From an uncultured Saprospiraceae bacterium (GTDB lineage: Bacteria; Bacteroidota; Bacteroidia; Chitinophagales; Saprospiraceae): a DNA stretch of 51,405 nucleotides. This document shows positions 1-51,405 of the stretch, one piece after another. Positions within the stretch are counted from its first letter, which is position 1; each line of letters opens with the position of its first letter. The position numbers and the translations under genes were made by a program. The stretch is taken from contig CAKZTD010000178.1 of NCBI GenBank assembly GCA_937921595.1, positions 1 through 51,405 on the forward strand, written 5' to 3'. The notes below the pieces were generated by a model, which did no database searches, was not told where the DNA came from, and saw only the letters and a program-made list of their open reading frames with translations.

Positions 1-765
1 TTCTGCATTATAGGTTGTGATATCCACTTTTTTAGGGTCGAATTTTTTATAATCAAATCTTCCATAAGAAAGTGAACCTAACTCTTTCATCAAAGGTGCT
101 GTTCCAGGACTTTCAAAAGTGATTGCTTTACAATTATCTTCGACTGCACATAATTCGGCTAAGACTGCGCCCAAGGAATGTCCAGTATGGACAATATTAG
201 GCTCTTCATTAAATTGTTTTTTGTAAGCACTTTTTACTTTTTTGGTAAACGCTTTCGCTTCCTTAAATTGTTCTCTTGGTATTTTCCCAGAAAATATTTC
301 ATAATAGTCATCAAGATCTCTTACAATTTCTAATAATCGAGTGCCTAATTTTTCATCACTTTTGCTTCCTTCCGTAAAAGTATTAATCAGATTATCAGTC
401 CCTCGATGTGCTATAATTATTTGGTTGGTATTTCGATCCAAATAAGCCTGCCCATAGTAGCCTCCTCCAGCGATAGCTTTCATCGCCAAGTAACCGATCA
501 AATCTTCTTTCTCATCTTCTTTACTTAACTGAACAACTTTTTCAACATCCAAATTACTGATAAAGCTACTTATACTAGAACCCCAGGTTTTTTCTTTTTC
601 CTCATACATCGCATAGGATTCGAATTTCTCAGGCAATTGTTTCGTTCCATCATTATATACATGAGCGCTCAGTAAGGCGTACTCGTAGGGTGTTACCCGA
701 GTATTAGTTTTACATGAAAACAAAAACAGGGATAGTAAAATGGTTGTATAAATGGTATTTTTCAT
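1..765 (-). CDS. Lipase class 3-like lipoprotein (3' part beyond window)
   Basis: The gene is open through the window edge, so only the first 255 codons are present. It starts at the ATG at 763-765. The N-terminus is a lipoprotein signal (MKNTIYTTILLSLFLFSCK, lipobox LFSC), so the mature protein should be lipid-anchored. A strand followed by AHRGTDN resembles the oxyanion-hole region of class 3 lipases. About 90 residues later HTGHSLGA gives the GxSxG nucleophile elbow (GHSLG). These point to an alpha/beta-hydrolase of the lipase_3/DUF2974 type. The acid and histidine of the triad would lie outside the window or near its edge. The substrate cannot be told. It is not obviously in an operon with the next gene, which starts 1.7 kb upstream on the same strand. 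Confidence 0.75.
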   Translation of the reverse strand, partial: MKNTIYTTILLSLFLFSCKTNTRVTPYEYALLSAHVYNDGTKQLPEKFESYAMYEEKEKTWGSSISSFISNLDVEKVVQLSKEDEKEDLIGYLAMKAIAGGGYYGQAYLDRNTNQIIIAHRGTDNLINTFTEGSKSDEKLGTRLLEIVRDLDDYYEIFSGKIPREQFKEAKAFTKKVKSAYKKQFNEEPNIVHTGHSLGAVLAELCAVEDNCKAITFESPGTAPLMKELGSLSYGRFDYKKFDPKKVDITTYNAE

Positions 766-1030
766 CGTAAAGGATATATTTATTCAAATGTCTTTCAGTA
801 GAAAGACGTTTGCAAACTCAATTGGTTACTTTAAGATAAGTATAGAAACGTTTTAGTAGTGGAAATGATTATACGAAAGGTGGGATTTTATGGATAAAAC
901 ACATAGATAACCAATTTTGTGTTTTTATAAAATTGTATTGCCTCAGCGTATCCTCTTTTTCTCTGCGGTTTGTAATACCACAAAGAAAAAGAGAAGTGCT
1001 CAGAATAGCTTTTTAAAAATTCTCTAATGT

Positions 1031-2470
1031 CTACTTATAAACAACTAGTCTAAAAGCACCTACCTCTTCAGTTGATTTTGCATTTAAAAAATAAACTCCA
1101 TTCGCTAAATCATCAGGAGTGTTAAACTCAAAACGGTGATTAGAAACTTCATTGGGTTCAAGCGTTCTGATCATTTTTCCATTTGTGTCAAACAACTGAA
1201 AAGTCCATTCTTGATTTGAAAATTCACCTTCTAAAATAAAATTATCTGTTACTGGATTGGGATAAAGATTTGCTTCCAATTTTTTCAAATTATTATTCGA
1301 CAAAACACTTGGATCACGAATCAATAAAACATCTTTTCCTTCTCGATTGCAAACATACAGGTCTTCATAACCATCGCCATTGAAATCTGCCGCCACAATC
1401 CCAAAAGCTTCAACAGGGTCCATCGAACCTAAAATCAAATTAGTTGATTCGGTATATTTTCCATTTCCATTATTGATATAAGCAAACATTGGAATCCCCA
1501 ACACGTTTGCAACAATAATATCAGGATATCCATCAAAATTAAAATCCGTAAATGCCGCATCTAAAGTTTGGTCAGTATAAGAAGGAAGGTATGCTTCTGT
1601 TACGTCATTAAAATAACCTTGTCCATCATTTAGAAACAAGCGATTCTTTGCATCTTTTCCAGCCGAAAATTCTACATTACATAAATAAATATCATCATCG
1701 CCATCTAAATCTACATCTTCAAAAAGCACCGTTCGACTATCAATATTTAATCCTTGTGGTAAACGACTCGATGACTCATCCAAATAAACATTTGAACCAT
1801 TATTGATGAGCAAGCGATTAACATCTTCATTAGCAACAAAAATATCCATATCACCGTCACCATCTACATCACTCATCGCAAGGTCTTGTGTCAGATCATC
1901 CAAAAAAGGAATCCGATCGAAAGTCTCATTTATAAATTCACCGGCTCCATTATTAATCAACATCATATTTTGACCATTATTCCCAAGCATTAAATCTGGA
2001 ATATTATCGCCATTGAAATCTTTTCCTAAAGCTGCGCGACAAGTTGTATATGGCAAAAACAATGGTGGCTCTGTAAAACTCCCTCCTCCATTATTCCAAT
2101 AATATTCATGCTCAAAATCATCTTCACTTACAAAGATTAAATCCTGACTTCCATTCATACTAAAATCAGCAATCGCAATCGCTTCGCTATCATGTTCTTC
2201 TTCTGTCGGAATCCCCACATTTCCTCTCGTAAAAAGGCCTTGACCATTATTCAAAAGAACCACATTATTTTGAAATTCATTGGCTAGAATAATATCCAAA
2301 TCTCCATCATTATCGATGTCAACAGCAAGTACGTCTTTCGTTTGAAAAGAAGCATCGTCATCTGGAAGATTACTGGAAAAATTGATATAATATTGGCCTA
2401 TGGCCATACCTGGAAGGATACATAGGAGTAGTATAACTCCTAAGAGTTTATGTGTAGCGGCTGATCTCAT
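1031..2470 (-). CDS. FG-GAP/VCBS repeat protein with T9SS type A sorting domain
   Basis: This 479-residue secreted protein has a signal peptide (residues 1-25, ending AIG). It carries seven FG-GAP/VCBS repeats with calcium-binding-like Asp-rich loops, for example DIDNDGDLDI at 51, DVDGDGDMDI at 201 and DFNGDGYEDL at 362. The last ~80 residues form a type A T9SS C-terminal sorting domain: LYPNPVTDNF at about 402, a Gly-Lys turn and a final strand ending RLVVYK. Such proteins are exported across the outer membrane and attached or released. The repeats should fold as an integrin-alpha-like beta-propeller. The target is unknown. It stands alone, with a promoter-like -7 box 73 bp upstream. Confidence 0.88.
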   Translation of the reverse strand: MRSAATHKLLGVILLLCILPGMAIGQYYINFSSNLPDDDASFQTKDVLAVDIDNDGDLDIILANEFQNNVVLLNNGQGLFTRGNVGIPTEEEHDSEAIAIADFSMNGSQDLIFVSEDDFEHEYYWNNGGGSFTEPPLFLPYTTCRAALGKDFNGDNIPDLMLGNNGQNMMLINNGAGEFINETFDRIPFLDDLTQDLAMSDVDGDGDMDIFVANEDVNRLLINNGSNVYLDESSSRLPQGLNIDSRTVLFEDVDLDGDDDIYLCNVEFSAGKDAKNRLFLNDGQGYFNDVTEAYLPSYTDQTLDAAFTDFNFDGYPDIIVANVLGIPMFAYINNGNGKYTESTNLILGSMDPVEAFGIVAADFNGDGYEDLYVCNREGKDVLLIRDPSVLSNNNLKKLEANLYPNPVTDNFILEGEFSNQEWTFQLFDTNGKMIRTLEPNEVSNHRFEFNTPDDLANGVYFLNAKSTEEVGAFRLVVYK

Positions 2471-2850
2471 TTTGTAACGATTTATAAGTAGTAAGTTATT
2501 TGACAGAAATTAATAATAAATAATTCTGATCCATCACTCTTGCAAAATTACAAATAAACCATGAGCCGTTTATCTCCTATTTAGGGTATTTTTTGTTAGA
2601 AAAGGTAAGATTGAATTGATTTTGGGAGCTTATTTGACTATTTGAGCTGCTTATACTAGGTTTGAGAAGAATAACCTTTTTTAATAATTCCTTGAAAAAA
2701 CCATGCTTTAGATTGATTTATGAGCAAGGATTAACGAGTTGTGATTTTCGATGGAGGCCAATGCCTTGAGCTACACCTGAAATCAAAAAACCTTAATTCT
2801 TAGCACTCATACTCCTTCTGGACATGCTCTGAAACCAATGTTACTTACAC
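2471..2850. other. Gene-free stretch between pgi and the FG-GAP protein
   Basis: About 380 bp without a credible gene. The only recognisable element is the -7-like box at 2543-2550 serving the FG-GAP gene. No hairpin terminator for pgi could be found. Confidence 0.5.
2543..2550 (-). promoter_or_regulatory. Bacteroidota -7 box for the FG-GAP gene
   Basis: On the minus strand this reads TAATTTTG, a perfect match to the Bacteroidota TAnnTTTG consensus, and lies 73 bp upstream of the ATG. No TTTG/TTTC lies at the usual 19-base distance, so confidence is moderate. Confidence 0.45.
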
Positions 2851-4506
2851 CTATTTTTCACTCATCATTTTAAAAGCATTGATCAATCCATTGGTCGAAC
2901 TGTCATGCGTCTGAACCTCATCTTTTCCATTTAATTCTGGGAGGATTTTATTCGCCAATTCTTTTCCTAATTGAACGCCCCATTGATCAAAACTAAAAAC
3001 ATTCCAGATGACGCCCTGAGTATAAATTTTATGCTCGTACAAAGCTATTAATTGTCCGAGTTCGTAAGGCGTAATTTTTTTTATTAAAATAGAATTCGTT
3101 GGCCGGTTACCTTCAAAAACTTTGAAAGGAGCTAGTTCTGAAATCTCAGATTCAGATTTACCCGCAGCTTTTAATTCAGCTTCTACTTCTGCATAATTTT
3201 TACCTTTCATCAAGGCTTCTGTTTGTGCAAAATAATTAGACAACAAAATATTATGATGCGTTCCAATTGGATTATGAGAAATCGCTGGAGCTATAAAATC
3301 ACAAGGAATTAATTTCGTTCCTTGATGGATTAACTGATAAAAAGCATGTTGCCCATTTGTTCCTGGCTCCCCCCAAATGATTGGTCCCGTTTGGTAATTT
3401 ACTTTTTCACCAGAACGATCTACATACTTTCCGTTACTTTCCATATTTGCTTGTTGGAAGTATGCTGCAAAACGGTGAAGGTATTGATCATAAGGTAGGA
3501 TAGCTTCCGACTCTGCACCAAAGAAATTGTTATACCAAATTCCAATCAAAGCAAGCAGCACAGGAATATTTTCTTTAAACGGAGTGTTTCTAAAATGTTG
3601 ATCCATCGAATGCAAACCTTCCAATAATTTGGAAAAATTTTCAAAGCCTATCGTACATGCAATCGTCAATCCGATAGCCGAAGACAGGGAATACCTCCCT
3701 CCTACCCAAGACCAAAATACAAACATATTTTCTGGAGCAATTCCGAATTTTTTAACTCCATTTTCATTAGTAGAAACAGCTACAAAATGTTTCGCTACAA
3801 AAACTTCCTCCTTCGCTTCTTTCAAAAACCAATCTCTTGCGGTAAAAGCATTGGCCATTGTTTCTTGCGTTGTAAAAGATTTGGAAGCAATCACAAAAAG
3901 TGTGGTTTCTGTATTCACTTTTTTGAGAACTTCTGCGATATGTGTTCCATCGACATTAGAAACAAAATGCGCTTGAATGTTTTCTGCCCAGTAAGGTTTT
4001 AATGCTTCGGTCGCCATTACTAAACCTAAATCAGATCCTCCGATTCCGATGTTCACTATATCCGTGATTCGCTTTCCGGTATAACCTTTCCACGATCCTG
4101 ATTGTATTGATTTTGAGAAATTTTCAACCTGTTCTAACACCGAATTAATCTGAGGCATCACATCTTCACCGTTTACCTCAACGGGTGTATTCGAACGATT
4201 CCGAAGTGCCGTATGCAACACCGATCTTTGCTCTGTCTCATTGATCATTGCTCCAGAATACATCTGCTCGATTCCATCCTTCAATTGACACTCTTCTGCT
4301 AATTGAACCAAAAGATCAAGCGTCTCATTAGTTATTCTATTTTTAGAAAAATCGACTAAAAGGTCCTCCATCTGAATAGAAAATCGTTCAAATCTTTTTT
4401 CATCCCGGGCAAACAAGTCTCGCATATGCGTATCTTTTATCGCTTTAAAATGTTCTTCTAAAGATTTCCAGGCTTTCGTTTCTGTTGGATTTTTCCGATT
4501 TAACAT
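2851..4506 (-). CDS. pgi: Glucose-6-phosphate isomerase
   Basis: This 551-residue enzyme interconverts glucose 6-phosphate and fructose 6-phosphate in cytoplasmic glycolysis and gluconeogenesis. It is the full length of the enterobacterial-type family. Both family signatures are visible: [14 protein letters not shown] (about 267-280) and the C-terminal [15 protein letters not shown]. The active-site residues are in their expected settings: Glu356 in QANMESNGK, His387 in [13 protein letters not shown], and the Lys closing the second signature. The start is ATG followed by LNRKNPTET. It is transcribed alone, divergently from the YraN-family gene, with a -7-like box about 60 bp upstream. Fructose 6-phosphate also feeds amino-sugar synthesis, the pathway to which the GlmU-like protein at 10.7 kb probably belongs. 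Confidence 0.97.
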
Positions 4507-4565
4507 ATTTCTATTTTAAAATGATCGTCAATATTAGAGCAGGGTAGGTTTTCAATTTGGCGATG

Positions 4566-4573
4566 CAAAAGTA
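4566..4573 (-). promoter_or_regulatory. -7 box for pgi
   Basis: The minus strand reads TACTTTTG, matching TAnnTTTG, 60 bp upstream of the pgi ATG. The nearest TTG upstream is only 13 bases away, shorter than the usual 19, so only the -7 box is claimed. Confidence 0.45.
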
Positions 4574-4596
4574 ATCATCTTTTTCTCAATTTTAAT

Positions 4597-4604
4597 TATC
4601 TTTC
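4597..4604 (+). promoter_or_regulatory. -7-like box for the YraN-family gene
   Basis: TATCTTTC differs from TAnnTTTG in the last base and lies 14 bp before the ATG. It would form a divergent promoter pair with the pgi box and leave a very short leader. Confidence 0.3.
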
Positions 4605-4618
4605 AAAAAAGAGTCAGA

Positions 4619-4984
4619 ATGTCCAAGAATATTGAAACAGGAAATCGCGGGGAATCCATGGCTAAAGACTTCCTCTTAAAAAAAGGGTATCAGATTCTGG
4701 AAACGAATTGGCGTTTTAGTCGCGCAGAGATAGATATTATCGCTATGAATGGACAAATCCTTGTTTTTATAGAAGTAAAAACAAGGAGTACTGATTTTTT
4801 TGGAGAACCTGAATTAGCTGTTGATGAACATAAAAGACGATTGATGTCTGATGCAGCTAGTGCTTACATGGAACAGATCAATCACGAATGGGAGATTCGC
4901 TTTGATATTATTTCTATTGTTTTGAAAAATACTGATCCGGAGATTGTGCATTTTGAGGATGCTTTTTTTTCGGGTTGGGAGTAG
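4619..4984 (+). CDS. YraN/UPF0102 family endonuclease-like protein
   Basis: A 121-residue cytoplasmic protein of the YraN (UPF0102) family, which has a predicted restriction-endonuclease-like fold. The family pattern is clear: GNRGESMAKDFLLKKGY at the start, then NWRFSRAEIDIIAMNG and VFIEVKTRS. The acidic residue of EIDII and the ExK of EVKTR form the probable metal-binding PD-(D/E)xK-like core. Length is normal. Its biological role is not settled in general. It is transcribed away from pgi and ends before a strong hairpin terminator shared with the convergent TPR lipoprotein gene. Confidence 0.9.
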   Translation: MSKNIETGNRGESMAKDFLLKKGYQILETNWRFSRAEIDIIAMNGQILVFIEVKTRSTDFFGEPELAVDEHKRRLMSDAASAYMEQINHEWEIRFDIISIVLKNTDPEIVHFEDAFFSGWE

Positions 4985-5065
4985 TGAATATAAATGAGTG
5001 GATGAGCAAATGGGTCAATGAGTGAATATGAAAGCCCTGCTTAATTTCTTTTTTATATCCCAAAT

Positions 5066-5126
5066 AAATCACGTTGATTGCTGATTTAAATTCAAAGAAT
5101 AATTACATCAGCAATCAATGTGATTT
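5066..5126. terminator. Bidirectional hairpin terminator between convergent genes
   Basis: AAATCACGTTGATTGCTGAT (5066-5085) pairs over 20 bp, with one G-U, with 5107-5126. The plus-strand side is followed by TTGTTTTATTTT. It lies between the convergent stops at 4984 and 5131. Confidence 0.75.
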
Positions 5127-5130
5127 TGTT

Positions 5131-6711
5131 TTATTTTAACCCTAAGGCTTTTAGCTTTTCTAAGTGTGCCGTCGCGATTCTTCTTTTTGGTGCACGTTCC
5201 AACACTTTTTCGAACATAGCGATCGCTCCTTTTCTATCCCCTTTCTTCAGAAGAAATTCACCATACAATTCTGGCGATGGTTTTACGACTTCTGGAGGCC
5301 CAAAAGCGAAGCTTGTTTGATCTTCTAAATCAACGGCACGTTTCATTGCAGCGATGGCTTTCGTTTCATTATTTTCCAAAAGGGCATGCATTGCAATCAA
5401 CTCATCCAAAATAATTTGTGACCTATTGATATCTTGTTGGTTGGGCAATTGTTTGTAATAAGCTACGCCACTACACATTTTTCCACCTTTAGTAATGACT
5501 TCTGTTTTTGCATTTCTAATTCCTTTATCTAGACTAGCAATTTTTTTAGAAAGTGCTTTTTTATCATTGGCCTCATAAGCTGCCATTCCATCCGTTAAAT
5601 CCTGAACCGCTTGAATCGCAATGATCAAATCATCAGTACTTACTGTATCTTTTACCAAAGGATCATCCCAGTTTCCTGTTTCATTTAAATATAATGCTCG
5701 CATTTGTACAAAGTGTGTTCTTGCTCTAGGCGATGGTTTTTCATAACAATTCTTCTTCATCGTTTCTACATACTCTCTTGCTTTTTCAAACTCCCCTTTT
5801 TGCATCAAGGCATACATCGTCCACTTATAAGCATGATACCCCAAAGCATCATTGTCCAATCCTTTTCGTTTCATTCGTTCAATTGTAGCGTCATAGGAAA
5901 CGATATTACTACTGATCACTTCATCCCACATTCCCAGCGCAATATAAATATGCGACGGCATGTGTAAAGCATGGCCAGCATCAGGTGCAACTTTCGAATA
6001 ATTATTCGCAGCATCCAAAGCTTTGAATGCATGTTCTGGATCATCGTAAGAATGGATCATGTAGTGAAGTGCTCCAGGATGTTGGCTATTTTCTGCCATG
6101 ATTCCTTTTGCAATAGCCGCTGCTTTTCCGTAAACCTCATAATCTCTTCCTCCTTTTACTGAACCTAATAATGACAAAGCATAAAGCGATTCTACTTCAT
6201 GATTATCCGGGTATTTTTCACTCAACTTTTCCATATGATCTCGATATAAAATATCCCGATCTTCTTTTACGCCATCTCCAAACAACAGCTCTGCTCCTTC
6301 TAACATATCTTTTTCAAATTCCGTTTGGGCCATCTCCATTCTTTCCTCCGTGCTTGGTGCCAATCTATTTAAAATAGCTTGCGCATCATCAGTAAATTGG
6401 GCTCTCCAAAGCGGATGATTTTTAGTCATCGCTTCTCCCCAATATGCCATCACAAAAGTAGAGTCTAATTTTTGAGCTTCAGCAAATTTTTCAGCAGCAT
6501 CTTCATATTCAAAACTATGCATGAGCAAAAGGCCTTCTTTAAACAATGGTATTGCTGCCGCCGCTCCAGTTACATTTATCTTGATAATCCCCAATTCTGA
6601 AACTTCCTCCTTACTCACCGAAGGTTGGTTTTCTTCTTTCCCTGTGGAAGAGGTGCATTGAAAAATAGATAAGCTTAAAATTGAAAGAAATAGGTAAATG
6701 AAATTTTTCAT
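5131..6711 (-). CDS. TPR-containing lipoprotein
   Basis: This 526-residue protein begins with a lipoprotein signal (MKNFIYLFLSILSLSIFQC, lipobox IFQC). It continues with alpha-helical tetratricopeptide-like repeats, such as FEYEDAAEKFAEAQKLDSTFVMAYWG near residue 70 and GDRKGAIAMFEKVLERAP near the C-terminus. The middle third has a striking conserved-looking His-rich block, with LHYMIHSYDDPEHA and then GHALHMPSHIYIALG. This is unusual for a pure scaffold repeat and could bind metal. I recall similar uncharacterised Bacteroidota/Planctomycetes proteins but no assigned function. Start chosen at the ATG giving the signal peptide. It ends just before the shared terminator with the YraN-family gene. 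Confidence 0.75.
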   Translation of the reverse strand: MKNFIYLFLSILSLSIFQCTSSTGKEENQPSVSKEEVSELGIIKINVTGAAAAIPLFKEGLLLMHSFEYEDAAEKFAEAQKLDSTFVMAYWGEAMTKNHPLWRAQFTDDAQAILNRLAPSTEERMEMAQTEFEKDMLEGAELLFGDGVKEDRDILYRDHMEKLSEKYPDNHEVESLYALSLLGSVKGGRDYEVYGKAAAIAKGIMAENSQHPGALHYMIHSYDDPEHAFKALDAANNYSKVAPDAGHALHMPSHIYIALGMWDEVISSNIVSYDATIERMKRKGLDNDALGYHAYKWTMYALMQKGEFEKAREYVETMKKNCYEKPSPRARTHFVQMRALYLNETGNWDDPLVKDTVSTDDLIIAIQAVQDLTDGMAAYEANDKKALSKKIASLDKGIRNAKTEVITKGGKMCSGVAYYKQLPNQQDINRSQIILDELIAMHALLENNETKAIAAMKRAVDLEDQTSFAFGPPEVVKPSPELYGEFLLKKGDRKGAIAMFEKVLERAPKRRIATAHLEKLKALGLK

Positions 6712-6903
6712 AATGAAGGGTTTTATAAATTCTATGTGTTTAAAGATACAAAATCTTGAGAGGTTTCAGACTCCGTTGATATTTTAAAAATCCGTCCACC
6801 TCTAATTAAAGGGTATTCCTTTCTTCTAAAATCAGGTTTTCCGCTCCCCTACGGTAGTTTTTTGGAAAAGTTATTAACAATTACCAAAAATTTATAAAAA
6901 TGC

Positions 6904-6934
6904 TTTGTCAGATCGTTAAATATTAATACTTTTG
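6904..6934 (+). promoter_or_regulatory. Perfect Bacteroidota promoter of the ArsR-AHSA1 gene
   Basis: TTTG (6904-6907), a 19-base spacer and TACTTTTG (6927-6934) match TTTG-N19-TAnnTTTG at every defined position. The predicted transcription start falls near 6940, inside the palindrome that follows. Confidence 0.75.
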
Positions 6935-6958
6935 ACATGTTACTAAAAGGTAACATGT
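6935..6958. promoter_or_regulatory. Palindromic operator, probably for the ArsR-type regulator
   Basis: ACATGTTAC (6935-6943) and GTAACATGT (6950-6958) are perfect 9-bp inverted arms around TAAAAG. They abut the -7 box and cover the predicted transcription start, 13 bp before the ATG of a gene whose product has an ArsR-type winged helix. Bound repressor would block initiation, so autoregulation is the natural reading (inference). Confidence 0.7.
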
Positions 6959-6971
6959 TGAATAGTCTAAT

Positions 6972-7724
6972 ATGATATGGAAGGCTTTAGCTGACCCGAC
7001 TCGTAGGAACATTCTTAACTTACTAAAGAAAGCGCCACATACGACTGGAGAACTCAGCTTACAATTCGCAGACCTCTCACGCTACGCTGTCATGAAACAC
7101 TTGGGCGTATTAGAAAAAGCTGATCTGATTACCGTCAGAAGAGAAGGTAAATTCAGATGGAATCATCTAAATACAAAGCCCATTCAGCAAACCTACGAAC
7201 AGTGGGTAGGCAACCTTATCCAACTAAGGATGCTGACTGAACAAACATCTGATGATATGAGTCAAACTGACAAGACCATCACAACGACAACGGTCTTTAT
7301 TGAAATGAAAATCAACGTTAAAAAACTTCGCGTCTGGCAAGCACTCACCCAAGAGATAAGCAAGTGGTGGAAAAAGGATTTTATGAATAGTCCCAAAACC
7401 ATAGACTTTGTGCTTGAGTCCAAACTCGGTGGATTGATGTATGAAAATGCAGGAAAAAATGAAGGGCTCGTATGGGCTTCTGTCATTGCGCTCGATGCGC
7501 CAAACTCGCTCCAACTCAAAGGTCATTTAAGTCCAGAGCATGGAGGTCCAGCTATTTCTTTTACGAAGATCGAATTGGAAGCTAAGGGTGCCAATAAAAC
7601 GACACTAAAACTCTCTGACACTGTATTTGGTAGTATCTCGAATGAGTTACAATCAGAATTATCTGCAGGATGGAAATCTATTTTCGAAGAGGGACTAAAA
7701 CCTTACTTAGAACAAGATTCATAG
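6972..7724 (+). CDS. ArsR-family HTH fused to an AHSA1/SRPBCC domain
   Basis: In this 250-residue two-domain protein, residues 1-85 form an ArsR-like winged helix. It opens with the classic MIWKALADPTRRNILNLL and continues with TTGELS and SRYAVMKHLGVLEKADLI, the recognition-helix region. From about residue 105 an AHSA1/SRPBCC ligand-binding domain follows, recognisable by VWQALTQEISKWWKK, a GGLMYE turn and the closing amphipathic helix LSAGWKSIFEEGLKPYLE. No metal-binding Cys pair is seen in the HTH domain, so metal sensing is unlikely. The hydrophobic SRPBCC cavity may hold the effector (inference). The ATG at 6972 is the only suitable start. A stem-loop terminator follows, so it is monocistronic. 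The palindrome at its promoter suggests self-regulation. Confidence 0.88.
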   Translation: MIWKALADPTRRNILNLLKKAPHTTGELSLQFADLSRYAVMKHLGVLEKADLITVRREGKFRWNHLNTKPIQQTYEQWVGNLIQLRMLTEQTSDDMSQTDKTITTTTVFIEMKINVKKLRVWQALTQEISKWWKKDFMNSPKTIDFVLESKLGGLMYENAGKNEGLVWASVIALDAPNSLQLKGHLSPEHGGPAISFTKIELEAKGANKTTLKLSDTVFGSISNELQSELSAGWKSIFEEGLKPYLEQDS

Positions 7725-7773
7725 AATCTTAAATACATATCATTTTTTCTCATTCTCTATTATCCCAAAGCTG

Positions 7774-7800
7774 AAAGCTGAAAAGTTTTCGGCTTTTTTT
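7774..7800 (+). terminator. Intrinsic terminator after the ArsR-AHSA1 gene
   Basis: AAAGCTGAAA (7774-7783) pairs with TTTCGGCTTT (7787-7796, one G-U) around a 3-base loop and runs into T residues, 50 bp after the stop. Confidence 0.75.
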
Positions 7801-7934
7801 ATTAAAAATTAAAAGGCCATTCTCTTCACATTTGGTTTCAGAATTAAATTTATAATTGATTTTTACTAAAGTTCTATTTTAAGATTCCACTTATGTAACG
7901 AATGAGAATCAAAGACATTTAAAAAACTGCTTCC

Positions 7935-9866
7935 TTACTTCACCAAGGTCACATCTCCCGCAAAAACTTCCACTACCCCATCAAGGTATTCTACTTCTGC
8001 GTAATAAACGAAAACTGCGCTGTTCAAATCTTTACCTTTGAACCTTCCATCCCAACCGTGACTATCATCATTGATGATTCCTCCTGAGGATTCAAAGACG
8101 ACAGCACCCCAGCGATTGAATATTTTAAATGTTTTTATAAAACCTAAACCCTTTCCTTGGATATAAAATATGTCATTGACACCGTCAAAGTTTGGCGTAA
8201 AAATATTTGCGATATATACTGCACGATCTTTATTGACTCTTATCTGAATATCATCTTCATCATAACAACCAAACTCATCAGTTCCAGAAAGAATATATTC
8301 TACATCAAAGAAAGGACGAGCATAAGGCTCTGGACAAGTCAAGCAAGATAGAGAATTCCCAAGCGGATCTAGCCATAATAAAACTGGATTCCCATCGATC
8401 GAAGAGTTTAGTAAGACACTATCACCCAATTCTATTTCCAGGTCTGGCCCTAAATTAATGTCTAATCCATTTTCAGTAACATAGATCGTATCATAAACCG
8501 TCTCACATCCACTCATCACTTCGACCCAATATAATCCTTCGGAGTCCACTACATTTACAGAATCGGTACTTCCGTCATTCCACAAATAGGTAACGCCATA
8601 AGTTGCAGCATTTAAAACCAAAGAATCGTCATTACAAATTCCAATGGTATCATTTTCTAGATCAACAAAAAGAGGAATAATTTCCAATTCTGTGGAATCA
8701 TCAATCACTAGTGTTTTGGGATCATCGCTAAACGTTTCACCTCCAAGGCCAACAGGTAAATTGGTAAGGCTTGCCTGGTTTTTATAAATACCTTCAGCAT
8801 TCGGAGCCACTTCAGCTCGAACGATGATGCTATCAATTCCAAGCGGGACAGTAATGTTTTCAATAGATAAAATATTCGAGCCAACACCACTGATGATATT
8901 TCCACCAAAAGGATTTTGCAGAATTTCAGTGATCGTTAATTCCGGAGGCATTTCATCTAAAAAATCTATGCCGATTTGATCTAAAGCAGAAGCATTTGCA
9001 ATTTCAAAAACATAAGTCACCTCGGTACATGGAAAGGCTACTTCAGGATAAACTATCTTTGTCAAATCAATGGTATAAGGACAAGCACATCCATCTTTTT
9101 CACTAGCTGTTGGCCCAATAGCTTCTTGCATCAGTACTCCGGTATTTTTATCAAAACTAAAAAGCGTATTAGAAACGCCACTATTGATCTGATTTCCATA
9201 ACCATATAAATTTCCAAAAGCATCAAAAAAAAGTCCTCCCATTGCATCCGCCACATTAGTCGTTGGATAAGTGGTCTCATCTATAAAACCAGTCACCGGA
9301 TCAATAATGATCAAGCGATTGTCAAACATATCAAAGCCATATAAAGTACCATCGGTCGGATCAAAACTAAAATCAGTACAAAGAACCTGTACCGTTCCTG
9401 CATTCGGAATATCTACAGAAGAAACGGAATAATCATCCAGATTTACTTTTACTAAAACACGGGTAACATAAGGATTTCCTCCTGAACCTAGCAAATATAA
9501 AAACTGACCATCTGCTGAGACCTCTCCGGCAAAATATCCATAAGCTAAATTCAAATCCGGTAAATCCGTAATCACCGTAGCATCACCAACTGCATTAATC
9601 TGGACTAGATTTGAGGTTCCTAATTGTATTCCATAAATATAATTATCGGTTGATCGGTAACCTATCGCATTCAAAGTCATCCCAGCGTTTCCTCCTGATA
9701 AAGGAGAAAACAAGACATCATTGGTATTTGGATCAATTTCGACTCTATAGAAAACAGAAGGGCCATTATTGGCGAGCGATAGAAAGAAGGCCCCATCACA
9801 TACCAATGATTGGGCAGACAAAAGCCTGCAACAGAATATTAAACATATGTAAATCTTCCACTTCAT
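7935..9866 (-). CDS. T9SS type B (gliding-motility C-terminal) cargo protein
   Basis: A 643-residue exported protein with a signal peptide (residues 1-18, ending LLSAQ). Residues ~25-265 read like a beta-propeller with repeated YGxxxxxNxL and FDPTDGTLYGFD elements. Next is a DUF11-like beta domain ('CTEVTYVFEIANAS'). A PKD/Ig-like unit follows with LVLNAATYGVTYLWNDGS, then the type B sorting domain: IFTPNFDGVNDIF, FKIFNRWGAVVFES, GWDGRFKGKDL and the final FAGDVTLVK. Type B proteins are secreted by T9SS and often need a cognate PorP/SprF-like protein, but none is adjacent here. It closely resembles the protein at 38508-40808 in architecture. Ligand unknown. Confidence 0.88.
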   Translation of the reverse strand: MKWKIYICLIFCCRLLSAQSLVCDGAFFLSLANNGPSVFYRVEIDPNTNDVLFSPLSGGNAGMTLNAIGYRSTDNYIYGIQLGTSNLVQINAVGDATVITDLPDLNLAYGYFAGEVSADGQFLYLLGSGGNPYVTRVLVKVNLDDYSVSSVDIPNAGTVQVLCTDFSFDPTDGTLYGFDMFDNRLIIIDPVTGFIDETTYPTTNVADAMGGLFFDAFGNLYGYGNQINSGVSNTLFSFDKNTGVLMQEAIGPTASEKDGCACPYTIDLTKIVYPEVAFPCTEVTYVFEIANASALDQIGIDFLDEMPPELTITEILQNPFGGNIISGVGSNILSIENITVPLGIDSIIVRAEVAPNAEGIYKNQASLTNLPVGLGGETFSDDPKTLVIDDSTELEIIPLFVDLENDTIGICNDDSLVLNAATYGVTYLWNDGSTDSVNVVDSEGLYWVEVMSGCETVYDTIYVTENGLDINLGPDLEIELGDSVLLNSSIDGNPVLLWLDPLGNSLSCLTCPEPYARPFFDVEYILSGTDEFGCYDEDDIQIRVNKDRAVYIANIFTPNFDGVNDIFYIQGKGLGFIKTFKIFNRWGAVVFESSGGIINDDSHGWDGRFKGKDLNSAVFVYYAEVEYLDGVVEVFAGDVTLVK

Positions 9867-10022
9867 CTACTTAAAGGTCTATAAATTTTTAGATACTTTA
9901 CACTTTATAAATTGGCCTTGAATTGTCTTGGAATGATTAAAACTCAAGTAAACTAGCAAAATTGTGTAAATTCCTGTGTAAATTTGATTCCTAGAATTGT
10001 GCTAATGTTTTTACACAAAGTC

Positions 10023-10053
10023 TTTCATTATCAATAAAAAAGTATTATCTTTG
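10023..10053 (+). promoter_or_regulatory. Promoter of the L31 gene
   Basis: TTTC (10023-10026), 19 bases, then TATCTTTG (10046-10053) followed by CAG. The -7 box is perfect and the spacing exact. The leader would be about 33 nt. Confidence 0.7.
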
Positions 10054-10091
10054 CAGTCCAAAATTAGATTTTACTAGAAATATACTATAAA

Positions 10092-10364
10092 ATGAAAAAA
10101 GATATTCATCCAACGAACTATAGAAAGGTAATTTTCCAAGATTTGTCTAACGGAGACCAATTCATGACTAAATCATGTGCTCCTACAGCTGACAAAGTAA
10201 CATGGGAAGATGGTAACGAATATCCATTGATTAAAATGGAGATTTCATCTACTTCACACCCTTTCTTTACTGGAAAAATGAAATTCGTCGATACTGCTGG
10301 ACGTATTGATAAATTTAACAAGAAATTTGGTAGTAGTAAATTTGCTAACAAGGAAAAGAGCTAA
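10092..10364 (+). CDS. rpmE2: Ribosomal protein bL31 type B
   Basis: This 90-residue protein has the bL31 pattern: [22 protein letters not shown], then the [29 protein letters not shown] ending. It lacks the CxxC zinc ribbon of type A L31 (one isolated Cys, in KSCAPT), so it is the zinc-independent form, a component of the large ribosomal subunit at the central protuberance. In many bacteria type B replaces type A under zinc limitation. Here no Zur-like operator is evident and a strong promoter precedes it, so it may simply be the housekeeping copy. It is monocistronic, with its own promoter and a strong terminator. Confidence 0.95.
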
Positions 10365-10383
10365 TCTAAATTTCAATTTCCAT

Positions 10384-10420
10384 AAAAAAGTCCTGCTGAT
10401 CATTCAGCAGGACTTTTTTT
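10384..10420 (+). terminator. Strong terminator after L31
   Basis: A perfect stem pairs GTCCTGCTGA (10390-10399) with TCAGCAGGAC (10404-10413) around TCAT. It is flanked by A6 and T7, so it could work in both directions. Confidence 0.9.
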
Positions 10421-10684
10421 ATTGCAAAAATCGTTGTTCAAATAATTTAAGCGTAAATTCGCCTTTTGTTCCTTATTTAATGAAGTTATTCAAAAATGAA
10501 TTGATGAATTATTTACAAGTCATTGATTCCTATTTACTTCTTCTCTTTTTATTCCCCTAGCTACGGCTACGAAAAAAAAGAAGGATCGTTTCCCGATTTT
10601 ACATCAGGACACTTGCAACTATTTTCAGAACACATTCTTGAACAACTTCAATTTGTTCTTTAGCACAATCGCTTATTTTAGACT

Positions 10685-11902
10685 ATGAAAAACGTCATTT
10701 TATTTGACAGTGATACTAGAGAGAATTTACTCCCTCTCACCTTTACTCGTCCTGTTGCTGACCTAAGAATCGGTATACTTTCGATTAGCGAGAAGTGGAC
10801 TCAATGGCTTGGCGCCGAAGTTTCCTACATCACGCAAGATTATCTGACCAAGAAGTATCCAATCAATATCTCAGAAGATAACTTTGTTATCAATGGATCT
10901 GCGCTGCCTTCCGAGTGGCTTTGCCGATTAATCGAACAACTCGAATTCAATGAAGCATTACTTCAGGATGGAGAATTAATTGCTGCTCGGCTCAATGCTG
11001 ATCAGTTTGAGCATCTAATCCGAGACGAAGAAATAGAAGAGCTTCAGGGTTTCGATGTAGAAGAAACTCCTTTTATCAAAATCACAAATCTTTGGGAACT
11101 GTTTACCTTAAATGGTCAAGCTATCGAAGAAGATTTTAATTTTTTGACAAAAGAAAGAACCTCTCAACCTATCTCTGAAACCAACCGGGTTATCAGTCCT
11201 GAAAATGTTTTCATAGAAGAAGGAGCTGTGGTAGAATGCGCGATTCTCAACGCTAGCGAAGGTCCAATTTATATTGGAAAAAATGCTAGAGTTATGGAAG
11301 GTGCGATGATCAGAGGACCACTTGCGCTTTGTGATCATTCCACGATCAAAATGGGTGCTAAAGTTTATGGCCCAACTACCATTGGTCCGCATTCAAAAGT
11401 TGGAGGAGAAGTTTCAAATTCCATATTGACTGGTTACTCAAACAAAGGTCATGATGGTTATCTTGGCAATTCTGTTCTTGGTACCTGGTGTAATATTGGT
11501 GCTGATACCAATACTTCAAATTTGAAAAATAATTATGCTGAAGTAAAATTATGGAATTACGAAAGTGAACGCTTTCTTTCTACTGGTCAACAATTCTGTG
11601 GATTGATCATGGGAGATCATTCTAAATGTGGCATCAATACCATGTTCAATACTGGAACAGTTGTCGGCGTTTCTGCTAATGTTTTTGGTGATGGTTTCCC
11701 TCGAAATTTTATTCCATCTTTTTCATGGGGAGGAGCCAATGGCTATTCGACTTATACGATTCAAAAGGCTTTTGAAACAGCAGAAAGAGTCATGGCTCGA
11801 CGTAGCAAAGAACTCGACGATCAGGAAAAAGCAATCCTTGAAAATGTTTTTCAGCAAAGTGCCAAACATCGTCGTTGGGATAAGTCTACCATCAGTGAAT
11901 AA
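10685..11902 (+). CDS. GlmU-like sugar-nucleotidyl/acetyl transferase
   Basis: A 405-residue protein of the Bacteroidota alternative-GlmU type (family recalled as TIGR03991). The N-terminal half is the NTP_transf_4 region: MKNVILFDSDTRENLLPLTF, then TRPVADLRIGILSISEKW. It differs from the canonical GlmU LAAGxGTRM loop. From about residue 170 a left-handed beta-helix of hexapeptide repeats follows, for example IYIGKNARVMEGAMIRGP and GPTTIGPHSKVGGEVSNSI. The likely role is UDP-GlcNAc synthesis for peptidoglycan and surface glycans, with the uridylyl and acetyl activities inferred from the family. The next gene starts 6 bp after its stop, so the two are co-transcribed. Confidence 0.88.
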   Translation: MKNVILFDSDTRENLLPLTFTRPVADLRIGILSISEKWTQWLGAEVSYITQDYLTKKYPINISEDNFVINGSALPSEWLCRLIEQLEFNEALLQDGELIAARLNADQFEHLIRDEEIEELQGFDVEETPFIKITNLWELFTLNGQAIEEDFNFLTKERTSQPISETNRVISPENVFIEEGAVVECAILNASEGPIYIGKNARVMEGAMIRGPLALCDHSTIKMGAKVYGPTTIGPHSKVGGEVSNSILTGYSNKGHDGYLGNSVLGTWCNIGADTNTSNLKNNYAEVKLWNYESERFLSTGQQFCGLIMGDHSKCGINTMFNTGTVVGVSANVFGDGFPRNFIPSFSWGGANGYSTYTIQKAFETAERVMARRSKELDDQEKAILENVFQQSAKHRRWDKSTISE

Positions 11903-11908
11903 AGATGC

Positions 11909-12586
11909 ATGAAACAACCGCTCTGGAAAAAATGGCTTAGTTATATTTCGGAATTACACATCGAAAGTGTTTCTAGTGAATACAATCCTCATCTTTATGT
12001 AAGCCTGCGAGAAGGTAGGTATCAATTGTGTACGGCAAATGCCATCTATTCCTTTGAAGATCTTTATGATAATTTTGGAGAAGCTTTTAAAAAAATTGAT
12101 CTCGAAAAATTATCCATCGAACGGGTACTCATCCTTGGGTTTGGCCTTGCCAGTGTCCCTCTTATTTTAGAAAAAAAACATAACAAAAAATACCATTATA
12201 CTGGAGTCGAAATAGATGAAGAGGTTTTATACCTGGCCAATAAGTATGTAATGGATGAATTGTCTTCTAACTTTGACCTAGTTTGTACAGATGCATTTCT
12301 CTATGCTCTTCAATGTGAAAAACAATTTGATTTGGTCATCATGGATGTATTTTGTGATGATCTAATTCCTTTGCATTTTGAAAATGAAGATTTTTTAAAC
12401 CGATTGCAAGAGATGACGAAACCGGATGGTTTGATCATGTACAATCGCTTAGCTTTTAATGAGAAAGACATTGAGCATTCTAAAAAATTTTACGAAGAGC
12501 ATTTTTCTCAAGTTTTCGACAAGGGGACTTATATTGAAGTAAAAGGAAATTGGATGTTGTTGAATCGGAGTGATGTGCTGAAGTAG
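11909..12586 (+). CDS. Spermidine-synthase-like methyltransferase-fold protein
   Basis: In this 225-residue protein with a Rossmann-type class I methyltransferase fold, the glycine motif is LILGFGLASVPLILE (about 75-90), followed by YTGVEIDEEVLYLANKY (acidic residue binding the nucleoside part). FDLVIMDVFCDDLIPLHF supplies the aspartate that in spermidine synthases faces the amine substrate. It is shorter than true SpeE (about 280 residues) and lacks a typical SpeE N-terminal beta domain. 'Spermidine-synthase-like' is therefore safer than a polyamine assignment. The start is the second of two closely spaced ATGs (11909), since the first is out of frame. It lies 6 bp after the GlmU-like gene. 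Confidence 0.78.
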   Translation: MKQPLWKKWLSYISELHIESVSSEYNPHLYVSLREGRYQLCTANAIYSFEDLYDNFGEAFKKIDLEKLSIERVLILGFGLASVPLILEKKHNKKYHYTGVEIDEEVLYLANKYVMDELSSNFDLVCTDAFLYALQCEKQFDLVIMDVFCDDLIPLHFENEDFLNRLQEMTKPDGLIMYNRLAFNEKDIEHSKKFYEEHFSQVFDKGTYIEVKGNWMLLNRSDVLK

Positions 12587-12660
12587 ATCTGTAATCAGAT
12601 GTTTTTCAAAAGTAAGCCATGTAATTTGTCCAAAGCTTCTATTTTCACTATATTTCAACT

Positions 12661-13182
12661 ATGAATACTCGAGTTCGCTTCTTACTTATATTACTCTTCG
12701 TAGTCCTTGGGATTCTCCTTCATGTTCGGATCGGTTTTTCTGCTGCCTGGTATTTATATCTGGCAAGTTTTATTATCCTATTGACCCACTTTCTTTTTGG
12801 CAATGTGTGGGCCGCTTTTGCGCTTTTGAGAAAGGGAAAAATACCCGAAGCAGAAGTTTTAATCAATCAAATCAAACGCCCTAATCTCCTCACGAAACAA
12901 CATCGAGCTTATTATCATTTTACCAAAGGGATGATCACTTTGCAAAAAGAGGAACTCAAAGAAGCGGAAAATCAACTCAAGCAAGCGCTTGAAATTGGTC
13001 TTCGTACTCCAAATGATAATGCTTTGACGGCACTCAATATCGCTCATATCTATTTCAAACAACAGAAAATTGAACCTTGCCGAAATTTTCTCAACCAATC
13101 GAAGTCTTTCAAACCTAATGATCTGATGATCAAGGAAAAGATATCGGAATTGGAAAAGGTATTGGCGACCCCTTTTAACTGA
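12661..13182 (+). CDS. Membrane protein with TPR-like C-terminus (paralogue 1)
   Basis: This 173-residue protein has two hydrophobic helices near the N-terminus (about 5-22 and 28-50). A cytosolic helical repeat region follows: LLRKGKIPEAEVLINQI, HRAYYHFTKGMITLQK and LKEAENQLKQALEIGL. These are two to three TPR-like hairpins. It is clearly paralogous to the next gene: both have a two-TM head, the phrase 'Q-AxYxxxKGxMxxxxK' and a 'DNxxAxxxLxxAxIxxxxxK' repeat. No enzymatic motif is seen, and the function is unknown. A short possible hairpin (12587-12600) separates it from the methyltransferase-like gene. Confidence 0.75.
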   Translation: MNTRVRFLLILLFVVLGILLHVRIGFSAAWYLYLASFIILLTHFLFGNVWAAFALLRKGKIPEAEVLINQIKRPNLLTKQHRAYYHFTKGMITLQKEELKEAENQLKQALEIGLRTPNDNALTALNIAHIYFKQQKIEPCRNFLNQSKSFKPNDLMIKEKISELEKVLATPFN

Positions 13183-13210
13183 ATAAGTTAACAATCGAAC
13201 AAGTATCTAT

Positions 13211-13272
13211 GTTAGCAAGTGGACAATGTAGCCCTCTCTATTGATAACTTGACAACTTATATACTTGCTAAC
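13211..13272. repeat. Inverted repeat overlapping the promoter of paralogue 2
   Basis: GTTAGCAAGT (13211-13220) and ACTTGCTAAC (13263-13272) are perfect 10-bp arms. The right arm contains the TTG -33 box of the next gene. The surrounding sequence (TAAGTTAA, GAACAAGT, TTGCTAACTTA) recurs between metG and lnt at 16.3 kb, so it may be a degenerate intergenic repeat family rather than an operator. Confidence 0.5.
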
Positions 13273-13294
13273 TTAAAGTCTTTCCTTATCTTTG
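13265..13294 (+). promoter_or_regulatory. Promoter of TPR membrane paralogue 2
   Basis: TTG (13265-13267), a 19-base spacer and TATCTTTG (13287-13294) match the Bacteroidota consensus. The predicted leader is about 60 nt. Confidence 0.65.
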
Positions 13295-13360
13295 TGATTG
13301 AACAGATCGGTTTTTCGATTGTTATTGAGTAAGTTGTTTAGATAAAAAAATTATACAAAG

Positions 13361-13954
13361 ATGTTTACAATCAATATATATTTGAAATTTGCGCTAATTG
13401 CGCTTTGTCTTATCGGCGGTACAGCACTAGCTTTTGCTTTTGGTTTTTGGTACGCTTTCCCATTTCTTATAGCAGGGATTGGCTTATTGGTCAGCTATAT
13501 TTTATTAGGAACGGTGCAGTCTGCAGCGATGATGGTTCAGACTATGCAAATGGATGAGGCTGAAAAAAGATTGGCTTTGACGATTAAACCAGACTGGCTT
13601 TATAAAACAAATCAAGCTTTTTACTACTTGTTAAAAGGTTCGATGGCAATGCATAATAAAGATACCGATGCTGCTGAAAAGTACTTAACCAGAGCTCAGG
13701 AAATTGAATTGCCAACAGATAATGAAAAGGCAATGGTTGGTTTGCAGCTTGCTAATATCCATGCTTCTAAAGGAAAATGGAATAATGCAAAAATGCATTT
13801 TAGTAAAATCAAAAAACTAAAAGTAACGGAGCCTCAACTGAAAGATCAAATCAAACAATTTGAAAAAGCAATTACTAATCGCGGTCAAATGAAACACCAA
13901 CATTCAATGCGTGGCCGTGGTGGTCGAGGTGGAGGAAGAATGAAGAGAATGTAA
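13361..13954 (+). CDS. Membrane protein with TPR-like domain and RGG tail (paralogue 2)
   Basis: A 197-residue paralogue of the preceding gene. Two TM helices occupy about residues 5-50 (ALIALCLIGGTALAFAFGFW, then FPFLIAGIGLLVSYILLG). Helical repeats follow: MDEAEKRLALTI, NQAFYYLLKGSMAMHNKDTDAAEKYL and NEKAMVGLQLANIHASKGKW. It differs in ending with a basic, glycine-rich tail, MRGRGGRGGGRMKRM. That tail is like an RGG box and could contact RNA or acidic surfaces. It has its own promoter and a terminator. The function is unknown. Confidence 0.75.
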   Translation: MFTINIYLKFALIALCLIGGTALAFAFGFWYAFPFLIAGIGLLVSYILLGTVQSAAMMVQTMQMDEAEKRLALTIKPDWLYKTNQAFYYLLKGSMAMHNKDTDAAEKYLTRAQEIELPTDNEKAMVGLQLANIHASKGKWNNAKMHFSKIKKLKVTEPQLKDQIKQFEKAITNRGQMKHQHSMRGRGGRGGGRMKRM

Positions 13955-13986
13955 AGAATAGAGAAATCAAGAATATAAAATTATAT

Positions 13987-14021
13987 AGCCTGAGGAAGTA
14001 AATTCCTTGGGCTTTGTTTTT
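13987..14021. terminator. Terminator between convergent genes
   Basis: AGCCTGAGGAA (13987-13997) pairs with TTCCTTGGGCT (14003-14013), including two G-U pairs, around GTAAA and is followed by TTTGTTTTTTT. It serves paralogue 2 and may also stop the opposing 14022 gene. Confidence 0.75.
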
Positions 14022-14516
14022 TTAACTATCCAAGATGGAGTCATCACTCATAGACTCGAATGTCTTTTTGCCTTTTAGTAAGGCTCTTGTAAAATTCCAT
14101 CCAACCAAGATTAAAGTCAACAAGCCAAAGGCTAGAAATGTCAAGCTTATTCTTCCATACCATTCAAAAATATCGTACTCAGGTATTCCGAACCATAAAC
14201 TCAAATCCATCTTGTTCATTAATGACCTTAGCAAAATCACACCTATAATTAATGCAATTGTTCCTGAAATAGTATGCGCTGATTTAATTTTTGAATTTAA
14301 ATCATATTTATTCTTTTCTAAAAAATAATAGCCCAAATTAACAACAAGAATAATAAAAGCGATTAAAAGGAAAACCAATTGAAACGGGATTACAAAATAA
14401 GTATCTCTAAACTGGAGATCATAAGCAGTATTGTCCAATCCCCTAGAATAGAAAATTAATCCTCCAGCAAGAATTAAGGAATATCCGTTTTTAAATACAA
14501 AGTTTTTTAGAAACAT
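14022..14516 (-). CDS. Small four-helix membrane protein with DTYFV motif
   Basis: This 164-residue integral membrane protein has four hydrophobic stretches: SLILAGGLIFYS, FQLVFLLIAFIILVVNLGYYFL, ISGTIALIIGVILL and SLTFLAFGLLTLILVGWNF. Between the first two sits LQFRDTYFVIPF. This resembles the HDTYFVVAHFH segment of haem-copper oxidase subunit I, but the heme and copper His residues are absent, so it is not an oxidase. I recall several uncharacterised Bacteroidota membrane proteins with this motif. It begins 14 bp after the lnt stop, so it is probably co-transcribed with metG and lnt. The C-terminus is polar and acidic. Confidence 0.7.
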   Translation of the reverse strand: MFLKNFVFKNGYSLILAGGLIFYSRGLDNTAYDLQFRDTYFVIPFQLVFLLIAFIILVVNLGYYFLEKNKYDLNSKIKSAHTISGTIALIIGVILLRSLMNKMDLSLWFGIPEYDIFEWYGRISLTFLAFGLLTLILVGWNFTRALLKGKKTFESMSDDSILDS

Positions 14517-14530
14517 ACATAGGAATGTTG

Positions 14531-16321
14531 TTACTTTTCAACTCGCTTTAACCAGGTTTTTGCAATTAAGTTCAAAAGCACTAAAGCCGATAAGAACAAA
14601 GAGATCCGAGCGATCAAATCTTTATATTGAGTATAAAAAGTTCTTTGATTATTCAATCTGATTTTACCATTTAAAGCAACGATTTCATTATAATTCGAGG
14701 CTTGAGAAATATCTCCTCGTTGATTGATAAAACCAGAAATTCCAGTATTAGCAGATCGGGCGATACTTCTACGATTTTCTATAGCTCGCAAAGTAGCGAA
14801 CTGCATATGCTGTTTATGTCCAGCAGTATTGTCCCACCAACCATCATTAGTCATGATAACCAAAGCATTGGCACCTTTATTAACATAGTCAGCAGTGTAC
14901 TCGCCATAAACAGACTCGTAGCAAATGACCGGTGCTATTTTGGTTCCATCCGTTGATGTAAACACGCCTCGCTGCTCTTGCTTTCCCAAACCTTCAACAG
15001 AACCACCTAGCTTATCAACCAATGGTTTCATAAAAGGGAAAAGGTTTCTCAATGGGAAAAATTCTGCTCCCGGAACCAACATGGACTTATGATAAATTTG
15101 CACTTCTTTATCTTCATTAGAAATTTGAAATGCCGTATTATAAGATTCATAATAAAGCGTTTCTCCATTCCGATCATATTCCCGAATCGCAGGCGTATGT
15201 GATTCCCCTTCTTCAAAAAAACGATAAGAGCCAACCCCCATGATTAGCTTAGCTTTCGGGAAATTATTATTTAGAAAACCTCGTAAATCATTAATTAATT
15301 GATTATTTGAAATTCCTTTTTCATCCAAAGAACTGAAGCTACTTTCAGGATAAATAATATAATCTGTTTCCTTAGTAGCGGCATCATAAGATATCTTGGC
15401 TGGAATTTTATATTTGTCTTTTTTATTAAATTTAGCCCTTTCGTAATGTGGCTCAAAATTAGGTTGAGCAACTACAACTTCTATTTCTCTCCCCTCTTCC
15501 GTATAGGTATAATAAATTCCAAGAGATACCGCAATAGGCAGGATTAACAAAGCGAAAGGTTTCACCAAACTCTTCAAAGTAATTCCTGCTTTATGAAAAT
15601 AATATTTACTCGCAACTTTATAAAATAAAACATTCCCTGATAATATCCAGAGTGTTCCGCCAAAAACGCCAGTGTATTCATACCATTGTATCCAACTTGG
15701 ATACTGCGATAAACTATTGCCCAATGTCAACCAAGGCCAGGACAAATCATGATACAAATGCCCATATTCAAAAGTCAACCAAAAGGAAATCAATGATATC
15801 CAGGTCAAGTTCGGCATTCGTCTTTTGACCAAATGAAAAAGCACGATTGGAATACTCATCAAAAGAGAGTTTACCCAAATCGCAAAAACACCTGCAACGA
15901 AAGCCGTGTTTCCTACCCAATAAGTGGTTAGAATATTCCAAACGACGAAGGCATGATAAGCATATTTAAAAACTCGCCAAGGTGCTGCACCTTCCGAAGT
16001 ATTCGAGATTTCTTGCTCGGCTAATAAAAGCGGAACGAACCCGATAAACATCAAAGCAGTGAATGGAAGAGGTGGAAATCCTAAAGCCAGAAAAACACCA
16101 GCTAATGTTGATAAACCTAACAGTTTATTGGAATTCTCTTTCTTCGATTTGAAAGCATTAACTCCCAATACGATCGTGCCCCATACTCCAGTAAAAAACC
16201 ACAAAGGCAAATATCCCCAAAGCTCTTCTACTTGCCACTTACTGTACATCATGTAACCAGAAATGGTTGCCATAAGCAAACTCAGAATAAATAAAGGGAT
16301 CCTTAGTTTTTTAAAATTCAT
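14531..16321 (-). CDS. lnt: Apolipoprotein N-acyltransferase
   Basis: This 596-residue inner-membrane enzyme adds the third acyl chain to the N-terminal Cys of lipoproteins. The N-terminal half (residues ~10-270) carries multiple TM helices. The periplasmic nitrilase-like domain holds the full Glu-Lys-Cys triad: Glu326 in YPESSF, Lys412 in YHKSMLVPGAEFFPL and Cys467 in PVICYESVYGEY. Further family landmarks are MTNDGWW and ENRRSIARSANTG. It is longer than the E. coli enzyme (512). It serves the many lipoproteins encoded nearby. It lies 80 bp downstream of metG and 14 bp upstream of the small membrane protein. Confidence 0.95.
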   Translation of the reverse strand: MNFKKLRIPLFILSLLMATISGYMMYSKWQVEELWGYLPLWFFTGVWGTIVLGVNAFKSKKENSNKLLGLSTLAGVFLALGFPPLPFTALMFIGFVPLLLAEQEISNTSEGAAPWRVFKYAYHAFVVWNILTTYWVGNTAFVAGVFAIWVNSLLMSIPIVLFHLVKRRMPNLTWISLISFWLTFEYGHLYHDLSWPWLTLGNSLSQYPSWIQWYEYTGVFGGTLWILSGNVLFYKVASKYYFHKAGITLKSLVKPFALLILPIAVSLGIYYTYTEEGREIEVVVAQPNFEPHYERAKFNKKDKYKIPAKISYDAATKETDYIIYPESSFSSLDEKGISNNQLINDLRGFLNNNFPKAKLIMGVGSYRFFEEGESHTPAIREYDRNGETLYYESYNTAFQISNEDKEVQIYHKSMLVPGAEFFPLRNLFPFMKPLVDKLGGSVEGLGKQEQRGVFTSTDGTKIAPVICYESVYGEYTADYVNKGANALVIMTNDGWWDNTAGHKQHMQFATLRAIENRRSIARSANTGISGFINQRGDISQASNYNEIVALNGKIRLNNQRTFYTQYKDLIARISLFLSALVLLNLIAKTWLKRVEK

Positions 16322-16344
16322 CTGATTTTAAGTTAATAGAAGAA

Positions 16345-16386
16345 CAAGTTAATAGGTTATCAATGTTTTGCTAACCTATTAACTTG
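16345..16386. repeat. Perfect 15-bp inverted repeat between metG and lnt
   Basis: CAAGTTAATAGGTTA (16345-16359) and TAACCTATTAACTTG (16372-16386) flank a 12-base loop. There is no T-run for the metG-to-lnt direction, so it looks like an mRNA processing or stabilising hairpin, or a member of an intergenic repeat family, rather than a terminator. Confidence 0.6.
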
Positions 16387-16401
16387 CTAACTTATATTTA
16401 T

Positions 16402-18525
16402 TTACTTGACAACATGTCCATTATCCCAAGCTTCACCTGGGCGGACAAAACTCAATTTTCCATTTTCGTCTTCGGCCATAAGGATCATTCCTTGAGAAAC
16501 GACACCTCTCATTTTCCGCGGAGCTAAATTTGCTAATAATAAAACTTGTTGACCAACAACATCTTCTGGTTTGAATTGCTTCGCAATTCCAGACAAAACC
16601 GTTCTTGTTTCTAATCCGATATCAACCGTTAGTTTTAATAATTTATCTGCTTTTTCTACTGCTTCTGCTTTGACAACCGTCCCCGTTCGAATATCTATTT
16701 TTGTAAAATCATCAAAAGTAATTTCTGGCTTGATTGGCTCTCGCTGGTTCGCTTGTTCTGCTTCGAGAATCGCTGCCAAATGTGCTTTTTGTTTTTCAAT
16801 GATTTTCTGACGGCTGTCATCTTTACGATCATTGATTTTTGCGAAAAGCAATTCAGGTTCGCCTAATTGATGACCTCCTGGAATTAAATCTTCTCCTACA
16901 TTTAACTGATCCAACAAGTTTTGTAAACTTCCATTTCCTACTTCTGGTAAGTTGATCAGTTTTCTAATCTTTTTAGAAGAAAAAGGAATGAATGGTTCAC
17001 ATAAAACACTCAATACCGTGACGATACTCAAGCTAGTATAGAGACAAATTTTTACTGCTTCACTATCCGGATCTTCTTTCCATATTTTCCAGGGAGATAC
17101 ATCTTGAAGATAAGTATTTCCAAAAGAAGATAACTCCAAAAAGGTTTGTAAAGAATCTCTAAATCTAAAAGCTTCCACATTTTTTTGAAACTGAGCGACT
17201 AATTTTTTTACTGCTTCTATTTGTTCCGAATCAGCTCTTACATTAGGTACTTTTCCTTCGTAATATTTATTAGTCAAGACAGCTACCCTATTGATAAAAT
17301 TCCCAAGATTTCCAACCAGTTCACTGTCATGGAAATCTACAAACTCATCCCATTTAAAATCGGCATCTTTATTCTCCGGAGCATTTCGAATCAAAGTATA
17401 TCGTAAAGCATCTTCCTTATTCGGAAAGTCTTTAAATTCTTCCAAGTATTGATGTTGTTCAATTCCCCAACCTTTAGATTTTGAAAATTTTCTACCTTCA
17501 AAATTTAAAAACTGATTCGCAGGAACGTTGATTGGCAAATTATAATTACCATCTGCTTTCAACATTGCAGGAAAGACAATACAGTGAAAAACGATATTAT
17601 CTTTTCCAATAAAGTGGTACAACTCTGCTTCATCTGATTGCCAATAATCTTTCCAATCTTTGCCATTGTCTTTCGCCCATTGTTTGGTCGCAGAGATATA
17701 ACCAATCGGTGCATCAAACCACACGTATAAAACTTTCCCATCTCCACCTTCTACCGGAACTGGAATTCCCCAATCTAAATCTCTAGTAATTGCTCTTGGT
17801 TGTAATCCATCTTCTCCATCGATCCAACTAAGGCATTGACCAACTACATGCTTTTTCCAAGTCTTAGGATCATGATGAGGTTGACCATCTACCGTTCCTT
17901 CTTTGATCCATTCTCTGAGCCAAACTTCATGTTTATCTAATTTAAAAAACCAATGAGTGGTTGTTTTTAAGATTGGTTTGTTTCCACTAAGTGTGGATTT
18001 AGGATTGATGAGCTCTGTTGGTGAAAGGGTAGATCCACAGTTTTCACATTGATCGCCATAGGCTTCTTCATGGCTACACTTTGGACAGGTTCCTGTGATG
18101 TATCGATCTGCTAGAAATTGATCGAATTCTTGATCGTAATATTGGTCATTCGTTCGCTCTTCAAACTCTCCTCCTTTATCATATAATTTTTTAAAAAACT
18201 CTTGAGCGGTTTCATGATGTAGTGGATCACTGGTTCTGTGATAAATATCGAAAGAGATGCCTAATTTTTCAAAAGTCGCCTTATTCAGTTCGTGATACTT
18301 ATCGATGATATCTCTTGGTGAAATACCTTCCTTCTTTGCTCTGATGGTAATTGCTGCTCCATGTTCATCTGAACCACAGACAAACAATACGTCTTTTCCT
18401 AATAAGCGTAAGTAACGTACATAGATATCTGCAGGCAGATATGCTCCTGCCAAGTGTCCAAGGTGAAGGGCTCCATTAGCATAAGGAAGTGCAGATGTAA
18501 CGGTATATCTTTTAGTCTTTGTCAT
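16402..18525 (-). CDS. metG: Methionyl-tRNA synthetase with C-terminal tRNA-binding domain
   Basis: A 707-residue class I synthetase that charges tRNA-Met. HLGH (21-24) is the HIGH signature and KFSKS (346-350) the KMSKS loop. A single zinc knuckle is made by Cys147, Cys150, Cys160 and Cys163 (CPKC and CENC). After the anticodon-binding helices, about residue 600 onward is the EMAP/Trbp111 tRNA-binding domain, starting FDDFTKIDIRTGTVVKAEAV and including PRKMRGVVSQGMIL. This is the usual E. coli-like dimeric arrangement. It is first in a probable operon with lnt and the 14022 membrane protein. On the minus strand, TATATTCG at 18545-18552 may be a weak -7 box. Confidence 0.97.
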   Translation of the reverse strand: MTKTKRYTVTSALPYANGALHLGHLAGAYLPADIYVRYLRLLGKDVLFVCGSDEHGAAITIRAKKEGISPRDIIDKYHELNKATFEKLGISFDIYHRTSDPLHHETAQEFFKKLYDKGGEFEERTNDQYYDQEFDQFLADRYITGTCPKCSHEEAYGDQCENCGSTLSPTELINPKSTLSGNKPILKTTTHWFFKLDKHEVWLREWIKEGTVDGQPHHDPKTWKKHVVGQCLSWIDGEDGLQPRAITRDLDWGIPVPVEGGDGKVLYVWFDAPIGYISATKQWAKDNGKDWKDYWQSDEAELYHFIGKDNIVFHCIVFPAMLKADGNYNLPINVPANQFLNFEGRKFSKSKGWGIEQHQYLEEFKDFPNKEDALRYTLIRNAPENKDADFKWDEFVDFHDSELVGNLGNFINRVAVLTNKYYEGKVPNVRADSEQIEAVKKLVAQFQKNVEAFRFRDSLQTFLELSSFGNTYLQDVSPWKIWKEDPDSEAVKICLYTSLSIVTVLSVLCEPFIPFSSKKIRKLINLPEVGNGSLQNLLDQLNVGEDLIPGGHQLGEPELLFAKINDRKDDSRQKIIEKQKAHLAAILEAEQANQREPIKPEITFDDFTKIDIRTGTVVKAEAVEKADKLLKLTVDIGLETRTVLSGIAKQFKPEDVVGQQVLLLANLAPRKMRGVVSQGMILMAEDENGKLSFVRPGEAWDNGHVVK

Positions 18526-18886
18526 TTTTTCAATTTATAGTCTGCGAATATACGGAGCTCAACATTAGGATAGGAATTTTGGTTTCATATTTTTTCGTAT
18601 AGCTTGGGCCCTTGACAAGATAATATTAGAATGCCATATTATTTTTGACTTCAAAACACTTATTTTGAGGTTAAGGCCTATAATTACTACCATTCAGAAC
18701 ATGAAAGCTACCGTTTAGAACATTACATCAATAATTCTGGCAAAAGCTGTAGTTTTTAGTTAAATTAAGGGAATATCTGTATTTCAAGAATTGACATTAA
18801 AGAACTTTTTAATTTAAAAATGCAATACTCTGAAGAGTATTCCCACTTTATAAAAAATTGTATCCAATCTCTCAAAATTACTTACT
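18526..18886. other. Intergenic region with a hairpin upstream of the small Tat-like gene
   Basis: These 361 bp hold no gene. Minus-strand metG promoter elements probably lie at the left end. At 18824-18841 a perfect 7-bp hairpin, AATACTC-TGAA-GAGTATT, sits 45 bp before the ATG of the next gene and could be an operator or leader structure. Confidence 0.5.
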
Positions 18887-19243
18887 ATGAAAAGAAGAAC
18901 TTTCCTTGCTACATCAAGTACCGTTGGAATTGCTAGTGTTGTACCTAGTGGATTCGTCGCTACTTCAATTTTTTCAAGTTTGAATACAAAAGTATTACTT
19001 GAAGAGTTTCAAAAACCAACTAAAGTTGTTTTAGACAAATTTATGGCTGATGTAAGCCTCAATATTCAATCCTTAGGGCTTGATGAAACCCTTGCAAAAC
19101 GTTTGGTTCTGCCAGTTGAAATCATTAACAACAAAAGCACCAAAGGAAATCATAACATCATTTATAAAAATGGATCTGGAGAATATATTTCATTATCTAT
19201 TACTAATGGTATAGAGCGAATTAAAATATCTAAAACAGTGTAA
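18887..19243 (+). CDS. Small exported protein with Tat-like signal, unknown function
   Basis: A 118-residue protein. The N-terminus MKRRTFLATSSTVGIASVVP resembles a twin-arginine signal (RRxFL followed by a weakly hydrophobic stretch). Export via Tat or Sec is therefore likely, though the flanking S/T of the consensus is missing. The remainder is a compact alpha/beta sequence with no recognised motif (RLVLPVEIINNKS, then strands IIYKNGSGEYISLSIT and IERIKISKTV). It is followed after 61 bp by the DM9/B-lectin gene on the same strand, so the pair may be co-expressed, although a direct repeat sits between them. It has no detectable relation to neighbours upstream. Confidence 0.6.
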   Translation: MKRRTFLATSSTVGIASVVPSGFVATSIFSSLNTKVLLEEFQKPTKVVLDKFMADVSLNIQSLGLDETLAKRLVLPVEIINNKSTKGNHNIIYKNGSGEYISLSITNGIERIKISKTV

Positions 19244-19271
19244 ATAATTATAAAAACATTAAACCTATTTT

Positions 19272-19303
19272 CAATATTTTAATAACCCCTGCAATATTTT
19301 AAT
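19272..19303. repeat. 12-bp direct repeat with 20-bp period before the lectin start
   Basis: CAATATTTTAAT occurs at 19272-19283 and again at 19292-19303, spaced by exactly 20 bp (about two helical turns) and ending 1 bp before the ATG. The position suggests a regulator or translation-control site, but chance in AT-rich DNA is possible. Confidence 0.4.
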
Positions 19304-19304
19304 T

Positions 19305-20258
19305 ATGAACCCTGTAAAACCCTTAATACTAACATCAATCTTGATGTTGTTGTGTAGTAGTATATATGCCCAATTAAAATGGGTGCCATTTGAAAAAGAA
19401 CTTCCGACCAATGCAGTTATTGGAGGTGTCGAAAGCCATAGAGAACTGGCCGTTTGTCGTTGCAATTATCAAGGAGCGATGCACCCAGGAAAAGTGGTTG
19501 AAAAAGCATGTAACATTGGGTATGGTGGTGCTGAGAAAATCGTAACTACTTTTGAGGTCTTAGTTAATATGGGGCTCGTTGAATTAAGCTGGATAAAATC
19601 AAATGGCGAATTACCTAAGCACGCTATTAAGGCTGGTACAGAAAATGGCCTTGACATGTATATAGGTAGAGTTTTTTATGAAGGAGGTACACACCCTGGT
19701 AAAATATTTAAAGCCGGAGAAAATTACATTTGCAATATTGGATATGGAGGTAAAGAACTGACTTTAACAACCTTCGAAGTTTTAGTCGAGCATAAATCAC
19801 ATCCAAAGCCTGAAGCGCTAAGCCATGATAATCGTTGTGACAATAAGTCTAAAAATCCTAACCACAATACTGTTGGTTTCATTGGATCTATTTCTAAAGA
19901 TAGACAGATTAATGAAGGCGCTAGTTTAGTATCACCCAATTTTAAATACCAAACCAGGGTGACAGATGATGGTCGATTAGTGATTGAAGAAATCCTCGAA
20001 CACGCTTTATGTGATGAAGGAAACATTATAATTTTTAAGACCAAAGAAATATGGGCAAATACCACTGAAAAACGTGACTCAGCCAAAGACTATTTTATGA
20101 AATTCCAAGAAGATGGAAACCTTTGTATCTATTCTGAGCAAGATGGTTTTGTTTGGTGTTCGATGAGTAATGGTCGAGATGGTCATCACTTTGAAATTAC
20201 CAATATTGGTCATATTGAAATCGTAAATAGTCATGGTAGTGAAGTTTGGCCAGATTAA
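19305..20258 (+). CDS. Secreted DM9 (DUF3421) repeat and B-lectin-like fusion
   Basis: This 317-residue secreted protein starts with a signal peptide (residues 1-22, ending IYAQ). Two DM9/DUF3421 units follow: WVPFEKELPTNAVIGG to NIGYGGAEKIVTTFEVLV, and LSWIKSNGELPKHAIKAG to NIGYGGKELTLTTFEVLV. The C-terminal ~110 residues resemble a bulb-type mannose-binding lectin (B-lectin). The key stretch FQEDGNLCIY fits the QxDxNxVxY sugar-binding motif with Val to Cys, and VWCSMSNG follows. Flanking degenerate repeats are TRVTDDGRLVIEE and IGHIEIVNSHGSEVW. DM9 proteins are best known in animals as carbohydrate-binding, so a glycan-recognition role is inferred. There is no T9SS sorting domain. A terminator follows. 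Confidence 0.8.
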   Translation: MNPVKPLILTSILMLLCSSIYAQLKWVPFEKELPTNAVIGGVESHRELAVCRCNYQGAMHPGKVVEKACNIGYGGAEKIVTTFEVLVNMGLVELSWIKSNGELPKHAIKAGTENGLDMYIGRVFYEGGTHPGKIFKAGENYICNIGYGGKELTLTTFEVLVEHKSHPKPEALSHDNRCDNKSKNPNHNTVGFIGSISKDRQINEGASLVSPNFKYQTRVTDDGRLVIEEILEHALCDEGNIIIFKTKEIWANTTEKRDSAKDYFMKFQEDGNLCIYSEQDGFVWCSMSNGRDGHHFEITNIGHIEIVNSHGSEVWPD

Positions 20259-20285
20259 ATAGCTCATTTAGAAATTCTTAAAAAG

Positions 20286-20329
20286 AAAAGCCTGCATTGA
20301 TAAATTATCGATGTAGGCTTTTTAGTTTT
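20286..20329 (+). terminator. Terminator after the DM9/B-lectin gene
   Basis: A 16-bp stem with two G-U pairs joins AAAAGCCTGCATTGAT (20286-20301) to 20307-20322 around AAATT, followed by a T-rich tail. Confidence 0.85.
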
Positions 20330-20478
20330 TAGACCTTATTTGGAAAGCAATAAGTAAAGCGAACCTCAAGATGATCATTCATGACGGGCAGGTATTTAGA
20401 AAATCTGCACCAATAGACGCTGAAAACATTCAGGTGTCTCATTAGATTTAAAAGAAATTTTCTACTTTGCAGACAGAT

Positions 20479-21912
20479 ATGGGTAAAAAAATCATCATTC
20501 TCTTGCTTTTTTTGTTGGCTTACTTTCCATTGTTTTTGCATTTGGATAGCTTGAGTTTTCATACCTATGATGAAGCTCGATTAGCGGTAAGTGCACAGGA
20601 AATGGTAGAAAATGGGATATCTCTTATTCCTACTTTTAATCAAGAGCCAGATATGTGGAGTACGAAACCAGCTTTGATGATTTGGTTGCAGACTTTATCT
20701 ATGAAGCTTTTTGGAGTCAATGAATTGGGTGCCAGGCTTCCTGCTGCTTTGAGTGCTTTTTTTACTATTTTCTTGATTGGATTTTTTTGTTGGAATATTT
20801 TAAAAAGAAAATATCTCGGAATATTTTCGGTGTTGGTTTTATTGACTACGCCCGGATACATTGCAACGCATGTCAGTCGAACTGGAGATTATGATGCACT
20901 GCTGATTTTATTTACCACACTTTTTCTTCTAAATATTTTCGAATTGGTAAACACCAAAAAACCGATTCGCAAAAAGAAGTTGATTTTATGGTCTGCTTTA
21001 TTTTTGGCGTTGGCAGTATTGACAAAAAGTGTTGCTGGTTTACTTTTTCTACCTGCCGTTCTTATTTATATTTTATGGAAAAAGGAAGGTTTGATTGTGC
21101 TCAAATCGAGTCAATTTTATTTGGGAATTGGAATTTTCGGATTACTGGTTGGAGGTTATTATTTTACTCGAGAAGTTTATAATCCTGGATACTTGCAAGC
21201 GGTTTGGAAAAACGAATTAGGAGGTCGTTATCTTGCTGCTGCAGAAAACCATCGTGGGCCATTTTTATATTATATTGAAAATATGTGGCGCAAGGGGTTT
21301 CTACCCTGGCTTTTCTTTTTGCCAGTTGCGATTTCCTTAGGTTGGAAAAAAGGAGGAGAAACAAGAAATCTAATGTCTTTTCTTTTAATTTGCATCTTTA
21401 GTTTTCTATTGATTGTGTCAAATTCCGAAACAAAACTGGAATGGTATGTTGCCCCCGTATATCCTTTACTGGCCTTGTTAACTGCGATTGGTATTGAACA
21501 AATATTTTTACTTTTAACACAACATACTTCTTTTCAAAAAAGTGCTTTGCTTTTACTTTTCGCAATAGCCATTTTTGGCATGCCATATAAAAATATTCTT
21601 GCTTCTGTTTACTTACCCAAACATTATAATTCCATGAATTATTATGCGGAATTTATGAAAAGAAAACCAACGCATCAAGAATTTACAATTGCCAACATTG
21701 GATATAATGCACATATTCTTTTTTATAGAAAGGCTTATACGGAAAAGGGGTATAAATTTGAGCAAAGGCATCCAACAGAACTTTCGGTTGGTGAACGGGC
21801 TTTGCTTTGTGAAGAAAATGCGATGGATAGTTTGAACGCGAATTTTGAATATAAGGTTATTGAGGAGTGGAAGACTTGTCGATTGGTAGAAGTGACGGGG
21901 AGACTTCATTAG
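20479..21912 (+). CDS. ArnT/PMT-family membrane glycosyltransferase
   Basis: A 477-residue polytopic membrane protein of the GT-C superfamily (PMT_2/ArnT-like). These use polyprenyl-phosphate sugars to glycosylate lipid A or proteins on the periplasmic face. The first loop after TM1 has the diagnostic acidic motif: HTYDEARLAVSAQEM, then PDMWSTKPALMIWLQ. About ten further TM helices follow, with the loop VSRTGDYDALLILF supplying a second acidic site. The C-terminus is short and soluble. The reading frame opens earlier at a TTG (20467), but that codon overlaps a TTTGCAG promoter-like sequence. The ATG at 20479 directly before the first TM helix is the likelier start. Acceptor and sugar are not predictable. 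Confidence 0.85.
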   Translation: MGKKIIILLLFLLAYFPLFLHLDSLSFHTYDEARLAVSAQEMVENGISLIPTFNQEPDMWSTKPALMIWLQTLSMKLFGVNELGARLPAALSAFFTIFLIGFFCWNILKRKYLGIFSVLVLLTTPGYIATHVSRTGDYDALLILFTTLFLLNIFELVNTKKPIRKKKLILWSALFLALAVLTKSVAGLLFLPAVLIYILWKKEGLIVLKSSQFYLGIGIFGLLVGGYYFTREVYNPGYLQAVWKNELGGRYLAAAENHRGPFLYYIENMWRKGFLPWLFFLPVAISLGWKKGGETRNLMSFLLICIFSFLLIVSNSETKLEWYVAPVYPLLALLTAIGIEQIFLLLTQHTSFQKSALLLLFAIAIFGMPYKNILASVYLPKHYNSMNYYAEFMKRKPTHQEFTIANIGYNAHILFYRKAYTEKGYKFEQRHPTELSVGERALLCEENAMDSLNANFEYKVIEEWKTCRLVEVTGRLH

Positions 21913-21926
21913 ATTATTTTCTAAGG

Positions 21927-21978
21927 TGCAAGTTGAAAACTTGCATTATTTGGCGTCGTAAGTTTGAAAACTTACGAC
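21927..21978. repeat. Pair of related palindromes
   Basis: TGCAAGTT-GAA-AACTTGCA (21927-21945) is followed by GTCGTAAGTTT-GA-AAACTTACGAC (21955-21978). They share the core AAGTTnGAAAACTT but have different, self-complementary flanks, so each palindrome is preserved while the sequence differs. This pattern is typical of a mobile or structured intergenic repeat. Confidence 0.6.
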
Positions 21979-21992
21979 AGTAAGGCCAAAAC

Positions 21993-22029
21993 AAAAGGCA
22001 CCTTCCTTACGGAAAGTGCCTTTTATTTT
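21993..22029. terminator. Bidirectional terminator between the glycosyltransferase and nqrF
   Basis: AAAAGGCAC (21993-22001) pairs with GTGCCTTTT (22016-22024), and the inner TTCC pairs with GGAA around TTAC. A T-run follows on the plus strand and T-rich sequence on the minus strand, so it can end both the glycosyltransferase and nqr transcripts. Confidence 0.8.
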
Positions 22030-22049
22030 TTTATAGTTGAATTGGAAGC

Positions 22050-23369
22050 TTATCCTCCAAAATCATCAAATGCGATATTTTCTTCTGGTACACCTAGCTC
22101 ATCTAAGCTTTTGATTACAGATGCATTCATCGCAGGAGGCCCACAGAAATAGTATTCGATTTCTTCTGGCTCTTCGTGTTTCGTAAGGTATTGTTCATTC
22201 AAAACACTCATGATGTATCCTTTGAATCCATCACCTGGAGCGTCCATATTTTCTTTTACTTGCCAGTTATCTTCTTCTAACGGATTATCTAATGCCACAT
22301 AGAATTTGAAGTTTGGAAACTCTTTTTCAATCTTACGGAAATCCTCAATGTAAAACAACTCTCTCTTCGTTCGACCACCATACCAGAATGATACTTTACG
22401 ATCTGTTGTTTTCAAGGTGTGGAACAAGTGAAATAAGTGAGAACGCAATGGAGCCATTCCTGCACCACCACCGATATAGACCATTTCCTTTTTCGTAGGC
22501 TTGATGAAGAACTCACCATAAGGGCCAGAAATTGTTGCTTTATCACCTGGCTTACATCCAAATACGAAAGAAGAACAGATTCCAGGATTTACATCCATCC
22601 ATCCGTTTTTATCTCTATCCCAAGGCGGCGTAGCAACCCGGATATTCAACATTACAATATTTCCTTCTGCTGGGTGATTTGCCATAGAGTATGCTCTAAA
22701 AATTGGCTCATCATTTTTCATTTTAAGATCCCAAAGCTTGTATTTATCCCACTCAGATTGAAACTCATCTGGCTTTTTACCCAATCTTGGGTGAGCCGTG
22801 ATATCCATATCTTTAAAATCAACTTCCATTGCTGGTACATCTACCTGAATATATCCACCTGCTTGAAAATCTAATTCCTCGCCTTCTGGTAACTTCACTA
22901 CGAACTCTTTGATAAAAGAAGCTACGTTATAATTAGAAACTACTTCACATTCCCATTTTTTGATACCGAAGATTTCTTCTGGAATTCTAATTTCCATATC
23001 TCCTCTAACTTTCACCTGACAAGCAAGTCTTTTGTTTTCAGCAGCTTCTTTTCGAGACAAGTGATTCATCTCTGTTGGAAGAACATCTCCTCCTCCTTCA
23101 TCAACGTGACAATCACACATGGCACATGTTCCACCACCACCACAGGCTGAAGGTAAGAATACACTCTTCTCTGCAAGAACAGAAAGTAAAGTTGATCCTG
23201 GTTTAACGATGAGCGGATTTTCCGCATCTCCGTTTACAATTATTTTTACATCCCCTTGAGGAACCAATCGTTTTCTTGCTGCAATTAACATAAACGATAG
23301 AAGCAAAATAACCGCTACAAAAACAGCTACTGCAAACCCAAGTGTTAGAAAATCAAAAAGAAAAATCAT
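22050..23369 (-). CDS. nqrF: Na+-translocating NADH:quinone reductase subunit F
   Basis: This 439-residue subunit is the NADH entry point of the sodium-pumping quinone reductase. One TM anchor lies at residues 4-30. A [2Fe-2S] ferredoxin domain has ligands Cys76, Cys82, Cys85 and Cys117 (CGGGGTCAMC and RLACQ). The FAD domain has RAYSMANHP at the flavin site. The NADH-binding part has IGGGAGMAPLRSHLF and ends with YFCGPPAMN and a terminal FDDFGG. Length is slightly over the usual ~407. It is the last gene of nqrABCDEF, 47 bp after nqrE, and is followed by the terminator. Confidence 0.97.
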   Translation of the reverse strand: MIFLFDFLTLGFAVAVFVAVILLLSFMLIAARKRLVPQGDVKIIVNGDAENPLIVKPGSTLLSVLAEKSVFLPSACGGGGTCAMCDCHVDEGGGDVLPTEMNHLSRKEAAENKRLACQVKVRGDMEIRIPEEIFGIKKWECEVVSNYNVASFIKEFVVKLPEGEELDFQAGGYIQVDVPAMEVDFKDMDITAHPRLGKKPDEFQSEWDKYKLWDLKMKNDEPIFRAYSMANHPAEGNIVMLNIRVATPPWDRDKNGWMDVNPGICSSFVFGCKPGDKATISGPYGEFFIKPTKKEMVYIGGGAGMAPLRSHLFHLFHTLKTTDRKVSFWYGGRTKRELFYIEDFRKIEKEFPNFKFYVALDNPLEEDNWQVKENMDAPGDGFKGYIMSVLNEQYLTKHEEPEEIEYYFCGPPAMNASVIKSLDELGVPEENIAFDDFGG

Positions 23370-23416
23370 CTTATATTAATTTCGTATGAATAATAATATT
23401 AAACCTATACTGAGTT

Positions 23417-24028
23417 TTATTTCGCCGCAAATGCAGCCGGATCAATTCCCATCAAACTCATAAATGCAATCCCCATTAATCCAGTCAAAATAAATGCCAT
23501 CCCTAATCCACGTAATGCAGGAGGAACATTAGAGTATCTGATTTTTTCACGGATCGCAGCAATCGCAATGATCGCTAAGAACCAACCAAAACCACCGCCT
23601 AATCCAAAAGCAATTGACTCGTTGAAATTATATTCTCTGGCTACCATGAAAAGCGATCCACCAAGAATCGCACAGTTCACTGTAATTAATGGTAAGAATA
23701 TTCCCAGTGAGTTATACAAAGAAGGAGAAACTTTTTCTACAATCATCTCTACTAATTGTACCATTGAAGCAATTACGGCAATAAAGAGAATCAATCTAAG
23801 AAAAACTAAATCTACTCCAAATAAACCATTTTCACTTAAAAGGTATTCGTTGATCAACCAATTGATCGGCATCGTCACAACTAGTACAAAGATTACTGCT
23901 AGTCCAAGACCGAAAGCTGTTTTTACTGTTTTAGAAACGGCTAAGTAGGAACACATTCCTAGGAAATATGCTAACACCAAGTTTTCTACGAAAGCAGCCT
24001 GTATAAAAGTATTTATAAATTCGCCCAT
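23417..24028 (-). CDS. nqrE: Na+-NQR subunit E
   Basis: A 203-residue inner-membrane subunit with six hydrophobic helices, homologous to RnfA and to NqrD. Diagnostic stretches are ENLVLAYFLGMCSYLAVS and PLITVNCAILGGSLFM. The latter Cys, with a matching one in NqrD, lies at the mid-membrane iron site described in NQR structures. It helps move electrons across the membrane coupled to Na+ export. It sits between nqrD (56 bp) and nqrF (47 bp) in the operon. Confidence 0.96.
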   Translation of the reverse strand: MGEFINTFIQAAFVENLVLAYFLGMCSYLAVSKTVKTAFGLGLAVIFVLVVTMPINWLINEYLLSENGLFGVDLVFLRLILFIAVIASMVQLVEMIVEKVSPSLYNSLGIFLPLITVNCAILGGSLFMVAREYNFNESIAFGLGGGFGWFLAIIAIAAIREKIRYSNVPPALRGLGMAFILTGLMGIAFMSLMGIDPAAFAAK

Positions 24029-24060
24029 TTTATTTTTATTGAAAATTTAATCTTTAAATG

Positions 24061-24085
24061 GTTAATTAGTTATTAACTAATCAAC
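24061..24085. repeat. Inverted repeat between nqrD and nqrE
   Basis: ATTAGTTA-T-TAACTAAT (24065-24081), with flanking GTT and AAC also able to pair, touches the nqrD stop. It is AT-only and so may be fortuitous, but it parallels the stronger repeat between nqrA and nqrB. Confidence 0.4.
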
Positions 24086-24798
24086 TAGCTTATGTCTACT
24101 AATTTTGGATTTCTGCTACGTTGAATCCAGATCAATATTCCGATTATAAACATGGCAGCAGCAGGTAATACCATTAAGTTATTATTGCTGTACCATCCAA
24201 ACCAATCACTGGTCAAGGTATTGATCATATAATCATCACTAGCACCGATGAATTTCATTTCCAACGGACTCCCTGCGAATAAAGATCCTTTTCCAAATAC
24301 CTCTCTAATCACCGCAACGATGATTAAGATGGCTCCATAACCCAATCCGTTTCCGATACCATCAAGAAATGATCTCCAAGGTTTGTTAGCCATTGCAAAG
24401 GCTTCCAAACGTCCCATCACGATACAATTCGTAATGATCAATCCGATATAAACAGAAAGTTGTTTGTATACTGGATAGTTGAATGCTTTTAGTGCCAACT
24501 CTACCACAGTTACCAAACTCGCAATGATCACCAATTGAACGATCATACGTACCTGACTAGGGATAGCGTTTCTTACTAATGAAGTAATCAAACTTGAAAA
24601 AGCACAAACGAACACTACCGCAATTGATATAACCAATGAAGGCAATACTAATGAGGTAACCGCTAATGCGGAACAGATACCAAGTACCTGTACTGTGATT
24701 GGATTGTTGTCACTCAATGGATCAGTAAGTAGCTTTCGCTCTTTCTTTCCAAATAAAGGCTCTTGTACCTTTGCTTCTTGAACTGTGTTTGCAGCCAT
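24085..24798 (-). CDS. nqrD: Na+-NQR subunit D
   Basis: This 237-residue membrane subunit is related to RnfE. Its helices begin after the soluble leader FGKKERKLLTDPLSDNNP, and the core is YIGLIITNCIVMGRLEAFAM. The Cys of ITNCIVMGR is the iron-site partner of the NqrE cysteine. Other landmarks are DGIGNGLGYGAILI and a C-terminal hydrophobic helix followed by QRSRNPK. It is somewhat longer than the ~210-residue norm because of the N-terminal leader. It lies in the operon between nqrC (66 bp) and nqrE. Confidence 0.96.
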   Translation of the reverse strand: MAANTVQEAKVQEPLFGKKERKLLTDPLSDNNPITVQVLGICSALAVTSLVLPSLVISIAVVFVCAFSSLITSLVRNAIPSQVRMIVQLVIIASLVTVVELALKAFNYPVYKQLSVYIGLIITNCIVMGRLEAFAMANKPWRSFLDGIGNGLGYGAILIIVAVIREVFGKGSLFAGSPLEMKFIGASDDYMINTLTSDWFGWYSNNNLMVLPAAAMFIIGILIWIQRSRNPKLVDIS

Positions 24799-24864
24799 TA
24801 TCTTAATTTTAATATTTAATTTAGTTGCGATGACAAAATCGGCAACGTCATAATTTTAAATTTC

Positions 24865-25635
24865 TTAATTCTTGATACCAGGTTTACTTCCTTTTATCTG
24901 ATTGATATAAGGCTCATAATAACGAAGACCTGTTGCTAACATTTTGCCAACACCATCTGCGGTTACCGTAGCTCCAGAAATTCCATCTACTGCATGAATA
25001 TCTCCTCTTTCTGCACCACCTTTTACAACGGCTACTGAAGTATATTGGCCTTTATCATTATAGATTTTCTTTCCTTTGAATTGTTTTGGAAAAGCAGGAT
25101 TGTCTTTAATTTCAGCACCAAGACCTGGTGTCTCCCCTTTATGATCAAAAGAAACTCCTGCGATCGTAGATAAATCTTCTTCCAAAGCTATATTACCCCA
25201 AATCTCATCCCAAAGTCCATTTCCACGAACACTGAAAATGTAGAATTTACCTTTATCTGTATTATAAACATAGACAGGTAGGATACGATCAGCTTCATCT
25301 TTCTTTTTCTCTTTTGCCATATCAATATTCTCAGGTTTTCCACCTTTATAACCTGAGCTGATAATCCCTTGTGCATCTAACTGTTCGCCAGACATATTTA
25401 AAGCGATTTGCTCTACTTTATTTTCAAAGATATCTACTATCTGCTCATCAGTCAAATCCTTGTGCACAACACCTTCACCTAAATGATCAGCAACAGCAGA
25501 AAGGATAGCTTTTTTATTAAAAACAGCTTCATTCTTAGCTGATATATCTTTCAAACCAAGAAACATCACTGTCAAAAGCACCGCAACAATGGTGGTCATG
25601 ATCAGCACGAAACGAACAACATAACTTGTACTCAC
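24865..25635 (-). CDS. nqrC: Na+-NQR subunit C (covalent FMN)
   Basis: In this 256-residue subunit one TM helix at the N-terminus (VVRFVLIMTTIVAVLLTVMF) is followed by a periplasmic FMN-binding domain. The flavinylation motif is DGISGATVTADGV, with Thr223 the covalent FMN-phosphate attachment site. GETPGLGAEIKD and NQIKG are further family landmarks. The start codon is GTG (25633-25635). The frame is closed by a stop shortly upstream, and the next internal ATG would remove half of the TM helix. It requires an ApbE-type FMN transferase, not present in this window. Confidence 0.96.
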   Translation of the reverse strand: MSTSYVVRFVLIMTTIVAVLLTVMFLGLKDISAKNEAVFNKKAILSAVADHLGEGVVHKDLTDEQIVDIFENKVEQIALNMSGEQLDAQGIISSGYKGGKPENIDMAKEKKKDEADRILPVYVYNTDKGKFYIFSVRGNGLWDEIWGNIALEEDLSTIAGVSFDHKGETPGLGAEIKDNPAFPKQFKGKKIYNDKGQYTSVAVVKGGAERGDIHAVDGISGATVTADGVGKMLATGLRYYEPYINQIKGSKPGIKN

Positions 25636-25759
25636 AACTATATTTTTTATTTAAACTTATTTTCGCTTTTAAATTAAAATCGAAAACTATAGTTTAAGAC
25701 GAATAAAAATTATTTACTAATAAGGTATTACTACTTAACACCTAAATTAAACCTATTGT

Positions 25760-27052
25760 TTAAGCCGCTGTTTCTACCGCTTTTCCACTACGTTTAGCTC
25801 TTCTAGCCATATTTCCTTCGATCACATAATGATCGATAAGTGGTGCGAAAACGTTCATGAATAAGATCGCAAGCATCCAACCTTCAGGATATGCAGGATT
25901 CAATACTCGAATGATCAAACCAACCATTCCTATTAAAAATCCATACATCCATTTTCCTCGGTTTGTCGAGGCAGCCGTTACTGGATCGGTAGCCATGAAA
26001 GCCATAGCAAAAAAGAAACTTCCAATATAAAACTGATAATACCAAGGCACTAACATAAATTCAGTCGCTCCCCAGGCATTTAAAATTAATCCCATTGTTG
26101 CACATCCTAAAATCATGCTAATCATGATTCTCCAACTTGCAATTCCAGTCAATAATAAGAATGCAGCTCCTACTAAAATTGCAGGTTTACAAGTCTCACC
26201 AACAGAACCAGGAATTGCTCCCCACCACATTTGTGAAGTAGAATAAACATTGGTTACATCTTCCCAGCTACCTTTAGCAGCAATACCCATCGGAGTTGCT
26301 CCGGTGTATCCATCAACTACGGCAGCTCCTTGCTGGAAGGTATCAAGCCCCATCCAATCAAATAGGCCGTTGAAGAATCCGGTATGCCACCAACTATAAT
26401 CAGCGATTGATCCTGCTGCAGCTTTTACCGTTCCGAACTCATCGATAAAAGTAGAAGCCCATACTTGATCACCAGAAATAGTGGTCGGATAAGCAAAGAA
26501 GACAAATACACGAGCCAATAAAGCTACGTTTAGTATATTCATTCCTGTTCCACCAAAAGCCTCTTTTCCAATCCATACTGCAAAAGCAACAGCCATTGCC
26601 AAAATCCAAATTGGAATATCTGGAGGCATAATTAATGGAATCAATGCTCCAGATACCAGAAACCCTTCTTCTATGGCATGCCCTTTTTTGGCCGCAAACC
26701 AGAACTCGATTCCTAGACCGACTACATGTGTTACTATAAATATTGGAAGGATCTGAATCAATCCATAAGCTAATTTCAGGTGAATTGCTTCAACAAAACC
26801 AGTGTGCATACCTAATGCTACAAAGTGTTGATGTCCAATATTATAAGTACCAAAAATATAACACAACTGCATTGCAATCACCACGTGAACCATTGTTCTC
26901 TTCAAGTCCATACCATCACGGATGTGGACACCACCTTTAGTTGTTGTGTTAGGAGAAAAAGCAAAAGTGAAAAAACCATCAAACAACGTGTGCAAGAATG
27001 GTGATTTCTTTTTATCAGGTTCAATCTTTTTTAGAAAGTTTAAAAGCCCCAT
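25760..27052 (-). CDS. nqrB: Na+-NQR subunit B (covalent FMN, membrane)
   Basis: A 430-residue polytopic subunit homologous to RnfD. It carries the second covalent FMN at Thr253 in DGYTGATPMG, plus riboflavin and the quinone-proximal region in known enzymes. About ten TM helices are visible, with landmarks PNTTTKGGVHIRDGMDLKR, EAFGGTGMNILNVALLARVF and ATDPVTAASTNRGKW. Slightly longer than the 412-residue Vibrio protein. It lies between nqrA (78 bp, containing a hairpin) and nqrC (124 bp). Confidence 0.97.
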   Translation of the reverse strand: MGLLNFLKKIEPDKKKSPFLHTLFDGFFTFAFSPNTTTKGGVHIRDGMDLKRTMVHVVIAMQLCYIFGTYNIGHQHFVALGMHTGFVEAIHLKLAYGLIQILPIFIVTHVVGLGIEFWFAAKKGHAIEEGFLVSGALIPLIMPPDIPIWILAMAVAFAVWIGKEAFGGTGMNILNVALLARVFVFFAYPTTISGDQVWASTFIDEFGTVKAAAGSIADYSWWHTGFFNGLFDWMGLDTFQQGAAVVDGYTGATPMGIAAKGSWEDVTNVYSTSQMWWGAIPGSVGETCKPAILVGAAFLLLTGIASWRIMISMILGCATMGLILNAWGATEFMLVPWYYQFYIGSFFFAMAFMATDPVTAASTNRGKWMYGFLIGMVGLIIRVLNPAYPEGWMLAILFMNVFAPLIDHYVIEGNMARRAKRSGKAVETAA

Positions 27053-27081
27053 TTTAATATTTAAAATTAGAAATGAAGAAT

Positions 27082-27117
27082 TAGTAATTAGGAATAATTT
27101 TCTATTCCTAATTACTA
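27082..27117. repeat. Perfect 15-bp inverted repeat between nqrA and nqrB
   Basis: TAGTAATTAGGAATA (27082-27096) and TATTCCTAATTACTA (27103-27117) flank a 6-base loop in the 78-bp gap. With no T-run it is not a clear terminator. It could protect the 3' end of nqrA mRNA or block read-through partly, tuning subunit ratios (inference). Confidence 0.6.
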
Positions 27118-27130
27118 GTCCCTAATTATT

Positions 27131-28771
27131 TTATCCTTGATCCAACATTGCATCCAATCCTTCTCTAAGGATAGATTGAAGTGGTTGTTTCGATGTACAA
27201 ACAAATTCACAAAGCGCAACATCTTCTTCGCTAAGTTCATAGATACCTAAGCCTTCCATACGCTCAAAGTCATTGACGATGATCGCTTTCATTAAGTGCT
27301 GAGGGAAAATATCCATTGGCAATACTTTTTCATATTGGCCAGTCACCACGAAAGCTCGTTGTTCACCATGAGTATTAGTATCCGGTGTGAATTTATAATC
27401 TTTAAAAAGGAAATTAGGGAATGTTTTAGAAACACTAGGACGAGGAGCTATAGGTAGCAACCAACCAAACATTTCATAATAATCTCCTTCTTTGATTGCT
27501 GTAATTTGATCATCAAAGTAATTAAGGAAGCCTTCAGCAGGCACGTGTTTTCCAGAAAGCACATCACCAGAAATCAATCGAGTCGCTTCTCCTTCAACAT
27601 TTCCTTTTACTAAATCTCCGATATTTGCACCGATGTACGTTTGCACATATTTTGGATTCGAAACTTCAGCACCTCCGATAGCAACAACACGACTTGCGTC
27701 ATATTTTCCATCATTAAATAAGGTACCAATAGTAATGATATCCTGAACACCGACAACCCATGCCTTATTATTAGCATCGACTGGAGCCGTGTGGTGAATC
27801 TGTATTCCTACATTTCCACTTGGGTGTGGTCCATTGAACCATCGTCGCTCTACTCCCGTTGCATTGGCAAAGGCAGCAGCAGGAGCTGATTTCCCTCTAG
27901 CATCTAAACCAAGATAAACTTTGTCTCCAGTCAATTTGCCCAACACATCCAAGCCTTTTTGAAAAGCTGCCTCTTTTCCTTCTACCACAAAATTTAAATC
28001 CGGCGCCAATGGTGCAGAATCAAAAGTAGAAACGAAAATATTATTAGGTATCTCCGAAGGGTCAGCTAATAAATCATAAGGTCTTTGGCGGATGAAAGTC
28101 CATACACCACTTTCTAACATATAATTCACCAGATCTTCCCTAGAGCCATTTTCAAGATCAAATTTATCGAATGCACGATACTGCATTTCTTTATCCTTGA
28201 GAATCACTACCTCAGCGATAGAACGCTTAGCGCCTCTTTTGACATCAATCACTTCTCCACTTACCGGAGCCGTGTATTTGATTTCAGGCCGTTTTTTATC
28301 GAAAAATATAACATCCCCAGCTTTAACTGAAGTACCAACTTCAGGAAGCACTTTAGGAATAGGAGACATTCCGATAAAGTTAGGAGGCTGTACAGCAAAG
28401 GTATTTGCTTGCACATCATGATCTACTGATTTTTCTGCCACTCCTTCTAATAGGATATCATGACCTTGTTTCAGATGCGTAATCTGATCTGATCCAAGAT
28501 ACTCCGGAGAGCTTGATCCAAATAGATTTCCAGCTTTTGGAAAAATAGAGAAGTTCTCTCCTGACTTATTCGCTCCTAGCTGCTTTGCTTCAATTCTCAA
28601 TAAGTTATCTGATACTTGTAGAATTACTGCGATTAAAATTAATGCTGCAATTGCAATAAGTCCATAAATAAACAAATTGGAAGAACCTCCATTAGAGGTT
28701 TGAGCCGTAGCTGATAAGGAAGTCGTTAGGAAGAAAATCAGGAACGCGAGTTTAGTAATTCCGTTCTTCAA
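27131..28771 (-). CDS. nqrA: Na+-NQR subunit A with N-terminal signal/TM extension
   Basis: This 546-residue NqrA is about 100 residues longer than usual (about 450). The conserved domain begins near residue 98 (HLKQGHDILLEGVAE) and includes PNFIGMSPIPKVLPEVG, KYTAPVSGEV, GPHPSGNVGIQIHH and the closing CEFVCTSKQPLQSILREG. The extra part consists of a signal-peptide-like start ending ATAQ at ~24, a short Ser/Gly linker and a TM helix (FIYGLIAIAALILIAVILQV). A membrane-tethered NqrA is implied. The start must be the TTG at 28769-28771: no ATG occurs in frame upstream, and the next internal Met lies inside the conserved domain. First gene of the operon. Confidence 0.92.
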   Translation of the reverse strand: MKNGITKLAFLIFFLTTSLSATAQTSNGGSSNLFIYGLIAIAALILIAVILQVSDNLLRIEAKQLGANKSGENFSIFPKAGNLFGSSSPEYLGSDQITHLKQGHDILLEGVAEKSVDHDVQANTFAVQPPNFIGMSPIPKVLPEVGTSVKAGDVIFFDKKRPEIKYTAPVSGEVIDVKRGAKRSIAEVVILKDKEMQYRAFDKFDLENGSREDLVNYMLESGVWTFIRQRPYDLLADPSEIPNNIFVSTFDSAPLAPDLNFVVEGKEAAFQKGLDVLGKLTGDKVYLGLDARGKSAPAAAFANATGVERRWFNGPHPSGNVGIQIHHTAPVDANNKAWVVGVQDIITIGTLFNDGKYDASRVVAIGGAEVSNPKYVQTYIGANIGDLVKGNVEGEATRLISGDVLSGKHVPAEGFLNYFDDQITAIKEGDYYEMFGWLLPIAPRPSVSKTFPNFLFKDYKFTPDTNTHGEQRAFVVTGQYEKVLPMDIFPQHLMKAIIVNDFERMEGLGIYELSEEDVALCEFVCTSKQPLQSILREGLDAMLDQG

Positions 28772-28825
28772 GACACTTGTTTTTTTATTAAAAATAATTA
28801 CCTAATAGGTAGTCAAAAATCGGCA

Positions 28826-28833
28826 CAAAGATA
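28826..28833 (-). promoter_or_regulatory. -7 box of the nqr operon
   Basis: The minus strand reads TATCTTTG, a perfect TAnnTTTG match, followed by TGC. It lies about 55 bp upstream of the TTG start of nqrA. No clear -33 box at 19 bases. Confidence 0.55.
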
Positions 28834-28951
28834 TAAAGCTTTTCAATTAAAATATATACTCAAGAAAGCTTATTTAATGCCCTGGGTTTTATTTAGACTG
28901 CTTCTAAATAAACAAAATGCGGAAGTGATTTTATTTCCTACGGAAAATGTA

Positions 28952-28959
28952 TAACTTTG
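28952..28959 (+). promoter_or_regulatory. -7 box of the TPR-HTH regulator gene
   Basis: TAACTTTG matches TAnnTTTG, with a T-rich -33 region 19 bases upstream. It overlaps a TTG that would otherwise be the longest possible start, which argues for the ATG at 29053. Confidence 0.6.
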
Positions 28960-29052
28960 TTCCTCAATCCGTCTATAACTCTAAGGCTCGCCCGTAACTT
29001 TAACTTACTCCTTGGTGAGTACCTTTTTTCTATAAAACAAATACACTCTTTG

Positions 29053-30690
29053 ATGATCAGAATTGCTTTGATCATACTATTAGGTCTAATCCACGCAGAC
29101 TTCAGTGCTCAAACTCCTGAGATTGATAGTCTCAAACTATTATTGTCTAAGGCCAAATCTAGCGATCAATCGGAACTACTAAATCAGATAGGAATCGTCT
29201 ACTCCAAAAATCAGGAATATGAAAAAGCCTTGGATTTCCATAAAAAGAGCTTGAATTCAACAAACACCAATGAAACAGAATTGGCTGCGCTTAGAGGTAT
29301 TGGTAAAAGTTATATTATCCTAAAAAATGCTGAAAAAGGATTAGAGTATTCATTATTGCTCAAGCATAAAGCCGAATCATACAATAATGCTTCATACCTG
29401 GGCCTTGCTTATACTCAATTGTCTCGGATAAAGGGTGAAATAATGAAGGATCCCAAAAGTGCTGAAGATTTGAATCTAAAAGCGATTGATATTTTTATAA
29501 AATCGGAAAATAAGGCTCATCTTTTCTCTGCATATAATGATTTAGGGATTGTTTATTTTAATCAGAAAAAGCATTTAAAAGCCATTAAAGAGTTTGAAAA
29601 AGCCTTACTAATTGCGAAGGAATTAAAAAGTGATAATAATATAAGGTTAGTCACAAGTAATATGGCTGGGGTATACCTAGAGTTGGAGCAATTCGAGCTT
29701 GCTTATCAATACAACAAAGAAGCGCTAAGTATTTCAAATAATTCGAGTACCGTCCATATGGAAATCTATGACTATTTATTGCTTGCGATGCTTCAGCAGG
29801 AAAATGGACAATTAGACTCTGCCATTATAAATGCTAATTTAGGAAAGCAGTTAGCCATAGAAACCAATAGCTTGGAGAATCTTGTCTGGGCCAATGATCT
29901 ACTTTTTAAAACTCATAAAGAAAAAGGTGATTATAAAAAGGCATCAGAATTGGCTGAAATTTCTTTGTCTTTAAAAGATAGCCTAAATCAAAGTGCGATT
30001 ACAGCTCAACTTTTGGAAAAGGAAGCAGAAATTGCTGGCCTCCTCAAAGATCAAAAAATCAGATCGCTTGAAAAAAATGCAGAACGACAACGTTTTATCC
30101 GTAATGCAATCATTCTTTCAACTATAGCTGCCTTATTCTTCGTTATTGTACTTTATAAACGAAAAAAATTATTGGTTTCTCTTCAAGAAAAAGAATTGAC
30201 GGTTTTGAACTCAATTAAAGATATAGAAAGTAAAGAGAAGGAGATGTTAAAAGAAAAGCTCTCTCATCAGGAACGTGCCTTGGCTACTAAAACTATGCAC
30301 ATTATTCAAAAGAATGAAATACTAAATGAATTGAAAAATAGTATTTCAAACTTAGTTACTGACTCTACAAACCTAAAACCTCAGATTAGTAAACTTAATC
30401 GAACAATCGAAAGCAACATTAATTTTGATGATGACTGGGATAAATTTAAACTTCACTTTGATCAGGTGCATCCACAGTTTTTCGAAACACTCAAACAAAA
30501 ATATCCTACCTTTAATAATAATGACTTCCGATTTTGTTCCTACATCAAAATGGGACTTTCTACTAAGGAGATTGCTCAGCTCATGGGCATCAATGCTACC
30601 AGTATTCAAAAAGCCAGATATCGTCTCAAGAAAAAAATGAATCTGGATAAGGAAACCAATCTTATTGAGTTTATCAATAGTAATATTTAG
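29053..30690 (+). CDS. TPR membrane regulator with LuxR-like C-terminal HTH
   Basis: A 545-residue one-component regulator of a kind common in Bacteroidota. A signal peptide (MIRIALIILLGLIHADFSAQ) leads into about six TPR units in the periplasm (e.g. NQIGIVYSKNQEYEKALDFH, YNDLGIVYFNQKKHLKAI). One TM helix (NAIILSTIAALFFVIVLY) and a cytoplasmic coiled coil follow (EKELTVLNSIKDIESKEKEM). A LuxR/GerE-like HTH closes the protein: NDFRFCSYIKMGLSTKEIAQ, MGINATSIQKARYRLKKKM. The start is the ATG that gives the signal peptide. A longer TTG form would begin inside the promoter. It is divergent from nqrA and could regulate it or itself. Signal unknown. Confidence 0.88.
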   Translation: MIRIALIILLGLIHADFSAQTPEIDSLKLLLSKAKSSDQSELLNQIGIVYSKNQEYEKALDFHKKSLNSTNTNETELAALRGIGKSYIILKNAEKGLEYSLLLKHKAESYNNASYLGLAYTQLSRIKGEIMKDPKSAEDLNLKAIDIFIKSENKAHLFSAYNDLGIVYFNQKKHLKAIKEFEKALLIAKELKSDNNIRLVTSNMAGVYLELEQFELAYQYNKEALSISNNSSTVHMEIYDYLLLAMLQQENGQLDSAIINANLGKQLAIETNSLENLVWANDLLFKTHKEKGDYKKASELAEISLSLKDSLNQSAITAQLLEKEAEIAGLLKDQKIRSLEKNAERQRFIRNAIILSTIAALFFVIVLYKRKKLLVSLQEKELTVLNSIKDIESKEKEMLKEKLSHQERALATKTMHIIQKNEILNELKNSISNLVTDSTNLKPQISKLNRTIESNINFDDDWDKFKLHFDQVHPQFFETLKQKYPTFNNNDFRFCSYIKMGLSTKEIAQLMGINATSIQKARYRLKKKMNLDKETNLIEFINSNI

Positions 30691-30811
30691 AATAAAGAAT
30701 GCCTGAAACCTCCTTAGGCAATACAATTACAAGTTTAGGCATATTACCTACCAGCCTATAAACTTTAATACTTTTTAACAAAGATGTCATAGGTCTGTCC
30801 ATCATTTTTAT

Positions 30812-30842
30812 TTTCAAAAACTTGGATTTACCTACATCTTTG
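30812..30842 (+). promoter_or_regulatory. Promoter of RNA module A
   Basis: TTTC (30812-30815), 19 bases, CATCTTTG (30835-30842) followed by CAT. One base differs from TAnnTTTG. The same TTTC-N19-CATCTTTGCAT arrangement precedes module B. Confidence 0.5.
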
Positions 30843-30869
30843 CATACGACAATAAGAAAGCATAAAATA

Positions 30870-30932
30870 ATGCATCTGTTGATTACTATCCTCTTCTTCT
30901 CTTTCCAAACTATCCAAGAAAACAATAACTAG
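30870..30932 (+). CDS. Possible hydrophobic micropeptide in module A
   Basis: A 20-codon ORF, MHLLITILFFSFQTIQENNN, begins about 20 nt after the predicted transcription start and has a purine-rich AAGAAAG upstream. Its stop codon lies in the 5' arm of the AACTAGAAC hairpin. The hydrophobic core followed by a polar tail recalls small type I toxins or a leader peptide, but no equivalent is found in modules B or C. It may be chance. Confidence 0.25.
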   Translation: MHLLITILFFSFQTIQENNN

Positions 30933-30980
30933 AACGATAAACCTCCGCTCGGTAAGTTCTAGTTCCTAGAGCAACAAGAA

Positions 30981-31046
30981 TAAGGGAGTGATGGAGTCCT
31001 GGTTAGATTATTATTTTTTAATAACAAGACCAGGGCTTTTCCCTTA
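30981..31046 (+). repeat. Long-hairpin family member 1
   Basis: TAAGGGA (30981-30987) pairs with TCCCTTA (31040-31046), and AGTCCTGGT (30995-31003) with ACCAGGGCT (31029-31037), one G-U. The stems are separated by GTGATGG on the 5' side and TT on the 3' side. Preceded by AAGAA. Confidence 0.75.
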
Positions 31047-31240
31047 CTTAACATTACCAATATCTTTTCAACCTCATTAAAACAAAACAGAAGAAGCAAA
31101 CCTTCGCTCCTTTCTTATTCCACTCTCATTACTTAGAACCTGTATTCCCATAGCTAAGGCTATGAAAAGGCAAAAACACTTCTTCAGAACCTTAAATTGA
31201 GTTTTTTCGCCATCGAAAACAAAGCTTGGACAGGTTCTTA

Positions 31241-31312
31241 GAATAAGGGATTGAAGTAAGCCTTGGCAGCTAAATTATATTATTATAAAATTTAGCGTCA
31301 AGGCTTTTTTTT
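31241..31312 (+). terminator. Terminator of module A, related to the long-hairpin family
   Basis: It opens with GAATAAGGGA like the other members, then AAGCCTTG (31258-31265) pairs with CAAGGCTT (31299-31306) and GCTAAATT (31269) with AATTTAGC (31289). It runs into eight T residues. Confidence 0.85.
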
Positions 31313-31528
31313 GAAAAAAATCAGAATTTTTTCACGGCTTAGCGCAGGATCAATGAACAAGGAATTTCGTTTCCATTTCTTCATCTTTACTTTTAATATT
31401 CCAAATATTTTTTTCGGAAAAACAAAAAACGTAAGTATTACACTAAGTCAACTAGGTATAATACTTATTGGAACTAAAAAAAAGTGTTTTTTTAACAATT
31501 TCGTCCTAGCTCTGTCCAAGCTTATTTC

Positions 31529-31559
31529 TTTCATCAGCCTTATTTTGCCCCCATCTTTG
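31529..31559 (+). promoter_or_regulatory. Promoter of RNA module B
   Basis: TTTC (31529-31532), 19 bases, CATCTTTG (31552-31559) then CAT. Same elements and spacing as module A. Confidence 0.5.
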
Positions 31560-31675
31560 CATTCTTTTTAGGGAGAAGGTTAATTAACTATTGATACCTC
31601 CTAAAACAGCTTAAAAAAATAATAGAGATAAAACTCTTACAGGTAGTTTTCCAAAAGAGGAAAACAAAAGAATAA

Positions 31676-31745
31676 AAGGGAGTGATTAAGTACTGGTTAT
31701 TTTATTTGCAATCTATTTTGTGAATAAGATGCCAGACTTCCTCTT
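31676..31745 (+). repeat. Long-hairpin family member 3 (degenerate)
   Basis: AAGGGAGTGATTA is followed by AGTACTGGT. The 3' side (CCAGACT, 31732-31738) pairs only with a bulged A. This is the least well preserved copy. Confidence 0.5.
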
Positions 31746-31803
31746 CCTTCTACAAATAAAAATTGAAGAGACAAATCTTCGCTCAAATGAACAACAGAAG
31801 AAT

Positions 31804-31875
31804 AAGGGAGTGACCGAGTCTTGGTTGTTTTACCTTCTATTAATTTAGCGGATAAGGCACCAAGACTTTTCCCTT
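31804..31875 (+). repeat. Long-hairpin family member 4
   Basis: AAGGGA (31804-31809) pairs with TCCCTT (31870-31875), and AGTCTTGGT (31817-31825) perfectly with ACCAAGACT (31859-31867). The 5' internal loop is GTGACCG, the 3' loop TT. Confidence 0.8.
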
Positions 31876-31959
31876 TTCCTTGAAATACATGATTAACTTT
31901 TAAGAATCATATTCCAAAGTAGTACATATTTGTTTGTTATATTAGATACGGAAATCTAT

Positions 31960-31993
31960 AACCTCAATTACTCTAGGGTAGTTGAGGTTTTTT
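31960..31993 (+). terminator. Terminator of module B
   Basis: AACCTCAA (31960-31967) pairs with TTGAGGTT (31982-31989), followed by a T-run. Confidence 0.8.
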
Positions 31994-32201
31994 CAAAAAC
32001 AAATTAATCGCCTTCTGAAAGGGAATACTAATTCATTTTAGTTGATGAGGAGCTCAAATTTCTCCTTTCTTTATTTTAATCAGCAAGTAGGAATTGTCTA
32101 ATTAGTCGTTTCCATGCTTGATTTATGCTTAAAAGTTAAGCGAAAATCAAGTCATTTTTTAAAAAGAGAAAAAAATATCATATTTTAATTAAAAATAATA
32201 C

Positions 32202-32209
32202 TAACTTTG
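32202..32209 (+). promoter_or_regulatory. -7 box of RNA module C
   Basis: TAACTTTG is a perfect TAnnTTTG match. No good -33 box at 19 bases. It lies at the equivalent relative place to the module A and B promoters. Confidence 0.4.
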
Positions 32210-32503
32210 GAACTCAGTAGAAATATATACGTATTAATGCTGACAACTCCCTTTAGGCCTCTGCGCCACTTTAGCAATTAAAATTATAAGATTTTCAAAC
32301 CAAATGTGTCCTGAGATTTCTCAGAATTTGCATTGGTTGAAAACAAAGTCATTCCCCCATAAGTTTTTAAAGAGAATAATACAAGAGGGCTTCTACCCTT
32401 CTAACTTAAAATTTTTCCGTCCTGTACAAAAAGCCAATCTCCTGCAAAGGGGACTAATTCACTATGCCTATTAGTTTTTTCTTTTTAGAAAGAACTCAAG
32501 AAT

Positions 32504-32573
32504 AAGGGAGTGACCGAGTCTTGGTTGTTTTGTTGACTAATTACTTAGTTGATAAGGCACCAAGACTTTTCCC
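32504..32573 (+). repeat. Long-hairpin family member 5
   Basis: The same stem sequences as member 4 (AGTCTTGGT at 32517 with ACCAAGACT at 32559; AGGGA with TCCCT) and the same GTGACCG/TT internal loop. The apical part differs and forms its own GACTAA/TTAGTT helix. Confidence 0.8.
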
Positions 32574-32658
32574 TCTTTTTCATATTCCCTCAAATAAAGT
32601 CCACAAAAACTACTTTAAAGAGCTAATATTTGTTTGTTATATTAGATACGGGAATCTG

Positions 32659-32693
32659 ACCTCAATCAATTATTTGATTGAGGTTTTTTTTTT
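32659..32693 (+). terminator. Terminator of module C
   Basis: ACCTCAATCAA (32659-32669) pairs with TTGATTGAGGT (32674-32684) around TTAT and is followed by nine Ts. Confidence 0.9.
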
Positions 32694-32741
32694 AATGCTT
32701 TAGATTATTTGATAAAAGTATCAAGAAGCTATTTTGCTCCA

Positions 32742-33395
32742 TCACTTACTCAGCAAAGCTTGATCATAAGTCTGTTTCCATTTTATAAATCCGAGGATAG
32801 CTATGACCGTATACACAATCATTAGTAAGGCATATAAATAATAAGCTCTATGAAAATACATTCCCGTAGTGACGATGTCTATGATGATCCAGTATATCCA
32901 ATTTTCCAACACCTTTCTCGTTACCATATAAGTCGCGATAAAACTAAAAACTGTTGTAAAAGCATCTAACTTAGGAATTTTTGCATCTGTATAATTTTCT
33001 AAGACATAAGCTAAAATAAGAGCAACTAGAAATCCAAAAGCAATGGTAATTCCATGACTCTTTAAATTCCAAGTATGGATTTTTAAATTGCCTTTTTCTT
33101 CTAACTGATTCAATACCTTCGCCTCCTCGCTTCTTTGATTCGTCCAAGCGTACCATCCATAAATCCCCGCAATTACATAATAGCCATACAAGACTGATTC
33201 CGCATATAATTGTCCAATATAAAAAAGATAAATACTAAGTAATGAACTAACAATCCCAAACAACCAGCACCAAACATTTTCCTTCACTGCTAGAATCACA
33301 TAAATTAACCCCGTGATCACCGCCCATATTTCAATCCAAGTCATGTACTCCCAAGCTTTTACCAGCGCTGACAAAATCGAATTATTATCTTCCAT
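32742..33395 (-). CDS. pnuC: PnuC-family nicotinamide riboside (or related) transporter
   Basis: In this 217-residue inner-membrane protein with seven predicted helices the PnuC hallmarks are present: WCWLFGIVSSLLSIYLFY, YGYYVIAGIYGWYAW and, near the C-terminus, LENWIYWIIIDIVTTGMYFHR. PnuC transporters facilitate uptake of nicotinamide riboside for NAD synthesis, and relatives carry thiamine (PnuT) or riboflavin (PnuX). No TPP or FMN riboswitch could be recognised upstream, so the nicotinamide riboside assignment is the default. The gene stands alone and is divergent from the MoxR-like ATPase, with a large inverted repeat between them. Confidence 0.88.
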   Translation of the reverse strand: MEDNNSILSALVKAWEYMTWIEIWAVITGLIYVILAVKENVWCWLFGIVSSLLSIYLFYIGQLYAESVLYGYYVIAGIYGWYAWTNQRSEEAKVLNQLEEKGNLKIHTWNLKSHGITIAFGFLVALILAYVLENYTDAKIPKLDAFTTVFSFIATYMVTRKVLENWIYWIIIDIVTTGMYFHRAYYLYALLMIVYTVIAILGFIKWKQTYDQALLSK

Positions 33396-33472
33396 ATATT
33401 TTGTAGTTTTGTATTAAGTAGAAACTGGACAAAAATTTATAACATTAAATTAGCTCTGAGCTTATAACAGCG

Positions 33473-33521
33473 GCATTAGGTGTTCGGTATTCGGGCTCTC
33501 TTAATGTCGAACACCTAATGC
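33473..33521. repeat. 14-bp perfect inverted repeat upstream of pnuC
   Basis: GCATTAGGTGTTCG (33473-33486) and CGAACACCTAATGC (33508-33521) flank a 21-base loop, followed by TTCTTTTTT. Lying between divergent genes, it has no transcript to terminate unless one arises locally. It may be an operator, a small RNA end or a miniature mobile/palindromic repeat. Confidence 0.6.
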
Positions 33522-33605
33522 TTCTTTTTTCTAGTATAAAAACAGGCGTTTAGCGTGTCTTGCAAAAAAGACAAACGACCTTCATTCGCACAAATTTAAA
33601 AATTC

Positions 33606-34448
33606 ATGATAAAATTCAAAGGTACAGATACCTATGTCGCTACACAAGAATTACAGATTGCGGTTAATGCTGCTATTCATTTGGAGAAACCTTTGATCGT
33701 AAAAGGAGAACCGGGAACGGGAAAGACGCTTCTTGCACATGAGATTGCTGCTGCTTTAAAAAAACCTATCATCACTTGGCATGTTAAATCCACTACGACG
33801 GCTCAGCAAGGCTTGTACGAGTACGATGCAGTATCAAGGCTAAGAGATTCACAATTAGGTGCAGAAGGAGTTGAGAACATCGCAAATTACATCAAGAAAG
33901 GCAAACTCTGGGAGGCTTTTGATACGGAGGAGTCGGTGATTCTTTTGATTGATGAGATTGATAAAGCGGATATAGAATTTCCGAATGATTTATTATTGGA
34001 ACTAGACAAGATGGAGTTCTATTGCTATGAATTGCAAGAAACCATTAAAGCTAAAAAGCGTCCAATTATTCTAATTACTTCAAATAATGAGAAAGAACTT
34101 CCGGATGCTTTTCTTCGTCGTTGTTTGTTTCATTATATCCGTTTTCCAGAAGATGAGACGATGCAAAAAATCATCGATGTTCATTATCCAGATATCCAAC
34201 AGGAGTTGGTCACTAATGCGATGAAGCTTTTCTATGGGATTAGAGAGATTAAAGGGGTTAAGAAAAAACCTTCGACTAGTGAATTGTTGGATTGGTTGAA
34301 ATTATTGCTGATGGAGAAGATTAATGCGGGGCAGTTAGATGAGATTGATTTGAATAAAGATATTCCTCCGCATTTGGGGGCCTTGATTAAGAATGAACAG
34401 GATTTGGGTTTGATGGAAGCGTTGCGGAAAGGGAAGCGGTTTTATTAG
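33606..34448 (+). CDS. MoxR-type AAA+ ATPase
   Basis: This 280-residue cytoplasmic AAA+ ATPase has Walker A GEPGTGKTLLA (about 38-48), Walker B VILLIDEIDKAD, sensor 1 ILITSNNEKELP and the arginine-finger region DAFLRRCLFHYI. These place it in the MoxR/RavA-like helix-2-insert clade. MoxR ATPases usually act as chaperones for metal-cofactor enzymes together with a VWA-domain partner gene, but no VWA gene is adjacent here. It is monocistronic, with a terminator about 130 bp after the stop. Confidence 0.85.
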   Translation: MIKFKGTDTYVATQELQIAVNAAIHLEKPLIVKGEPGTGKTLLAHEIAAALKKPIITWHVKSTTTAQQGLYEYDAVSRLRDSQLGAEGVENIANYIKKGKLWEAFDTEESVILLIDEIDKADIEFPNDLLLELDKMEFYCYELQETIKAKKRPIILITSNNEKELPDAFLRRCLFHYIRFPEDETMQKIIDVHYPDIQQELVTNAMKLFYGIREIKGVKKKPSTSELLDWLKLLLMEKINAGQLDEIDLNKDIPPHLGALIKNEQDLGLMEALRKGKRFY

Positions 34449-34576
34449 TGATTATAAAGTAAAATTGTGTTTTATATTATTTCAGGTGTTTTCTTATAAT
34501 GTTTTTTTTGAACCACATAAGGCACATTAGGATACATCGTGAAATAATTTTTCTTCGAAAATTTATTTATTCTTAC

Positions 34577-34613
34577 AAAAAAAAATGCCAGTACTTTCGT
34601 ACTGGCATTTTTT
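34577..34613. terminator. Bidirectional terminator between the ATPase and DUF1573
   Basis: ATGCCAGTAC (34585-34594) pairs perfectly with GTACTGGCAT (34599-34608) around TTTC. An A-run on one side and a T-run on the other make it able to act in both directions between convergent genes. Confidence 0.9.
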
Positions 34614-34632
34614 ATTTATGGTATCTCTTTTT

Positions 34633-34959
34633 CTAAAAAAGGATAGCATTGTATTTTAACTCGTAAATAAACTGATATCCATTTTTAGGATTGATATTTT
34701 CTAATAAAATATCCAGTGTCTTATTTACTTTTCCTTTCTCTTCTTCATCACTGTGGAAAATCACTTTGATCTCACCAGTCTCTCCTGGTTTAAACTTTGC
34801 CCCTTCTTTATAAATAATCTCAGAACATTCACAACCAGAAACCAACTCCATGATGATATCAACATCTCCTGTATTGGTAAACTTAAACGTGTGTTCTACA
34901 TTCTCTCCTTTTTTAACTCGACCAAAGTCATGCGTTTCATTATCGAAGGTCAAAGCCAA
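34633..34959 (-). CDS. DUF1573 domain, probably a -1 frame extension of the PorE-like gene
   Basis: A 108-residue DUF1573 (ASH/Ig-like) domain: LTFDNETHDFGRVKKGENVE, then HTFKFTNTGDVDIIM and the conserved-looking SGCECSEIIY. As a separate gene it would need a TTG start (34957-34959) and would have no signal peptide, which is odd for a domain family that is normally secreted. The same frame stays open upstream through a linker, GTGSSSSIPAPVKTKG, right back into the ten-A tract just before the stop of the PorE-like gene. I therefore read it as the C-terminal part of a fusion made by -1 slippage, or as one gene split by a homopolymer sequencing error. Independent translation is less likely. Confidence 0.7.
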   Translation of the reverse strand: MALTFDNETHDFGRVKKGENVEHTFKFTNTGDVDIIMELVSGCECSEIIYKEGAKFKPGETGEIKVIFHSDEEEKGKVNKTLDILLENINPKNGYQFIYELKYNAILF

Positions 34960-35006
34960 ACCCTTTGTTTTTACTGGCGCAGGGATTGAAGAAGAAGAAC
35001 CTGTTC

Positions 35007-37034
35007 CTAATTTACTTTTTTTTTTAGTCGAGTCTTCTCAATTTGAATGCTTGTAGGGCCACCAGTAATCTTAAATTCTGTACGTCTGTTAAAGCGGTGT
35101 TCTTCATCACCACATTTCACACCATTGGTACAACGGTTACGAATTTGAGACTCACCATATCCTACTGCTGCAATTCTAGCTCCATCAATACCTCTTTCTA
35201 CTAACCAATTTTTTGCAGACTCTGCACGACGTTGAGATAACTTTCTGTTATACCCTGTAGAACCTTGTGCATCCGTATGAGAAGATAACTCAATTTCCAA
35301 ATCAGAATATTTAATCATCAATTCTTGAATCACAGTAAGGTCTCTTTCTGCATCGGATAAAATCGTTGCATCATCAAGATCATAGAAAATATTTTCCAAT
35401 TCAATTGGTTGATTAATGGTATAAGTTTCAACTTCAGGTTCTTCTGGAACAGGAATTGGTTTCAAGAAAAAAGTTTCTTCGAAAGTTGTTGTTTTATTAG
35501 TACCTGCAGTATTAAAAGTCAAGGTATCTGAATAATAACCATCACGAGAAGCAATCAACATATAAGCCATTTCACGATCTAATGGGAATGAAAATGCATT
35601 TCCATTATCTTTTGTATTCTGCTTAGTTTCACCAGGAGTGTTGCTGATCATTTGAACCAACTGAACTGTTGCACCATTTAATGGAGCCTTTGCTTCATCA
35701 TTAACAGATGTCATTAAGTCTAAAATAACTTTCTGCTTTTCAACCGTCCAAATATCATTACAACAAGTTTTGCCATGAGCAGATCTTGTTCCTTCTCTAT
35801 TAGAAACCAACAATCCACTATAACCATCTTTATCGATACTGAAGTAAAGATCATCTTGTGGAGAGTTATAACCTTTTCCGAGATTTTCTGGTTTACTCCA
35901 GTTTGAACCATTCCATGCTGAAGAGAAGATATCAAATCCACCTAATCCAGCATGTCCGTCAGAACTAAAGTACATTAGACCTTCCAAGTAAAAAGGACTT
36001 TCCTCATCACCAATAGTATTTACACCATCACCAAGATTTACAGGTGGAGCGTAAGTATCTCCACGACGAGTAGAATAATAGATATCGAATCCACCATATC
36101 CACCATCCATATTTGAGACAAAGAATAAAACTTCGCTTCCAAATAACTCACCAACAACTGGTTGTCTTACGATATACTCTCCATTTACTCCTGCTACTTC
36201 ACTTGCAGCACCCCAACCTTCGCTACCTTTATCACTGTAGAAAATTTTACTTTCTTCCAGCTCATTACCTTTTAATAAAGCACGAGTAAAATACATTCTG
36301 CTGCCATCTTCTGAAAGAGAAAGGTTTCCAATATGATATCCTTCTCTATTGATGTTTGTTCCTAATGGACTTGGCTTACCCCATTTCTCTCCGCTTTTTG
36401 TTGCAACAAAAGCTCTAGAGTGAAAATCATCTTCCGCATCTTCTACCACGATCACATCATCCGCTTGGATAGCAGTGAAATACATTTCAGTTGCACTAGC
36501 AAGGTGTGGAGAATATTCAGAGTATTTAGTGTTGATTTTTTTACCTGCGTTTTCAATAGCCAAACCAGCAACTTCATCCATCTCACGGCCCATTTCGCAG
36601 CCGATCAATTCTGTTTTTGCTTTTTTGATCATCAATGGATCTTCTGCTTCACTGATATATAATTGAAACTCACTTTTTGCCTCATTGTAATTGCCATTCA
36701 TTTTCATCATCCGAGCATAATTAAATCTCGCATCAGGCATAAAAGGATTTGGCTTTTTTCGAGATTTCTTATTCACGATTCTCTTCCACCATCTTTCCGC
36801 TTTTTTGTAATCTCTTAAAGACTCATTGACATTAGCAATTTTAAAAGCAATGTCAAGATCACGATTCTCTTCGTAAACTTTTTCATACCATTCTAAGGCA
36901 TTATAGTAATCTCTCATTTCATAAAGCTCATCAGCCGTAGCCAACATTTCATCAACCTTTGATCGGTTAAGTGGCTGAGCAAATAAAGCTCCTATTGAGA
37001 GTGAGAATAAGATAAGCGTTGCAAATTGTCTCAT
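35007..37034 (-). CDS. PorE-like TPR/PD40/OmpA protein of type IX secretion
   Basis: A 675-residue cell-envelope protein with a signal peptide (residues 1-19, ending LFAQ). TPR-like helices lie at about 25-130 (YYNALEWYEKVYEENRD). A PD40/WD40-type beta-propeller occupies about 170-430 (SLSEDGSRMYFTRA, GGYGGFDIYYSTR, GLGGFDIFSSAWNG). A carboxypeptidase-regulatory-like beta domain comes next (SVNDEAKAPLNGATVQLVQM), then a C-terminal OmpA domain with SSHTDAQGSTGYNRKLSQRR, which binds peptidoglycan. This is the architecture of PorE of the T9SS. Together with the upstream PorP/SprF and type B genes it forms the standard accessory triad. The stop at 35007-35009 follows a ten-A tract, with a DUF1573 domain in the -1 frame beyond it. 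Confidence 0.9.
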   Translation of the reverse strand: MRQFATLILFSLSIGALFAQPLNRSKVDEMLATADELYEMRDYYNALEWYEKVYEENRDLDIAFKIANVNESLRDYKKAERWWKRIVNKKSRKKPNPFMPDARFNYARMMKMNGNYNEAKSEFQLYISEAEDPLMIKKAKTELIGCEMGREMDEVAGLAIENAGKKINTKYSEYSPHLASATEMYFTAIQADDVIVVEDAEDDFHSRAFVATKSGEKWGKPSPLGTNINREGYHIGNLSLSEDGSRMYFTRALLKGNELEESKIFYSDKGSEGWGAASEVAGVNGEYIVRQPVVGELFGSEVLFFVSNMDGGYGGFDIYYSTRRGDTYAPPVNLGDGVNTIGDEESPFYLEGLMYFSSDGHAGLGGFDIFSSAWNGSNWSKPENLGKGYNSPQDDLYFSIDKDGYSGLLVSNREGTRSAHGKTCCNDIWTVEKQKVILDLMTSVNDEAKAPLNGATVQLVQMISNTPGETKQNTKDNGNAFSFPLDREMAYMLIASRDGYYSDTLTFNTAGTNKTTTFEETFFLKPIPVPEEPEVETYTINQPIELENIFYDLDDATILSDAERDLTVIQELMIKYSDLEIELSSHTDAQGSTGYNRKLSQRRAESAKNWLVERGIDGARIAAVGYGESQIRNRCTNGVKCGDEEHRFNRRTEFKITGGPTSIQIEKTRLKKKVN
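35016..35025 (-). promoter_or_regulatory. Ten-A slippery tract near the PorE-like stop
   Basis: On the coding strand the reading is CTA AAA AAA AAA GTA AAT TAG. The A_AAA_AAA series permits -1 ribosomal slippage, and adding one A by polymerase slippage has the same effect. Either event joins the OmpA domain to the DUF1573 frame. Confidence 0.55.
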
Positions 37035-37099
37035 CGTTATTTTTTAGTTATAAATTTTTTAAAAGATAAATTTCTATACAAACAAAGTTTCCTTCTGAT

Positions 37100-38155
37100 C
37101 TAGAATTTTGGACAGAAGATAACTGGCTTAACAGTTGGTTTCTTGTAGATTCTCGCAATGTAAGAAGCTGCGATTTCAAATCCACCCTTTCCTCCTGATA
37201 CAGAAGATAAAGAAGATACATTGAAATCATATGCTGCACCTACTCTAAATTGTTTGTAATCAAAACGAAGGATCGCTTCTACTGCATCATTGTCAATCAT
37301 TCGGTATCCAGGACCAAAATGTAAAGCCATTTGCTTTTCAGTATCGAGATTGTAACCCAATAATGCTTGAATTCCAATTTCGTTTGAAGAAGAAATTTTA
37401 TTAAAAATAAATGCTGGAGAAAGATTCCATTTTTTATTTAAAGCGACATTTAAACGACCGTGCAATGTGAAAAGTAATGGCTGATCTCCTGCATCATTTT
37501 CTGTAGTATACAAAGATGCTCCTTTAGGAGTCGTAATATGTCGGAAGGTCATACCAACGGTAACATCAGAGGTCTTACTTAATTCACTGGTTAGTTTTAA
37601 TCCTCCACTGAAATCAAGAAAACTCTTTTCAGGGTCAGTACCTAAAACACTAGCGTTCATACTTTGTCCAAAGTCTAGATTGTTAGCTCCTCCAGAACCG
37701 TCTAAAACAATCTGATCATCAAAAAGTAGATTCTCTGTTTTCAATCTTCTTTGAACCATACCACCTTGAAGGCCGATCGTAAAAATAGATTTTGATTTTT
37801 TATCCAAAGCAATATGAATTGCTGCTGATCCCATGGTAGAAAGTGTTGTCAAACCATTAGACCCTGCTTCATCATTATAAAGCATTCCTCCTACTGCTAA
37901 CCAGCTACGTTTTCCAACCATCAAGATCGGCGCATCAACATAAAAAGAAGGTGTTTTGAATCCATCAACTCCAAAGGAGTTCCACTGATCTCTATAAATA
38001 CCTCCAACTCGGAAAGTACCTTCATAGTCTCCAGTGAATGCAGGATTTAAGGTAAGGGGTGACATATCAAACATGGTCCAGTGAATATCCTGCGCCTGTG
38101 ATTGTCCAAAAAATAAAATAAAACAAAATAGTAGTAAAGATTTAACCAATTTCAT
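37100..38155 (-). CDS. PorP/SprF family outer-membrane protein
   Basis: This 351-residue outer-membrane beta-barrel of the PorP/SprF family has a signal peptide (MKLVKSLLLFCFILFFGQSQ) followed by the family opening AQDIHWTMFDMSPLTLNPAF and GIYRDQWNSFG. Alternating barrel strands follow. PorP/SprF proteins accept type B T9SS cargo at the cell surface. Its upstream neighbour (38508-40808) has a type B domain and is the likely client. Two codons upstream an in-frame TTG exists, but the ATG at 38153-38155 is preferred. It is 65 bp before the PorE-like gene, probably one operon. Confidence 0.92.
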   Translation of the reverse strand: MKLVKSLLLFCFILFFGQSQAQDIHWTMFDMSPLTLNPAFTGDYEGTFRVGGIYRDQWNSFGVDGFKTPSFYVDAPILMVGKRSWLAVGGMLYNDEAGSNGLTTLSTMGSAAIHIALDKKSKSIFTIGLQGGMVQRRLKTENLLFDDQIVLDGSGGANNLDFGQSMNASVLGTDPEKSFLDFSGGLKLTSELSKTSDVTVGMTFRHITTPKGASLYTTENDAGDQPLLFTLHGRLNVALNKKWNLSPAFIFNKISSSNEIGIQALLGYNLDTEKQMALHFGPGYRMIDNDAVEAILRFDYKQFRVGAAYDFNVSSLSSVSGGKGGFEIAASYIARIYKKPTVKPVIFCPKF

Positions 38156-38161
38156 AGACAA

Positions 38162-38507
38162 GTATTTATATATTTTCTGAAAAACGGTTTCCGTTATTTT
38201 TAAATAAGGTTTAATATCGAAATATAGCAGTTTTTATCAATATCTCCCTAATGTAATAGGAGCTATTCGTAAAAATTTAAATCGCAAGTTATAAGTTAAA
38301 GCGAAATTCCCCAAGTCAAACTCGTTTTAATCTAACTGATTAACGACATAAGTCAATTCAGGATTCATCTTTACTCAATCTTTTAACATTCATAGGACAA
38401 GTATCCAGCATTAATAAGGTGTTTAGAAAACCTCTTATATCACTATAGACGAAAAACACAAACACAAGGTTGCCCCAACTCACTCCTCACCTCTCACCCC
38501 TGAGAAC
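38162..38507. other. Intergenic region between the type B protein and the PorP/SprF gene
   Basis: About 350 bp without a gene. A short AACGG-TTT-CCGTT stem is seen at 38186-38198. No convincing promoter or terminator could be assigned, so whether the type B gene is co-transcribed with PorP/SprF is unclear. Confidence 0.4.
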
Positions 38508-40808
38508 TTATCTTACCAAAGTAACACTCCCTCTTAACATCCTATTCTGTAAGCCATCATTATATTGTAAAACCCATACGTAAACACCCTGCTGAGCTTC
38601 TTTTCCATTAAATTCACCATTCCAACCTATGCGTTGATCTATTGTTTCATAAACCACAGCTCCCCAGCGATTAAATATTTTCAGATTAAAATCAGGGAAG
38701 TTACAATTAGAAAACGCTTCAAAGTCGTCATTCGTCCCATCATAATTAGGAGAAAATACATTTGGTACAAAAACTTCACAACAACTTTCCATGTCCAGGT
38801 ATATTTGATCGCTGGCTTCTGTACAACCATCAGTAATCGTCACTCCGTAATTTCCAGCAGTCAAAACGGAGAAAGTTTCTCCGGTCGATCCATCGTCCCA
38901 TAGATATCCGGTCGCAAATGGAGAATAGGCATTGAGTTCCAAACTATCTCCAAAACAAAAAACCGTATCTACTCCCAGATCTACATTTAAATCGTAATCA
39001 TTTAAATTGACTTCGATATCATCGATATAATCACCGCATTGAAAACTAACAGTCACACTATAAATTCCAGAACTGTTCACATTTAAAACTGAATCTGTCG
39101 AACCATTTTGCCAATTATAAGCTAATGCATTGAGCAAACTCGCATTGAGCAAAAAGTCCGCTCCTGCACAGAGTGTCGTATCTTCCGGAAAGAGGTCATA
39201 ACCTAAGACATCTTGAACTTCGATAAAAACATTGCCAGTTTGAGTTCCACAACCCGCTTCTACACTGACGGAATAAAATCCCGTTTCGGTGATTTCGAGT
39301 ATTGGTTCCATTGAGCCAGTATTCCAAGTATAGGTTTGTCCATCTGTTAATGTGGCATCTAAAGTAGCCGATTCTCCAGGGCAAAGAATCAAATCTGGTC
39401 CTAGGTCGAGTATATCTTCAGCTGGCATAAATTCTACAAAAATATCATCTGTTGCAGTACTTCCACAATCGTTGGTGACCGTTACCGTATAAAGCCCTGT
39501 TCCCGCTACCTCTAATGTTGGCTCCATACTTCCGTCACTCCATTCAAAAGTTGCATTTTCATAACTCGCATCAAGGATCAATGTCTCTCCTTCGCAAAGC
39601 ACTGTATCCGCACCAATCTCTATCGAAATACTTTCTGGAGCGACCAAGGTTATAAATGCGACTGCAACTCCACTTGAGATATCATCGTTCGCATAAATAA
39701 TCACGCTGACTTCTCTAACGCCAGGAGAATAAGGGTTAGCCGTATTGATATATCTTAAATTCTCTAAAGCATGAGCAGCACCTGCATCAACAACACCTGC
39801 AGTATTTACTGCACTTACACGATTGGTCCCAGAACCAAAAACATCGTATTCTGTTCCTGCTTGAGCCAAATTCAATTGTTCCGAAGCTCCATCCAAAAGT
39901 CCGGCTGTTATTTCAAATACAATCGAGTCGATCAGCAAATCCGGTACAGTAGAAGTAATAGAAAAATCTTCGTCTGCGACCATCGTTTCTGTATTACCGC
40001 AAATCAAATCAGCAAAGAAATCTACTCCCATTGCTCCGGAGCTATTATCTGTATCTAAATCCAAAACAATTTCACAATCAGAGGCAATAAAATCTGTTTC
40101 CATTGCTGCGCCATATACTTCATTTGTCCCCGTCAGGTTACATAATAATTGTGTATTCGCATTTTCAATGGTAATCTCATATAATCCATTACCTGCAGTT
40201 CCAAAAGTCTGAACATCTGAACATTCCGTAGCGAAGGTTACAATCCCAAAAAAAGGATCAGAAGCAGTCATTTGCCCTACAATTTGACTTGCTGGAGGGT
40301 TATTCAAATCAATCTTTAATAGACTATTTCCAACACAAGCCAGGTATAAATTATTACTATTAAAAGCTAGGTCTCCGGCAGATTCACAAGGCAGATCACC
40401 TATAGCCGTCGCTTCCCCTGTGAGAATATTTATCGTAAAAAGCTTGGTATCCGCAGCATACATGACCCCATCACTATCACAAACCAGAGAATTTATAAAA
40501 TCGCCAGGAGGTGAATTGTGGTTTCCTATGTAAGTTGCTTCAAAGCTGGATACATTTATACTAAACAAATTTCCATTTGCGGTTCCATATAAATTACCAT
40601 TGGGATGAAAAGCGATATCTGTAGGAACAAGAGCGCTTCCATTATAAGTAATCGAACCTAATAGATTTACATCACAACCTCCAGTGCTAATATCTACAGT
40701 AAATAATTGACCTCCAGAATCAGAATAGTATATCAACTGAGCAAAGCCTTTCTGCATATTAACAGTAAGGCTGATCATCAGGAGGCAGATAATGAGATAT
40801 TTATTCAT
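38508..40808 (-). CDS. Large T9SS type B protein with Ig-like repeats
   Basis: A 766-residue surface protein with a signal peptide (residues 1-23, ending GFAQ). The N-terminal ~230 residues read like a beta-propeller (IAFHPNGNLYGTANGNLFSI). A calx-beta/cadherin-like unit follows, then four Ig/PKD-like repeats each of ~75 residues. These start with phrases such as GADTVLCEGETLILDASY, GPDLILCPGESATLDATL, DTTLCAGADFLLNAS and GVDTVFCFGDSLELNAY. The C-terminus is a type B (gliding-motility) sorting domain with VFSPNYDGTNDDFEAF, LKIFNRWGAVVYE, GWNGEFNGKEAQQGVYVW and final GSVTLVR. The adjacent PorP/SprF should be its secretion partner. Likely an adhesin (inference). Confidence 0.9.
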   Translation of the reverse strand: MNKYLIICLLMISLTVNMQKGFAQLIYYSDSGGQLFTVDISTGGCDVNLLGSITYNGSALVPTDIAFHPNGNLYGTANGNLFSINVSSFEATYIGNHNSPPGDFINSLVCDSDGVMYAADTKLFTINILTGEATAIGDLPCESAGDLAFNSNNLYLACVGNSLLKIDLNNPPASQIVGQMTASDPFFGIVTFATECSDVQTFGTAGNGLYEITIENANTQLLCNLTGTNEVYGAAMETDFIASDCEIVLDLDTDNSSGAMGVDFFADLICGNTETMVADEDFSITSTVPDLLIDSIVFEITAGLLDGASEQLNLAQAGTEYDVFGSGTNRVSAVNTAGVVDAGAAHALENLRYINTANPYSPGVREVSVIIYANDDISSGVAVAFITLVAPESISIEIGADTVLCEGETLILDASYENATFEWSDGSMEPTLEVAGTGLYTVTVTNDCGSTATDDIFVEFMPAEDILDLGPDLILCPGESATLDATLTDGQTYTWNTGSMEPILEITETGFYSVSVEAGCGTQTGNVFIEVQDVLGYDLFPEDTTLCAGADFLLNASLLNALAYNWQNGSTDSVLNVNSSGIYSVTVSFQCGDYIDDIEVNLNDYDLNVDLGVDTVFCFGDSLELNAYSPFATGYLWDDGSTGETFSVLTAGNYGVTITDGCTEASDQIYLDMESCCEVFVPNVFSPNYDGTNDDFEAFSNCNFPDFNLKIFNRWGAVVYETIDQRIGWNGEFNGKEAQQGVYVWVLQYNDGLQNRMLRGSVTLVR

Positions 40809-40875
40809 CTATTTCAATTCACTAAGATTAAGCTGGCAGGCTAGCTTTAATTTTCTGTTAGGGTGCTTTATATAT

Positions 40876-40901
40876 TAAAAAGTCCTTTGTCTTCAGGACT
40901 T
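40876..40901 (-). terminator. Possible terminator of the GT9 gene
   Basis: On the minus strand AAGTCCT and AGGACTT form a 7-bp stem with an 8-base loop, followed by five Ts. It lies about 195 bp after the GT9 stop. Confidence 0.5.
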
Positions 40902-41096
40902 CTTCTTAAATATACACTTATTTTTTAACGTTTTAAATGAAATCTTATTTTAAAGTTCTTTCGAAGATAAAATTGCAATTAATTGACAATTTGTGGTCAC
41001 TTTTCTTTGAATGCCCCATACTAAACTAATGCAAATCAGGAGTTAAAATAGTTTAACCTCACACTAGAAAGAAACGGTATTAAGTATTAAAACAGT

Positions 41097-42077
41097 TCAG
41101 ATCGCATTTCGAATCGCATCAATATCTTGTTTTTTCATACAGTCAAAATGTCCTTTAGGACAAGATGCGTAACCAATTTTTGAACAAGGACGGCATTTTA
41201 GATCTTTGACTTCGAAGCTTTGATTATAGTTGATTCCTTTTGGATAATAGGGGTACATTCCAAGTTCAGGGACAGTATTTCCCCAAATGGAGATGATCTT
41301 TTTTTGAAAAGCGGCAGCAATATGCATCATCCCTGTATCATGAGTAATTACTTGACCCGATTGTTGAATAATGGACGCAGATTGATGGACATTAAGTTTA
41401 CCGCATTGATTGATGACATTTGATCCGCATTTTTGAGCAGCGGCTTCTCCGATTGCAGCATCTGTTGGACCGCCTAATAAAATGATGGCTTGTTTTTGAT
41501 TTTTACAAATTTCAATAATCTGCTCCAAGGGCAATCGTTTGGTCGCATGAGTAGCTCCAATCGCAAAAGCAGTAAAGGCATTTTTATTAGGCAGTATTGT
41601 ATCAAGGCTGAATTGATCTTCTTTTGGAATAAAATAATCCAAGCCCTTTCCATCATTTTTTACACCAAGTGATTCTACCGCTTTCAGATAGCGATCAACA
41701 ATATGGATATCAGGAAGTTGGTTGATTTTAAAATTGGTGAGTAGCCATTTTTTATAATTAAGCTTATCAAAAGTAGATGCTGGCCGACCTAGTGATAATT
41801 TGACTTTTAGACTCCTCAGATTTTTATGCAAATCAACAATATGATCGTAATTTTCCGCTGTTAAGTCTTTGATAAGACTTCCAAATTCCTTTTTAATATG
41901 AAAAACTTTATCAATATTTGGATTTGGCTTGACAATTGAGGCGTATGAAGTCTTGGTCAAAAAATGGATTTCTGCGTTAAGCTGCTGTTTCAAACATCGG
42001 ACTACCGGCGAAGTCAAGACGATATCACCTATCGAACTAAAACGGATAATCAATATTTTTTTTCTGCTTGCAGACAT
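41097..42077 (-). CDS. Glycosyltransferase family 9 (heptosyltransferase-like)
   Basis: This 326-residue peripheral membrane glycosyltransferase of the ADP-heptose:LPS heptosyltransferase family (GT9) likely builds the LPS inner core. Motifs: ILIIRFSSIGDIVLTSPVVR at the N-terminus, DLHKNLRS, FAIGATHATKRLP, and the C-terminal nucleotide-binding block HDTGMMHIAAAFQKKIISIW. CRPCSKIGYASCPKGHFDCM near the end is a common feature of this Bacteroidota group. An in-frame ATG ten codons earlier (42107) overlaps a TAACTTCG promoter-like sequence, so I chose the ATG at 42077, which begins MSASRKKILIIRF. Confidence 0.88.
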   Translation of the reverse strand: MSASRKKILIIRFSSIGDIVLTSPVVRCLKQQLNAEIHFLTKTSYASIVKPNPNIDKVFHIKKEFGSLIKDLTAENYDHIVDLHKNLRSLKVKLSLGRPASTFDKLNYKKWLLTNFKINQLPDIHIVDRYLKAVESLGVKNDGKGLDYFIPKEDQFSLDTILPNKNAFTAFAIGATHATKRLPLEQIIEICKNQKQAIILLGGPTDAAIGEAAAQKCGSNVINQCGKLNVHQSASIIQQSGQVITHDTGMMHIAAAFQKKIISIWGNTVPELGMYPYYPKGINYNQSFEVKDLKCRPCSKIGYASCPKGHFDCMKKQDIDAIRNAI

Positions 42078-42253
42078 TTTGTTACTTTTGAATAACGAAG
42101 TTAACATTAACTTAATTAAGTTACTTCTGTTCCTTTATTTAGTCTAATTTTTAGAGATTCTTAGTTAATCTCAACGACTAGTCCGACGAAGAGTTCGCCT
42201 CAAAAAAATAATTTAAGACACCAATTTACAAACTCAATCGCAAAATCCTATTT

Positions 42254-42688
42254 ATGAAATTCCTTGTACCTCTCATGATCCTTTCTTGTCTCTTTCTTTT
42301 TCAATATTGTAAAACAACTACCTATACACCAGAAAACTATCCTGCACGACAAATTGTCTTTGGAAGTGGTGGTGGATTTGCAGGAACTTACAATCATTTT
42401 TATCTTTTCGAAAATGGGGAGCTCTATAAAAATTCTTCGACCGATGCAGCTTACAAGAAAGTAAAAAAATTAAAAAAACAACAAGTCGCCCAGTTGTTTA
42501 ATAATTATGAAAAGATGGGACTAAAGGATTATAAAATAAACGATCCAGGAAACATGTCTTTCTATGTGGAGTTTAAAATAGGTGACAATAATCACAAAAT
42601 GCTCTGGGGAGGAACCAATGAAACCGTTGATCCAAATGTAAAAACTATTTATAGTATTCTAACAAGGTTTACAAAAGTTGAAAAATAA
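42254..42688 (+). CDS. Small lipoprotein, unknown function
   Basis: A 144-residue lipoprotein: signal MKFLVPLMILSCLFLFQYC with lipobox LFQYC. The mature part is beta-rich with a glycine patch (FGSGGGFAG) and strands such as NHFYLFENGELY and FYVEFKIG. No enzymatic motif is seen and I do not recognise the family. The M4 protease gene starts 5 bp after its stop, so translation is probably coupled. The lipoprotein may help protease secretion, act as an inhibitor or anchor, or be unrelated (inference). Confidence 0.75.
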   Translation: MKFLVPLMILSCLFLFQYCKTTTYTPENYPARQIVFGSGGGFAGTYNHFYLFENGELYKNSSTDAAYKKVKKLKKQQVAQLFNNYEKMGLKDYKINDPGNMSFYVEFKIGDNNHKMLWGGTNETVDPNVKTIYSILTRFTKVEK

Positions 42689-42693
42689 ATAAC

Positions 42694-45600
42694 ATGCAAA
42701 AATATACTTTTTTAATTGCTGCCCTGATGCTTACCTTCTTGAGTTTGAATGCTCAGAAGACGGTAGCTCCAGCGAAAAAAACAGATGTTGATCGATCAAC
42801 GATTACCATCAATACAGATCATCGTTCACAGGTTCCTAAATCGGCACCAAGTATCTTTGATATTCAAACTTCTAATCATCAGCCTTTACATTTTCGGAAG
42901 TCAATTCAGGAAACTAAGCTTCGTTTTTCTAATGATAAAAAAACAGGTTTACCGATTATGATTTCCGGTACTCTTGAGACGCCAAATCGAAGTGCAAGTA
43001 CAACCATAAAATGTTTCGAATATCTCGATGCTATTCAATCGGTTATTCAAATTGAGAACCCTGATGAGGAATTTGTTTTAAGAAAAGAAACAACCGATAA
43101 AAAAGGAACCAAACACCTCCGTTTCGATCAATATTATAATGGTATAAAAGTCCATCATGGAGAAGTAGTATTGCATGAAAAAGAAGATGCCATTTTTCTT
43201 TTCAATGGTCGCAACTACCCTACTCCACAATTGGAAAACATCGAACCTTCTATCAGCTTAGCAGAAGCGGAATTGATTGTCAAAAATGATCATCCAAATT
43301 GGCAGGAACTTTCTGCAGATCAACATATTTTCATCCCTCATGAGCAGCTAAAATCAGAGCTGGTTATTTTCCATGAAAACAAAAAAGTAGGTCAGGAAAA
43401 ACTCGTTTGGCATTTCACTGCTATTCCAAATATCACAGAACAATGGGCTTATTTCATTGATGCTCAAACTGGAGAGATTTTAGAAAAATACAGTAAGATT
43501 TGTCAGATTCATGGTGGCTTTTGTAAAAGCGAAACGCATGATCACGAGCCTGCTATTTCAGAAAATAAAAACGAGATAAACACCAATCTTCCTTTCGGGC
43601 CTGAAACTGCACAAGCAACTGACTTACAAGGAATTAATAGAACTATAAACGTTTACGAAACCGGTGGTACTTTTTACATGGTAGATGCAAGTCGACCAAT
43701 GTTTAATGCTTCTCAATCGAATATGCCGAACAGTCCTTCCGGAGCGGTTTGGACCATTGATGCTTTTAACTCCTCTCCTGAAAATTCAAATTTTTCTTAC
43801 GATCACGTTACCTCTTCTAACAACTCTTGGAACAACCCAACAGCTGTTTCTGCACAGTACAACGGAGGTATTGCTTATCAGTATTTTAAAAATACTTTCG
43901 GCAGAGAATCGATCAATGGCCAAGGTGGAAACATTGTTTCTTTTATCAATGTAGCAGATGGAAATGGTGGTGATATGGACAATGCTTTTTGGAATGGCAC
44001 GGCTATGTTTTATGGCAATGGCGACCAGGCTTTTACTGCTCCTCTAGCGAAGTCCTTAGATGTAGCCGGACATGAAATGTCTCATGGTGTCATTCAAAAC
44101 GAAGCTAACCTCGCTTATCAATTTGAATCCGGTGCATTGAATGAATCTTTTGCTGATATTTTTGGAGCGATGATCGATCGAAACGATTGGAAAATAGGAG
44201 AAGAAGTTGCGAACAGTTCCATCTTCCCAACTGGTACCATGAGAGATATGGAAAATCCTCATAATGGAGGAACTAGTTCTGATTTTTACTGGCAACCGAT
44301 GCATGTCAATGAGATGTATACTGGTAGTCAAGATAACGGCGGTGTGCATATCAATTCTGGAATTCCAAACCATGCATATTATCTTTTTGCAACAGCAATT
44401 GGCAAAGATGATGCAGAACAAATCTTCTATGATGCATTAGCAAATTACTTAGTGGCTTCTTCGCAATTTATCGACCTTAGAGCTGCGGTTGTTCAAGCGA
44501 CGATCCAAGAATTTGGAAATGGTTCTTCGCAAGTCGATGCTGCCAACAATGCTTTCAATGCCGTAGGTATTGGTGAAGGAGGAGGTAATGATTACCAGGA
44601 GGATGTCAGTGTGAATCCAGGTGATGATTTCATCATGTGGTCAGATCTTGGGTTAAGTACAGTCAATAATTCTCAGACCGACGGAACGCTTGATGGAACA
44701 ATTAGTAATACCGATCATATCAGTCGTCCATCGGTTTCAGATGATGGACAATTCGTTCAATTTGTAAATACTTCTAATCAAATAGTTGAAGTAAACATTG
44801 ATTGGTCTACTGGTGAAATCGTCAGCGAATCAGTCATACAATCTGAAACGATTTGGAGAAATGTAGCCATCTCTAAGGATGGTTCAAAACTAGCAGCAAT
44901 TACAACAGACAATGATAATGATGTCTATGTTTTTGATTTTAATACTGGTACTTCTCAATGGTTTACTTTATATAACCCGACCTCAGCGGAAGGTGTTTCT
45001 ACTGGTGATGTACAATTTCCGGATGTATTGGAATGGGATTTTTCTGGAGAACAAATTATCTACGATGCTCAGAATGTAATCAACGGCCAATCTGGGAGCA
45101 TCGAATATTGGGATATCGGTTTTATAAAAGTATGGGAGAATAATACCGATAATTTTTCTCAGGGTCAAGTATCTAAACTATTTACTGGACTTCCTGAAAA
45201 CGTAAGTGTTGGTAATCCTACTTTTTCTAAAAACTCTCCTTATATCATCGCTTTTGATTTTATTGAATCCACAACACAAGGAGTTAATTATGAAGTGCTC
45301 GGTGCCAATATCCAAACCGGTGACCAAGGAACAATTTGGGAAAGCAATACATTGGGATACCCTAGTTTTTCAATTGATGATAGTCGAATTCTTTTTTCAT
45401 TTTTAAATAATGGAACGGATCAAATCATTGGGGTTCGTGATTTAGGTGCAGATAAAATTTCTGGTATTGGCGATGCAAGTCTTTTGATTGAAGAAGCGGA
45501 ATGGGCAATTTGGTTTGCGACTGGCGAAAGAGGATTGACTTCTTATGAAGATTTGAAAAATGAATTGGGAATTGCTGTTTATCCGAATCCAGTAGGAGAT

Positions 45601-45801
45601 GTTTTGACGATTGAATGGTCAAGCGCAGATATCATTGACGCTCGCTATGAGTTATATGATCTGACTGGAAGAATGGTCAATAGCGGTATCGTGACTAGCC
45701 AGCAATCATCCGTGAATGTTTCGGGACTTACTAGCGGGACATATGTCTTGCGTGTAATTGATGGGGAACAGATGGGTGTAATGAAAGTGGTGAAGATGTA
45801 A
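42694..45801 (+). CDS. Secreted M4 (thermolysin-like) metalloprotease with propeller and T9SS sorting domain
   Basis: In this 1035-residue precursor the signal peptide is residues 1-20. An FTP/PepSY-type propeptide follows to about 275. The catalytic domain carries zinc ligands His460 and His464 with Glu461 in GHEMSHG, and the third ligand Glu484 in GALNESFADIFGAM. The catalytic His552 is in GGVHINSGIPNHAYYLFA. After about residue 620 a beta-propeller-like region follows (SRPSVSDDGQFVQFVNTS, ISKDGSKLAAITTDNDNDVY). It ends with a type A T9SS sorting domain (VYPNPVGDVLTIEWSS, LRVIDGEQMGVMKVVKM). The protease would be self-processed and exported for extracellular protein degradation. All catalytic residues are intact. 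Confidence 0.93.
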   Translation: MQKYTFLIAALMLTFLSLNAQKTVAPAKKTDVDRSTITINTDHRSQVPKSAPSIFDIQTSNHQPLHFRKSIQETKLRFSNDKKTGLPIMISGTLETPNRSASTTIKCFEYLDAIQSVIQIENPDEEFVLRKETTDKKGTKHLRFDQYYNGIKVHHGEVVLHEKEDAIFLFNGRNYPTPQLENIEPSISLAEAELIVKNDHPNWQELSADQHIFIPHEQLKSELVIFHENKKVGQEKLVWHFTAIPNITEQWAYFIDAQTGEILEKYSKICQIHGGFCKSETHDHEPAISENKNEINTNLPFGPETAQATDLQGINRTINVYETGGTFYMVDASRPMFNASQSNMPNSPSGAVWTIDAFNSSPENSNFSYDHVTSSNNSWNNPTAVSAQYNGGIAYQYFKNTFGRESINGQGGNIVSFINVADGNGGDMDNAFWNGTAMFYGNGDQAFTAPLAKSLDVAGHEMSHGVIQNEANLAYQFESGALNESFADIFGAMIDRNDWKIGEEVANSSIFPTGTMRDMENPHNGGTSSDFYWQPMHVNEMYTGSQDNGGVHINSGIPNHAYYLFATAIGKDDAEQIFYDALANYLVASSQFIDLRAAVVQATIQEFGNGSSQVDAANNAFNAVGIGEGGGNDYQEDVSVNPGDDFIMWSDLGLSTVNNSQTDGTLDGTISNTDHISRPSVSDDGQFVQFVNTSNQIVEVNIDWSTGEIVSESVIQSETIWRNVAISKDGSKLAAITTDNDNDVYVFDFNTGTSQWFTLYNPTSAEGVSTGDVQFPDVLEWDFSGEQIIYDAQNVINGQSGSIEYWDIGFIKVWENNTDNFSQGQVSKLFTGLPENVSVGNPTFSKNSPYIIAFDFIESTTQGVNYEVLGANIQTGDQGTIWESNTLGYPSFSIDDSRILFSFLNNGTDQIIGVRDLGADKISGIGDASLLIEEAEWAIWFATGERGLTSYEDLKNELGIAVYPNPVGDVLTIEWSSADIIDARYELYDLTGRMVNSGIVTSQQSSVNVSGLTSGTYVLRVIDGEQMGVMKVVKM

Positions 45802-45838
45802 TGACTTAAACCAAGATTTTGTTTTACACAATATAGTT

Positions 45839-45875
45839 AATGCCGCCACGAGATTCTATTTCGTGGCGGCATTTT
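45839..45875 (+). terminator. Terminator after the M4 protease gene
   Basis: A perfect 13-bp stem joins AATGCCGCCACGA (45839-45851) to TCGTGGCGGCATT (45861-45873), followed by TTG and T-rich sequence. It also separates the gene from the convergent operon ending at 45916. Confidence 0.88.
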
Positions 45876-45915
45876 GTATTACAAAAAAATATTACTTTTC
45901 AAACTTGACGTGTAA

Positions 45916-46815
45916 TTAATGTACGACCAAATGTTTTAGATTTATCTCCATATCCGGTGAAAGCCAAGCCGCACAACATGGGATTCCACCATAATAGGCT
46001 TTGGGAAATGATGGAAAAGAACTTGCTTTTACACCAACAAGATGAAATGCTTTGCAGCCTTTATTAGAAAGTAATTTAACTTCTTTTTGGCTAGGTTCAG
46101 GGTAGGTTTCATTTAACAAAACCAATTCTTTCCAAAAGAATTGAACATACTCTAAGAGTGCATCCTTTTTAGTTAAATTTATTAAAATGGTTTCTTTTCC
46201 TTTTAGATGAATGGGAAATTCTTCTTTATTATCTACATCTATTTTATAAATATCCCTATCCCCTAAATCTTTAATAATTCTAGATCCAATAAACCCTTTC
46301 GCTCCAAGAATAATCAAAGGCGTTTTAGGCGAGTAATTTAACTTCTTTATTAATTTTTTTTCTGCAAGGATAACTGCTTGCACCGTAACCATTGCTTCTA
46401 ATGTACTATCACTAAGATTGTTTTTGTAGAGAACACCGGGTAAAATCCCCGCAAAGGTTATTTGTTTCGCATGTATAGCATCTTTAACTTTTAGAGTGTT
46501 ATCTATTAATAATTTCAAATTATCAATATTGTTTCCATCTTTGAAATCCTTTTCAATTGCAGAAACTACAGTCATCAAACCCCATTTTCCATTTTGATAG
46601 AATACCCCAGCAGGCCATGGTGTCCATTTCATTTTATGTCTATACCAAGGATAAACATATGAAAGTGCATATTCTTCCGTTGCGGGATAAGCAACAAAAA
46701 TGGTATTGATAAATTGAAATCTTTTATTGATTACACCAATAATAAAGAGTGCTAAAACATTATTAATTATAACATTGACTAGCATTAAACTAATTCTTCT
46801 TACATGTAAGCGCAT
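45916..46815 (-). CDS. Rossmann-fold (NAD(P)-binding) protein, unknown function
   Basis: A 299-residue protein. The N-terminal half is helical with a hydrophobic first segment (VNVIINNVLALFIIGVI). The C-terminal half contains a Rossmann motif, PLIILGAKGFIGSRIIKDLG, with a GxxGxxG-like turn (GAKGFIG), followed by DIYKIDVDNKEEFP, the acidic end of the second strand. The segment ITFAGILPGVLYKNN before it recalls acyl-ACP reductase or quinate/shikimate-dehydrogenase-like layouts, but no catalytic residues could be fixed. It is last of a probable operon (69 bp after the 46885 gene). Near its end, KAYYGGIPCCAAW contains a Cys pair. Confidence 0.6.
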   Translation of the reverse strand: MRLHVRRISLMLVNVIINNVLALFIIGVINKRFQFINTIFVAYPATEEYALSYVYPWYRHKMKWTPWPAGVFYQNGKWGLMTVVSAIEKDFKDGNNIDNLKLLIDNTLKVKDAIHAKQITFAGILPGVLYKNNLSDSTLEAMVTVQAVILAEKKLIKKLNYSPKTPLIILGAKGFIGSRIIKDLGDRDIYKIDVDNKEEFPIHLKGKETILINLTKKDALLEYVQFFWKELVLLNETYPEPSQKEVKLLSNKGCKAFHLVGVKASSFPSFPKAYYGGIPCCAAWLSPDMEINLKHLVVH

Positions 46816-46884
46816 GTTGGTTTTGTATATGTCTTGGGGTTATGTAAAATTGTTTAGTATGGTGATAGGGATATTAAAAAAAAT

Positions 46885-47673
46885 CTACTCACAAAGGTAT
46901 TCGTAAGTATAATTTGTAACCATAATACTCCCATCATTTTGCAGCACTGATCGTTCCTCACTCGTTGGATATCCTTCATCATTGTATTGAAAAACAGAAG
47001 ATCTTTCTAAGACATCACCATCCTTATTAGTGACACTTAGGGCATTGTGTTTATTACTTGTCTCATGCTCTAAGAAGGCGAACCTTGGCACATTTCGCGA
47101 ATCATAAATTCGTTCTTTTTCATAAACTAATTCTGCTTCTAATGTGTTGGAATTAACAGCATATCCTCTATATGCATGACTACAGTTATCATCTAAATAA
47201 GCATAGTCTATATAGAAAAAAGTAAAATAATCTTCATCAACAACACTTAATCGCTCTCGACCACAACCATCTACATTAGGACTTAAATCTAGACCACCTA
47301 CAAAAACAGAATCCGTATTTACAATACTATAATCTTCTAAATAATAAGGAGAATTTTGATTGATCCGATAAAGGTATTGAGTATAAAAGGAGAGCGCCCC
47401 ATCAACATTAAAGTAAGACCGCCTGGTAACATTCCCTTGATTATTTTTAGTAAATATATAATAACCAGTGAGCGATCCACTCGTGTCATAAAAATTCCTT
47501 CGATAAGTATTTTCGCTTTGAACGATATACGATTCATATAATGCTCCGTCTTGATATACACTTTTAAGGGTGCAAATTTTCTGATTTCCACCTCCCATAT
47601 CTTCATCATCTTTTCCACAAGAAAAAATGGCAACCATGATTCCTAAGAGGATTAATATTTTTAAATATTTCAT
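46885..47673 (-). CDS. Lipoprotein with YD-like beta strands
   Basis: This 262-residue lipoprotein has the signal MKYLKILILLGIMVAIFSC with lipobox IFSC, followed by an acidic/Gly linker (GKDDEDMGGGN). The body is a series of short strands separated by turns, with sequences such as YDTSGSLTGYYIFTKNNQGN and YNDEGYPTSEERSVLQNDGS. This is the style of RHS/YD-like or DUF4595-type Bacteroidota lipoproteins. No catalytic motif. Located between the barrel gene (55 bp) and the Rossmann gene (69 bp) on the same strand. Confidence 0.7.
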   Translation of the reverse strand: MKYLKILILLGIMVAIFSCGKDDEDMGGGNQKICTLKSVYQDGALYESYIVQSENTYRRNFYDTSGSLTGYYIFTKNNQGNVTRRSYFNVDGALSFYTQYLYRINQNSPYYLEDYSIVNTDSVFVGGLDLSPNVDGCGRERLSVVDEDYFTFFYIDYAYLDDNCSHAYRGYAVNSNTLEAELVYEKERIYDSRNVPRFAFLEHETSNKHNALSVTNKDGDVLERSSVFQYNDEGYPTSEERSVLQNDGSIMVTNYTYEYLCE

Positions 47674-47728
47674 TTTATTATTTTTTTTAAATTTTTAGAA
47701 GGTGATAAAATTAATCGCCAAAGACACC

Positions 47729-48313
47729 TTACAGGTTTCCAAAACAAATCCCCGCTTGGACATGTCCGCTGATTCCGTTAAGACCTATTTCTGTAAAAAA
47801 ACCAAATTTGTTCCCAAGTTTTACTCTTCCTTGACCAGCAATTCCAAGTTTAAAACCACCCGATGGTGCATAACCAGATTCAATTTCTTCAAAAACAAAT
47901 GCATAGCCTAAGGTCCCAACACCAACTACATTAAATTTCATTTCTCTTGGCAAAAAGTGATAATAATATTTTCCATAAACACTCGAATGAGTAAAGTTTA
48001 CATCCGCAGATTCGAAACCCAGACTATAGAATGCCCCAGTATATCCGATATGAGTTCCTAAACCCCAACTCATTTTATCATCAATCTTGACCTCATAAAA
48101 CAAGCTTATCGGAGGGATGACATATCCTATTTCCAAGTCCTCCCCTTTTGCCCAACCATGATTGAGCCCCATTCCTAAAAACCAAACAACGCCAGCGTCA
48201 GATTCTATAGTGGTGTTATTATTCGACCCACTACTTGCTCCTCCTCCTGTAAATTGTGCTTGAAGACTTGTAACAAAAATTAGAGTGTAAAGAATTGTGT
48301 ATAATTTTTTCAT
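47729..48313 (-). CDS. Outer-membrane beta-barrel protein (paralogue B)
   Basis: A 194-residue outer-membrane-type beta-barrel with a signal peptide (residues 1-19, ending LQA). The mature N-terminus is a Gly/Ser/Asn-rich linker, QFTGGGASSGSNNN. It then has alternating aromatic strands such as WGLGTHIGYTGAFYSLG and VYGKYYYHFLPREMKFNVVG. It is closely related to the next gene upstream (48414-49019): linker, YYYHFLPR and GFKLGIAG match. The pair is a tandem duplication. The function is unknown, and a small porin or barrel assembly role is possible. Confidence 0.78.
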   Translation of the reverse strand: MKKLYTILYTLIFVTSLQAQFTGGGASSGSNNNTTIESDAGVVWFLGMGLNHGWAKGEDLEIGYVIPPISLFYEVKIDDKMSWGLGTHIGYTGAFYSLGFESADVNFTHSSVYGKYYYHFLPREMKFNVVGVGTLGYAFVFEEIESGYAPSGGFKLGIAGQGRVKLGNKFGFFTEIGLNGISGHVQAGICFGNL

Positions 48314-48413
48314 TTGATTGTTATTTTATAGCTCGGTATTTTCTTGGACAAGAAGCCCATAAAGAAGACACGAAGTTCACCGAAACATTTATATTTAAAA
48401 TCTGTCTAGAGTT

Positions 48414-49019
48414 TTATTTCCCCCAAGCAAAACCAAGCTGCACATGACCAGCCATTGGATCATAGCCTAGTTTTCCATAGAAGCCAAATCTTTTCCCAAG
48501 TCGTAACTTAGCCAAACCAGCGACGCCTAATTTAATTCCAGCTTTAGGAAGCCCCTGTCGCTCGTAAGAGTTCAACAACCCTTCCTCAAGGATCGATGCT
48601 TTCGCATAACCAAGCGTTCCTACCGCAGCCAAATCAATCTTGGAATCTCTTGGCAAAAAATGATAATAGTATTGGCCATAAACACTCCAGTGTACATACT
48701 CTACTAAATCATCATCAAATCCATTCTCAAAATTTCCTGTTACAAATCCTACATGCGCTCCCCAACCCCAACTCATATTTTCATTGATTCCGTAAGCCCA
48801 GGTAAGACTAAAAGCTGGTAAGGATTCAACCTGGGTTAATTCATCAGACGCCCAACCATGTACAACCCCGTAACCTATGAAAAAATATTTCCTGAGTCCT
48901 GAGTCATCAACGTTTTTTGAATTATTATTGGAAGAACTTGTTGTTCCGCCTCCTGTAAATTGAGCATTCAAAGCGAGCCCAAAGAACAAACCAAGGGATA
49001 ATAAAATTATCTTTTTCAT
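48414..49019 (-). CDS. Outer-membrane beta-barrel protein (paralogue A)
   Basis: This 201-residue paralogue of the preceding entry has a signal peptide (residues 1-19, ending LNA). The mature N-terminus QFTGGGTTSSSNNN again forms a low-complexity linker. Barrel strands include FFIGYGVVHGWASDE, MSWGWGAHVGFVTGNF and YGQYYYHFLPRDSKIDLAAVG, ending HVQLGFAWGK. The two proteins share the order of strands throughout. It starts 18 bp after the stop of the PD40 lipoprotein, so the two are co-transcribed and may act together in the outer membrane. Confidence 0.78.
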   Translation of the reverse strand: MKKIILLSLGLFFGLALNAQFTGGGTTSSSNNNSKNVDDSGLRKYFFIGYGVVHGWASDELTQVESLPAFSLTWAYGINENMSWGWGAHVGFVTGNFENGFDDDLVEYVHWSVYGQYYYHFLPRDSKIDLAAVGTLGYAKASILEEGLLNSYERQGLPKAGIKLGVAGLAKLRLGKRFGFYGKLGYDPMAGHVQLGFAWGK

Positions 49020-49037
49020 AATGTTTTTTTAGATTTC

Positions 49038-50024
49038 TTAATTTTTGAATTCCATTTTCCATACATTAAATTCTCCTTTTTTATTTCCTCTTTGAGAAAT
49101 AAAGAAGATAGAAGATCCATCTGTTGACCAAACAGGCGACACATCATTTCCACCATGAAAAGTCAGTTGAGTCAAATTTGTTCCATCAATATTGACCGTA
49201 TATAAATCAAGATTTTGTGGCTTCGTTTTATCCTTCAAACTCGTCCCAACACAAATCACTTTTTTACCATCCGGTGAAATCTGAGGACTCGAAAAACCTT
49301 TTTTAGGATCATTGAGAATCAAGGTCTCTGTTCCTTTTTTTAGATTGATGGTCCAAATCTCTCCTCTAGCTCCGTCTCGACTATTTCGAGTGATAATTAA
49401 ATCTTCTCCATTGGGATTAAGGCTAGGCGTAAAGCCTTCGGTGTATTGAGTTTCTAAAGAGGATTCTACATCCAAACTCCAGATATAATACCTACTGCCC
49501 TCAGATTTGACAAAATAAATCTGCCCTCCATCTTTCGAATAAGAAGGAGAAAGTTCTGAAGCACTCGTAGCTACCAATTGTCGAACGGCAACTCCTTCCG
49601 TAGCATTGATCGAATAAATATTCATCAAGGTTCCATCTGTTTTTCGTTCTGAAAAAGCAATGTACTTACCATCAGGAGAATAAGACATGTCCAAAATATC
49701 TCGATTATGTGTTCTTTGAATAGTGGAACGACCTCCTTTGATATTTTTCAAATACATATTGTTGAAATCATTTGATTTCCCCAGATAAGCGACCTTGGTA
49801 TCATCAGGAGAGACCGCTAACATCGCTGGTGCATACCAGTTCAGAACACCCGTTTCTTTATTTCTAATCACATTCGGGCCAACCACTCTTTCTTCTTCCT
49901 TGGTATATTGAACTAAGCTCAAACTACCTTCTTCAGGAACTGAAACCGTTGCATAATCAACTAAGGAAGGAGCGCAACTCATTATAAAAGCTAGACCGCC
50001 TAGGAGTAAAAAGTACTTTTTCAT
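49038..50024 (-). CDS. PD40/TolB-like propeller lipoprotein
   Basis: A 328-residue lipoprotein: MKKYFLLLGGLAFIMSCAP gives a signal with lipobox IMSC. The rest is a six-bladed TolB/PD40-type beta-propeller, with repeats such as LAVSPDDTKVAYLGKSND, MSYSPDGKYIAFSERKT, PSYSKDGGQIYFVKSEG, PQISPDGKKVICVGTSL and PVWSTDGSSIFFISQRG. It lacks the TolB N-terminal domain. Nine codons upstream a TTG extends the frame, but the ATG at 50022-50024 gives the signal sequence. It leads a five-gene same-strand group ending with the Rossmann gene. Confidence 0.85.
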   Translation of the reverse strand: MKKYFLLLGGLAFIMSCAPSLVDYATVSVPEEGSLSLVQYTKEEERVVGPNVIRNKETGVLNWYAPAMLAVSPDDTKVAYLGKSNDFNNMYLKNIKGGRSTIQRTHNRDILDMSYSPDGKYIAFSERKTDGTLMNIYSINATEGVAVRQLVATSASELSPSYSKDGGQIYFVKSEGSRYYIWSLDVESSLETQYTEGFTPSLNPNGEDLIITRNSRDGARGEIWTINLKKGTETLILNDPKKGFSSPQISPDGKKVICVGTSLKDKTKPQNLDLYTVNIDGTNLTQLTFHGGNDVSPVWSTDGSSIFFISQRGNKKGEFNVWKMEFKN

Positions 50025-50063
50025 CGTTTTATTTTTTTTAAAAATTTGCAAATAGATCTGACC

Positions 50064-50119
50064 CTTTTGATGCTACAAGACATCAAAAGAAAACAGGTTT
50101 TGTAGTCACTTAACTACAA
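50064..50119. promoter_or_regulatory. Tandem inverted repeats upstream of the lipoprotein operon
   Basis: Two perfect inverted repeats, 9-bp arms with an 8-base loop and 7-bp arms with a 6-base loop, separated by 10 bases, lie 40-95 bp before the PD40 lipoprotein ATG. They could be operators or a structured 5' leader. Confidence 0.45.
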
Positions 50120-50265
50120 TGATTATTATTTTTTATAAAATATTCTTCGGGGCTTAATTTAAAGCATGTTCTAATATTACGAGTCAATGTTTATGCCTCG
50201 GAATACTTAAAAATATAACCGTTCATTCTTTGTTTATAACTGGACTTTATTATTATACAAGAGGC

Positions 50266-50310
50266 CAAAAAAAAATCATCCCAACACCTTCGAAAAAACA
50301 TCGGGATGAT
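50266..50310 (-). terminator. Terminator after the SprB-repeat gene
   Basis: On the minus strand ATCATCCC pairs with GGGATGAT and runs into nine Ts, 39 bp after the stop at 50349. Confidence 0.8.
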
Positions 50311-50348
50311 CATCGTATGAAACAATTCTTTTTCACAGGTACGGGGTT

Positions 50349-51405
50349 TTATTTTGATACTGTTGCAGTTCCTGAACAAGAAGGATCTGTAGCATTACAA
50401 TTCGTTAAACCATTTCCAGAGTATGTAATAGAAAAAGTTCCGCTAAAATTATTTAAGTCAGTATTTGTTAATTCGATTAACCAACTTTCCGTAACAACAC
50501 CACTCTCTGAAGGTTCTGAAGGAGTACATAAAACATATTCTCTTATGTGATTAATGGAAAGCATGTTATTATTTAATGTATAGGTAGAACTAGTAACATC
50601 TTCATTCAAACCGGGATTAGCAAAAGTTATTGATCCATCATTATTAAAGGACATTGTTGCCATACCATCACAACTGCTATTAGAAAAATCTAAGTTCCAT
50701 TCCCCTTCAGTAAGGTCAACCATTGAAGAAGGGTTAAGAACTTGAATCACTCTAGAACTAAGACATCCATTCGCATCTCGAATAATAAACGGATAGCTTT
50801 CACCACTCTCGTAAGGTCCTTCAAAATAAAATTGTTCTTGAAAATTCATCTCCCAACCAATCGCATATTCATAAGGCCCTGTGCCTACATTCCAATCATC
50901 TATCAATATAGCAATACCACCATCTTCATCCATATCAACGGTATAGGGAATCAGAACATTGAGGCATTGTTCATCAAGTACGACGTCCTCTAGCCCTACT
51001 GAATCACCACTTGGACTATCTGGAACACCTGTTGGTTCTTCCTCAGGATATACGGGTTCTGCGGCACATGCCGTTCCAATTATCCCACCTGCGGTTGCAA
51101 TGGTATAGGCTCCTGCGACTCCCAACCAAGGACCTCCAACCGTAGACCCCAAGATACCGACCCCAGTAGCAGCAACGACTATAATTGCATTGTAAACAGA
51201 TGCAACAACCGGATTATTAAATTCAGTAAAATTACCTCTGATAAAAGCAACCTGGTTAATTAACATACTATCCTGTTCTGTCAAGGTTGTTTGAAAAACT
51301 AACTCTGAAGAATTATTGCTCCAGTCTTTTTCATAGATCGAAACGATAATGGAATCTAATTCGATATGATCTATACGAACAACAGCATTATTCTTCTCTC
51401 CAGTT
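50349..51405 (-). CDS. SprB-repeat protein with lipocalin-like C-terminus (5' part beyond window)
   Basis: The frame is open to the window edge, with no start inside; an internal TTG at 51284 is not the real start. In order there is a soluble N-terminal segment with RIDHIELDSIIVSIYEKDW. Next comes a Gly/Ala/Val-rich hydrophobic block of about 45 residues (VVAATGVGILGSTVGGPW) with small-residue spacing. A Pro/Glu linker and an SprB-like repeat follow (GTGPYEYAIGWEMNF to SYPFIIRDANGCLSS). The C-terminal ~110 residues are lipocalin-like (GEWNLDFSNSSCDGMATMSF). SprB repeats occur in gliding adhesins. No T9SS sorting domain is seen at the C-terminus. Confidence 0.7.
   Translation of the reverse strand, partial: TGEKNNAVVRIDHIELDSIIVSIYEKDWSNNSSELVFQTTLTEQDSMLINQVAFIRGNFTEFNNPVVASVYNAIIVVAATGVGILGSTVGGPWLGVAGAYTIATAGGIIGTACAAEPVYPEEEPTGVPDSPSGDSVGLEDVVLDEQCLNVLIPYTVDMDEDGGIAILIDDWNVGTGPYEYAIGWEMNFQEQFYFEGPYESGESYPFIIRDANGCLSSRVIQVLNPSSMVDLTEGEWNLDFSNSSCDGMATMSFNNDGSITFANPGLNEDVTSSTYTLNNNMLSINHIREYVLCTPSEPSESGVVTESWLIELTNTDLNNFSGTFSITYSGNGLTNCNATDPSCSGTATVSK

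Follow-up and report, generated by a model that had tools for sequence, protein, structure and literature searches.

What does a 2-kb stretch of DNA encode when it lies between a regulator gene and a transporter gene and carries no recognizable protein gene of its own? In an uncultured Saprospiraceae bacterium, such a stretch (positions 30691 to 32741) is part of a 51,405-nucleotide contig that we analyzed at its full length (hereafter, the window). It is flanked by a gene for a TPR-HTH protein (28957 to 30690, plus strand; Pfam TPR_12, 3e-19), which adjoins it directly upstream and which we propose as its activator, and by a convergent pnuC-type gene for an NMN transporter (32742 to 33395, minus strand; PF04973, 4e-55), a synteny marker that is dispensable for the proposed system. 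Beyond the regulator gene, on the side far from the RNA array, is nqrA. An earlier note on this DNA had found no convincing coding sequence here and had proposed three promoter-to-terminator modules as a candidate new noncoding RNA family. Consistently, the longest open reading frame lying fully within the stretch (ATG, GTG, or TTG starts) spans only 86 aa (31311 to 31571), and no reading frame is kept across relatives. No tRNA or tmRNA was detected in the stretch, and the Rfam scan that the note had called for (4,227 families, including the CsrB/Rsm models), run on the window and on 10 related loci, returned nothing at gathering score. The best sub-gathering match in the window was NrrF, which scored 31 bits where 60 are required; this match, mir-23, and the others below cut-off were judged to be chance.

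The order of promoter, hairpins, and terminator does occur three times, in modules A (30847 to 31312), B (31564 to 31993), and C (32214 to 32693), each a predicted plus-strand transcript with a putative start, a -7-like box, and an end formed by a hairpin and a T-run. Folding supports all three, as do terminator and hairpin similarity for A and matches to the covariance model R1 (see below) for B and C. The order stands, but the modules are unequal: A contains an interspersed repeat and lacks a 3' box, and the promoter of C lacks an operator. More specifically, the -7 boxes of promoters A and B carry TTTG at 30839 to 30842 and 31556 to 31559 (plus strand), respectively, placed by sequence and by spacing to the operator; module C is preceded by the -7-like box TAACTTTG (32202 to 32209, plus strand), recognized by its sequence, and alignment of this promoter revealed no TGTCC repeats. 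Promoters A and B are 70% alike over 74 nt, and the shared TTTC-N19-CATCTTTGCAT that the note had pointed out falls within this likeness. At the opposite end, a consensus terminator scan gave five sites versus a shuffle mean of 1.1. Two of the five are on the plus strand, namely terminator C (32658 to 32692) and a weak site at 32311; terminators A and B were missed by the scan and are visible in the folds (terminator B at 31959 to 31993; hairpin A2, at 31238 to 31312, is also terminator-like for module A). An 88-nt hairpin block (84% alike) and a 32-nt block (97%) of module B recur in module C at a spacing of 700 nt, and a 24-nt motif (AGAATAAGGGAGTGA...) occurs in five copies in the region (75 to 100%). 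Judged by sequence comparison, A, B, and C appear to be sibling copies of one noncoding RNA gene.

The family core is a hairpin, GAATAAGGGAGTGACC-GAGTCTTGG...CCAAGACTTTTCCC, with some compensatory changes, downstream of which come a 3' box (TATTAGATACGGGAATCT) and then the terminator. We captured this 3' domain in covariance model R1, trained on hairpin B2 (31797 to 31873), hairpin C (32497 to 32573), and the loci of three relatives in the same genus, g1 (G001, G002, and G004; the window genome is G000). The 3' boxes, delimited by repeat comparison and the training alignment, lie on the plus strand at 31925 to 31958 in module B, preceding its terminator, and at 32624 to 32658 in module C. Outside the training set, R1 matched the plus-strand hairpins A1 (30975 to 31045; 51.8 bits), B1 (31669 to 31746; 42 bits), and A2 (37.2 bits; also evident in the fold) in the window, and a further locus in G003 (61.7 bits). 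Because it also gave two minus-strand matches of 29 to 30 bits over the same palindromic hairpins, its E-values are generous and weak scores need care. Searching relatives with such a model, as the note had suggested, and with DNA placed the RNA in all five g1 genomes that the searches returned (G000 to G004); it was found in G001, G002, and G004 by DNA search and in G003 by the covariance model, and each relative gave one R1 match versus three modules in the window genome. Among 244 other genomes of the family, no R1 match was convincing (best, 24.8 bits; six genomes at E ≤ 1), in a search that scored 10 candidates per genome with stricter filters, so that absence beyond the genus is not firm. 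Of these six (G156, G240, G177, G097, G246, and G073), the first three were read and rejected, their 3' box being missing and their stem broken; the G156 candidate still has AAATAAGGG-GT-ACC. With blastn at E ≤ 0.1, 94 of 199 family genomes gave matches; outside the genus these were mostly short and were left out of the evidence.

Eight hairpins of the genus were aligned (A1, B1, B2, C, and those of G001 to G004; A2 was excluded), and AAGGGAGTGA proved invariant on the 5' side. In the 16-pair stem, 85.7% of cells were paired, relative to 35.5 to 52.4% when partners were slid, and two-sided changes occurred at 5 of the 16 pairs. Out of 500 letter shuffles, the observed value was reached by 13 for paired cells, 5 for doubly changed cells, 47 for the covariation score, 96 for pairs with double changes, and 454 for further pair types; the covariation signal against shuffles is modest. 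The upper arms vary between copies, yet they pair in most single folds. A second, degenerate hairpin unit in G004 folds poorly. The predicted RNA of that genome measures about 810 nt, with this unit and a second terminator-like hairpin upstream of the core (L058, 6861 to 7010), and possibly represents two fused modules. As far as sequence goes, the proposal of a new RNA family is supported by its presence in five of five genomes, the two-sided stem changes, and the lack of an Rfam match or a conserved reading frame. Traits predicted for trans-acting small RNAs are likewise found here, i.e., a promoter-like box at a putative start, a terminator, conserved structure, and no conserved open reading frame.

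How might such RNAs be switched on? Modules A and B are each preceded by an operator built from 11-bp direct repeats (TGTCCnAGCnn), and the final repeat stands 43 nt upstream of the TTTG in the -7 box. Operator A (30774 to 30800, plus strand) consists of TTTAACA and repeats beginning TGTCA and TGTCC, and is recognized by register and by the 43-nt spacing; operator B (31491 to 31517, plus strand) consists of TTTAACA and repeats beginning CGTCC and TGTCC, and was additionally found by pattern search (one mismatch). The promoters of A, B, G003, and G004 align without gaps as TTTAACA-N4-TGTCCnAGCnn-TGTCC..., then TTTG. When 299 family genomes were searched for the pattern TTTAACANNNNTGTCCNAGCNNTGTCCNAG with up to two mismatches, it occurred at five places, as compared with none for the reversed control, and all five are RNA loci, three in g1 and two in a second genus, g100 (G104 and G291). 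In every RNA promoter of the two genera in which a TGTCC was found (11 of 11), a distance of 43 nt separates the start of the last TGTCC from TTTG (nine) or TTTA (two), a count that leaves out module C and G001, which have no TGTCC, and promoters running beyond contig ends (e.g., in G193). The repeats are in register, with four per g100 promoter when variants are counted, two in g1 after TTTAA, and one in G002.

The candidate for binding this operator is the neighboring TPR-HTH protein. Its HTH may be of the sigma-70-region-4/LuxR-like kind, going by two hits below Pfam's own cut-offs (Sigma70_r4_2, 8.3e-5; GerE, 7.5e-4), and a hydrophobic segment seen by eye near residue 400 is probably transmembrane. 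In G003 and G004, homologues (38 to 40% identity over about 500 aa) are found at the equivalent position. G002 retains a 51-aa remnant at the locus and has three full-length paralogues elsewhere (25 to 26% identity); at the locus of G001 no regulator was found, and neither G001 nor G002 has a match of the 38 to 40% grade elsewhere. The operator varies in parallel: the two-repeat form accompanies an intact regulator in G000, G003, and G004, a half-site accompanies the remnant in G002, and both are missing at the G001 locus. With five genomes bearing on this link, the tracking of regulator loss by operator loss or erosion could be coincidence.

Regulator homologues outside the array provide further evidence. 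Fifty-seven matches yielded 50 with loci, and 47 remained after removal of three RNA loci. Searched with no spacing condition, these 47 loci contained three TGTCC-N6-TGTCC sites, all with TTTA or TTTG at +43, and the other repeat gaps from 0 to 15 gave zero or one site each. In a wider search with the full pattern, covering 30 genomes (20 picked by hand besides the 10 that belong to the two genera), 20 operator-like sites were detected versus 7 in the reversed control, and these include the three sites just described, at the same places. Fifteen are intergenic or at the edge of an open reading frame, and five lie inside reading frames. We looked for TPR/HTH genes by tblastn at all 20 loci and by Pfam in 20 neighboring proteins of 11 loci, and found them at eight (L196, L200, L204, L205, L206, L208, L212, and L214), with the G003 and G004 RNA loci accounting for two of these eight; L197 and L198 are g100 RNA promoters, and the remaining 10 lack an RNA array and showed no TPR/HTH gene within 1.5 kb. 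Given the homologue-locus sites at +43 and the TPR/HTH genes beside operator-like sites, the 11-bp operator seems to belong to this class of TPR-HTH regulators. Some other Saprospiraceae TPR-HTH loci, those of certain paralogues of the regulator, resemble the window in operator and spacing but have a protein gene after the operator where the window has an RNA gene. Six 43-nt-spaced operators of this kind, beside TPR-HTH genes and before protein genes, were noted (L206, L208, L196, L200, L205, and L212). The six proteins encoded after these operators, some of them cut by the locus end, had no Pfam match, and five of the six have a signal-like start by eye. Separately, we observed intergenic operator-like sites with no TPR-HTH gene found within 1.5 kb at L195, L202, L207, L210, and L213, the last preceding the gene of a peptidase S74-domain protein.

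The operator sites of g100 (G104 and G291) are each followed by a noncoding stretch whose far end is next to pnuC; this is clear in G104 and was judged by eye, at a contig end, in G291. Used as a DNA query, the G104 stretch found related sequence in five of five g100 genomes; three of the eight matching genomes fall outside g100, and their short, doubtful matches near the E limit were not counted. The hairpin units of g100 differ in sequence from those of g1, taking the form AATATAGGGTTTTAGTTAGG...CTCGG-stem-CCGTATTTGA. Their arms pair more stably with their own partners (mean, -14.1 kcal/mol; n = 11) than when crossed between units (-8.9 kcal/mol; n = 110), and 10 of the 110 crossed pairs reach the stability of the median own pair. 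The 11 units are those left from 13 extracted ones after removal of 2 whose arms could not be delimited; the three G104 units are near copies. G104 has three tandem 123-bp copies of the hairpin unit (100, 87, and 63%; L138, 1697 to 2065). One unit per array was found in G291 versus three in G104, so copy number varies between species. In G318, about 1.1 kb separates two promoters that each carry the operator. Place, operator, and the motif AAGAATA(T)AGGG suggest that the RNA bodies of g1 and g100 are homologous. The search for a regulator homologue covered four of the five g100 genomes, and each of the four has one (32 to 36% identity), elsewhere in the genome than beside the RNA. In the tree, a single fork (84/83, drawn open) holds the locus regulators, the g100 homologues, and an additional pair of g100 paralogues; support for this fork is moderate.

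Conserved structure, constant operator spacing, absence or erosion of the operator along with absence or decay of the regulator, and recurrence in a second genus can be read directly from the DNA. The reading that they support best is that of sibling RNAs transcribed under the regulator's control, transcription itself being a prediction. We propose that the regulator, with its TPR repeats, probable membrane segment, and HTH, binds the TGTCCnAGCnn operators of A and B and, once bound, would activate their transcription; at least A and B may be switched on by their neighbor in this way. The resulting RNAs, of about 430 to 480 nt, would end at intrinsic terminators and carry one or more conserved hairpins (GAAUAAGGGAGUGACC and a stem), with B and C also carrying the 3' box. 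Action in trans is most likely, and the repeated hairpins would be presented to, and titrate, an RNA-binding protein, much as Rsm/Csr RNAs do; that the RNAs would titrate a protein, and not pair with mRNAs, is our guess. Taken as a whole, this reading of a TPR-HTH-driven array that acts in trans by titration stands, in our judgment, evenly poised between right and wrong.

The Rsm system would be the closest in logic. Passages of one publication (PMC7911923) describe several diverged Rsm RNA genes per genome that arose by duplication, an upstream activating sequence of the regulator, and hairpin-repeated motifs that sequester a protein, and it is in duplicated RNA genes, a putative upstream regulator site, and hairpin motifs that the window resembles Gac/Rsm (RsmX/Y/Z) and Csr (CsrB/CsrC) as portrayed there. 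CsrA (PF02599) was found in none of 10 genomes by a search that matches 3 of 14 control genomes, including E. coli; a strict CsrA sponge, and membership in Csr/Rsm, fail on this result. Further differences are apparent: Csr/Rsm has GGA loops, and the window hairpin motif is, by eye, AAGGGAGUGACC and a stem; the operator of the window consists of 11-bp direct repeats; and the Gac/Rsm regulator is a GacA-type response regulator, unlike the TPR-HTH protein of the window. In Csr/Rsm a regulator site is expected before each RNA gene; here, 11 RNA promoters carry TGTCC at a constant distance, and module C and G001 carry none. Repeated structured units ahead of a terminator also occur in type III toxin-antitoxin loci (ToxI-like RNAs). 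In the window, by comparison, the repeats are far apart, each module has its own promoter and terminator, and there is no toxin endoribonuclease gene downstream of the array, the neighbor being the NMN transporter gene on the opposite strand.

With the same genes and regulator, the RNAs could instead be base-pairing siblings, the unpaired AAGGGAGUGACC and the 3' box pairing with mRNAs. Qrr-type sibling RNAs are multicopy genes under one regulator, and usual base-pairing small RNAs are shorter and without such repeated hairpin units. Pairing would fit the stretches TAAGGGAGTGACC and ATATTAGATACGG, which are invariant in the five R1 training sequences, and GATCGTGTGATAGGTTGTTTGTCC, which by eye stands directly before the terminator in several g100 modules; on the other hand, the predicted RNAs span 318 to 812 nt across loci and have repeated hairpin units, and the 3' box is not alike between the genera. 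Relative to Qrr and PrrF, which PMC7911923 names, in the passages concerned, as multicopy small RNAs, the window RNAs are longer and multi-hairpin, and Qrr differs from them in regulator class. We regard base pairing as possible, although we incline against it.

The array might also act in cis on pnuC, as an antisense RNA or a barrier terminator. The RNA does end beside a convergent pnuC in G000, G001, G002, and G004 (the array lies directly before it in the three relatives, and the G002 terminator overlaps its 3' end), as do the g100 loci of G104, G193, and G318 (C343). Yet the G003 RNA follows the regulator homologue with no pnuC beside it, g100 copies lie away from pnuC in G291 (C303:4132) and G250 (C214), and the sequence conservation exceeds what termination needs. 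Control of pnuC as the main role was rejected on the G003 locus and those g100 copies, and we consider action in cis improbable.

Fortuitous hairpins in decaying intergenic or mobile-element debris are a very unlikely explanation. It would accommodate the AT-rich DNA, the fast-changing RNA body, the modest covariation, and a MITE-like interspersed repeat inside module A that stands outside the RNA family (31133 to 31240, plus strand; 108 bp, ends TTAGAACCTGT/ACAGGTTCTTA), of which at least 25 further places were found in G000 (40 of 179 candidates scored). Seven copies were aligned; the repeat (the window copy and regions L002 to L008) has ends TTAGAACCTGT(CCAA)/(TTGG)ACAGGTTCT(T)A, the window copy being a shortened form. 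Against this, the array is kept in five of five g1 genomes, its stem survives sequence change, and its promoter architecture is common to two genera. Moreover, no match came from two motif scans of viral contigs, nor from a blastn comparison of the 2-kb region with phages and plasmids, and on these results a phage or plasmid origin was rejected.

That the modules encode very small proteins is extremely improbable. Short frames do exist, and 42 stop-to-stop frames from the stretch, each 25 aa or longer, were compared with relatives. The best, a frame of 65 aa that covers the core of module C, matches G001 (44% over 68 aa; E, 3.5e-11), but its G002 match is split between two different frames, and the minus strand and other frames of this region match relatives at the same motifs, for which reasons we read the frame matches as conserved DNA and no protein.

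The operator, the link to the regulator, and the occurrence in a second genus go beyond the earlier note, and among the matches listed in a record-level literature search we found no published account of this RNA/regulator system. In a broader and more doubtful extension of the titration reading, a TPR-HTH class whose 11-bp tandem operator, at the other sites observed next to such regulators, mostly precedes genes for secreted-looking proteins would have gained a noncoding output in two Saprospiraceae genera, in the form of rapidly duplicating multi-hairpin RNAs that titrate an RNA-binding protein. To our knowledge, few regulatory RNAs of this phylum have known regulators; the locus offers a testable regulator-operator-RNA circuit, and the fixed 43-nt operator spacing is a handle for predicting targets of TPR-HTH regulators. 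If the hairpins do titrate a protein, bacteria in which the search detected no CsrA would possess a new RNA-binding regulator, and the array would represent an Rsm-like cascade built without CsrA.
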